Part shown: positions 1-33,173 of the stretch, piece after piece
How the letters are laid out: each line of letters begins with the position of its first letter
Position numbering within the stretch: the first letter of the stretch is position 1
DNA from: Acidobacteriota bacterium
GTDB taxonomy: Bacteria > Acidobacteriota > Vicinamibacteria > Vicinamibacterales > JAFNAJ01
DNA length: 33,173 nt
Direction of reading: 5' to 3'
Assembly (NCBI GenBank): GCA_016789685.1
Contig: JAEUQQ010000521.1
Location: 1 to 33,173, forward strand
Notes under the pieces: model-generated
What the model was told of the DNA's origin: nothing
Seen by the model: the letters and a program-made list of their open reading frames with translations, nothing else
Databases searched by the model: none
Position numbers and translations under genes: made by a program

Positions 1-567
1 GGCAAGATGCGGCGGGGCGAGTACCGCAAGTTCCGCGTGCTGGCGCGCGCCGCCGACGGCGGCCCCGACGACTTCGCCGCCATGGAGGAAGTCGTGCAGC
101 GGCGCTATGCGCGTGTGGCTGACGATGACGGCCCGTGGCCAGACCTGATCGTGATCGACGGAGGGTACGGCCAGTTGTCGGCCGCGTACACGGCACTCGA
201 ACGCCTGGGGCTGGCGCACCTCGTGGCGGTCGGCCTCGCGAAGAAGGAGGAGTTGATCGTCACCCGCGACCGTCCGGAGCCCATCGCGTTGCCGACCGAC
301 AGCCCGGCCCTCCTGCTCCTCCAGCGGATCCGCGACGAGGCCCACCGGTTCGCGGTGACGTTCCACCGCCAGGCACGCGCCATGCGCGACCTCCGGTCTG
401 AACTGGACGGCATCCCGGGGATTGGGCCGGGCCGGCGCAAGCGCCTCCTCACCCAGTTCGGATCCGTGGCGGGCGTCAGGCGTGCCGCACGCGAGGACCT
501 CGAGGCCGCGGTCGGAGCCAGGGCCGCTGCCGCGGTCCTCCAGTGGTTCGACAGCACGCGCAGCTAG
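1..567 (+). CDS. uvrC: Excinuclease ABC subunit C, C-terminal part (5' end outside window)
   Basis: UvrC makes both incisions around a bulky DNA lesion in nucleotide excision repair, in complex with UvrB. Only the last 188 codons are present, and the frame is open to the window edge. The motif MRRGEYRKF is followed by the RNase H-like 3' endonuclease core, with the catalytic aspartate in LIVIDGGYGQL, and then by a C-terminal tandem helix-hairpin-helix region (GIPGIGPGRRKRLL) that binds DNA. TAG stop at 565-567. The next gene, a site-2 protease, starts 73 bases downstream on the same strand. Identity is secure; the N-terminal GIY-YIG domain must lie outside the window. Confidence 0.95.
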   Translation, partial: GKMRRGEYRKFRVLARAADGGPDDFAAMEEVVQRRYARVADDDGPWPDLIVIDGGYGQLSAAYTALERLGLAHLVAVGLAKKEELIVTRDRPEPIALPTDSPALLLLQRIRDEAHRFAVTFHRQARAMRDLRSELDGIPGIGPGRRKRLLTQFGSVAGVRRAAREDLEAAVGARAAAAVLQWFDSTRS

Positions 568-640
568 GCCATCGACGCCTCGCGGCTCGCTCAGGGCGGG
601 ACTTGCCGGATTCTGCCGGTCTGGCGTACTCTGAACTGCT

Positions 641-1282
641 TTGTTGGGCCAAATCGACTTCTTCAATCTGTTCACCTCGCTGGCGGTGATGCTGTTCTCG
701 CTGACGGTCCACGAGGCCGCGCACGCGTGGACGGCGCGCCGGCTCGGCGATCCGACCGCGGGCCTGCTGGGCAGGATTTCGCTCAATCCGGCGGTCCACG
801 TCGATCCGCTCGGGACCATCCTCCTCCCCCTGATCGCGATGGTGACCGGGGCCCCGCTGCTCGGCTGGGCCAAGCCCGTGCCGGTCGACTTCCGGTACCT
901 CAAGCAGCCCCGGCGCGACTTCATGGTCATCGCCGCGGCTGGCCCCATCTCGAACCTGATCCTGGCGGTCGTGGCGGCCGTCGTGCTGCAGGTCACGCCG
1001 CTCGGCCTCGGCGGCGGCGGGATCGCCGTTGCCGCGCCCGTGGCCGTGCTGGCCCTGAAGATTGTCCAGATCAACCTCCTGCTGGCCCTGTTCAACCTGG
1101 TGCCGGTGCCGCCGCTCGACGGTGGCAACGTCCTCGGCGGGCTGCTGCCGCCGCACCTGGCCGACCGGTTCGACGCGTTGCGGCCCTATGGGGTCTTCAT
1201 CCTGTACGGCCTGATGTTCACCGGGATCCTCGGGCAGATCATCGGGCCGCCCTATCACCTGATCCAGAGCGTGTTGCTGTAA
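641..1282 (+). CDS. Site-2 protease family zinc metalloprotease (peptidase M50)
   Basis: A 213-residue membrane-embedded metalloprotease of the small bacterial M50/SREBP-type site-2 group, without a PDZ domain. The zinc-binding HEAAH motif is at residues 24-28 inside the first hydrophobic segment. The third zinc ligand is Asp160 in the LDGG motif, preceded by FNLVPVPP. Several hydrophobic segments fit a 4-6 helix integral membrane protein. The start is TTG at 641 (or the adjacent TTG at 644): an in-frame TGA at 632-634 rules out anything upstream, and the first internal ATG would remove the first transmembrane segment. Its stop overlaps the trpS start by one base (TAATG), so the two are translationally coupled. 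This gene order beside trpS-scpA-scpB recurs in several phyla. The substrate is unknown. Confidence 0.9.
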   Translation: MLGQIDFFNLFTSLAVMLFSLTVHEAAHAWTARRLGDPTAGLLGRISLNPAVHVDPLGTILLPLIAMVTGAPLLGWAKPVPVDFRYLKQPRRDFMVIAAAGPISNLILAVVAAVVLQVTPLGLGGGGIAVAAPVAVLALKIVQINLLLALFNLVPVPPLDGGNVLGGLLPPHLADRFDALRPYGVFILYGLMFTGILGQIIGPPYHLIQSVLL

Positions 1283-2283
1283 TGACTCGTCGTCGCGTGG
1301 TGTCGGGCATGCGCCCGACCGGCAAGCTGCATCTCGGTCACCTCGTCGGGGCCCTCAGGAACTGGGTGGCGCTGCAGGAGACCTACGAGTGCCTCTACTT
1401 CAGCGCCGACTGGCACGCGCTGACGTCCGACTACGCCGACACCGGCGGCATCGTTGCGAGCGTGTACGACAACCTCGCCGACTGGATTGCCGCGGGCATC
1501 GATCCCGAACGCAGCACGCTGTTCATCCAGTCGCTCGTGCCCGAGCACGCCGAACTGCACCTGCTGTTCTCGATGCTCATTCCGATTCCCTGGCTCGAGC
1601 GCGTGCCGACCTACAAGGAACTGCAGGAACAGCTCACCGAGAAGGACCTGTCGACCTACGGGTTCCTCGGGTATCCGCTGTTGCAGACGGCCGATATCGT
1701 CATCTACAACGCGCACGTCGTGCCCGTGGGCGAGGACCAGGTCCCGCACCTCGAGCTGTCGCGTGAAGTCGTCAGGCGCTTCAACAACCTCTTCGGCGAG
1801 GTGTTCGTCGAGCCCCAGCCCCTGCTGACGCCGACGCCGCGCCTGCCGGGCCTCGACAACCGGAAGATGAGCAAGAGCTACGGCAACGCCATCGACCTGT
1901 CAGACGACGCCGAGACCGTGCGCAAGAAGGTCATGCAGATGTACACCGACCCGAAGCGCGTGCGGGCCGACGTGCCCGGCACCGTCGAGGGTAATCCGGT
2001 GTTCGTCTACCACGATGCGTTCAACCCCGACGTGGCCGAAGTCGACGACCTGAAGGCGCGGTACCGCCTCGGCAAGGTTGGCGATGTCGAGGTGAAGCAA
2101 AAGCTCGTCAAGGCCATCAACGCGATGCTCGATCCGATGCGCGAGCGGCGTGCGGCCGTGCTGGCGAAGCCGGGCTTCCTGCGCGAGCTGGCGTTCGACA
2201 GCTCTGCGAAGGCGCGCGCCGTCGCGCGGGAGACGATGGGCCAGGTACGCGAGGCGATGAAGATCTCGTACGCGCGGTCGTGA
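1282..2283 (+). CDS. trpS: Tryptophan--tRNA ligase
   Basis: Class I aminoacyl-tRNA synthetase that charges tRNA-Trp using ATP in the cytoplasm. The protein is 333 residues, normal for bacterial TrpRS. The HIGH-type signature is HLGH at residues 17-20 and the KMSKS loop is intact at 195-199. The reading frame stays open far upstream, but that part is only a shadow of the protease gene; the ATG at 1282 gives the family-typical N-terminus just before SGMRPTGKLHLGH. The start overlaps the preceding stop by one base. scpA begins four bases after the TGA, so trpS sits inside an operon. Identification is secure. Confidence 0.97.
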   Translation: MTRRRVVSGMRPTGKLHLGHLVGALRNWVALQETYECLYFSADWHALTSDYADTGGIVASVYDNLADWIAAGIDPERSTLFIQSLVPEHAELHLLFSMLIPIPWLERVPTYKELQEQLTEKDLSTYGFLGYPLLQTADIVIYNAHVVPVGEDQVPHLELSREVVRRFNNLFGEVFVEPQPLLTPTPRLPGLDNRKMSKSYGNAIDLSDDAETVRKKVMQMYTDPKRVRADVPGTVEGNPVFVYHDAFNPDVAEVDDLKARYRLGKVGDVEVKQKLVKAINAMLDPMRERRAAVLAKPGFLRELAFDSSAKARAVARETMGQVREAMKISYARS

Positions 2284-2287
2284 GCCG

Positions 2288-3097
2288 ATGAGCGAGCAGG
2301 CCTTCGAATCGGTGCTCGAGCGGTACCCGGTGCGGCTCTCGAACTTCGAGGGGCCGCTCGACCTCCTGCTGCACCTGATCCGCAAGCACGAGATCGACGT
2401 GCACGACATTCCGATCGTGCTCGTCACGCAGCAGTACCTCGCCTATCTCGAGCTGATGAAGGACCTCGACCTCGAGATTGCCGGCGAGTTCCTGGTGATG
2501 GCGGCCACGCTGATCCACATCAAGTCGCGCCTGCTGCTGCCGCGACCGCAGCCCGACCAGGACGACGAGGAAGAGGATCCGCGGCAGGCGCTGGCGCAGC
2601 GGCTCATCGAGCACCAGCGGTACAAGGCGGCCGCCGAGCTGCTGCACGAGAAGGAAACCGTGCGCAGCGCGCAGTGGATGCGTCCTGACGACGTCGTGGC
2701 CAAGATCGCCGGTGAGGAATACGAACCCGAGCTCGAGGTCGACCTGTTCAGCCTGCTCACCGCGTTCAAGGCCGTCGTCGAACGGGCCAGGCAGAAGCCG
2801 AAGCTGTACCTGCCGGGTGAGCAGATCCCGATCGAGGTCCGCATCGAGCAGTTGCTCGCGCGACTCTCGACCACCGAGGCCTGCGGCTTCGACCACCTGT
2901 TTGCCGACGTCAACACCAAGTCGAACATGATCGTGACGTTCCTGGCGCTGCTCGAGATGATCCGCCTCAGGCTCGTGCGCGTGTTCCAGACGGGCCCGTT
3001 CGGCGACATCCGCGTCTACAAGCGCGAGCGCCCGGCCGATGCCCCCCGTCCGATCGGCGATGCGACGGTGACCACCGTCCCGGAACCTGCACGATGA
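2288..3097 (+). CDS. scpA: Segregation and condensation protein A (kleisin)
   Basis: ScpA is the kleisin subunit of the bacterial SMC condensin complex; it bridges the SMC head domains and binds ScpB. The 269-residue protein opens with the diagnostic FEGPLDLLLHLI segment at about residues 18-30, followed by KHEIDVHDIPI. An acidic mid-region with PDQDDEEEDP precedes the C-terminal winged-helix part that contacts the SMC cap. The stop overlaps the scpB start (ATGA, 3094-3097), which is the usual coupling of the pair. A C-terminal extension rich in Pro and Ala follows the winged helix. No smc gene lies in the window. Confidence 0.95.
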   Translation: MSEQAFESVLERYPVRLSNFEGPLDLLLHLIRKHEIDVHDIPIVLVTQQYLAYLELMKDLDLEIAGEFLVMAATLIHIKSRLLLPRPQPDQDDEEEDPRQALAQRLIEHQRYKAAAELLHEKETVRSAQWMRPDDVVAKIAGEEYEPELEVDLFSLLTAFKAVVERARQKPKLYLPGEQIPIEVRIEQLLARLSTTEACGFDHLFADVNTKSNMIVTFLALLEMIRLRLVRVFQTGPFGDIRVYKRERPADAPRPIGDATVTTVPEPAR

Positions 3098-4089
3098 GCG
3101 AGAAGCCAGACGTGAGCGACGCGCACGACCTCCCGACGCCCGAGACCGGCCTCGAGCCCGATGACCTCGACGGACCTGGTGCGACGCTGACGCACGACGA
3201 GGACATCGCCGAAGCCATCGACGCCACCATCATGGGCGACGAAGACGACGACGAGCCTGCGGCACCCGAGGATGCCGTGGACCCCGCGGCGGCCGATGCC
3301 TCAGCGCAGGGCGACATCGAGCCCGAGACCGTCGTGCCGCCTCCCGACGACCAGCTGATCGCCATCGTCGAGGCGCTGATCTTCGCGTCACCCGATCCCA
3401 TCACGCTCAAGGCCCTGACCAAGCTGCTCGAGCCCGAACCGGCGGTGCGCATCGAGGCCGCGATCGAGTTGCTGAAGGCGCGCTACGACGACGCGCGCGG
3501 CCTGACGGTGGTCGAGGTGGCCAACGGCTACCAGATCGTCACGCGCCCGGAGCTGCACGAGTGGGTGCGACGGCTCTTCCACGAGCGCACGACGCAGAAG
3601 CTGTCGGTCGCGGCCCTCGAGACGCTTGCCGTGATCGCCTACAAGCAGCCGGTGACGGCGGCTGAAATCGCCGAGATCCGGAGCGTGAACACGTCGGGTG
3701 TGCTCGGCACGCTGATGGACCGCAAGCTGATCAAGATCGCCGGCCGCAAGGCCGTCGTCGGGCGGCCGTTCATGTACGCCACGACACGCGAGTTCCTCGA
3801 GCGCTTCGGGCTGCGCGACCTCAACGACCTGCCGAAGATCGAGGACATGGCCGACGTGCTGGGCTTCGATCCGCCCCTGCTCGACGACACGGCCGTGGCA
3901 ACGGCGTTGCCGTTCGACGGCGCCGTCGATCCGTCGCTGACGCCGGTCGGCGTGGGGCCACTGGGCGCGGCGTCGAGCCCCGGCGCTGAGGCCACCGTGG
4001 CGTCCGTCGACGACCTGTCGCCGCCGGCCGACGACGTCGAGGAGACTGCGTCGGACGACGACGAAGGGCCTGGCGAGCGCGATGCCTGA
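3094..4089 (+). CDS. scpB: Segregation and condensation protein B with long acidic flanks
   Basis: ScpB dimers bind ScpA in the SMC condensin complex. The conserved core, two winged-helix domains, spans about residues 87-255: it begins at LIAIVEALIFASPDPI and includes LAVIAYKQPVTAAEIAEIR. At 331 residues the protein is well above the usual 180-220. The excess is an 85-residue N-terminal and a roughly 75-residue C-terminal region, both rich in Asp, Glu, Pro and Ala and probably disordered. The start is the ATG overlapping the scpA stop. The 3' end overlaps the next gene by eight bases. The role of the acidic flanks is unknown. Confidence 0.95.
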   Translation: MSEKPDVSDAHDLPTPETGLEPDDLDGPGATLTHDEDIAEAIDATIMGDEDDDEPAAPEDAVDPAAADASAQGDIEPETVVPPPDDQLIAIVEALIFASPDPITLKALTKLLEPEPAVRIEAAIELLKARYDDARGLTVVEVANGYQIVTRPELHEWVRRLFHERTTQKLSVAALETLAVIAYKQPVTAAEIAEIRSVNTSGVLGTLMDRKLIKIAGRKAVVGRPFMYATTREFLERFGLRDLNDLPKIEDMADVLGFDPPLLDDTAVATALPFDGAVDPSLTPVGVGPLGAASSPGAEATVASVDDLSPPADDVEETASDDDEGPGERDA

Positions 4090-4819
4090 GGAACGTCTCC
4101 AGAAGATCCTGTCGGCGGCCGGAGTGGCCTCGCGGCGTGCGTCGGAGCAGTTGATCCTCGACGGGCGCGTCAGCGTGAACAACGTCACGATCCTCACGCT
4201 GGGATCGAAGGCCGATCCGCAGCGTGACGACATCCGCGTGGATGGCAGCCGCGTCCGCCCCGAACGCCTGCGGTACCTGCTCCTGAACAAGCCCGAGAAG
4301 GTGGTCACGACGCGCAACGATCCCCAGCGCCGGCGCACGGTGGTGGATCTGCTCCGCGGGGTCAAGGAATCGGTCTACCCGGTGGGGCGGCTCGACTTCG
4401 ATTCGGCGGGGCTGCTGTTGCTCACGAACGACGGTGACCTGGCGGCGCGGCTGATGCATCCGCGGCACGGCATCGAGAAGCTCTACCGGGCCGATGTGCG
4501 CGGGATTCCGTCTGAACCCGAGCTCGAACGCCTCGCGGATGGCATCGACATCGACGGCCAGGTCACGCTGCCGGCGCGCGTGCGGCTGGTCAAGGCGATG
4601 CCGTCGGCCCGTGGCGAGGGGGCGGCGGTGCTCGAGATCGCGATTCGCGAGGGGCGCAACCGGCAGGTGCGCCGGATGTGCGAGGCGGTCGGCCACCCCG
4701 TCCTGCGCCTGACGCGCGTGGCCGTCGGGCCGTTGCGCGACAAGGAGCTGCGTCCCGGCGAGTGGCGTGACCTGACCGCGCGCGAAGTCGAGACGATCAA
4801 GAACGCCGTCGCCGACTGA
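4082..4819 (+). CDS. rluB: 23S rRNA pseudouridine synthase, RluB/RsuA family
   Basis: Converts a specific uridine to pseudouridine in rRNA; the RluB branch modifies 23S rRNA at helix 89. The N-terminal S4 RNA-binding domain (about residues 1-60) opens with RLQKILSAAGVASRR. The catalytic domain carries the catalytic aspartate at residue 105 in GRLDFDSAGLLLLTNDGDL. The later motif REGRNRQVRRM is also typical. The length of 245 residues is normal. The gene starts inside the end of scpB (8-base overlap), completing the trpS-scpA-scpB-rluB order seen in many genomes. RluB is favoured over RsuA from this context only; family membership is secure. It ends five bases before a convergent gene. Confidence 0.9.
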   Translation: MPEERLQKILSAAGVASRRASEQLILDGRVSVNNVTILTLGSKADPQRDDIRVDGSRVRPERLRYLLLNKPEKVVTTRNDPQRRRTVVDLLRGVKESVYPVGRLDFDSAGLLLLTNDGDLAARLMHPRHGIEKLYRADVRGIPSEPELERLADGIDIDGQVTLPARVRLVKAMPSARGEGAAVLEIAIREGRNRQVRRMCEAVGHPVLRLTRVAVGPLRDKELRPGEWRDLTAREVETIKNAVAD

Positions 4820-4824
4820 CCCCG

Positions 4825-5982
4825 TCAGCGCGACAGCATCGCCGCCCAGAAACGCACCAGCCGCCACACCTCGCGGACGGTCGGCGGCCGATCGACTTCG
4901 GCGTGCGTGATCAGGGGCGTCACCTGCACGCGCACGTCGACGCCCTGCCGCGCCAGCAGCGCGCCGAGCCGTTCGGACTCGATCGCCGGCACGACGTTGT
5001 CGTCGGCCCCGTGCAGCAGGAACACCGGCGCGCGCGGGGGCGGGGCCGAGGCCGGCGACACCGCGGCCGGCAGCGCCGCGCGCTCCACCGCAGGCAACAG
5101 GACGCTGCCGAGCCGGGCGACGTCGCGGGTGTTGACCGCGTGCAGCAGGCCGCGTGCGGGTTCCTCCAGCATCGGTTCCAGGGCCACCGCTTCGGCAAAC
5201 ACGTCGGCCGCCCGTGCCTGATCGACCATGTCGATGTGCGACGCGCGCATGAACAGGTTGATGCCGCGCGCGAGGCCGGCGACCTGCTCGGGCGGCACCA
5301 CCGAGGTGGCCAGGTTCAGTAACACCACCACCAGCCCGTAGTCGTGCGGGGGACGGACCCTGCCGTCGGCCTGCACGCCCGTGCAGAGATAGCGCAGCGT
5401 CTGCTGCAGGTCGCCATGCCCGCCGAAGGCCATGACGTACGCGATGTGGTCGCGCACCTGTGCGCGACCGGCCGCCACGACCGACAACCCGCCGGCGAAG
5501 CTGATGCCGACGAGGCCCACGCGCCGATCGGCGGCGAAACGTCGCTGCGGCACGAGCCAGGCGGCGACGTCCTCGATCTGATCGGGGAGCCGCGGCGTGA
5601 TGCGGTACTCGAGCAGGTCGGGCAACTCGATCGTGACCACGCCCAGGCCGCCCGTGGCGAGGTCGCGGGCGAAGCCCACCAGGCGGGGCTCATCGAGGCC
5701 CTCGGCGTGCACACCAGGGGTCAACACCACGGTGCGGCGCCAGGCCGCCCCCGGGGCGTAGAGGCGCGCGCGGATGGCCCCGTGCCGGGTCGGGATGGTG
5801 AGATCCTCGGTGTGCACCGGGTGGGCGTCGAGCGCGGCCAGGCGGTCTTCGACGCCACCGTGCAGCCTGGCGGCGCGCACCACCAGGCCGGCACCGCGCA
5901 GCACGTCGGCGGCGGGGATGGCGGCCACCAGCGCGAGCGACAGCAGGCCGTGCACGAGGGCAATGGTGAAGACGCGCGACAT
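4825..5982 (-). CDS. Alpha/beta hydrolase with N-terminal signal anchor
   Basis: A 385-residue serine hydrolase of the dienelactone hydrolase/acyl-peptidase-like alpha/beta fold. A hydrophobic N-terminus (residues 4-25) is a signal peptide or membrane anchor, which places the enzyme outside the cytoplasm or at the membrane. The predicted triad is Ser161 in the nucleophile elbow GISFAGG, Asp328 in HGADDNVVP and His360 in LITHAEV. A beta strand plus TPGVHAEG segment near residue 85 probably supplies the oxyanion hole. The substrate cannot be read from sequence. It is convergent with the rluB-like gene (5 bases apart) and divergent from cmk, with an AT-rich hexamer ATATTA at 6003-6008 between them as the only promoter-like element noticed. 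Confidence 0.8.
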   Translation of the reverse strand: MSRVFTIALVHGLLSLALVAAIPAADVLRGAGLVVRAARLHGGVEDRLAALDAHPVHTEDLTIPTRHGAIRARLYAPGAAWRRTVVLTPGVHAEGLDEPRLVGFARDLATGGLGVVTIELPDLLEYRITPRLPDQIEDVAAWLVPQRRFAADRRVGLVGISFAGGLSVVAAGRAQVRDHIAYVMAFGGHGDLQQTLRYLCTGVQADGRVRPPHDYGLVVVLLNLATSVVPPEQVAGLARGINLFMRASHIDMVDQARAADVFAEAVALEPMLEEPARGLLHAVNTRDVARLGSVLLPAVERAALPAAVSPASAPPPRAPVFLLHGADDNVVPAIESERLGALLARQGVDVRVQVTPLITHAEVDRPPTVREVWRLVRFWAAMLSR

Positions 5983-6059
5983 CCGGGTGGGCTGAGGGTA
6001 GGATATTACGCCTTCGTCGCCGCACCGCGGTGCCAGCCTTCAGCGAGCGCAGACTCTTC

Positions 6060-6728
6060 GTGATCATCGCCATCGACGGACCATCGGGAGCAGGGAAGGG
6101 AACGGTCGCGCGCACCGTGGCGCGCGCGCTGCAGTTCCGCCACATCGACACGGGCGCCATGTACCGCGCGGTCGCGTGGCTGGCCCACGAGCGTGGGATT
6201 GCCTACGACGACGAGCCGGCGCTCGTCGCCCTGGCCCGCGAGGTCGCCTTCGATCTCGAGGACGGCCGTGTGCGCATTGCCGGGCACGACGTGTCATCGG
6301 CCATCCGCACGTCAGGCATGGACCTGGCGTCGTCGACGGTCGCCAAGTTGCCCGAACTCCGCGCCGTTCTCGTCGCGCGGCAGCAGCAGATGGGCGAGGG
6401 TGGTCGCGTCGTGATGGAAGGACGCGACATCGGTTCGGTGGTCTTCCCCGACGCCGACGTCAAGATTTTCCTGGATGCCTCGCCCGAGGAGCGGGCGAAG
6501 CGCCGGGCTGCCGATCCTGCCCACACGGGATCGGCCATCGACCTCGTCGCGGTGGCGCGCGAGATCCGCGCCCGCGATGCCCGCGACTCCACGCGGGCGG
6601 CATCGCCGTTGCGGACGGCGCCTGACGCCGTGGTCATCGACACCACCGGGCGCTCGATTGATGACGTGGTGCAGCAGGTGCTGGGGCTGGCCGCGCAGGT
6701 GAGCCCCACGGCGATCAGGCCGGAGTGA
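6060..6728 (+). CDS. cmk: (d)CMP kinase
   Basis: Phosphorylates CMP and dCMP with ATP in pyrimidine nucleotide recycling. The N-terminus MIIAIDGPSGAGKG contains the P-loop (GPSGAGKG, residues 7-14), followed by HIDTGAMYRA. The family signature EGRDIGSVVFPDADVKIFLDA is present, then the lid-type ERAKRR segment. The GTG start at 6060 is preferred because it gives the usual Cmk N-terminus and 222 residues; a GTG at 6030 would add ten unconserved residues. Neither has a strong Shine-Dalgarno sequence. rpsA and an IHF-type gene follow on the same strand, but an inverted gene intervenes between cmk and rpsA. Confidence 0.94.
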   Translation: MIIAIDGPSGAGKGTVARTVARALQFRHIDTGAMYRAVAWLAHERGIAYDDEPALVALAREVAFDLEDGRVRIAGHDVSSAIRTSGMDLASSTVAKLPELRAVLVARQQQMGEGGRVVMEGRDIGSVVFPDADVKIFLDASPEERAKRRAADPAHTGSAIDLVAVAREIRARDARDSTRAASPLRTAPDAVVIDTTGRSIDDVVQQVLGLAAQVSPTAIRPE

Positions 6729-6734
6729 GCCGCA

Positions 6735-6764
6735 CGGGCACCCGCAGCGGCCTGCGAGTGCCCG
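6735..6764. terminator. Hairpin between convergent cmk and the histone-like gene
   Basis: An inverted repeat of seven outer base pairs (CGGGCAC/GTGCCCG), one C-A mismatch and four inner pairs (CGCA/TGCG) closes a six-base loop. It fills almost the whole 41-base gap between two convergent genes, so it probably ends transcription from both sides. It has no T-tract. Confidence 0.5.
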
Positions 6765-6769
6765 CCTGG

Positions 6770-7786
6770 TCAGTTCCTGGGCCGCCGGGGCTGGCCGCCC
6801 TGTTCCTTTGCCCGTTCCTTGAAATCGTCTGACGAGGCCGGATCGAGTTCCCAGCGATGCCGGTCGCGCTCATGGATCTCGGCCCCCCCACGCAACTCCT
6901 CGTCATCGTCGTACTCGACACCCAGTGAGCGGCCGATGAGGTCGACGTCGTCCTGGCCCGGCGTGGGGTTCTCGCCCCCGGGGGTTTCGTCGCCGGTCGT
7001 TGCGGCCGCGTGTGCATCGGCGTCGGGATCGCCAGCGGTCACCGCATCGTCGATGCCGGCGCGGCGTTTGTGGCCGATGGCGTCGGTCGCCTCGTCCTCG
7101 CGGACGCGCTGCGGCGCGTGGTCGACGTCGAGCGACGAGGGCGGACTGGGGAACAGCGGGAGGTCGGTTTCCTGGTCTTCGGGATCGAGGTCGATGACCG
7201 GCACCGTCGTCGTTCGTTTCGGGACGGGCGGAACGCGACGCATTTCCCTGACAGGCGGCGGCGTGGCCGGACGCGGGGATTCGGCTGGCGTCGTCGGCGG
7301 GGCCTTGGCGACCACGGCGGGCGGCGTGGCTGGCGGCGGCGGAGGCGTCGTCGTGGCCGTCGTCGCGGTCCGGGGGCGCGGCGCGGCGGGGCGCTTGACG
7401 GGCGCGACCGGCCTGGCCGTCTTGACCGGCGTGGCGGGCGTGCGGGCCACGACCGTCCTGACCGGGGCCGGCCTGGCGGGGGCCTTGGCGGCGACCTTCT
7501 TGGCAACGGCCGCGGGCTTTCTGGTCGCGGTCTTCGAGACGGCGGGCGTCCTCGCGACGGCCTTGCGGCTGGTGGCGCGGGCGGGCGCCTTCTTGGCGGG
7601 TTTGGCCGCTGCACGCGTGGTCGTGCGCGTCTTGGGGGTGGTCTGTGCGGGGCGTTTGGCGGCCGGCGGCTTCTTGGCCGACGCGCGCCGCGCGGGCGAC
7701 GAGGCTGCGGCCGTGGTCGATCGGCGGCGGGCGGGGGCAGCAGTACGGCGAGTCGTCTTGCGTGTTTTCCCGGGGCGGCGGGCCAT
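6770..7786 (-). CDS. Histone H1-like Lys/Ala/Pro-rich protein with DUF6335-like acidic C-terminal domain
   Basis: A 338-residue two-part protein. Residues 1 to about 190 are low-complexity and strongly basic (KKPPAAKRP, AAAKPAKKAPAR, AKKVAAKAPARP), like the tails of eukaryotic H1 and bacterial histone-like proteins that coat DNA. Residues 196-330 are acidic and end in EIHERDRHRWELDPASSDDF. This block, with DAVTAGDPDADAHAA and GDETPGGENPTPGQDDVD before it, resembles the DUF6335 family from memory; that family has no known function. The start at 7786 has an excellent Shine-Dalgarno sequence, AGGAAGG, seven bases upstream; the longer frame to 7867 would read through the rpsA promoter region. A DNA-binding or nucleoid role is inferred from composition only. 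It is divergent from rpsA. Confidence 0.75.
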   Translation of the reverse strand: MARRPGKTRKTTRRTAAPARRRSTTAAASSPARRASAKKPPAAKRPAQTTPKTRTTTRAAAKPAKKAPARATSRKAVARTPAVSKTATRKPAAVAKKVAAKAPARPAPVRTVVARTPATPVKTARPVAPVKRPAAPRPRTATTATTTPPPPPATPPAVVAKAPPTTPAESPRPATPPPVREMRRVPPVPKRTTTVPVIDLDPEDQETDLPLFPSPPSSLDVDHAPQRVREDEATDAIGHKRRAGIDDAVTAGDPDADAHAAATTGDETPGGENPTPGQDDVDLIGRSLGVEYDDDEELRGGAEIHERDRHRWELDPASSDDFKERAKEQGGQPRRPRN

Positions 7787-7807
7787 GTCAGCACCTTCCT
7801 GGGTGAT

Positions 7808-7837
7808 TTGACAGCCTTCTATGTGGTGTCGTACCTT
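7808..7837 (+). promoter_or_regulatory. Probable sigma-70-type promoter of rpsA
   Basis: A perfect -35 hexamer TTGACA at 7808-7813 is followed after 18 bases by TACCTT at 7832-7837, which keeps the T-A----T positions of a -10 box. It lies in the divergent gap and points toward rpsA, giving an estimated 85-base leader. Such a perfect -35 box is rare by chance in this GC-rich sequence. Confidence 0.5.
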
Positions 7838-7912
7838 AGCTCGCTTGTCGCTTACGCGACGTAGCACACATCTCAGCCGCCGGCGCTGTCAAGACCGGCA
7901 ATCCGAAGATCG

Positions 7913-7918
7913 AGGAGG
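7913..7918 (+). promoter_or_regulatory. Shine-Dalgarno site of rpsA
   Basis: AGGAGG stands 11 bases before the ATG at 7930 and fixes the rpsA start. The spacing is slightly long. E. coli rpsA, by contrast, lacks a strong Shine-Dalgarno sequence and is autoregulated. Confidence 0.6.
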
Positions 7919-7929
7919 TCCCGCAGAGC

Positions 7930-9711
7930 ATGGCGAACCTGGAAGACATCGAAAAGACCGAGCTGCCCGTCCACGACGAGCACCCCCGGTGGAAAGCCGC
8001 GGCGTCGCGCGTCATTCGACGACTCACATCCCCTGAAGACGACGACCCGGAGACGAGCGAGTATGCGCGGCTCCTGGAACAGTACGATACCAACTTCCGC
8101 AGCATCGCGGAAGGTGAAGTCGTCAAGGGCACGGTGTTGCGCGTCACGTCGGCATCGGTCGTAGTGGATGTCGGGTTCAAGTCCGAGGGGATGATCCCGG
8201 TCTCGGAGTTCCTGGACGAACAGGGCGAGTGCTCGGTGCAGCCGGGCGATGTCGTCGATGTTCTCCTCGAGCGTACCGAGGATCGGGACGGCCATGTCGT
8301 GCTCTCGCGCGAGAAGGCCGAAAAGATGAAGATCTGGGACGAGGTCGAGAAGGCCTTCACCGACAAGAAGGTCGTCATCGGTCGCGTCATCGAACGGATC
8401 AAGGGCGGGCTGGCCGTCGATATCGGCGTCCGGGCCTTCCTGCCGGGCAGCCAGATCGACGTGCGGCCGGTGCGCAACCTCGACGCGCTCAAGGGGCAGG
8501 AGCTCCGCATGCGCGTCATCAAGGTCAACAAGAAGCGCGGCAACATCGTGCTTTCGCGCAAGGTCCTCCTCGAGGAAGAGAACGCCGAGAAGAAGAAGCA
8601 CACGCTCGACACGCTCGCCGAAGGCAAGATCATGCGCGGCGTCGTCAAGAACATCACCGACTACGGGGCCTTCATCGACCTCGGTGGTATCGACGGCCTG
8701 CTCCACATCACCGACATGTCGTGGGGCCGGGTGTCGCATCCGTCGGAGCTGTTCAAGGTCAACGACGAGGTCGATGTCATCGTCCTCAAGTACGACCCGG
8801 CGACCGAGCGCGTGTCGCTCGGCCACAAGCAGCTCACGCCCGACCCGTGGAGCGACGTCGTCGAACGCTACCCGGTGACGGCGAAGGTCCGCGGCAAGGT
8901 CGTCAGCCTGACCGACTACGGCGCCTTCATCGAGCTCGAGCCGGGCGTCGAGGGCCTGATCCACGTCAGCGAGATGTCGTGGAGCAAGCGCGTCAAGCAC
9001 CCGTCGAAGGTGCTCGAGGCGGCGCAGGAGGTCGAGGCCATGGTGCTCGGCGTCGATCCGACCGCGCGCCGCATTTCGCTGGGCCTCAAGCAGGTCGCGA
9101 CCAACCCGTGGGAAGAGCTCGGGGATCGCTACCCGGTGGGCACGCGCATCCAGGGCCGCGTCCGCAACCTGACCGAGTTCGGGGCGTTCGTCGAGGTCGA
9201 AGACGGCATCGACGGCCTCATCCACATCTCGGACATGTCGTGGAGCAAGCGCCTGAAGCACCCCTCCGAGATGCTGAAGAAGGGCGACAAGGTCGACGCG
9301 ATGGTGCTCAACATCGACGCCGACAACCAGCGCCTGTCGCTGGGCCTCAAGCAGTTGGCCACGGACGTGTGGGACGAGTTCTTCTCGCACCACAACGTGG
9401 GTGACGTGGTCGAGGGCAAGGTCGTCCGGATGACCAATTTCGGCGCCTTCGTCGAGTTGGCCGACGGCATCGAGGGCCTCGTGCACGTCTCGGAGTTCGA
9501 CGATGCGCAGGGTGTCGAGAAGGTGGAGCTGGAGCCCGAGAAGGCCTACCAGTTCAAGGTCATCAAGCTGAGCCCGGCCGAGCGCAAGATCGGCCTCAGC
9601 GTGCGGGCGCTCAAGTCGGACGAATACCGCGCCGACTGGGACTCGTACGCCTCCGACTCCGGGACAGGGTCGGCGACGCTCGGCGACCACTTCCGGCAGC
9701 ACAACCAGTAG
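7930..9711 (+). CDS. rpsA: 30S ribosomal protein S1
   Basis: S1 binds mRNA on the small ribosomal subunit and assists initiation on structured messages. The 593-residue protein has six S1/OB-fold repeats at roughly residues 61-130, 147-212, 234-302, 319-388, 406-475 and 493-562. Repeats 3-6 are the most alike, with ITDYGAFIDL, LTDYGAFIEL, LTEFGAFVEV and MTNFGAFVEL, each followed by GLIHVSEMSW-type sequence. Repeats 1 and 2 are the diverged ribosome-binding pair. A charged N-terminal extension of about 60 residues (SPEDDDPETSEY) precedes repeat 1. ATG at 7930 is supported by AGGAGG upstream. An IHF-type gene follows, separated by a strong hairpin. Confidence 0.96.
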   Translation: MANLEDIEKTELPVHDEHPRWKAAASRVIRRLTSPEDDDPETSEYARLLEQYDTNFRSIAEGEVVKGTVLRVTSASVVVDVGFKSEGMIPVSEFLDEQGECSVQPGDVVDVLLERTEDRDGHVVLSREKAEKMKIWDEVEKAFTDKKVVIGRVIERIKGGLAVDIGVRAFLPGSQIDVRPVRNLDALKGQELRMRVIKVNKKRGNIVLSRKVLLEEENAEKKKHTLDTLAEGKIMRGVVKNITDYGAFIDLGGIDGLLHITDMSWGRVSHPSELFKVNDEVDVIVLKYDPATERVSLGHKQLTPDPWSDVVERYPVTAKVRGKVVSLTDYGAFIELEPGVEGLIHVSEMSWSKRVKHPSKVLEAAQEVEAMVLGVDPTARRISLGLKQVATNPWEELGDRYPVGTRIQGRVRNLTEFGAFVEVEDGIDGLIHISDMSWSKRLKHPSEMLKKGDKVDAMVLNIDADNQRLSLGLKQLATDVWDEFFSHHNVGDVVEGKVVRMTNFGAFVELADGIEGLVHVSEFDDAQGVEKVELEPEKAYQFKVIKLSPAERKIGLSVRALKSDEYRADWDSYASDSGTGSATLGDHFRQHNQ

Positions 9712-9724
9712 TCTCGCCGTAGCC

Positions 9725-9754
9725 CGCCGCGGAGGCCGACAGGCTTCCGCGGCG
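9725..9754 (+). terminator. Strong GC hairpin between rpsA and the IHF/HU gene
   Basis: A stem of 13 consecutive base pairs (one of them G-T) from CGCCGCGGAGGCC to GGCTTCCGCGGCG closes a GACA tetraloop. It begins 13 bases after the rpsA stop and ends 25 bases before the next start. No T-run follows, so it may be a Rho-assisted terminator, an attenuator, or an RNA processing and stability element. Confidence 0.5.
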
Positions 9755-9764
9755 AGGCGAGGGC

Positions 9765-9772
9765 GGAGGAGG
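9765..9772 (+). promoter_or_regulatory. Shine-Dalgarno site deciding the GTG start of the IHF/HU gene
   Basis: GGAGGAGG ends seven bases before the GTG at 9780. This favours GTG over the in-frame ATG at 9798, where spacing would be 25 bases. Confidence 0.7.
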
Positions 9773-9779
9773 CCACCTG

Positions 9780-10106
9780 GTGTCCACGCAGCAGAGCATG
9801 ACGAAGGCGGAACTCGTCGAAGAAGTGGCCCGGGCCACCGAACTGACGAAGAAGGACTCCGAGACCGTCGTCGACACGGTCTTCCAGGCCATCAAGGACG
9901 CCATCAACCGGGGCGACAAGATCGAACTCCGCGGGTTCGGCAGCTTCCGCCTCCGGAAGCGGCAGCCGCGCACCGGGCGTAACCCCCGCACCGGTGCCAG
10001 GGTCGACGTGCCCCCCAAGCGCGTGCCCTACTTCAAGCCCGGCAAGGAACTCAAGGACCTGCTCCACGATTCGGCCCCGGCCGACGAGCACCCGACCGAG
10101 GCCTGA
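9780..10106 (+). CDS. IHF/HU-family DNA-bending protein (IHF-beta-like)
   Basis: A nucleoid-associated protein that binds and bends DNA as a dimer. The 108-residue product has the family core: TKAELVEEVA at the N-terminus, the GDKIELRGFGSF beta arm, then RTGRNPRTGARVDVPPKRVPYFKPGKEL. The last pattern fits IHF-beta better than HU. Its position downstream of cmk and rpsA matches ihfB in E. coli, which supports an IHF-beta-type assignment; no alpha partner is visible, so it may act as a homodimer. A short acidic tail (HDSAPADEHPTEA) follows the fold. The start is GTG with a very strong Shine-Dalgarno sequence. Confidence 0.92.
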   Translation: MSTQQSMTKAELVEEVARATELTKKDSETVVDTVFQAIKDAINRGDKIELRGFGSFRLRKRQPRTGRNPRTGARVDVPPKRVPYFKPGKELKDLLHDSAPADEHPTEA

Positions 10107-10124
10107 GGCCCCGGGCGATCCCGC

Positions 10125-10610
10125 ATGTTCCGGCTCTGGACGCCCTGGCGGCTGAAATACGTGACGAATGCGACCCGTGAGGCGGCGTGTGTCTTCTGCG
10201 ACGCCCAGACCCGCCCTGACGAAGACGCGCACATCGTGTGGCGCGGGACGACCGGCTTCGTCATCCTCAACCTGTATCCCTACAACAACGGCCACCTCAT
10301 GGTGGTGCCCTACCGCCACGTGGCGTCGCTCAACGCCCTTACCGCCGACGAACGGGTCGAGTTGATCGAACTGACCCGCGTCGCCGAGGCGGCCCTGACC
10401 GAGGCCTATGCGCCGCACGGCGTGAATGTCGGCATCAACCTCGGCAAGGCGGCCGGCGCCGGCGTCCTCGACCACCTGCACGTGCACCTCGTGCCCCGCT
10501 GGCATGGCGACACCAATTTCATGTCGGTCGTCGGCGAAACGCGCGTGCTCCCCGAGGAGCTGCCCGTGACGGCCGCGCGGCTGCGGCCGCTGTTCGCCAG
10601 GCACGCCTGA
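10125..10610 (+). CDS. HIT family hydrolase/AP4A phosphorylase-like
   Basis: A nucleotide-binding hydrolase or transferase of the histidine triad superfamily. The catalytic triad HLHVH is formed by His117, His119 and His121, followed by LVPRW. The N-terminus WTPWRLKYV and the CVFC pair (Cys22, Cys25), a probable zinc site, are typical of the bacterial group related to the mycobacterial AP4A phosphorylase. The 161-residue length is usual. It begins 18 bases after the IHF-like gene and may share its transcript. The substrate (ApnA, or a nucleotide amidate or ester) cannot be settled from sequence. Confidence 0.9.
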   Translation: MFRLWTPWRLKYVTNATREAACVFCDAQTRPDEDAHIVWRGTTGFVILNLYPYNNGHLMVVPYRHVASLNALTADERVELIELTRVAEAALTEAYAPHGVNVGINLGKAAGAGVLDHLHVHLVPRWHGDTNFMSVVGETRVLPEELPVTAARLRPLFARHA

Positions 10611-10718
10611 CCGGGGCCGAGCCCGCCCGGGGCGGTCGTCTGCGCGATCGCCTGGCCGCGCGCGGGCCGTGTCCAGCGCCGCGATCGCGGCATCACGATC
10701 CATAATCACGGCACGCCC

Positions 10719-11861
10719 ATGCGACTGACCTTCACCGACGAGCAGCAGCAGTTCCAGCGCGTCGCGGCCGAGTTCGCCGCCTCGCGCCTTGCGCCCCTCG
10801 CGGCCTCGATCGACGAGACCGGCCTGTTCCCGCGCGACCTGCTGGCGCCCCTCGGGGCGCTCGGGTTGCTCGGCGTCACGGTGCCGCGTGCGTGGGGAGG
10901 CGCCGGTCGTGACTACGTCGCCTACGCGCTGGCGCTCGAGGCCCTCGCCCGCGAGAGCGCGGTGGTCGCGGTCATCGCCTCGGTCAACAACTCGCTCGTG
11001 GCCGAGCCTCTCGCACAGTTCGGGACCGACGCGCAGAAGCATGCCTGGCTGGAACGCCTTGCGACGGGACGCGCGCTCGGCGCGTTCGCCCTGTCTGAGG
11101 AGCATGCGGGCACCGACGCGGCGAACCAGCAGACCCGCGCCACCTTCGATGGCACCGGGCATCGCATCTCGGGCAGGAAAGTCTGGGTCGCCAACGCCGA
11201 AGCCGCCGACGTCGTCATCGTGTTCGCGGCGACGCAACCCGACCTCGAGCACCGCGGGATCACGGCGTTCCTCGTTCCCCTCGACACCCCGGGCATCACG
11301 ACGCGCGTGCGTGCCGACTCGCTGGGCGTGCGCGGACTCGGGTGCCTCGATCTCGAGTTCGATGACGTGCACGTCGATTCGAGCCAGGTACTCGGGGCGC
11401 CCGGCGCCGGATTCGCGGTCGCGCGCTGGGCACTCGATGGCGGCCGGGTGGCGATCGCCGCGCAGGCGCTCGGGGTGGGCCAGGCTGCGCTCGACGAGGC
11501 GGTGGCGCACGCCAGGCACCGCGTGGCCTTCGGCCAGGCCATCTCGAACTACCAGGCCATCCAGTGGATGCTCGCCGATGTCGCCACCGACCTCGACGCA
11601 GCGCGCATGCTGACGTGGAAGGCCGCCGCCGCGAAAGACACACAGGAGCGGTGCTCGCTCGAAGCGTCGATGGCCAAGCTGGCGGCGTCGGAAGCCGCGC
11701 ACCGTGCCGCGGATCGCGCCATGCAGGTGCTGGCCTCGGCCGGCTACCGGCGCGGGTCGAAGGTCGAGCGCCTGTTCCGCGACGTGCGCGCCACCGAGAT
11801 CTACCAGGGCACCTCGGAAGTGCAGCGCATGATCATCGCGGCCAACATTCTCGCAGGGTAA
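10719..11861 (+). CDS. Acyl-CoA dehydrogenase with Gln in place of the usual catalytic Glu
   Basis: An FAD-dependent dehydrogenase that introduces the alpha-beta double bond into acyl-CoA; electrons pass to ETF. The 380-residue protein shows the full three-domain layout: an N-terminal helical domain, the FAD-contact strand AFALSEEHAGTDAA near residue 125, the ISGRKVWVANAEAAD segment, and the C-terminal helical domain with RVAFGQAI and ATEIYQGTSEVQR. In short- and medium-chain enzymes the last motif reads IYEGTS with Glu as catalytic base; here the codon at 11805-11807 is CAG (Gln363). The closest overall pattern is the short-chain (butyryl) type. Its stop lies five bases before the acetyltransferase start, so the two are co-transcribed. 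Confidence 0.9.
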   Translation: MRLTFTDEQQQFQRVAAEFAASRLAPLAASIDETGLFPRDLLAPLGALGLLGVTVPRAWGGAGRDYVAYALALEALARESAVVAVIASVNNSLVAEPLAQFGTDAQKHAWLERLATGRALGAFALSEEHAGTDAANQQTRATFDGTGHRISGRKVWVANAEAADVVIVFAATQPDLEHRGITAFLVPLDTPGITTRVRADSLGVRGLGCLDLEFDDVHVDSSQVLGAPGAGFAVARWALDGGRVAIAAQALGVGQAALDEAVAHARHRVAFGQAISNYQAIQWMLADVATDLDAARMLTWKAAAAKDTQERCSLEASMAKLAASEAAHRAADRAMQVLASAGYRRGSKVERLFRDVRATEIYQGTSEVQRMIIAANILAG

Positions 11862-11866
11862 CCCCC

Positions 11867-12715
11867 GTGTTCTGTGACATCGAATTGGCCCGCCGCATCG
11901 AGGCGGTGGAGTCTGGACTCGTGTCGGCGATTGTCGATCACGTCACCGTGGCCGCGCCGGCACTCGGGGCGTGGCGCGAAGTCGTGGCGGGCGGGATGGC
12001 CCTGTTCGCCGGCGCCGGCAATCCCGTCAACAAGGTCATCGGGGTCGGGTTCGACGAGCCACCGGCTCCAGTCGAACTCGAGCGGCTCGAGCAGCGCTAC
12101 TACGCGGCCGGGGCCCCGGTGCGCGTCGAGATGTCGACGCTGGCGCGGGCTGAGAGTCACACAGCCCTGTCGTCGCGGGGGTACATCCTGCAGGGATTCG
12201 AGAACGTGCTCGGTCGGCGCATCGGCGACGACGCGCCTCCCACCGGCGCACACGGCATCGAGGTGCAGCCGGTCGCGTCCGACCGGCTCGATGCCTGGTT
12301 GCGCGCGCTGGTCGAGGGGTTCGCGACGCCAGACGACAGCGGCGCCGGCGGCGATGAGCCGCTGCCCTCGACCGACGACCTGCTCGGGTTGTTCCGCCAC
12401 ATCTTCACGGCCACCGGCTACTGCCGCTACGAGGCGTTGGTCGATGGTGTGCCGGCCGGCGGGGCGATCGCCTGGTTCGACGGTGACGTCGCCTTCTTCG
12501 GTGGTGCCTCGACGCTGCCGGCGTATCGCCGGCGCGGCGTGCAGCGGGCGCTGTTCGACGCGCGGCTTGGCGACGCGCGACGGCGGGGCTGCCAGTTGGC
12601 CGTACTGGGCACGCAGCCCGGCACGACCTCGCAGGCCAATGCACAGCGCCGCGGTTTCAGCCTGCTGTATGCGCGGGCCGTGTGGCAGGCCGCCATCGGG
12701 TTCGTCCGCGGCTGA
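11867..12715 (+). CDS. GNAT-family N-acetyltransferase
   Basis: A 282-residue protein with a GNAT fold in its C-terminal half. The acetyl-CoA-binding motif A is at about residues 215-232 (LPAYRRRGVQRALF), followed by a helix (DARRRGCQLAVLGT) and the closing GFSLLYARAVWQ. The N-terminal half (about residues 1-140) includes GNPVNKVIGVGF and looks like a degenerate second GNAT domain. GTG at 11867 is chosen because it lies just after the dehydrogenase stop with AGGG upstream; the frame extends upstream only as a shadow of that gene. The substrate is unknown. Pairing with an acyl-CoA dehydrogenase suggests a small-molecule acyl pathway, but this is weak. Confidence 0.8.
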   Translation: MFCDIELARRIEAVESGLVSAIVDHVTVAAPALGAWREVVAGGMALFAGAGNPVNKVIGVGFDEPPAPVELERLEQRYYAAGAPVRVEMSTLARAESHTALSSRGYILQGFENVLGRRIGDDAPPTGAHGIEVQPVASDRLDAWLRALVEGFATPDDSGAGGDEPLPSTDDLLGLFRHIFTATGYCRYEALVDGVPAGGAIAWFDGDVAFFGGASTLPAYRRRGVQRALFDARLGDARRRGCQLAVLGTQPGTTSQANAQRRGFSLLYARAVWQAAIGFVRG

Positions 12716-12870
12716 GCCCGGGGGGCCGCCGGTGGGGTCATTCCGGCCGACGACCGGGTCTCGCCGGCCTCGCGGACGGCCCCTGCCATGCGGGTGCGTT
12801 CATCCTCGGCCATTCGTACGCCGATTCCTCGGGCAGGAGCGGCGTCCTCCCCCCAGGCGCTGTCGCTGCA

Positions 12871-13698
12871 ATGTCGTCGAGTGATTCGGTCAGCCACCTG
12901 GAGCAACTCGCCAGCGAGCACCCCATGGTCGTGGTGTCGCTGGCGCGCACCCTGTACGCCTTGCCCGTGATGAACGTGCGCGAGATGGTATCGACGCCCG
13001 AAGTGCGTTCGATTCCCCATCCGCCCCCGGGCGTCCGCGGCCTGATCAACCTGCGAGGGTCCGTGCTCCCCCTGTTCGACCTGCGGTCGTGCTTCGGCAT
13101 GGCGACCCAGCGTGACGAGTCGCTCGCCTTCGTGGCGATGCTCAAGCAGCGCAAGCAGGATCACAAGCGGTGGCTCGACGAACTCGCGGCGAGTGTCCGC
13201 GAGGGCCGCGCGTTCACCCTGACCACCGACCCGCATGCGTGCGCCTTCGGACGGTGGTACGACACCTACAAGACCGACAACCTCATGCTCGATACCGTGC
13301 TCCGGCGGTTCGACGAGCCGCACAAGCGGGTGCACGCGCTCGGCGCCGACGTGGTCGGGCTCGTCAAGGCCGGCAAGCAGGACGAGGCCCTGGCGCAGAT
13401 CGAAGCCGCGCGCAACGGCGTCCTCAGCCAGATGATGACCCTCTTCGATGCGGCCGAGGAGATCATCGGCGCGGCCAACCGCGAAATCTCGGTCGTGGTC
13501 TCGAACGCCGGCAAGTCGTGCGCGGTGGCCGTCGATGCCATCGAGTCGGTCGAGCGTCTCTCGCGCGACGGCGTGACGGGGATGGACGAGGCGATGGCCG
13601 GTCAGCGCGTCCAGTCGATCCTGGGCGTTGGCCGCCGGACGAAGGACAACGCCTTCGTCCTCATCCTCGACCCGGCGATGTTCCTCGGGGCGGCCTGA
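12871..13698 (+). CDS. CheW-like chemotaxis coupling protein with nested CZB zinc-binding domain
   Basis: CheW proteins couple chemoreceptors to the CheA kinase. In this 275-residue protein the CheW fold is split. Residues 19-77 form the first half (VRGLINLRGSVLPLFDLR) and residues 205-272 the second (REISVVVSNAGKSCAVAVDAI, then SILGVGRR). Between them, residues 84-203 match a chemoreceptor zinc-binding (CZB) four-helix domain, with ligands His98, Cys124 in CAFGRWYD, His151 and His155; the 27- and 4-residue gaps between the last three equal those of the DgcZ CZB domain. CZB domains bind zinc and respond to zinc or to Cys oxidation. No other chemotaxis gene is nearby, so it serves a remote array. 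ATG at 12871 lacks a clear Shine-Dalgarno sequence. Confidence 0.88.
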   Translation: MSSSDSVSHLEQLASEHPMVVVSLARTLYALPVMNVREMVSTPEVRSIPHPPPGVRGLINLRGSVLPLFDLRSCFGMATQRDESLAFVAMLKQRKQDHKRWLDELAASVREGRAFTLTTDPHACAFGRWYDTYKTDNLMLDTVLRRFDEPHKRVHALGADVVGLVKAGKQDEALAQIEAARNGVLSQMMTLFDAAEEIIGAANREISVVVSNAGKSCAVAVDAIESVERLSRDGVTGMDEAMAGQRVQSILGVGRRTKDNAFVLILDPAMFLGAA

Positions 13699-13736
13699 GT
13701 CGCATCCGGGTTCGCGGGCGCGATCCCGCGTCCGAC

Positions 13737-13754
13737 GCGGCGCCCTGGCGCCGC
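13737..13754. terminator. Hairpin between convergent cheW-like and porin genes
   Basis: GCGGCGCC and GGCGCCGC are separated by two bases, giving a compact GC-rich inverted repeat in the 67-base gap between convergent genes. It could end transcription in both directions. No T-tract is present. Confidence 0.4.
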
Positions 13755-13765
13755 CAGACGCCTTG

Positions 13766-15124
13766 TCAGAAGTAGACCCGCAGCTGGGGCCGCCAGACGA
13801 TGGTCGTCTGGCCCGCCCCGGGCGGCGCGTCGAAGCCGGCGCCAGCCTTGAACACACCGACGATCAGGCGCAGGTCGATCCGCCGGTGCGGCCGCGCCAC
13901 CACCTGCAAGTCGAGTTCATCACCCAGATGGGCGGCGCGCCCGTTCGCGCGGACCTCGAAGGCCGTGTCTGCGAGGCGCCTGCGCGCGACGACCTGCGTG
14001 TAGCGGTGCGCGAGCACGTCGAGCGACAGCGCGCGCGCCAGCCGCAGGCTGGTCGCGGCGGTGACGATCTCCATGTTCGAGAGCTCGGGGTCGAAGGCTT
14101 CGCCGTAGATCCTGATGCGACGGATTCCGCCGACGCGCGACGAGTTGTCCTGTAGTCCTGTTTGCCTGAACCCGCGGTCGACACCGTCGGCCGTCGAATC
14201 GTCGCCACTGGCGCGCGCGTATCCCACCGACACCGCGGGACGCCCGGACGCGTCGATGTGCCACCTGACCGACGAATCGACGGCCCAGCCCTCGAGTCGC
14301 ACGTCGCCGGCGCGCCCGCGCCTGAGGGCGCCGGTGGCGTTGAACATCACGGCGTGCTCGCCGCGTGACGCGAGGCTTGCGCCCAGCCACCACGGACGGT
14401 CGCGACCACCCGTCTGGTCGCCGCGCCTGATGTAGAAGGCCGTGGCCCGCATGCCCCGGGTGACACGCCTCGAGATGGTCGCGATCGCATGCGGTCGCTG
14501 CTCGTCGCTGCGCGCCTCGACAGGCGTGCGGCTCACCGTGCCCGTCACCGCCGCATCGAAACGCCAGCGTCCGGCCTGCGCGCGCAGCCGCACGGCATCG
14601 AGGTAGTCGTCGAAGAACCACTCCCGCGCATCGCGAAAGCGCTGGCGCCCGACTCTCAGGCCGACGGGCAGCCCCAGGGGGCGGTCGACGTCGAGATACG
14701 CCTCGACCACGCGCCCGCTGGTGTCGCCGGCTCGCCACCACTCGGGCACGTTCGTGGGGAATTCCCTGCGCCACTCGGTGCGCGCGAAGAGGGCGACGCC
14801 CGTCGCGGGGGTGAGGCTCGTGCGCAGTTGCAGCGACGAGCCGGCCTCGGGTTCGAGCGCCTCCTGGGCGACGCCAGCGGGCTGGCGCATGGTGTTCCAC
14901 TCGGCCTGCACGCTGCCGCCGAGCGTGAACCAGCGCCCGATCGACACCGCCGGCACGTCAGGCTCATCGTCGTCTCCGCGCCCGACGGGGATCTCACCGG
15001 CCTGGGGCTCGTCTGACCCGGTGGCGGACGGCGGCGTGGCCGGTGGGCGGGTCAGCGTCTGAGCCTCCACCCCCGGTGCCGACAGCGCAATGGCGAGCAG
15101 GGCTCCTGCGGCACGGCGCGTCAT
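13766..15124 (-). CDS. Outer-membrane beta-barrel, alginate-export-like porin
   Basis: A 452-residue secreted barrel protein. Residues 1-22 are a signal peptide ending in GVEA before Gln. A short Pro-rich linker follows, then alternating amphipathic strands to the C-terminal residues RVYF, the terminal-Phe signal for BAM insertion. The segment VGRQRFRDAREWFFDDYLDAVRL near residue 170 resembles the conserved strand-loop of the alginate export family (AlgE-like); this match is from memory. It is the last gene of a six-gene overlapping operon: its ATG overlaps the stop of the phosphotransferase (ATGA). In that context it probably releases the operon's glycan product across the outer membrane. 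Confidence 0.75.
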   Translation of the reverse strand: MTRRAAGALLAIALSAPGVEAQTLTRPPATPPSATGSDEPQAGEIPVGRGDDDEPDVPAVSIGRWFTLGGSVQAEWNTMRQPAGVAQEALEPEAGSSLQLRTSLTPATGVALFARTEWRREFPTNVPEWWRAGDTSGRVVEAYLDVDRPLGLPVGLRVGRQRFRDAREWFFDDYLDAVRLRAQAGRWRFDAAVTGTVSRTPVEARSDEQRPHAIATISRRVTRGMRATAFYIRRGDQTGGRDRPWWLGASLASRGEHAVMFNATGALRRGRAGDVRLEGWAVDSSVRWHIDASGRPAVSVGYARASGDDSTADGVDRGFRQTGLQDNSSRVGGIRRIRIYGEAFDPELSNMEIVTAATSLRLARALSLDVLAHRYTQVVARRRLADTAFEVRANGRAAHLGDELDLQVVARPHRRIDLRLIVGVFKAGAGFDAPPGAGQTTIVWRPQLRVYF

Positions 15125-16524
15125 TGCTGGTTCCGCGCCTCGAACACGGTCTGCGTGAGCGCAAGCGGATCGGGGCACGCGGTGCTGGCCACGGCCTGCT
15201 CGGCGAGATCCACGAGCGCGGGCGCCAGTTGCCGCCACAGCGGCCGCATGGCGTAGACGGCCGCGAGCCTCAACCATGTCGTCGCCAGCGTGAGGCGGTA
15301 GCGCGTCAGGTCGAGGGGCGCGTGTTCGAGGTAGCCGGCGACGAACGTTCGCGCCTGGGCACCCGCGCGGTCGGCATCGACATACCCCTGGCGGGCGCGC
15401 AGCATCAGGTGCGCGACGAAGTTGGCCACGTCGAGTTCCCGGTACGAGGTGCTGGCGGTGTCGAAGTCGATCAACGTGACACCGCCGGGGGTCACGAGCA
15501 CCTGCTTGTCGTAGAAGTCGCGGTGCACGGCGACGTGCGCCGGCTGTCGATCGACCGCTGCCCTCGACAACTGCGCGGCGACACCCGCGGCATGCGCCCG
15601 CACCGCCGCGTCGAGCGACGAGCGTTCGACTGCGCCCCGTGCAACCGCGAGTTCGTCGTGCCAGTCGTGCCTCCGCGCGATTGGCAATGTTGTCGCGTGC
15701 AGTCGCGCGGCGGCGCGCGCGGTCGCCGCCAGGTGCGTTGGGGTGAGCGACCCGGCCCGGAGCGAATCGTACACAGACGTGCCGTCGACATGGCGTTGCA
15801 CGACGAGCCTGACATCGGGCAGGATGCCGACGACGCCGGGCACGCGCGGCCCGACGCCCTCGAGCGCGGCCGCCCACAGGGCCGCCTGCACGTGTCCGCT
15901 CGCCAGATCGTCGTCGTGCACGTAGACCTTGCCGAGCCACGTCTCGCGACCACCATCCGTTGACACGTCGTACCTGATCAGGCAGCGCTTTTCAGGCACG
16001 TAGCGCACGATGTCGATGGCCTCGATCTTCAACGCCCGGTTGCCTGACAGCGCCGAGAGCCGGGGCTGCATGCGCCGCGCGCTGCAGGCTTCGACGAGGG
16101 TGTCGAGGCGGTAGTCGAACGGGAACTCGTGGATGAGCATCCGGTGTTCGGGCACGTAGCGCGCGTATAGCTGGTGCGTGCCCGCCAGGCCCCGGCGACG
16201 CATCCGCCACAGGACCTTCCGCCCATCGTCGTCCGCGAAGAACTCGAACACGAATCGCTGCGCCCTGGCATCGGCCGCCGGCGTGTCGCGCAGGCGCGCA
16301 TCGAGCAGCAGGAAGGCTTTGCCGCGCCTGCCCGCGATGGCGTCGCCGATACGCAGGTCGACCAGTGTCGCCGTCCCGCGAGTGAAGGCGGCGAGCGATG
16401 TCGTGAGCGCGCGGGCGCACTGACCAGGGTCGCTGGCGAATGCGGCCAGCCTCGTCGCGACCGCCGCGGCGTCTTCGCGCGCAACGGCCGCCTGCGTCGC
16501 AGGGCGGAGCACCGACGGCGCCAT
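15121..16524 (-). CDS. APH-fold phosphotransferase
   Basis: A 467-residue protein whose C-terminal half carries an aminoglycoside-phosphotransferase/choline-kinase fold. The catalytic Brenner motif reads HRDFYDKQ, with Asp as base and Gln where Asn is usual for the metal ligand. The metal-binding IDFDTAS follows, then ELDVANFVAHL. The N-terminal half (about residues 1-200) is unusual for the family: it has an AFLLLDARLRD segment and FEFFADDDGRKVLWRMRRRG. The substrate is likely a sugar, lipid head group or glycoside made by the neighbouring glycosyltransferases rather than an antibiotic; this is inferred from context. It starts with an ATG overlapping the ABC transporter stop (ATGA) and ends overlapping the porin start (ATGA). 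Confidence 0.8.
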   Translation of the reverse strand: MAPSVLRPATQAAVAREDAAAVATRLAAFASDPGQCARALTTSLAAFTRGTATLVDLRIGDAIAGRRGKAFLLLDARLRDTPAADARAQRFVFEFFADDDGRKVLWRMRRRGLAGTHQLYARYVPEHRMLIHEFPFDYRLDTLVEACSARRMQPRLSALSGNRALKIEAIDIVRYVPEKRCLIRYDVSTDGGRETWLGKVYVHDDDLASGHVQAALWAAALEGVGPRVPGVVGILPDVRLVVQRHVDGTSVYDSLRAGSLTPTHLAATARAAARLHATTLPIARRHDWHDELAVARGAVERSSLDAAVRAHAAGVAAQLSRAAVDRQPAHVAVHRDFYDKQVLVTPGGVTLIDFDTASTSYRELDVANFVAHLMLRARQGYVDADRAGAQARTFVAGYLEHAPLDLTRYRLTLATTWLRLAAVYAMRPLWRQLAPALVDLAEQAVASTACPDPLALTQTVFEARNQQ

Positions 16525-18362
16525 CACGCTGTCGCTCCCGTCGAGGCCTCGAGCGCCAGCAGGTGGCGGTAGCCGGCGTCGTGCGCGACGAGGTCGCGGT
16601 GCGTGCCGATGTGACTGATCGTGCCGTCGGCGACGCGCAGGATGAGGTCGGCGCTCGCAATGGTCGACAGCTTGTGCGCGATGACGAAACACGTCTTGCC
16701 GACCATCAGCCGCCGCATCGACGCGAGCAGGTGGGCTTCTGCGTCGGCGTCGAGCCCCGTCGTTGGTTCGTCGAGGATCAGGAGGGGAGCCTCGCGACAG
16801 AACGCCCTGGCGACGGCAAGGCGTTGACGCTCGCCGCCAGACAGCGTGGCACCACGTTCGCCGACGACCGTGTCGTAGCCCCGGGGCATGCGGGCGATGA
16901 ACTCATGGGCGCCGGCGTCGCGTGCGGCGCGCTCGATCCGCTCGTCGCTGGCGTCGGCCGAACCGTAGGCGATGTTGTCGCGGATCGACATGCCGAACAG
17001 GACGGCCTCCTGGGCGACGATGCTGACCTGCTCGCGCAGCGAGTCGACCGTGTAGTCACGGATGTCGTGTCCGTCGATGCAGATGCGCCCCCGCCTCGGG
17101 TCGTACAGGCGCGGGATCATGCTGGCCAGTGTCGACTTGCCCGCGCCACTCTGGCCGATGATCGCGGCGACGGCGCCCGCGGGCACATCGAACGTCAGAT
17201 CATGGAGCACGTCGGACCCCTGCCCGTAGCCGAAGGCGACGCCATCGAACGTGACGCGTCCGGCGAAGCGCGGTGCCCGCCTGGCGCCCGGGCGGTCGAC
17301 GATGAGCGGCTGCGTGTCGAGGATGTCGACGACGCGCGCCGCCCCGACCGTCGCGCGCGAGGCCTGCAGGATGTTGGCCGCAATGCGCCGCACGGGCTTG
17401 TACATCGCACGGAGGTAGGTCGAGAACACGATCAGGTCGCCTGGCGTCAGGCTCCCGTTCAAGACACCGCGCGTGCCGTGGAACAACACGAGGCACGTGC
17501 CAGCCGCCACGATCACCTCGACCCAGCGGTTCATCCGCCCTTTGAGGCGGGTGGCCACGAGGTCAGCCTGCACGCTCTTCTGCGATTCGCGATCGAACCG
17601 CGCGGTGGTCTGCTGCTCGCGCGAGAACATCTGCACGACCGAGATGGCGGCCAGTGACTCGCTGAAGATCGACGCCGTCTTGCTCTCCTTGTCACGCTGG
17701 CGACGCGTCGCCTGCTGGATCCCGGTCGCGTAGTGCCAGACGCAGTACACGAGTGGCGGGAAGATGAGTCCGCTGTAGACGGCCAGGCCGGGATCGATCG
17801 TCCACAGCAGGACCAGCATGCCCACCAGCAGCAGCACTTCGCCGACCGTCTCGAGCGCGGTGTCGGTGAGCGCGTTCCTGACCTCGGTCACGTCCTTGAC
17901 GAGCCGGGTGAGCAGCTCGCCCGACTTCGACGCCTTGTGGAAGTCGAGCGACAGGCGCTGCATGTGAGCGAACAGGTCGCGCCTGACGGCCGTGACGGCG
18001 CGATGCCCGGCGGTCGCGAACAGGACGTGTGCTCCGTATTCGCAGAGTCCGGCGACGATGGCCGTCGTGAAGATCATCGCGCACGCGAACCCGAGCACGG
18101 CCATGTCGGTGCGGTGCGCCAGCCATGGGCCGGCGATGGGAATCTGCACGGGGCGGTCGAGCAGGACCCCGTCGAAGATCCACTTGAGCGGCCACGGCTT
18201 CAGGACGTCCATGCCGATGTTCACGAGCAGGAGCGCCAGGCCGAGGGCGAGGTGACCGCGATAGGGCCGCACATACGACACCAGCGAGAGCCAGGGGCGC
18301 CAGGTGAACGCGGCGCCCGGAGGCGGCGCGCTGCGGGCCGATGTGGTTACTCGACGTGCCAT
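16524..18362 (-). CDS. ABC exporter half-transporter (fused permease and ATPase, MsbA-like)
   Basis: A 612-residue ABC transporter with six predicted membrane helices (about residues 30-330) fused to a nucleotide-binding domain. The Walker A motif is GQSGAGKST with Lys409. It is followed by the Q-loop (SIVAQEAVLF), the signature LSGGERQR, Walker B LLILDEPTTGLD and the H-loop IAHKLSTI. This is the type IV exporter layout of lipid, glycolipid and peptide exporters, acting as a homodimer in the inner membrane. Placed between glycosyltransferases and an outer-membrane barrel, it probably flips or exports a glycan or glycolipid. The start overlaps the upstream gene by 16 bases. The upstream extension of the frame to 19340 is a shadow of the glycosyltransferase gene. 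Confidence 0.93.
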   Translation of the reverse strand: MARRVTTSARSAPPPGAAFTWRPWLSLVSYVRPYRGHLALGLALLLVNIGMDVLKPWPLKWIFDGVLLDRPVQIPIAGPWLAHRTDMAVLGFACAMIFTTAIVAGLCEYGAHVLFATAGHRAVTAVRRDLFAHMQRLSLDFHKASKSGELLTRLVKDVTEVRNALTDTALETVGEVLLLVGMLVLLWTIDPGLAVYSGLIFPPLVYCVWHYATGIQQATRRQRDKESKTASIFSESLAAISVVQMFSREQQTTARFDRESQKSVQADLVATRLKGRMNRWVEVIVAAGTCLVLFHGTRGVLNGSLTPGDLIVFSTYLRAMYKPVRRIAANILQASRATVGAARVVDILDTQPLIVDRPGARRAPRFAGRVTFDGVAFGYGQGSDVLHDLTFDVPAGAVAAIIGQSGAGKSTLASMIPRLYDPRRGRICIDGHDIRDYTVDSLREQVSIVAQEAVLFGMSIRDNIAYGSADASDERIERAARDAGAHEFIARMPRGYDTVVGERGATLSGGERQRLAVARAFCREAPLLILDEPTTGLDADAEAHLLASMRRLMVGKTCFVIAHKLSTIASADLILRVADGTISHIGTHRDLVAHDAGYRHLLALEASTGATA

Positions 18363-19576
18363 GACAGCGCGTCCTTGCGAATGGCCTGGGTCGTGACCCC
18401 GACGAGTGGTTCGGTGGCGAGCCCGAGGATGCGGCGCGCCCTGGCGTCCCATCCATGCAGGGCGACCGCGTCGGCGCGCGCGGCGCGTCCGAGCGACCCG
18501 GCGAACGATGGGCTCCGCCAGAGGCGCACGAGTGCGCGGGCAAGGTCGTCGACGTCGCCGGGCGCCACGAGGAGGGCGGTCTCGCCATGGCGCAGCAGGT
18601 GTGGCAGGTGCCCGACGCGGCTCGCCACGATGGGGCGTCCCGACGCCAGGTAGTCGTAGACCTTCAGCGGCGAGAAATAGAACCCATCGAGGCGCGGATA
18701 GGGCGCGGTCGCCACATCCATCGATGCGAGCTGGGCCGGTACCTCGCGCTTGGGGACGCTCCCGGTGAACTCGACGACATCGCCGATCCCGAACTCGTGC
18801 GCCATGCGTTCGAGCGAGGCTCGTTCCGGGCCGTCGCCGACGATGCGAACGCCGAGTGCCGGCACCTGCTCGCGCACGCGGGCCGCTGCCGCGATGAGCA
18901 CGTCGACGCCGTGCCAGGGCTTCAGGCTGCCGAGAAAGCCCACGGTGAACGGCCGCCGGCGCTCGCAGGCGGGCGCGGCGGCATAGAGGGCGAGGTCGAC
19001 GCCGTTTTCGACGACGTGCACGCGGTCGGGGGTGTTCGTGTGGGCCCGGACGTGGCGGGCCACGCCTTCCGAGACCGCGACGACCGCCGTGGCCGCCGCA
19101 TAGACCAGCCGCTCGACGCGTTCGGCGCGCAGGGTCCACGCCAGCGAGCGATAACGCTGTTGTTCGTCGCGCAGGGGGCTGTTGACCTCGACGACGTACG
19201 GCAGGCGGTGGCGGCGCGCGAACGCGGCGCCTGCGCGGGTCCACAGCGAGTACCGTTCGTACACGAGATCGAACGGCGAGCGCGCGTGCTCGGCCGCCAG
19301 GCTGGCCATCCACGCGTCGTGCTGCATGACGCAGCTCCACTCACGCTCGCGGACCACATCCTGGGGCCTGCCTGGCACGCCTCGCTCGTCGAGTCCGACC
19401 CGATACACCTCCGCGACGAGATCGTCGCGGTCGCCGTGCCCGGTCCGTGCGGCGAACAGCGCGACGCGGTGGCCGACAGTCGCGAACCCGCGGATCAGCT
19501 CGCGGACGTGGACGGCCGCGCCCTTGTCGCCAAGGACCGGGATGCCCGGGTCTCCGCACACGTAGGCGATGCGCAT
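18347..19576 (-). CDS. Glycosyltransferase, GT4-type (GT-B fold)
   Basis: A 409-residue cytoplasmic enzyme that transfers a sugar from a nucleotide donor. The N-terminal acceptor domain opens with RIAYVCGDPGIPVLGDKGAAVHV, the Gly-rich GT-B start. The C-terminal donor domain contains TVGFLGSLKPWHGVDVL, RIVGDGPE and the GT4 EX7E-region equivalent FYFSPLKVYDYLASGRPIVAS, where Ser-Pro-Leu-Lys replaces the first Glu, as in one GT4 branch. It starts at an ATG that shares one base with the preceding stop (TGATG). Sugar and acceptor are unknown. With the next-upstream glycosyltransferase it suggests at least two successive additions. Confidence 0.92.
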   Translation of the reverse strand: MRIAYVCGDPGIPVLGDKGAAVHVRELIRGFATVGHRVALFAARTGHGDRDDLVAEVYRVGLDERGVPGRPQDVVREREWSCVMQHDAWMASLAAEHARSPFDLVYERYSLWTRAGAAFARRHRLPYVVEVNSPLRDEQQRYRSLAWTLRAERVERLVYAAATAVVAVSEGVARHVRAHTNTPDRVHVVENGVDLALYAAAPACERRRPFTVGFLGSLKPWHGVDVLIAAAARVREQVPALGVRIVGDGPERASLERMAHEFGIGDVVEFTGSVPKREVPAQLASMDVATAPYPRLDGFYFSPLKVYDYLASGRPIVASRVGHLPHLLRHGETALLVAPGDVDDLARALVRLWRSPSFAGSLGRAARADAVALHGWDARARRILGLATEPLVGVTTQAIRKDALSWHVE

Positions 19577-20778
19577 CACAGCCTCGCCTCGCTGCGGCGG
19601 ACCCGGCTGTGGGCGCGCGCCCGCGGTCGCGTGTCGTGCCGGGCACGCTCGAAGTAACCGGCCAGCGTCGCGACATTGGTGTCGAGGTCGAACCGGTGCT
19701 CGACATCGGCGCGTGCGGCGGCCGCGAAGCTGGCGCGCGTCTGCGGCGCGGTGAGCAGCGTGTCGATGGCGCCGGCGAGCCAGCGCGGCGAACGCTGTGC
19801 GACGATGCGCCCGCTGACGCCGTCGCGGATCATCTCGGGGATGCCCGTGACGTCGGTCGAGACGACGGGCAGTCCACTCGCCATGGCCTCGAGCAGCACG
19901 GTCGGCAGGCCATCGCGGTTGCCGTCGGCCCCGACGACGCACGGCAGGGCCATCAGCGTGTGCGTCTGCATCAGCGCGATGACCTGGTCCTGGGGCTGTG
20001 CGCCGGTCAGCGTCACGGCGTCGAGCAGTCCCCGCTCGGCGATGCGCGCGCGAAGTGCAGCGTCCTCTTCCCCGGTGCCGACGAGGGTGAGATGTGCCGG
20101 CCGTCCCTCCTGCCGCAGGAGGGCGACGGCGTCGATCAAGTCGCCGAAGCCCTTCTTCTCGACGAAGCGTCCGACGCCGAGGACGCGCGACGGCAGGCGG
20201 CCCTCCTGGCCCACGAACGCGAACCGGGTGAGGTCGATGCCGTTGTACAGCCGTCGCAGGCGGGGGGCGACCTCGCGGCCACAGGCCTCGACCAGGTGCG
20301 CGACGTTGTGATCGCTCACCGTGATCGTGAACGCGCTGTCGAGGATGGCCGCGCGCACGGTATTGAAGTCGACCGACTCGTGGTAGATGTCCTTGGCGTG
20401 CGCGGTGAAGCTGTACGGGATGCCCGTGAGGTGGCGCACCTCGCGGGCGAGCACGGTGGCGCCGGTGGCGAAGTGCGCATGCAGGTGTGCGACGCCGCGG
20501 GCCCGTGCCTGGTCGGCAACCCAACTGGCCTGCCAGTGCTGGCGCGACGGCATCGCGAGGTGCGCCTGCGCCTCCTTCGGCGCCTTCGGCACGTAGAGCA
20601 CCTCTGCGCGCAACTGCGCGAGCGCGGGATGCGTGGTTGGTTCGTCGGGACGCCCGAGGGCAAAGACCGTCACCTGGTGGCCGAGGCGCTCGAGCGCGAG
20701 CAGTTCGTGCAGGATGAAGGTCTCGGAGAGCCGTGGAAAGCGCTTGAGCACGTAGCCGAGATGCAGGGGGCGAGTCAT
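19576..20778 (-). CDS. Glycosyltransferase, GT4-type, WcaL-like
   Basis: A 400-residue GT-B enzyme. The N-terminus HLGYVLKRFPRLSETFI is the hallmark of the colanic-acid-type WcaL/AmsK group. The donor domain has VLGVGRFVEKKGFGDLIDA, LVGTGEED and the EX7E motif in GLPTVLLEAMASG, then VVSTDVTGIPE. The start is ATG at 20778, one base after the upstream stop (TGACATG); the frame extends ten codons more, but only through the upstream gene. The C-terminus is Arg-rich (HDTRPRARAHSRVRR). The donor sugar cannot be predicted. Confidence 0.92.
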   Translation of the reverse strand: MTRPLHLGYVLKRFPRLSETFILHELLALERLGHQVTVFALGRPDEPTTHPALAQLRAEVLYVPKAPKEAQAHLAMPSRQHWQASWVADQARARGVAHLHAHFATGATVLAREVRHLTGIPYSFTAHAKDIYHESVDFNTVRAAILDSAFTITVSDHNVAHLVEACGREVAPRLRRLYNGIDLTRFAFVGQEGRLPSRVLGVGRFVEKKGFGDLIDAVALLRQEGRPAHLTLVGTGEEDAALRARIAERGLLDAVTLTGAQPQDQVIALMQTHTLMALPCVVGADGNRDGLPTVLLEAMASGLPVVSTDVTGIPEMIRDGVSGRIVAQRSPRWLAGAIDTLLTAPQTRASFAAAARADVEHRFDLDTNVATLAGYFERARHDTRPRARAHSRVRRSEARL

Positions 20779-20779
20779 G

Positions 20780-21979
20780 TCAGGCTCCGATGGCCGTCCG
20801 CATCGCATGCGAGTTGCGCACGAGATCCGAGACGACGCGCAGGCCGCTGAACCTGAGCGGCAGGGGCTGGAAGGCGCGGCCGTCCAGGGCCTCGTGGACG
20901 GCGCTCCAGAGGGCAGAGGGCGTCAGGTCGTCGGGATGCACCACGCGGACCAGGCCGAGGTCGGCCATGCGCGAGCACCGAATCCACTGCTCGAGACGCG
21001 GCGCCACGCGGGGCACGATCACCGCGGGCTTCCGCAGCGCGAGAATCTCGCACATCGTGTTGTAGCCCCCCATGGCCACGACGACGTCGGCGGCGGCCAT
21101 GCACGACGTGAGGTGATCGCAGTAGTCGAGCAGCGTCACGTCGCGACGCACTCCATAGCGCTGGCGCACGGCCTGGCGATCGGCCTCGGGCATGTCGGGC
21201 CCGAGCACCACGAGGTGGTGCTGCGTCCCCGGCCTGGTGCTCGCCACGCCGCGGAGGTAGGTATCGACGAGGCGCGCCCCGTCGCCGCCGCCGTCCACCG
21301 TGACCAGGATGAGCCGGTGACCGTGCGGCGCGAGCCGGCGCCTGACTTCGGCAGCGGCCGCGACGTCGATGCCGCGCTCGATGTACCCGGCATACTGCAC
21401 CTTGTCGGCGACCCTGGCCGGCAGGTCGTACTCGCGCACGAAGTCGAAGACCTCGGGCATGCCGTAGACCAGGATGTCGTCGTAGTAGCGGTCCAGTGCC
21501 TCGTGCACGCCCTGCCGCTTCCACGCCTCGATGACCTTGCCCGGCTCGTCGACGATGTCGCGCATCGTCAGGATCACGTGCGGCCGTGGCCACTGCCTGC
21601 GAAGGTGCTCGAGGGTCCGTCGCAGCTCGCCCATCATGCCCAGCGGCACGTTGTCGACGATGAGCGTCGTCGGGTGGAACGCCGAGGCGGTCGACAGGAT
21701 GATCTGTTCGCGCATCGCCCGAATCGACTCGACGTGCATGTCGAGGAACTTCGATTCGTACCGTTCGTCGGCGACCTTCGTGACCGAAGGCAGCTTCACG
21801 AAGTCGATGCCTGGCGCTGTCCGCAGCGCCTGCATCGATGACGACCCGGTCAGCACGAGCGCAGCGGCTCCGGGGATGTGGCTGGTGAGTGCCTCGCAGA
21901 TCGAGACCGTGCGGCGGATGTGGCCGAGGCCGAAGGTGTCGTGCGAGTAGCAGAGGACGCGGGGGGCGAGTGAGGTCAT
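20780..21979 (-). CDS. Predicted glycosyltransferase of the COG4671/MurG-like (GT28) type
   Basis: A 399-residue GT-B protein. Its N-terminus LCYSHDTFGLGHIRRTVSICEAL contains the Gly-rich loop with a His, as in MurG and in COG4671 proteins. The C-terminal domain has LVTVDGGGDGARLVDTYL and the nucleotide-sugar site ADVVVAMGGYNTMCEILALRKPAVIVPR, the GT28-type signature. It heads the six-gene operon, with about 118 bases upstream before the HAD gene. These proteins often occur beside GT4 enzymes in exopolysaccharide clusters; the reaction is not established. Confidence 0.85.
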   Translation of the reverse strand: MTSLAPRVLCYSHDTFGLGHIRRTVSICEALTSHIPGAAALVLTGSSSMQALRTAPGIDFVKLPSVTKVADERYESKFLDMHVESIRAMREQIILSTASAFHPTTLIVDNVPLGMMGELRRTLEHLRRQWPRPHVILTMRDIVDEPGKVIEAWKRQGVHEALDRYYDDILVYGMPEVFDFVREYDLPARVADKVQYAGYIERGIDVAAAAEVRRRLAPHGHRLILVTVDGGGDGARLVDTYLRGVASTRPGTQHHLVVLGPDMPEADRQAVRQRYGVRRDVTLLDYCDHLTSCMAAADVVVAMGGYNTMCEILALRKPAVIVPRVAPRLEQWIRCSRMADLGLVRVVHPDDLTPSALWSAVHEALDGRAFQPLPLRFSGLRVVSDLVRNSHAMRTAIGA

Positions 21980-22061
21980 GTCAGGCAGCCGGCGGCCCGT
22001 GGGGGGAACACCCAGGGCCGTTCGTGGTGGCTTGCCTGTAAAGGGGATGTGACGCGGGCCG

Positions 22062-22088
22062 GAAATATACCCCCCCTCGGCGGGGGCC
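22062..22088 (-). terminator. Probable intrinsic terminator of the HAD gene
   Basis: Read on the minus strand, a five-C run (22086-22082), a short loop and a seven-G run (22076-22070) are followed directly by TATATTTCC, an AT-rich tail that stands out in this sequence. It lies 10 bases after the HAD stop. Confidence 0.5.
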
Positions 22089-22097
22089 TTTCGAGGA

Positions 22098-22817
22098 TCA
22101 GGCCGGTGGGCCGACGGCTTCCAGCCACCGGGCGTGGACGTCGAGCCACTCGTCGAACGAGTGCACGACCGCGTCTGGCCGGGTGGCGTGCTGCGCGAGC
22201 TCGTCGGCGGGAAACGTCGTTGCCATCGCGACCACCCGCATGCCCGCAGCGCGCGCCGCCTCGAGGCCGACCGGGGCGTCTTCGAAGGCGAGACACAGGT
22301 CGGGCGCGATCCCGATCCGGCGTGCGGCCTCGACGAACACGTCTGGCGCCGGCTTGCCGTTCGGCACCTCGTCGCCGCGCACGACCCGCGATGCCAGGGC
22401 CTCGATCCCGAGTTGGTGCAGCGAATGCTCGACGTTGGCGCGCGGTGCCGATGTCGCGATCGCCACCGCGATCCCGTGGCGGTCGAGCGACGCGAGGAGC
22501 CGCGCGAGTCCGGGCACCGCGACCAGTCGCCCGCGCGAAATCTCGCGGTAGAGCCCTTCCTTCTCTTCCTCGTAGGCCATCCATTCCTCGCGCGTGAGGG
22601 CGCGCCCGAAGATGACCGGGAAGATCTCGCTGTTGCGTTTGCCGTCGAGCGCGCGCCGGTCGGCCGGCGTCAGGGGCGCGAGGCCGTGGCGTTCGGCGAA
22701 GACGCCGAAGGCTTCGGCGTGGATGGGCATGTTGTGCACGAGCGTGCCGTCGAGATCGAACACGCAGGCCCGTGGACGGAAGGTCGACAACGCAGGAGCC
22801 GGGGACGACGAGGTCAT
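22098..22817 (-). CDS. HAD-superfamily phosphatase/beta-phosphoglucomutase-like
   Basis: A 239-residue cytoplasmic HAD hydrolase, subfamily IA. Motif I is FDLDGTL with the nucleophile Asp and acid/base Asp. The cap domain follows, then motif II (IATSAPR), the motif III Lys region NGKPAPD and motif IV LAFEDAPVGLEAARAAGM. The cap and the GKPAPDVF pattern resemble beta-phosphoglucomutase and sugar-phosphate phosphatases. The start at 22817 is chosen because GGAAGGA lies four bases upstream; further in-frame ATGs at 22829 and 22886 lack this support. A sugar-phosphate substrate would suit the downstream glycan operon, but hairpins separate the two. Confidence 0.88.
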   Translation of the reverse strand: MTSSSPAPALSTFRPRACVFDLDGTLVHNMPIHAEAFGVFAERHGLAPLTPADRRALDGKRNSEIFPVIFGRALTREEWMAYEEEKEGLYREISRGRLVAVPGLARLLASLDRHGIAVAIATSAPRANVEHSLHQLGIEALASRVVRGDEVPNGKPAPDVFVEAARRIGIAPDLCLAFEDAPVGLEAARAAGMRVVAMATTFPADELAQHATRPDAVVHSFDEWLDVHARWLEAVGPPA

Positions 22818-22887
22818 GTGTCCTTCCATCGTCCGACGAACCGGGGCGGTGAAGCAATCGATCGACGCCGCACGACCAACGAACAAC

Positions 22888-22928
22888 GGCGCTGGTGTCC
22901 GCGAGAGGGGGCTCGCGACACCAGCGCC
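22888..22928 (-). terminator. Long hairpin terminator after the DUF5666 lipoprotein gene
   Basis: Seventeen base pairs (GGCGCTGGTGTC, then GCGAG after one bulged C at 22900) close around the loop AGGGGG. On the minus strand the stem is followed by the T-rich stretch GTTGTTCGTTGG. It begins about 40 bases after the stop of the lipoprotein gene and lies 70 bases before the HAD start. Confidence 0.65.
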
Positions 22929-22968
22929 TCGACGGCCGCCAGGGCGACCGTCACACCTGCGGCGAGCG

Positions 22969-24738
22969 CTAGTCCTCGTCGTCGATGCGCGTCGCGAGCA
23001 CCGACCCGTCTGACTGCGACACGCCCTTGACCTCGATGCGCATACCCGTCTTGAGCGCCGCGAACGCGCTGGCAGCCTTGCCGCGGTACTCGGTGGCGGC
23101 CGTCACGGTGACCGTGCGGCCACCAACCGTCAGCCTCCCGTTCGCGGCCGAACCGCTCACCGCGGTGATGCTGCCGACGAACTCGACCTCGCTGACGGCG
23201 CCCGTCGGGTCGCTCTCGATCGTGAGGCGCGTCGCGGTAATCGAGCCGTCGGCGGCGCTGGTGCCCTTCACCTCGATGGCCTGACCGGTACGCAGCGTGC
23301 TGAAGCCGACCTCGTTGCCACTGCGGCGGACGACCGTCGCGCCCGTCGTCTTCACCGTGCGCCCGGCGACCGTGAGCGTCAGGCTCGGCGCGCTTCCCGA
23401 CATCGCCGTGAGGTTGCCGAGGAACTCGACCTCGGTTACGACCGGGTTCGTGCCCGTCACCCCGTCTTCGGCCTGGACCTTGCTCGCGACGACCGTGCCG
23501 TTTGCCTCACGGATGCCCTCCACTTCGACCGTCGTGCCGTTCGCCACCGCGGCGCATGTCAGCTTCAGGAAGGAGGTCGAGGCCGTCGTGCGGACCGCGG
23601 TGCCGGCCACCGAGAAGGTCAGCGCAGGGCATCCGCCGCCCAGGCCCACGACCGCGCCGCGGACGTTGACCTGCGCACCGACACCGGGTGCCGGGGTTGG
23701 CGTCGGGGTCGGCGTGGGGATCGGCGTCGGCGTGGGGGTCGGTCCCGTCGCCACGCCGTCCTCGGCCTGTACCTTCGTCGCGTTGATGGCACCGCTGCTG
23801 TCACGCACGCCTTCGACTTCCACCGTGTCGCCAGCGCGCAGGTCTGCGCAGGTCAGCTTGACGAACGAGGTCGGCGCGGACGTCCGGATGGCGCTACCGG
23901 CGACGTTGAACGAGAGCGAGGGGCACGACCCCGAGATAGCCGACACGCTGCCGCGGACGTTGACCTGCGTCCCGACACCGGTGCCCGGCGTGGGCGTCGG
24001 CGTAGGTGTCGGCGAGGGCGTCGGCACCGTCGCCGCGCCACCAAGGATCTCGATCTGCGTGGCCAGCACGGCGTCGTTCTGCGGCTGTCCCTTGACCTCG
24101 ACGCGCAGGCCGTTCGAGAGGTCGGCGAACGTGCGATGCACGCTGCCTTCCTCGATCTTCGTCGCGCCGGTGGCCTGCACGCGTCGGCCGGCAACTGTCA
24201 GGCTCAGGCCCACGCGGTCGAGGTTGTCCACGATCCCGGTGACGCGCAGTTCCTGTGCGGAGTCGCGCGACAGCGAGACAACGACCGCCGTCGAGCCCGT
24301 GACCGACACCGTCATCGAGATACGCTCCTGGCTGGCGACGCCGCCGATGGCGACGGCCGCGTCGGTGCCCGAGCCGGTGAACCGCAATTGCGCGTCGCCG
24401 CTCGGCACGTCGTCGAAGGCGAAGCCCCCACGGTCGTCGACCGTCTTGACCTGGCCCGTGCCAACGAGTTGCACCGACAGGCCCGATGCCTGCGCGCGGA
24501 TGCCGCTGCCGCCGCCGATGCCCATGACGCTGCCGGTAATCGACGCGCCCTGCCCAGTCGAGGGCGGCGCCGGCGTGGTTGTCGGAGGCGTCGTCGACGT
24601 GGTGGCCGTTGGCGGCGGGGTCGCGGCGGTGGTGCTCGGCGCGAGGGGGTTGCCCTTGCCGCCTCCGCAGGCGACGGTGGTCAGTGCGATGGCCACGACG
24701 GCCGCGAGCGACGAGTGACGGGTGAACGAAGCGAACAT
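22969..24738 (-). CDS. Lipoprotein with five tandem DUF5666-like repeats and Pro-Thr linkers
   Basis: A 589-residue exported lipoprotein. The signal peptide ends in the lipobox TVAC with Cys24 as the lipidated residue, then a Thr/Pro-rich tether (residues 30-62). Residues 64-160 form one beta-rich domain. Five repeats of about 70 residues follow at roughly 163-231, 257-327, 356-426, 436-509 and 517-588; each is an OB/beta-barrel-like unit with a SVSAISG-type start, an LTVAGRTV-type core and a VEVKG-type end, matching DUF5666 by pattern. Repeats 2 and 3 each have a Cys pair 25 residues apart and are flanked by poly-(Thr-Pro) linkers. The start has GGGAG seven bases upstream. Function is unknown; cell-surface display is likely. 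Confidence 0.85.
   Translation of the reverse strand: MFASFTRHSSLAAVVAIALTTVACGGGKGNPLAPSTTAATPPPTATTSTTPPTTTPAPPSTGQGASITGSVMGIGGGSGIRAQASGLSVQLVGTGQVKTVDDRGGFAFDDVPSGDAQLRFTGSGTDAAVAIGGVASQERISMTVSVTGSTAVVVSLSRDSAQELRVTGIVDNLDRVGLSLTVAGRRVQATGATKIEEGSVHRTFADLSNGLRVEVKGQPQNDAVLATQIEILGGAATVPTPSPTPTPTPTPGTGVGTQVNVRGSVSAISGSCPSLSFNVAGSAIRTSAPTSFVKLTCADLRAGDTVEVEGVRDSSGAINATKVQAEDGVATGPTPTPTPIPTPTPTPTPAPGVGAQVNVRGAVVGLGGGCPALTFSVAGTAVRTTASTSFLKLTCAAVANGTTVEVEGIREANGTVVASKVQAEDGVTGTNPVVTEVEFLGNLTAMSGSAPSLTLTVAGRTVKTTGATVVRRSGNEVGFSTLRTGQAIEVKGTSAADGSITATRLTIESDPTGAVSEVEFVGSITAVSGSAANGRLTVGGRTVTVTAATEYRGKAASAFAALKTGMRIEVKGVSQSDGSVLATRIDDED
23686..23742 (-). repeat. Thr-Pro linker microrepeat, second copy
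   Basis: Encodes (Pro-Thr)n with one Ile interruption at residues 333-351 of the lipoprotein; a shorter sister copy lies at 23986-24024. Such linkers are extended and flexible in secreted proteins. The six-base periodicity makes the region prone to length change. Confidence 0.8.
23986..24024 (-). repeat. Thr-Pro linker microrepeat, first copy
   Basis: Encodes PTPSPTPTPTPTP at residues 239-251 of the lipoprotein, between the first and second repeat domains. It is the sister copy of the linker at 23686-23742. Confidence 0.8.
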
Positions 24739-24879
24739 CGGAATCTCCCTGGGTCTGGGGCGTGCTTGTCAGGTAAGGGTCCGGTCGCATGGCGGGTGAT
24801 AGAGGGCCGCGCGGGGAAATTCTCGACCGTGGAGAGGGCCCCGGGAGCATCCGGAACACGTGTCTGGGCCGGCGAGCGC

Positions 24880-24924
24880 GTGCATGGGCGCTGCCGGGCG
24901 CTACGCGCGGCAGCGTCCATGCGC
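24880..24924. other. Long inverted repeat in the subtilase-lipoprotein gap
   Basis: GCATGGGCGCTGCC (24882-24895) pairs with GGCAGCGTCCATGC (24909-24922) with one G-T pair, around a 13-base loop that can itself pair. It lies in the 256-base gap between two minus-strand genes, the longest in this window. The remainder, 24739-24879, should hold the lipoprotein promoter, but no convincing -35/-10 pair was found. Confidence 0.55.
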
Positions 24925-24960
24925 CGGTCATGGTGACGACGGCGCCGGCTGGTGGGGCCA

Positions 24961-24993
24961 ACGCGCACGGCGGCCGGTGCGGCCGCCGCGCGT
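24961..24993 (-). terminator. Hairpin directly after the subtilase stop
   Basis: Six outer pairs (ACGCGC/GCGCGT), a two-base bulge and seven inner pairs (GGCGGCC/GGCCGCC) close a five-base loop. The stem starts one base after the TAG of the S8 gene. No T-run follows on the minus strand, so Rho-dependent ending or RNA protection are alternatives. Confidence 0.5.
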
Positions 24994-24994
24994 C

Positions 24995-27900
24995 CTACTG
25001 CGGGGTACGCGAGAGGGGGGTGGCGAGCGCGTTCGACCCGGCGGCCCAGTGCTCGGCGCCAGCGTCGTTGTACATCGCGCGTTCGACGACGAGTTCGACG
25101 GGCGTTGCCCCCGAACTCTCGACCAGGACGGCGTACCGCCGGCCCGCCGTGAGCGACGAGAAGGCCGCGTCGACCTGCGGGTTGACGTTGAGGCGCGCGC
25201 TGCGGCCGATGCCGTAGGTGCCGACGGCCGTCGTGCCGTCCTCGAACAGCAGCGTGACCCTGACCTGGCCGTCATGCGGCGACGTGTTGGCCACGAGCAC
25301 GTAGGTCTCGGTGGCGTGCACGCCACCCGATTCGCCCTCGGCGAGCAGCCAGCGCGTCGACGTCTGGTCAGATGCGGCGCTGGCGTGCGCCTCGTGCCAT
25401 GTTGCCGGCGAACCCGGCCACCACAACGCGCGCTCGACCACCACGGGCACGCCGTTCTTGACGCGCACGGTCGTCGAGACGGCCGTGTTCGAGAGGATGG
25501 CGCGTTCGGCATCGGTCGCGCCCTCGAAATCGACCCAGACGTTGTACCGGCTCGCTGGCGGAATTCGCTTCTCGGTCACGATCGTCGTGCCGTCGGGCAT
25601 CAGGAACGTGACGTCGGCGATGGCCTCGACGGTGCCGGGATTCGCGATGAGGACGAAGGTGTCGAAGTACGGCCCCGTCGAGCCCTCGGCGAGGAACCAC
25701 TCGAGTTGCGGCGACGTGATGCCAGCGCCTTCGTGCCCAGCCGAGAACGTGCCGGCGGCGCCCGACTTGTAGAGCGCCCGCTCGACGTAGATCGGCGCAC
25801 CGTCGAGCGACGTGACGATCGCCGAGACGTCGGCAGCGCCAAGTTCGGGCCGGCCGATTCGCACAGCTTCCTGGTTGACCCAGATCGTGAAGCGGCTCGC
25901 CGCGGGCACCTGGTACGTCACGTCGATCGGCGGGGCCGGGGCGGGCCTGAGGTAGGTCACCCCCACCGTCGTCGCGCGCGTGCCGGGATTCTGCACCAGG
26001 TAGAAGAGGTCGAGGCCCGAGTGGGTCGCGCCCTCGGCCAGGTACCACGTCGTCGCGGCCGTCGCCGTCATCGCGCGCTCGGCGGTGCTGCCAGAGCCGT
26101 GTCCCCAGGTCATCGCACGATCCACGACGACGTCCTCGTCAGACTCGACGGCCGTCGAGAACTCCGCCTCGGCGAGTTCCGGGTAGTCGCGGCGCACGTC
26201 GACCGTCCGGCGGGTGCGAGGCCCCACCAGCACGACCTTTCGAATCGTCTGGCCATCGTCGCGCTGGAAGCGCATCTGCACATGGGCGATGGCCGCGCCG
26301 GGATTCGCGATCGCGACCCGGGTGTCGAACGACAGCGCCAGGCCAGTCGCGCCCTCGGCCAGGAACGACTTCGCGAACCCACGCGGATGCGTGCCGTCCA
26401 CGAGCACTTCCTGGACGTTGGTGCGTCCATCGCCGTCATCGTCGCGCGAGCGGTCGTCGACGAGCGGGTTCAGGCCGAACTCGAGCTCCCGGTCGATCGG
26501 CACGCCATCGAGGTCGTCGATGGCCTCGGGGTCGGCGCCGGGATTCGCGGCGAGGAAGTCGGCCAGCAGGCTCGCACGCAGGAAGTCGACGCGCCCCTTG
26601 CCGAGGCCGTCGCCGGCGAGGTCGATGGCATCGCGCAGGGCCTCGGTCACGCGGTCGGCTTCGGCGACGGCCGCGGGCGTGCCCGTCACGGTCGCTGGCG
26701 AGACGAGCAGGGCGGCGCCGCCGGTCACGACCGCGGTGCTGAACGACGTGCCCCAGACGGCGGCATACGCGCCCTTCGGGAAGGTCGTGATGATGGCCTC
26801 GCCCGGAGCGGCGACCTCGAAGACCTTGTCGCCGAAGTTCGAGAACGAACTCCGCGCGTCGGCATCGGTCGTCGAGCCCACCCCCAGCGCGTGCGAATTC
26901 GCGGCCGGGAACACGTCTGTCTCGAGGCCGTCGTTGCCTGCCGACGCGACGCAGATCACGCCACGCGCCTCGGCGTAGTCGAGCGCGCGCTTGAGTTCCT
27001 TGAACTCGGTCGCGACGCTGAAGCTCATGTTGATGACCCGCGCGCCGTGATCCACCGCGTAGTAGACCGCGTCGATGATGTCGTAGATCGACGACGACCC
27101 GTCGGCCCTGAACGCCTTGAGCGGCATGATCCTGGCGCCTGGGGCCACGCGGCGGATGAGGCCGGCGACCATCGTGCCGTGGCCGAACGCCGCGGGGATC
27201 GCCTGCTTGTCGGCCTCGAGGATGGCCGCGGTCGATTGCTCGAGAATCGCGGCCGTCGACTGGTTGAGCAGCGCCTGAGACGCGCGACCCTCGAGGATGG
27301 CGGCCGTCGACTGTTCGAGGATGGCGGCGGTGGACTGCTCGAGGATCGCCGCCGTGGACTGTTGCAGGTCGAGCAGTTCCGACGGCGTGCCCGCGGTGTC
27401 GCGCGTGAAGTCGTAGCCCTCGACGAGCGCCCCGGCGAAGATCGGATGCGTCGGATCGATGCCGGTGTCGATCACGGCCACGATGCCCGCGCCGCGGCGG
27501 CTGAGCGCATGCGTCTCGTCGACCCGCGTGATGGTCATCGCCGGCTGGTTGGCGAAGCGGCTCCAGACCTGGAGCCCGGCAAACGGGACGAGCGTCTTCT
27601 GCTTGAGGGTCTCGAGGATGGCCGCGGTCGACTGGTTCAGCGCGGCCGAGACGCGCGCCTCGGGCAGCGCCAGTCGCTCGTTGCGCTCGAACGTCTGGAC
27701 GACACCGATTTCGTTGGCGGTCACGAGCGCCTCGAGGTCGTCGACCGCCCGGCCCGTGCTGTCGATGACCACGAACAGGTCGGTCCCGAGTTGGCGCGTC
27801 TGGTCGAGCGTCAACTCGTACGTGGCGAGAATCCTGGCCAGCTGGGCGGGCGCCACCCTCAGGAGGTACTCCTGCGGCGCGCCGTCGTCGGCACGTGCGG

Positions 27901-28006
27901 GGACGGTGCCTGAGGCCAGCGCCAACAACGCGAGGACGGCGGGCACCAGCGTGCGCCATCGCGCGCGCGACGATCGACCGGCACCCGTCAACAGGCTACG
28001 CATCAT
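24995..28006 (-). CDS. Secreted S8 (subtilisin-like) serine peptidase with QSTAAILE repeats and LAEGxTG repeats
   Basis: A 1003-residue exported protease. A signal peptide (about residues 1-39, ending ARA before DDG) precedes a propeptide-like region (40-165). The catalytic triad is Asp180 (AVIDTGIDPTHP), His276 (FGHGTMVAG) and Ser421 (WGTSFSTA), with the oxyanion Asn in SAGNDG. Asp to His is 96 residues, against 32 in subtilisin; the insertion holds five copies of QSTAAILE, and a sixth lies in the propeptide (125-132). A calcium-binding-type DDDGDGRTNVQE stretch follows near residue 520. Four repeats starting with LAEGxT/S (about 546, 654, 770, 886) resemble DUF5719-type surface domains. The ATG at 28006 overlaps the zinc-finger gene end by 11 bases; 28003 is an alternative. 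Confidence 0.9.
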   Translation of the reverse strand: MMRSLLTGAGRSSRARWRTLVPAVLALLALASGTVPARADDGAPQEYLLRVAPAQLARILATYELTLDQTRQLGTDLFVVIDSTGRAVDDLEALVTANEIGVVQTFERNERLALPEARVSAALNQSTAAILETLKQKTLVPFAGLQVWSRFANQPAMTITRVDETHALSRRGAGIVAVIDTGIDPTHPIFAGALVEGYDFTRDTAGTPSELLDLQQSTAAILEQSTAAILEQSTAAILEGRASQALLNQSTAAILEQSTAAILEADKQAIPAAFGHGTMVAGLIRRVAPGARIMPLKAFRADGSSSIYDIIDAVYYAVDHGARVINMSFSVATEFKELKRALDYAEARGVICVASAGNDGLETDVFPAANSHALGVGSTTDADARSSFSNFGDKVFEVAAPGEAIITTFPKGAYAAVWGTSFSTAVVTGGAALLVSPATVTGTPAAVAEADRVTEALRDAIDLAGDGLGKGRVDFLRASLLADFLAANPGADPEAIDDLDGVPIDRELEFGLNPLVDDRSRDDDGDGRTNVQEVLVDGTHPRGFAKSFLAEGATGLALSFDTRVAIANPGAAIAHVQMRFQRDDGQTIRKVVLVGPRTRRTVDVRRDYPELAEAEFSTAVESDEDVVVDRAMTWGHGSGSTAERAMTATAATTWYLAEGATHSGLDLFYLVQNPGTRATTVGVTYLRPAPAPPIDVTYQVPAASRFTIWVNQEAVRIGRPELGAADVSAIVTSLDGAPIYVERALYKSGAAGTFSAGHEGAGITSPQLEWFLAEGSTGPYFDTFVLIANPGTVEAIADVTFLMPDGTTIVTEKRIPPASRYNVWVDFEGATDAERAILSNTAVSTTVRVKNGVPVVVERALWWPGSPATWHEAHASAASDQTSTRWLLAEGESGGVHATETYVLVANTSPHDGQVRVTLLFEDGTTAVGTYGIGRSARLNVNPQVDAAFSSLTAGRRYAVLVESSGATPVELVVERAMYNDAGAEHWAAGSNALATPLSRTPQ
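27215..27361 (-). repeat. Five-copy octapeptide repeat (QSTAAILE) inside the subtilase domain
   Basis: Five 24-base units lie at 27338-27361, 27314-27337, 27290-27313, 27239-27262 and 27215-27238, the last two separated from the first three by 27 bases. All encode the identical peptide Gln-Ser-Thr-Ala-Ala-Ile-Leu-Glu, although the DNA copies differ at several synonymous sites (Ser TCG or TCC, Glu GAG or GAA). Identical protein with diverged codons points to selection on the peptide. Confidence 0.9.
27611..27634 (-). repeat. Sixth, separate QSTAAILE copy in the propeptide
   Basis: The same octapeptide, preceded by LN, at residues 125-132, about 90 residues before the main array and upstream of the catalytic Asp. 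Another copy in the array (residues 249-256) is also preceded by LN. Confidence 0.9.
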
Positions 28007-28652
28007 CGCGCCGGGGCCTCGATCTGCCGTGCGCCACGACGGTCGACAGGTCGATGTCGATTCGTCGCTGGCCGCCATCGACGGCGATGCTCAACTGACC
28101 GGCGCGGCCGGCAGGGCAGTGCACCTGGAACTCGCCGAACTCGTTGCAGGTCGTCTGTGCGACCAGTGCCTCGTCGAGGAACAGCGCGACGGGCGCGTTG
28201 GCGGCCGACGGCGTCGACCCGTCACGGGCCTGCACCTGCCCGACGAGCCACAGGTCGCGGGCATCACGCTCGCGCTGCACGCGCAGGTCGATGGCGTAGT
28301 CGCCCGCCTCGAAGGCCACCTGGCGAGGGGCCGCGGCGGCTGCTCGCACGCCGGCCGGCAGCGGCTGCGCGAGGCTGTCGGCGACGAGCTGGGCGAACAG
28401 CCGCGGCAGCTCGCGCCACGTGGTCGCCGCAGACACCGGGAAGATGGCCTTGGCGAGCCTGACGACGGCGGCCGGGGGGGCCTGGTCGGCCTCGGCGGCG
28501 GCAAACGACATCATCGTTTCAGCCACGGTCAGGCTGCGTCGGCACGCGTCGCACCCCGTGTCGAGGTGCACCTGCATCGCCGTTCGGGCCGTTGGGTCGA
28601 CCAGGCCGCGCGCATAGTCGGTCCACGCCGTGATGTCGAAGTGTTGCGTCAT
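27996..28652 (-). CDS. zf-HC2-like zinc-finger protein, probable anti-sigma or regulator, without membrane segment
   Basis: A 218-residue protein. Residues 1-45 resemble the anti-sigma zinc-binding domain, with His29, Cys34 and Cys37 in HLDTGCDAC; spacing is H-X4-C-X2-C, one residue more than the usual H-X3-C-X2-C. Residues 46-135 are helical and Ala-rich. Residues 140-205 form a beta-rich domain (DLWLVGQVQARDG, FLDEALVAQTTCNEFGEFQVHC) like a carboxypeptidase-regulatory/prealbumin-type Ig-like fold. No transmembrane helix is seen, unlike typical membrane anti-sigma factors. It lies after the TPR-CHAT gene and overlaps the subtilase. The ATG at 28652 is preferred over a longer frame to 28718. 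A role controlling the nearby sigma factor is inferred. Confidence 0.65.
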   Translation of the reverse strand: MTQHFDITAWTDYARGLVDPTARTAMQVHLDTGCDACRRSLTVAETMMSFAAAEADQAPPAAVVRLAKAIFPVSAATTWRELPRLFAQLVADSLAQPLPAGVRAAAAAPRQVAFEAGDYAIDLRVQRERDARDLWLVGQVQARDGSTPSAANAPVALFLDEALVAQTTCNEFGEFQVHCPAGRAGQLSIAVDGGQRRIDIDLSTVVAHGRSRPRRDDA

Positions 28653-28733
28653 GGGTCTCTGGGAAACCGCGCCAGGCGGTCTGTCCTTCACTGGTAGAGG
28701 GGACGGTCGCGTGAACAAAATATAGGGCGCGCG

Positions 28734-28775
28734 AAAAAACTACGACGCGGGCGCCCGGGCCCCGGGCCCGGCGCC
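28734..28775 (-). terminator. Hairpin plus T6 at the 3' end of the TPR-CHAT gene
   Basis: On the minus strand the last codons of the CHAT gene form an 11-pair stem (GGCGCC and GGGCC arms, one bulged base, 28750-28775). After the TAG stop comes TTTTTT (28739-28734). The T-run starts 10 bases from the stem, too far for a textbook terminator, so partial termination or attenuation is more likely. A TATATT box follows before the zinc-finger gene. Confidence 0.4.
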
Positions 28776-31628
28776 GCCGACGAGCACATAGGGGGCCCAG
28801 AAGAAGGGATGGGGATCCCGCTCGCGAGCCGTCCGCATGGCCCCGCGGAGGGCATGGGCCAGGTTGTCGGTGGTGCCGCCAGCACGGCGGTAGAAATCGG
28901 CCATCAGCGCGGCCGCCGACTCGTCGTGCGCGTCCCAGAGCGTCACCAGGACGGCCTGGGCGCCAGCGTACAGCAAGCCCCGCGTGAGGCCGATCAGGTC
29001 GTCGCCGCCGGTCACGACACCGAGGCCGGTGCCGCAGCCGCTGAGCGTGACGAGGTCGGCAGACAGGTGCAGCTGGTAGAGGTCGAACAGCGTCAGGTCG
29101 CCGTCGGCAAGGCGGATCGACGAGAACATCGGGTTGTCGTTGCGGAAAGTGCCGTGCGTCGCGATGTGGATGGTCTGGCAGGCCGGGCCCGCCTCCCTGA
29201 GGGCCGCCGCCGTGGCGTCCTCGCCCAGCAGCACCCGGGCGCCGGGGCGCGTGGCCGCGACGGCGCGAACCTCGCCGGGAATGGCCGGCGTCGCGTCGTC
29301 GCTGACGCCCATCACCAGGAGGCCCTGCCCCATCCCGCGTGCGCGCGTCGCGCAGGCGTGCCAGACGCTGGCGCTCGGGGCGTACGACAACGACCACCGG
29401 TCGAGGACCCAGCCCTGCGCGTCTCGCAGCGCGTGGACAGGAATTGCGTGCAGCACCCCGTGCGGGACGACGACCAGGTGGCTCGCCGCGCCGAGATGGC
29501 GGGCAATGGGATCGATCAGCAGGGCGCCGAGCCGCCTGAGGTGCGCGTAGACGGCGTCGAGGCCCGCGCTGGCCATGGGCGGGCGCTGTGACGCCAGGCG
29601 GTGACGTGACAGCTGGAACTGCAGTAACCGCCACGCTTCGTGCACCGCGGCCATCGGTCCCAGTCGATCGACGGCGATGCCTCCGAGGCCAATCGTGACC
29701 GCGATCAGCGTGCCCCGGGTTTCGTAGTATTCGACGAGCACCGTGTCGGCGGGCATGCGGGCGCGGATGTCGTCGAGCGGCACGCTGCGGCCCGTGTGCA
29801 GCGCGACATAGTCGGAGCCTGCTGGCATCGACTGGAACACCTCGACCAGCGCACCTTCGCAGTCCTGCGCCTCGCGCCGGAGTCGCGCGAGCCTGGCGCC
29901 GTCGTCGCCGGGCACGGCCTCGGCGCGGGCGATGTCGCGCTGCACCCCGTGCAGGCGGGCACGCAGATGCCGTAGCTGGTCGCGGACCTCGTCGCCGACC
30001 GTCGCCGGGGCGGTGAGCAGGTGCGCCTGGGCCGACATGGCGTCGGCGAGGCTCCGCGCCTTGGCGCGTTCGATCCACGCGAAGGTGTCGGCGATCGGCA
30101 GCGGCGGCGGCAACTCGAGGCCGAGCCAGACGAGGCTCTCGAAGACCGCCTGCTTGTTGTCGAGGAATGCCGCACGCAGGTCGTGGTGGTGGAGCCGGCC
30201 GCGCAGGTCGTCGATGCAGCGCGCCGCGCGCTGCCATTCGGCCCTCGCGCGGTGCAGCCGCCCGGCGGCCTCCTCGATCTGCGCGAGCGTGACGTGCGCG
30301 TCGTACCGCAACGCCGGCAGCGCGTCGCCGATGCGCCCGATGACGGCATGGCAGCGATCGCGCGCCGCGTCGTGCGCGTGCCGCCTGACGTCGAGCCGGG
30401 CGAGCAGCAGGTCGGCGAGCGCGAGTTTCGACACGGCATCGGTGACCACGAAGGTCGCGCGCGCTGCCTCGCAGAGGCGACGGGCCAGGCGGGGACGCTC
30501 GGCCTCCATGGCGAGCGCGAGGTGGAGGTCGATGAGCGCCGGCCACAGGACATTGCGCTCGGCGACGAAGAGGCGGCGCGCGATCCGGAACCGCCGGATG
30601 GCCAGTGCCGCCTGCCCCCGGCGTCCCTCGGCCACGCCGAGCAGGGCCAGCGCCTTGGCACGTTCGTAGCCGAGGCCGAGTGTGCGGAACTGCGCGCCGG
30701 CGCGCTGCGCGAGGCGCGCGCCTTCATCGACGAGGTTGAGTTCGAGCGACAGTTCGGCGCGGTCGAGATCGCACAGGGCAGCGTGATAGTGGTCGCCTGC
30801 CGCGAGGGTCCGTGCGCGTGCGACCCGGTACAGCTCGATCGCCTCGGCGTAGTCGCCGCGCATGAAGAACAGGTAGGCGATGTTGTAGTCGGCCTCGGCG
30901 ACCAGCATCGCCAGGCCGTGCTGCTCGCACCAGCTGCGCGCCTCGCGGTAGGCCGCGAGCGCCTCGTCGAACGCCGCGCGCGAAATCTGGCAGACGGCAA
31001 GGTTGCGCAGCGCGATGGCCACGTCCTGCGTGGCACCCGCTGCCCGGAATGCCACGAGCGCCGTCGTGTACTGGGCGAGCGCCTCGTCCAGCCGATCCTG
31101 GCGGTAGAGGACGTTGCCGACGTTGGTCGCCAGGCGTGCCAGGCGCAGGTCGTCGCCGGCGGCGCGGAACGCGGCGCGTGCCTCGGCGGCCCATGCAAAG
31201 GCGTCGTCGTAGCGCCCGAGGTAGATGAGCGTCTGCAGGGCGCCGCTCTGCGTGATGGCCCGCTCGAGGGGGGCGTGCGCGTCGTCGAAGCGGGCCAGCG
31301 CCGCCGTGTACGCCGCGAAGGCGTCGGCGAAACGGTTCTGCAGGGCCAGGATGTGGCCCTGCGCGCGGAGGACGCGCCCCAGTGCCTGCGGATCGATCGC
31401 ACGCGCGGCCGCCTGGCGGGCCAGGTCGGCCAGCGCGCTCGCCGTCTCGAGGTCGACGCGGGCGTGCGCCGTGGTGGCCTCGGCCAGGGCCAGCGTCAGG
31501 GCGTCGATCCCCGCGGGATGCCCGGCCAGCAGGCGGTCGAGGGCCTCGCGGCGTTCGCCGGCCGGCCGCTGCAGCAGGGTCGCCACGGCGCCGCGGGCAT
31601 CGTGCGACGCCTGGTCAGCGGATGACAT
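28740..31628 (-). CDS. TPR-CHAT domain protein (caspase-like cysteine protease)
   Basis: A 962-residue cytoplasmic protein. Roughly residues 60-480 are tetratricopeptide-like helical pairs (LGRYDDAFAWAAEAR, QDRLDEALAQYTTALVAFR, RGDYAEAIELYRVARAR). The C-terminal third is a CHAT peptidase domain of the caspase-separase clan, with the catalytic dyad His825 in IHIATHG and Cys865 in TLSGCGTG, and the usual DLVTLSGC context and GLLYAGAQAVLVTLWD. CHAT proteases cut specific partner proteins when their sensor part is triggered. The start is ATG at 31628, inside the end of the sigma factor gene (14-base overlap). A zinc-finger gene and a subtilase lie downstream. The substrate is unknown; an anti-sigma-like partner is the natural candidate. 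Confidence 0.9.
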   Translation of the reverse strand: MSSADQASHDARGAVATLLQRPAGERREALDRLLAGHPAGIDALTLALAEATTAHARVDLETASALADLARQAAARAIDPQALGRVLRAQGHILALQNRFADAFAAYTAALARFDDAHAPLERAITQSGALQTLIYLGRYDDAFAWAAEARAAFRAAGDDLRLARLATNVGNVLYRQDRLDEALAQYTTALVAFRAAGATQDVAIALRNLAVCQISRAAFDEALAAYREARSWCEQHGLAMLVAEADYNIAYLFFMRGDYAEAIELYRVARARTLAAGDHYHAALCDLDRAELSLELNLVDEGARLAQRAGAQFRTLGLGYERAKALALLGVAEGRRGQAALAIRRFRIARRLFVAERNVLWPALIDLHLALAMEAERPRLARRLCEAARATFVVTDAVSKLALADLLLARLDVRRHAHDAARDRCHAVIGRIGDALPALRYDAHVTLAQIEEAAGRLHRARAEWQRAARCIDDLRGRLHHHDLRAAFLDNKQAVFESLVWLGLELPPPLPIADTFAWIERAKARSLADAMSAQAHLLTAPATVGDEVRDQLRHLRARLHGVQRDIARAEAVPGDDGARLARLRREAQDCEGALVEVFQSMPAGSDYVALHTGRSVPLDDIRARMPADTVLVEYYETRGTLIAVTIGLGGIAVDRLGPMAAVHEAWRLLQFQLSRHRLASQRPPMASAGLDAVYAHLRRLGALLIDPIARHLGAASHLVVVPHGVLHAIPVHALRDAQGWVLDRWSLSYAPSASVWHACATRARGMGQGLLVMGVSDDATPAIPGEVRAVAATRPGARVLLGEDATAAALREAGPACQTIHIATHGTFRNDNPMFSSIRLADGDLTLFDLYQLHLSADLVTLSGCGTGLGVVTGGDDLIGLTRGLLYAGAQAVLVTLWDAHDESAAALMADFYRRAGGTTDNLAHALRGAMRTARERDPHPFFWAPYVLVGGAGPGARAPAS

Positions 31629-32193
31629 CGCCGAGCAGCTTCTGCAGCTTCTGGAGGCAACGCCCCCGGATGAAGCCAATCGACCCGACCGCGAGGTTCA
31701 GGTGACGCGCCAGGTCGGCGTACGCGATGGGCGGCTGCGTGAAGAACAACAGGCGGATCATCTCCTGGCAGCGCGGGGTGAGCTGTGCGACCGCCTCGCG
31801 GATCGACTGCTCGCGTTGCACCGTCTCGAGGACGTCGGCCTCGGGCGGCGCCGCCGCCACGTCCGTGTCTTCGTCGAGCGGGGTGCCCTCGCGCTCGCTC
31901 CGCTTCACGTATCGCCGCTTCCAGTGGAACGCGTGATGTGACGCCACCGTCAGCAACCACGCCCTGAGGCTCGCCACGCTCCGCAGCTTCGGCAGCTCGT
32001 TGTAGAGATCGACGCAGACGGACTGGAACACATCGGCCGCGTCGTCGGGCGACATCCGGTACTTGCGCGGCACCGAGTAGACGAGGTTCTTGTACTTGTC
32101 GATGAGCGCCGACCACGCCTGCTCGTCGCCTGCCAGGCACGCCGCCACGAGGCGGTCGTCGTCCCACGTCCGCGAGGGTGTGCCGATCGTCAT
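31615..32193 (-). CDS. RNA polymerase sigma factor, ECF-like
   Basis: A 192-residue two-domain sigma factor. Region 2 spans about residues 15-95 (LVAACLAGDEQAWSALIDKY, DVFQSVCVDLYNELPKLR, LRAWLLTVASHHAFHWKRR); the Trp-Lys-Arg-Arg end is the -10-binding helix. Region 4 (about 130-188) has a helix-turn-helix, PPIAYADLARHLNLAVGSIGFIRGRCLQKL, that recognises -35 elements. The linker is acidic (DEDTDVAAAPPEAD). The ATG overlaps the solute-binding gene stop (ATGA), and the end overlaps the TPR-CHAT start. Longer in-frame sequence upstream is a shadow of the solute-binding gene. It is likely autoregulatory for this operon, which cannot be shown from sequence. Confidence 0.93.
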   Translation of the reverse strand: MTIGTPSRTWDDDRLVAACLAGDEQAWSALIDKYKNLVYSVPRKYRMSPDDAADVFQSVCVDLYNELPKLRSVASLRAWLLTVASHHAFHWKRRYVKRSEREGTPLDEDTDVAAAPPEADVLETVQREQSIREAVAQLTPRCQEMIRLLFFTQPPIAYADLARHLNLAVGSIGFIRGRCLQKLQKLLGDVIR

Positions 32194-33173
32194 CGCCGAC
32201 GCTCGCGTGCTCGCGCGGTCGTCCAGAACAGTTCGTCGGCGTTCCACAGCGTCGGGTGATCGAGCGCCGCAGGGCGCAGGTTGCCAAGCTCTGGCGGCGC
32301 CGCCACCAGCAGGTGCGGGGTTACGAGGGGCACCATGGCCACGTGTTCGTGGGCGATCGCCTGCACCCGGTCGAACAGCGCCTTGCGGCGCGCCGGGTCG
32401 AGCGTCTGGAACTGCTGGTCCATGAGCTGATCGATCTCGCGTTCCCACGGCGTCGCGGGCGCGGCCTGGTCAGGATGCCACAGGTGCGTCGGGCCGCTCG
32501 ACTTCCAGACGTTCACGTCGGCCGCAGGGTCAGCATCGCCGCTCGCAAGACCGAGGACGCAGGCGTCGTAGTCGAACGTGCGCGTCACCCGATCGAGCAG
32601 CGCGCGGAACTCGAGCGGCACGACGTCGATCTGCATGCCAAGCTGGGCGAGATCCTGCTGCACGATCGTCGCCATCTGCTGGCGTTGCTGGTTGCTGGCG
32701 GCGACCGCGATGGTGAACCGCACGGGGCGGCCCGTTGCGTCGTGCAGGACGCCGGCGCGCCACGTGAACCCTGCCGCGCCCAACTCGGCGCGGGCGCCGG
32801 CGATCGAACGCGGCCTCTCGGGAATCGCAGTGTTGTACCAGGGGCGATTCGCCGGCGAGAGCAGCGACCAGATCGGTCGCGCCTTTCCCTGGTAGACGAG
32901 CCGTGCCATGCCCGGCCGGTCGACGGCGTGCGCCACCGCGCGCCGGAACCGCACGTCGGCGAACCAGCCGCGGCGGGCCACGACGTCGGGCGAGGCCGCG
33001 GTCGGCACCGGGGTCAGGTTGAAGAACAGGAAGTTGAAGTCGAGCGTGGGCCCGGCATCGACGATGCGCGCCTTGCCTGCCATCGACTGCGTGAGCGCGC
33101 CCGCCGTTGCGGGCGTGATGCGCGTCAGCAGGTCGAGTTCGCCGGCCTGGAACCGCACGGCCTGCGCATCATC
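32190..33173 (-). CDS. ABC transporter substrate-binding protein, family 5 (C-terminal part, 5' end outside window)
   Basis: The last 327 codons of an SBP_bac_5 (peptide/nickel/oligopeptide) binding protein; the frame is open to the window edge, so the signal peptide and first lobe are missing. Characteristic blocks are VRFQAGELDLLTRI, FNLTPVPTA, RFRRAVAHAVDRPGMARLVYQGKA and the second-lobe DYDACVLGLASGDADPAADVNVW. It ends AMVPLVTPHLL and then an Arg-rich tail. Such proteins deliver peptides or other solutes to an inner-membrane permease, or act as sensors. Here the stop overlaps the start of a sigma factor gene (ATGA), an uncommon neighbour for this family. No permease is visible in the window. 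Confidence 0.9.
   Translation of the reverse strand, partial: DDAQAVRFQAGELDLLTRITPATAGALTQSMAGKARIVDAGPTLDFNFLFFNLTPVPTAASPDVVARRGWFADVRFRRAVAHAVDRPGMARLVYQGKARPIWSLLSPANRPWYNTAIPERPRSIAGARAELGAAGFTWRAGVLHDATGRPVRFTIAVAASNQQRQQMATIVQQDLAQLGMQIDVVPLEFRALLDRVTRTFDYDACVLGLASGDADPAADVNVWKSSGPTHLWHPDQAAPATPWEREIDQLMDQQFQTLDPARRKALFDRVQAIAHEHVAMVPLVTPHLLVAAPPELGNLRPAALDHPTLWNADELFWTTARARERRR

Follow-up and report, generated by a model that had tools for sequence, protein, structure and literature searches.

In most descriptions, CheW is a passive coupler. CZB domains bind zinc through three histidines and one cysteine (3His/1Cys) and respond to hypochlorous acid (PMC8262984, PMC6715182) and, according to a preprint, to zinc speciation under redox change (PMC13370339); their zinc affinity is extremely high in DgcZ (PMC8262984) and in TlpD (PMC6715182). 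Proteins that combine both domains form a published subgroup, CheW-CZB, which in the text of a 2021 mBio survey accounts for 1.4% of 10,140 CZB sequences, is reported as most abundant in Clostridia and has an Ala or a poorly conserved residue after the Cys (PMC8262984). The subgroup was named again in 2023, when CheW was proposed as a route of sensing for CZB or PAS domains fused to it (PMC10653840). In the running text of the literature covered for nesting, which includes sections of PMC8262984, PMC6715182, PMC13370339, PMC10653840 and PMC9321776, we found no description of a nested or inserted CheW-CZB.

The protein studied here belongs to this already known kind and is not a new kind: it contains a CheW-like and a CZB domain in one chain, with an Ala after Cys124. 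What we add is its nested anatomy, the distribution of 40 relatives, the retention of the zinc ligands and the gene context.

Gene, domain architecture and predicted zinc site

The gene lies at 12871-13698 (+ strand) of the window, by which we mean the whole 33,173-nucleotide stretch of DNA that was analysed, taken from an Acidobacteriota genome of 6.17 Mb in 777 contigs (92.4% complete). The open reading frame translates into 275 amino acids and a stop; it is recognised as a CheW-CZB gene by its translation, by its Pfam matches and by a codon-position GC of 0.68/0.44/0.91, as for coding sequence here (window GC 70%), the overlapping antisense ORF having 0.80/0.58/0.73. Its start codon is not certain, and inspection by eye revealed no obvious ribosome-binding site upstream of 12871. 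The flanking genes are a GNAT-type ORF and an acyl-CoA dehydrogenase, with an alginate-export-type porin on the opposite strand. Ten E. coli Che/Mot proteins used as queries on the window, and Pfam on 23 further ORFs (126 ORFs are listed for the window), revealed no che or mot gene besides this one, so that the gene is an orphan without che/mot neighbours; an operon partner within the window was sought by the same two routes and none was obtained. Elsewhere in the window, a TPR-CHAT protein (28743-31679, - strand) adjoins a sigma-70 region 2 protein (31618-32448, - strand), and a 589-aa protein (22972-24738, - strand) contains five DUF5666 stretches.

An orphan gene with an uncertain start codon and no obvious ribosome-binding site might be suspected of being an artefact: the product of a chance fusion, a misread frame or gene decay. 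We attach practically no probability to this reading: the codon composition is of the coding type, the AF2 model described below is confident and, decisively, the artefact is refuted because 40 relatives share the same order of parts.

Both domains score above their Pfam cut-offs, CheW (PF01584) with 85 bits against 23.5, in two stretches of which the best covers residues 19-95, and CZB (PF13682) with 48.4 bits against 29.4, over residues 98-162. When the genome was searched for CheW in six frames, the CheW profile was covered but broken into two pieces flanking the CZB domain, window 12925-13155 corresponding to profile positions 2-78 and window 13474-13686 to positions 66-134; alone, the second piece scores 22.6 bits, just below the cut-off. 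A profile built from a 38-row alignment of relatives matched E. coli CheW (2ho9) with its positions 1-73 on residues 4-76 and 200-271 on 84-153, placing the insert at the connection between the two lobes, at about residues 77 to 84 of E. coli CheW.

The AF2 model made with the same alignment has a mean pLDDT of 92.8 and a pTM of 0.82, and was used in place of a single-sequence model, which was poor (mean pLDDT 49.9). Strands are predicted within residues 19-70 and 206-266, and helices at 80-111, 125-132, 138-145, 148-166 and 170-202. Foldseek placed CheW structures at the top (2qdl_B, E 7.9e-9) and also matched the CZB domain of DgcZ (3t9o, E 2.5e-3, probability 1.00). Similarly, VIA-align superposed the CheW fold on 2ch4_Y (Z 16.9, 138 residues, 2.2 A, model 12-275) and the insert on 3t9o_B (Z 13.1, 115 residues, 2.4 A, model 83-201); as unrelated helical bundles also reach Z of about 13 in the same VIA list, the CZB assignment rests on the sequence match as well.

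As modelled, then, the protein is a two-lobed CheW fold split at its hinge by a CZB bundle. Lobe 1 comprises residues 19-78 (12925..13104, + strand; Pfam, PDB profile match to CheW first halves, AF2 strands), the nested CZB helical bundle residues 80-202 (13108..13476, + strand; Pfam, AF2 helices, 3t9o_B) and lobe 2 residues 204-272 (13480..13686, + strand; CheW profile match in the genome search, PDB profile second halves, AF2 strands). Both CheW lobes and the two-lobed fold are thus found by Pfam and structure comparison, and the CZB profile, the 3His/1Cys ligands and the helical-bundle fold of the DgcZ CZB by Pfam, alignment and structure comparison. A preliminary description, made from the sequence alone, had placed CheW halves at 19-77 and 205-272 around a CZB region of some 120 residues, which is right to within a few residues; the domain search it proposed returned both CheW and CZB, and the nested helical bundle it expected of a structure prediction appears in the AF2 model, whose helices fill 80-202 between the CheW strands.

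The predicted zinc ligands, all on the + strand, are His98 (13162..13164), Cys124 (13240..13242, also the predicted redox Cys), His151 (13321..13323) and His155 (13333..13335), which in the alignment with E. coli K-12 DgcZ fall on H22, C52, H79 and H83. As in DgcZ, the Cys and the two following His are spaced by 27 and 4, in agreement with the earlier assignment of these four residues, and the first spacing is 26 versus 30 in DgcZ. This alignment and the structural match to 3t9o make it probable that the four side chains are clustered, and the site is predicted to bind Zn(II).

All 38 rows of the alignment have the HCHH set and 37 have the spacing 26/27/4, the exception being L065 with a middle spacing of 37. 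Once three relatives found by profile are added, HCHH is present in 40 of 41 rows, L121 having LCHH with His98 gone. His151 and His155, which lie in neither of the two patterns used to find most relatives, are each present in 41/41 rows, counts free of pattern bias; Cys124 (41/41) and His98 (38/38 in the first alignment, 40/41 overall) each lie inside one of the patterns, and their counts are biased accordingly. The window protein has the motif CAFGRWY, with Ala at 125; this Ala is found in 38/41 rows, a residue that the search pattern favours, and Lys in the three profile-found rows.

Such a site might hold a purely structural zinc, always bound, in which case the insert would sense nothing and would serve for dimerisation or spacing, linking the CheW subunits of an array. 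CZB domains form homodimers through their N-terminal helix and the affinity of DgcZ is subfemtomolar (PMC8262984), the zinc of TlpD resists chelation (PMC6715182), and by analogy the extremely high affinity of CZB domains would also fit a structural role. A reactive Cys is not needed for such a role, yet Cys124 is kept in every row (in part through pattern selection), and CZB domains of other architectures are sensors, which by analogy would speak for sensing here too. We consider the structural reading unlikely, while giving it real weight, and regard the protein as rather probably an auxiliary CheW that joins receptor-CheA arrays and brings its own cytoplasmic zinc/redox sensor.

Relatives and history of the insertion

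Most relatives come from a single scan of 84,980 species genomes with the patterns DH[KR]RWL[DA]E and [TL]DPH[AQ]CAF, which yielded 49 loci: 36 intact nested ones, three interrupted ones (L056, L064 and L081) and ten others. The first alignment (38 rows) consists of the 36 intact loci, P0001 and L003, the C-terminus of L058 being cut by the locus end; the interrupted loci were left out for want of a single open frame across the match, and L082-L091 because reading and tblastn identified them as receptors with CZB, ordinary CheW and a GGDEF protein. Later addition of L119-L121 brought the alignment to 41 rows: P0001 plus 40 relatives, all of which have the CZB domain at the same hinge between the lobes. 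A Hydrogenedentes MAG has a tandem pair of CheW-CZB genes (L051, 4860-5678 and 6096-6938, + strand), the second of which is in no alignment.

The nested rows have ten phylum labels, taken from record titles, many of the records being MAGs: Thermodesulfobacteriota, Myxococcota, Hydrogenedentota, Acidobacteriota, Bacillota, Gemmatimonadota, Ignavibacteriota, Bacteroidota, Planctomycetota and Pseudomonadota. Within the window's class, a nested relative was found in 2/193 genomes, including the source genome, and CZB in 7/193; a third match, in G163, is confined to CheW lobe 1. G007 contains a relative with 40% identity. A phylum sample gave six of 396 genomes passing E 1e-25, one of them with the degenerate protein of L122 discussed below. 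Tblastn against a plasmid collection returned six records, all with partial matches of the CheW type that span less than 80% of the query. Designed PPR proteins, proposed by phmmer as CZB relatives, were rejected, as they match over a short helical stretch and, in the two chains shown, the pieces score 4.3-5.0 bits.

Trees were made separately for the two parts of the protein. With the CheW lobes, 37 of the 41 nested rows group together (87/89), leaving outside, on long branches, L065 and the gammaproteobacterial L066, L071 and L074; a single clade for all nested rows is not rejected by the AU test (p 0.29). With the CZB domain, a branch (74/97, not starred) separates all 41 from L122 and 23 other CZBs, namely those of receptors, cyclases and short CZB ORFs. 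Both trees are compatible with one CZB insertion, which they do not prove. Mean pairwise identity is 0.39 for the CZB insert (0.35 without the pattern columns) versus 0.31 and 0.25 for the lobes, so that among the aligned sequences the insert equals or exceeds the CheW lobes in conservation, the C-terminal lobe being the least conserved part (0.245).

A 672-aa triple-CheW protein encoded at L122 (802-2820, - strand; the same DNA as L123, 5938-7956) has an insert at the same hinge of its middle CheW domain, which matches the CheW-CZB profile with E 3.5e-32. According to the alignment, three of the four zinc ligands of this insert are lost and only the equivalent of His151 remains. Other genes of the cluster to which it belongs encode CheA, CheB, CheR and CheY-like proteins, together with a receptor that has two signalling modules. 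Because the tree joins the CheW part of this domain to a triple-CheW domain of G235 and not to CheW-CZB (96/85), L122 was left out of the family counts; no second protein of this sort was found in 142 genomes of its class at E 1e-20. A bundle that persists after its metal site has gone suggests that a zinc-free insert can be maintained, and this also favours a structural or spacing function of the insert.

Coupling residues and chemosensory context

The window protein has Glu38 (12982..12984, + strand) and Arg62 (13054..13056, + strand) at the residue numbers that they have in E. coli CheW, where an E38-R62 salt bridge holds the receptor and kinase sites in alignment (PMC3828127). Arg62 is Arg in 40/41 rows, and because E38 occurs together with R62 in only 21/41, the salt-bridge route is not general in the family. 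The CheW lobes of the gammaproteobacterial L066, L071 and L074 are very diverged, L071 being without R62, and given this divergence some gammaproteobacterial CheW-CZBs may not work as standard adaptors.

The CheA domain PF02895 was found in all 40 carrier genomes considered versus 61 of the 193 genomes of the window's class, the latter being a rough yardstick only as most carriers belong to other phyla. This set of 40 omits L055, whose genome is shared with L053, and the genomes of the three interrupted loci. Within assembly completeness, the adaptor is the only kind of CZB protein found in 31/40 carriers (29 with exactly one CZB match, and G649 and G647 with two each, both CheW-CZB), and further CZB matches occur in the other nine. 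The window's own genome has one CheA match, 16 MCP signalling-domain matches and another CheW (contig C470), cut by a contig end and situated beside an MCP.

With E. coli Tar as the query, seven of the 39 nested loci, intact and interrupted, showed an MCP within the sequence retrieved (L056, L062, L064, L069, L071, L076 and L077), and at the remaining 32, several of them cut by contig ends, no MCP was found. The sensor parts of these receptors are dCache (L056, L069, L077), double PAS (L071) and 4HB (L076). In L064, a receptor with its own N-terminal CZB (3251-4969, + strand) is directly followed by the interrupted CheW-CZB, which extends to 5745, so that receptor and adaptor of this gene pair have the same type of sensor domain. 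The receptor beside the CheW-CZB of L062 (6466-7443, - strand) has a c-type-heme-like CIRCH motif and a sub-threshold match to the Mcp40H-20 sensor; its frame meets an unknown base and resumes in another frame. In G235 (L124, 7870-15227), the CheW-CZB gene is followed, after about 1.8 kb, by genes for a receptor, a triple CheW and CheB, with a polyphosphate kinase 2 gene (PPK2) on the opposite strand in between; this receptor, in which no sensor domain was recognised, has two signalling modules, and the adaptor-borne sensor could be the input of a G235-type system.

The orphan position of the window gene and the 32 loci without an MCP count against the reading as a sensor-bearing adaptor, and a CheW-CZB gene without a fixed receptor partner is a further point for the structural reading. 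An improbable alternative is that the protein is a competitor or decoy, which would replace ordinary CheW on receptors or CheA and couple poorly, its abundance or zinc state setting the number of connected receptors. The second CheW and the many MCPs of the window's genome would suit a decoy, as would the weak conservation of the C-terminal lobe and the situation in G007, where a cheB-cheY-cheR-cheW-cheA-mot cluster on another contig (L116) has a CheW of its own. A decoy accords less well with the retention of Arg62 and Gly57, each in 37/38 rows of the first alignment, and with the several copies that adjoin MCP genes, as would be expected of a dedicated adaptor.

Proposed mechanism and comparison with known systems

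For an auxiliary CheW with its own sensor, we propose that loss of zinc, or oxidation of Cys124, would rearrange the bundle. As the bundle is anchored at either end in the hinge between the lobes, this change would displace the receptor- and kinase-binding faces relative to each other, and the altered geometry between the faces would in turn change CheA activity. That ligand or oxidation state might alter CheW-CheA coupling, as the preliminary description suggested, is plausible; it is not a new idea, its general form being already present in the text of PMC10653840.

The same description located CheW-CZB sensing in the coupling protein, moved there from the receptor. Its fold within a fold and its zinc ligands are borne out, and the relocation of sensing is overstated: as the genome keeps 16 MCP matches, alongside one CheA and another CheW, an input would have been added, not moved.

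As to the cue, many carriers bear the names of anaerobes, such as Acetobacterium, Desulfarculus and Sedimentibacter. A reading based on hypochlorous acid only was put aside on these grounds, hypochlorous acid being unlikely as the main signal of carriers that are by name anaerobes, and zinc availability or redox state appears the more likely physiological cue.

More generally, and more tentatively, the loop between the CheW lobes may be an allosteric entry point that evolution has used to plug a receptor-free metal or redox sensor into chemosensory arrays. An old and possibly single CZB insertion would then have given rise to a widespread adaptor-sensor, in most cases the sole CZB protein of the organism that carries it, with L122 as a second case in which the bundle was kept and the zinc site lost. 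A coupler with a conserved zinc/redox site, mostly in genomes with no other CZB, would be a clean system for the study of array output set by the adaptor, and the family would further reveal how CheA is controlled by movement of the CheW lobes about their hinge.

Compared with the CheW-CZB subgroup of the 2021 survey (PMC8262984), the proteins studied here have the same domain pair and Ala after Cys, and Bacillota-type names account for 15/36 intact loci; they differ in carrying nine phylum labels besides Bacillota, and in a nesting on which the sections of the survey covered here are silent. Both lobes are those of the CheW proteins of E. coli, T. maritima and T. tengcongensis (2ho9, 2ch4, 2qdl), with R62, G57 and E38 at residue numbers identical to those of E. 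coli CheW, but about 120 additional residues separate the lobes. The insert shares its fold and four ligands with the DgcZ CZB (3t9o), apart from the shorter first spacing given above, and whereas the output of DgcZ is a cyclase domain, here it is a CheW fold wrapped round the CZB. Finally, like CheWS (CheW-CheRlike) as presented in the text of PMC10653840, the protein is a coupling protein that incorporates a ligand-binding domain; the extra domain of CheWS is C-terminal and binds SAM, whereas here the sensor is nested.

Follow-up and report, generated by a model that had tools for sequence, protein, structure and literature searches.

A candidate peptide-signalling module of Acidobacteriota: octapeptide repeats of a secreted subtilase covary with the TPR region of a linked TPR-CHAT protease

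Background

Intracellular peptide quorum sensing via TPR receptors is known from Bacillota. The RRNPPA systems (Rap, PlcR, PrgX, NprR, Rgg) combine a short linear peptide and an oligopeptide transporter with a cytoplasmic TPR receptor, whose conserved Asn residues hold the extended peptide; secreted proteases mature the propeptides, and for two Rap-Phr systems of phages pheromone copies in tandem are known (PMC3601957, PMC11343458, PMC4873490). In RapF/RapJ the concave TPR face binds Phr in an extended form (PMC3601957). The module considered here is similar in having a cytoplasmic TPR region with Asn residues, a proposed short peptide, an oligopeptide-type transporter, a secreted protease and tandem peptide copies. 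However, there are also differences. Firstly, the candidate receptor carries a fused CHAT protease, whereas RRNPPA receptors have HTH or Rap effectors. Secondly, within the loci the candidate peptide is encoded only as part of a secreted subtilase, instead of by a small propeptide ORF beside the receptor. Finally, the predicted output is an ECF sigma/anti-sigma pair, and the phylum is Acidobacteriota.

The other close system is Craspase of type III-E CRISPR (Cas7-11, Csx29, Csx30, CASP-sigma), where cleavage of the sigma inhibitor relieves inhibition (PMC10028731). There, a TPR-CHAT protease has an ECF sigma factor and its soluble inhibitor as neighbours, and the module shares this arrangement with a candidate inhibitor. 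However, this candidate belongs to the ZAS type of zinc-finger proteins and has an added carboxypeptidase-regulatory-like domain, and the proposed trigger is a peptide, whereas Craspase is triggered by target RNA. None of the module genes was recognised as a Cas gene, and the window, that is, the whole analysed stretch of 33,173 nucleotides of a contig from a soil bacterium of the Acidobacteriota, has no CRISPR-like tandem array.

Results

Five genes are arranged head to tail on the minus strand of the window, on which all features below are located. The first one (32190..33173) runs off the window edge and encodes the C-terminal part of an SBP_bac_5 binding protein, a family-5 (oligopeptide/nickel type) ABC solute-binding protein (PF00496, E 4e-34). 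It is followed by genes encoding an ECF sigma factor of 192 aa (31615..32193; PF04542, E 3e-10; sigma70-ECF, E 8e-20), a TPR-CHAT protease of 962 aa (28740..31628; PF12770, E 2e-59), a soluble zinc-finger (ZAS-like) protein of 218 aa (27996..28652; conserved His/Cys residues and profile matches), which is a candidate anti-sigma factor and the proposed CHAT substrate, and a secreted S8 subtilase of 1003 aa (24995..28006; PF00082, E 4e-38). The binding protein and sigma genes overlap by 4 bases, the sigma and CHAT genes by 14 bases, and the zinc-finger and subtilase genes by 11 bases; the gap between the CHAT and zinc-finger genes is 87 bases. The original prediction, made from the sequence of the window, described five genes with the same overlaps and gap, and the coordinates agree. 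Its four named gene types stand; the binding protein did not appear in its title, and the QSTAAILE repeats described below went unremarked. It also assigned both regions to the sigma factor: region 2 was detected clearly and region 4 gave a weak Pfam match (13 bits), though the whole protein matches sigma70-ECF. Homology supports the identities of the candidate CHAT protease, transporter and sigma factor.

Conservation of the module was considered in 80 homologous loci, all from Acidobacteriota, each count being limited to loci with enough sequence. The sigma gene is present and adjacent in 71/73 loci, the zinc-finger gene is present in 55/61 and the subtilase gene in 48/52, and the order sigma, CHAT, zinc finger, subtilase is kept in 43/49. 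A peptide-type binding protein gene directly precedes the sigma gene in 50/59 loci and is missing beside the module in 9/59. In locus L048 two permease genes precede it, and locus L080 has an ATPase and both permeases. A remote module type has the order sigma, zinc finger, CHAT, subtilase; it often lacks the binding protein and retains both the His and the Cys of the CHAT dyad. Conservation of the cassette across the phylum is thus strongly supported by gene order. The original prediction had named lack of co-conservation of the sigma, TPR-CHAT and zinc-finger genes as the first observation that would speak against it; these genes co-occur phylum-wide, so this objection does not arise.

The CHAT domain (28776..29540, PF12770) contains the catalytic dyad, as originally predicted: in the numbering of the 962-aa protein, Cys865 (29036..29034) is invariant and His825 (29156..29154) nearly invariant in 53 homologues. 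TPR and CHAT are the only Pfam domains, no HTH or Rap-type effector being present, and no signal peptide is apparent. The AF2 model (mean pLDDT 86.7) shows a TPR superhelix. A fold search with this model matched Csx29 and separase. The score against the Csx29 family profile (NCBIfam NF041237) is 41.4 bits at a cut-off of 300, so the protein shares the fold class and is not a member of that family; the analogy with Craspase drawn in the original prediction holds at the level of profile and fold. The TPR region also aligns by profile to that of RapF/RapJ.

The N-terminal H-x4-C-x2-C region of the zinc-finger protein matches the solved domains of the class I (ZAS) anti-sigma factors. H29, C34 and C37 are invariant in 10 homologues, and in a set of 72 their conservation is 90% or more. 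The profile matches to solved anti-sigma factors, RslA (3hug), RsiW (5wuq), DdvA (8rlz) and ChrR (2q1z), are weak (E 0.011-1.2); zf-HC2 was detected in 19/72 homologues (best 1.9e-5) and CarboxypepD_reg in 22/72. Thus a zinc-binding His/Cys motif is present in a domain homologous to solved anti-sigma factors, as in ZAS proteins, and homology supports the originally proposed anti-sigma role. Unlike the class I proteins RslA, RsiW and ChrR, the protein is soluble, with no apparent transmembrane segment, and has an additional beta domain, the C-terminal carboxypeptidase-regulatory-like one; moreover, a linked CHAT protease takes the place of regulated intramembrane proteolysis.

The subtilase consists of a signal peptide, a prodomain, a catalytic domain and a C-terminal repeat domain. 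The S8 triad is present (Asp180, His276, Ser421) and invariant in 10 module subtilases, in line with the original prediction. The best fold match of the AF2 model (pLDDT 85.5) is unautoprocessed pro-subtilisin. The C-terminal domain (24998..26536) is optional: it matches 88 places in the genome, being common to dozens of other proteins there, and is missing from most module subtilases examined, including those of L044, L046 and L048. In fold, triad and prodomain the protein resembles secreted subtilisins with I9-like prodomains (pro-subtilisin E, Tk-subtilisin). What sets the module subtilases apart is their conserved octapeptides in tandem, which follow the prodomain and also occupy an insertion between the catalytic Asp and His.

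In the window the subtilase has six copies of QSTAAILE: one directly after the prodomain (27611..27634), three in tandem in the Asp-His insertion (27290..27361) and two more in tandem in the same insertion (27215..27262). The repeat loop is modelled with pLDDT mostly below 60. Within this genome the repeated octamer occurs only at this locus. At least two identical octamers were found in 77/82 module subtilases, with 32 versions overall and 2-17 copies per protein in the main module type; the proteins of L066 and L068 have 13-17 tandem copies. Five loci (L049, L153, L170, L190, L191) keep the genes and have no visible repeats. In the remote type further peptide classes were found, Q-x-[SG]-x-A-F-[VIL]-D and G-x-S-W-[AS]-I.

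Copies within one protein nearly always have the same residues, while the sequence differs between species, and tandem paralogous subtilases of one locus carry the same octamer in eight loci. On the DNA level only 2/506 copy pairs are identical (73 non-redundant proteins), with pS 0.65 versus pN 0.025. Recent slippage or gene conversion is ruled out, because silent sites are near saturation. That selection acts on the octapeptide is strongly supported by this pattern of substitutions. The octamer was sought elsewhere in its own locus, in CHAT, the zinc-finger protein and the neighbours, and is absent outside the subtilases; it was therefore rejected as a CHAT cleavage site in these proteins.

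The octamer covaries with TPR residues 60-260 (partial r 0.57; permutation 0/2000), this segment-level value including a phylogenetic component. The corresponding values for sigma, the zinc-finger protein and the CHAT domain are at most 0.06, and the control comparison of the subtilase catalytic domain with the TPR region gives r 0.13; given these controls, the idea that the whole operon covaries in this way was rejected. Among 1302 columns of four proteins, the top ones for peptide positions 2, 4, 6 and 8 are CHAT residues 282, 205, 202 and 125, respectively, and all four are on TPR helices A in the model. Position 2 and residue 282 are paired in 66/66 cases (S/H 52/52, E/R 2/2, H/V-I 6/6, R/Q 6/6). 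At position 4, V is paired with A/G/S at residue 205 in 24/24 cases and A with I/V in 23/25; at position 6, I with D/N at residue 202 in 31/31 and V/M with G in 29/32; at position 8, D/N with R at residue 125 in 52/54 and E with I/L/V in 11/12.

On the tree, with residues grouped into classes, some of them picked after inspection of the data, changes occur on the same branches in 4/4 cases for residue 282, 8/9 for 205, 3/4 for 202 and 4/7 for 125; without classes, the pair of residue 125 and position 8 was not ranked first. Pairing rules fixed on one set gave the correct residue in 21/22 cases in left-out modules, many of these residues having a high base rate (H282 makes up 79% of the training set). 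A nearest-pair test was positive for the TPR region, but it is confounded by divergence, as the zinc-finger protein and the CHAT domain drift the opposite way, and it was kept out of the main evidence for this reason. The binding protein has a secondary covariation peak at residues 211-250 (r 0.31); alignment with solved NikA did not decide whether this is the ligand site.

A candidate octapeptide groove is formed by TPR helices of residues 71-330 (30639..31418), as suggested by covariation, helix positions and the RapF/RapJ profile alignment. It contains the covarying residues 125, 202, 205, 208 and 282, and conserved Asn172, Asn209 and Asn249 on helices A. Pairing of the octapeptide with the TPR receptor is strongly supported by covariation, and the octapeptide very probably acts as a signal. 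The octapeptide repeats of the subtilase and their covariation with the TPR region are new in this analysis.

A bipartite promoter-like element, CCTATATY-N17-CCCY, was found upstream of the zinc-finger gene (28698..28726). Its core is enriched in relatives: it occurs in the gap between the CHAT and zinc-finger genes in 33/69 related loci versus a maximum of 3 in shuffles. The 6.17-Mb genome has only 3 exact matches; the reversed control has 0-2 matches with at most one mismatch. The element may be a promoter recognised by the module sigma factor. Downstream of the module there are two glycosyltransferase genes, a possible regulon member (20783..21979; PF04101, E 3e-11) and a second one (19579..20808; PF00534, E 6e-35). 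In locus L090 the element precedes a gene whose start resembles that of the first of these two.

Discussion

These observations are probably explained by a self-contained peptide-signalling circuit leading from the subtilase peptide via TPR-CHAT and the anti-sigma protein to the sigma factor, although this reading, derived from sequence comparison, is by no means assured. The subtilase would be exported with an inhibitory prodomain, and on maturation the subtilase or another protease would excise the octapeptide copies, here QSTAAILE, from the site after the prodomain and from the catalytic Asp-His loop. The octapeptide may be re-imported by the oligopeptide-type ABC transporter to which the binding protein encoded by the first gene belongs. 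In the cytoplasm the N-terminal TPR superhelix would hold the peptide in its groove in an extended form, with the C-terminus of the peptide near residue 125 and its N-terminus near residue 282. Binding would activate the CHAT protease, which would cleave the zinc-finger protein, the soluble anti-sigma factor. Once released, the ECF sigma factor would transcribe from CCTATATY-N17-CCCY promoters, including that of the zinc-finger and subtilase genes, which would provide both positive feedback and a restored brake, and in some relatives also glycosyltransferase genes. We infer the release and exact length of the peptide, its import, its activation of CHAT and the cleavage of the zinc-finger protein by CHAT, as well as a role in population density, if there is one. 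Import by the linked transporter can only be proposed, as the binding protein is absent in 9/59 loci and, frequently, in the remote type.

An alternative is that TPR-CHAT binds the repeats of unexported subtilase and so gauges the amount of the protease or the state of its export; nothing would be re-imported, and no signal would pass between cells. This would explain the peptide-TPR covariation equally well, TPR-CHAT and the subtilase are produced in the same cell, and some modules lack a linked binding protein. We nevertheless consider it unlikely: in most loci (50/59) a peptide-type ABC binding protein is encoded right before sigma, the repeats follow the prodomain or lie in a loop modelled with low confidence, which are sites suited to processing, and the 13-17 tandem copies of L066 and L068 resemble a multi-copy peptide precursor.

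Covariation indicates recognition and not its outcome, and Csx29 directly recognises its substrate Csx30 (PMC10028731). Thus the repeats might dock the subtilase on the TPR region as a substrate or partner of CHAT, which would process pro-subtilase, the anti-sigma arm being separate. However, Csx30 is bound by the CHAT2 domain and not by the TPR groove (PMC10028731), the subtilase is expected to act outside, given its signal peptide, which TPR-CHAT lacks, and the number of repeats varies from 2 to 17. This makes docking improbable.

Still slightly less probable is a structural or self-processing role, with octamers that stack or serve as autocleavage sites and a correlation with TPR due to shared ancestry. 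Stacking would require similar copies, the first copy is at the prodomain junction, and the phylogeny of the module is correlated throughout. However, the loop is modelled with low confidence, the catalytic domain of the subtilase has the same ancestry and shows only r 0.13 with the TPR region, residues 282 and 205 change on the same branches as the peptide, and the pairing predictions hold in left-out modules. The least probable is the original model, where an unspecified signal of stress, predation or conflict is sensed by TPR-CHAT, its cleavage of the zinc-finger protein releases sigma, and sensing does not involve the repeats: gene order, anti-sigma homology and CHAT chemistry agree with it, but it offers no explanation for the covariation, position by position, between the repeats and the TPR groove.

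In the favoured peptide circuit, sensing through the TPR region is retained from that model, and the unspecified signal is replaced by a self-encoded peptide, as suggested by the octapeptide-TPR covariation. The subtilase, originally seen as an output of the operon, would not be only that, as it carries the octapeptide covarying residue by residue with the groove. With marginally lower confidence than the circuit itself, it seems likely that this is a phylum-wide peptide communication of Acidobacteriota, where a secreted protease is a multi-copy pheromone precursor and a receptor protease frees a sigma factor, the effector and the signal gene being unlike those of RRNPPA. Peptide signalling of this kind would be new among bacteria. 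Neither the module nor the octapeptide repeats were described in the literature covered by our searches, most subscription journals and preprints being outside this coverage.

Conclusions

Acidobacteriota are an abundant and hard-to-culture soil phylum. If the proposed circuit is correct, they would have their own version of TPR peptide sensing, with a CHAT protease and a sigma factor as its building blocks. CHAT proteases would gain a trigger independent of CRISPR, which could be made synthetically and supplied in vitro, and the protease-to-sigma output of Craspase would be one case of a wider design. There would be a recognition code at the residue level, peptide positions 2, 4, 6 and 8 being read by TPR residues 282, 205, 202 and 125, and the octapeptides, in 32 versions matched by residues of their receptors, would form orthogonal, readable signal-receptor pairs. 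This would provide a handle on the communication of Acidobacteria in soil.

Conservation of the module

The end of the window contains five minus-strand genes, encoding a family-5 ABC binding protein (partial, as the window edge cuts the gene), an ECF sigma factor, a TPR-CHAT protein of 962 residues, a zinc-finger protein of 218 residues and a subtilase of 1003 residues. The gene overlaps, the gap and the catalytic residues agree with those described in the original prediction. Directly downstream lies a gene for a predicted lipoprotein with five DUF5666 repeats (22969-24738, minus strand). Eight CHAT matches were found in the genome of the window (6.17 Mb, 777 contigs). Of the seven outside the module, six were examined together with their flanks, and none of these six has sigma, zinc-finger or repeat-bearing subtilase partners in the sequence covered.

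A search of 100 related genomes with the zinc-finger protein produced nine good relatives, all of which have the same genes around them up to the limits of their contigs. When 84,980 species genomes were scanned with an alignment of CHAT proteins, the best 80 loci, taken for comparison, were all from Acidobacteriota; the genomes behind the module comparison are mostly draft MAGs. The co-occurrence of the sigma, CHAT and zinc-finger genes, originally predicted to form a switch, is conserved: among loci with enough sequence, sigma adjoins CHAT in 71 of 73 and the zinc-finger gene is present in 55 of 61. The subtilase is present in 48 of 52 such loci, the ABC binding protein in 50 of 59, and the order sigma, CHAT, zinc finger, subtilase is seen in 43 of 49. 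In locus L048 two BPD_transp_1 permeases precede the binding protein, and in L080 the sigma, CHAT, zinc-finger and subtilase genes come after genes for a double ABC ATPase, two permeases (OppC_N in one of them) and the binding protein. Elsewhere in the phylum a second, remoter type of module is common, in which the zinc-finger gene comes before the CHAT gene (sigma, zinc finger, CHAT, subtilase).

Repeated octapeptides in the subtilase

The subtilase consists of a signal peptide, an I9-like prodomain, a catalytic domain and a C-terminal domain, and in fold it is most like pro-subtilisins that have not been processed. It contains six copies of the octapeptide QSTAAILE: one follows the prodomain, and the other five lie in an insertion that separates the catalytic Asp from the catalytic His; most of this loop has no confident structure in the AF2 model. 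At least two identical octamers were found in 77 of 82 module subtilases, in 32 versions including QSTASILD, QSTVAFLD, QRTVAVLD, QHTAAMLD, QETTPILD and QSLQPILE. The maximum is 17 near-identical copies, in L068; in that module a sigma-54 activator with a receiver domain (L068:7780-9243) lies between the CHAT and zinc-finger genes.

Copies within one protein have the same residues and differing DNA (only 2 of 506 pairs are DNA-identical; pS 0.65, pN 0.025), which argues that each lineage's own peptide is under strong selection, all copies changing together. Where a locus has two subtilases, the octamer is common to both (L064, L066, L086, L092, L104, L112, L115, L148). The octamer is absent from the other genes of its locus. 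Two full modules adjoin in L066 (1941-8103 and 9363-19464) and have different octapeptides (QSTVSLLN in 13 copies and QSTVAFLD), which is what orthogonal channels would be expected to show.

Many subtilases of the remote type have other tandem peptides directly after the prodomain (for example, two copies of QRSVAFVD, three of QTSQAFID, two of GRSWAI), following in L154-L194 the patterns Q-x-[SG]-x-A-F-[VIL]-D or G-x-S-W-[AS]-I; some subtilases of this type (L170, L190, L191) show none.

The C-terminal domain (about 500 residues; 24998-26536, minus strand) matches no Pfam model. It has 88 matching places in the same 6.17-Mb genome, the best with about 45-56% identity, and appears to be a surface or sorting module that has expanded.

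Covariation of the octapeptide and the TPR

Distances between octamers were compared with the distances found for segments of the other proteins in the module, with the remainder controlled for. The octamer covaries with TPR residues 60-260 (r 0.57 in 48 modules, 0.51 in 62), the values for TPR residues 261-500, the middle part, the CHAT domain, sigma, the zinc finger and the binding protein being -0.37 to 0.09. In 2000 octamer permutations, which ignore phylogeny, the observed r was never reached (maximum 0.22). The subtilase catalytic domain, serving as a same-phylogeny control, gives 0.13 with TPR 60-260. A secondary peak (r 0.31) was seen in binding-protein residues 211-250 (32424-32543, minus strand), which could be a ligand loop.

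Among 1302 single columns of four proteins, the top column for peptide position 2 is residue 282 of the TPR-CHAT protein (r 0.99, next 0.50); for positions 4, 6 and 8 the top columns are 205, 202 and 125, and for positions 3, 5 and 7 they lie elsewhere. Ser at position 2 pairs with His282 (52/52), Glu with Arg (2/2), His with Val or Ile (6/6) and Arg with Gln (6/6). At position 4, Val occurs with small residues at 205 (24/24) and Ala with large ones (23/25). Position 6 has Ile with Asp or Asn202 (31/31) and Val or Met with Gly (29/32); position 8 has Asp or Asn with Arg125 (52/54) and Glu with Ile, Leu or Val (11/12). Positions 8-6-4-2 are thus ordered along TPR residues 125-202-205-282, charge and size compensating, as for an extended peptide whose alternate side chains would point down. 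In the TPR-CHAT model (pLDDT 86.7), a long TPR superhelix with a CHAT domain, TPR helices A are formed by residues 120-129, 160-176, 200-216, 240-256 and 280-296.

With the first TPRs left out of the tree, same-branch changes were found in 4/4 cases for residue 282 (p 6e-7), 8/9 for 205, size-classed (p 1.5e-9), 3/4 for 202, classed (p 1e-5), and 4/7 for 125, classed (p 1e-4), where the p-values are uncorrected and the classes were partly chosen after the data were seen. The pairing rules gave 21 of 22 correct predictions in six modules outside the rule set (L148, L149, L152, L088, L096 and the first L066 module). The column pairings, the same-branch changes and these left-out predictions make putative binding of the octapeptide by the N-terminal TPR the best supported new claim. 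In L049 sigma is placed after the subtilase, the subtilase has no clear repeats and TPR residue 282 is Leu; the two proposed partners appear to have changed together.

Candidate promoters and partner proteins

The gap between the CHAT and zinc-finger genes contains a conserved element, CCTATATY-N17-CCCY, whose core is common to 33 of 69 gaps, compared with at most 3 in shuffled gaps. Most sites in 1.48 Mb of related loci lie 48-141 bases ahead of the HMM-defined zinc-finger gene start; in L090 and L091 sites precede a glycosyltransferase gene, and in L077 a response-regulator-like gene. Three sites in the genome of the window match exactly: 28726..28698 (minus strand) in the window, and C611:1877 and C633:1586 on other contigs, upstream of genes whose products are a small protein and a TolB-like propeller protein, both predicted to be secreted. 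The reversed control element has two matches in this genome with one mismatch allowed. Two glycosyltransferase genes come after the module of the window. These genes and the element positions suggest, from the consensus match, that sigma may drive the zinc-finger and subtilase genes and perhaps surface polysaccharide genes.

The N-terminal region of the zinc-finger protein contains H29, C34 and C37, and its profile matches solved anti-sigma factors at the expected place: 3hug, which we take to be RslA (E 0.011), RsiW (0.017), DdvA (0.57) and ChrR (1.2). Among 72 homologues, 19 match zf-HC2 (best 1.9e-5) and 22 have a C-terminal carboxypeptidase-regulatory-like domain. No membrane segment is evident in this protein.

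Comparison with known systems and a possible mechanism

As proposed, the module would resemble RRNPPA quorum sensing in its input and Craspase in its output. However, it has neither the HTH or Rap effector nor the small peptide gene that define the former, and it lacks the Cas effector of the latter, with a Csx29 score far under the family cut-off. In fold the TPR-CHAT model comes closest to separase and to Csx29, the protease of Craspase, and its TPR profile could also be aligned with RapF and RapJ. RapF Asn227, a conserved peptide-holding residue (PMC3601957), would correspond to CHAT Asn209, judging from the end points of a nearly gapless alignment, to within a residue or so. In phage Rap-Phr systems, extracellular proteases are known to mature pheromones that are encoded in tandem copies (PMC11343458). 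No description of the module was found in the searchable literature, whose coverage is limited.

The TPR-CHAT and zinc-finger proteins are cytoplasmic and the subtilase is exported. There are only two ways in which the peptide could meet the TPR, before export or after re-import, and the linked oligopeptide-type transporter speaks for the second. The peptide would then be released and imported, and CHAT activated. In Craspase, Csx30 is cleaved by CHAT, which lifts the inhibition of CASP-sigma (PMC10028731); by analogy, active CHAT should here cut the zinc-finger protein and so free sigma. The signal may pass between cells as a pheromone, or it may tell a cell about its own protease.
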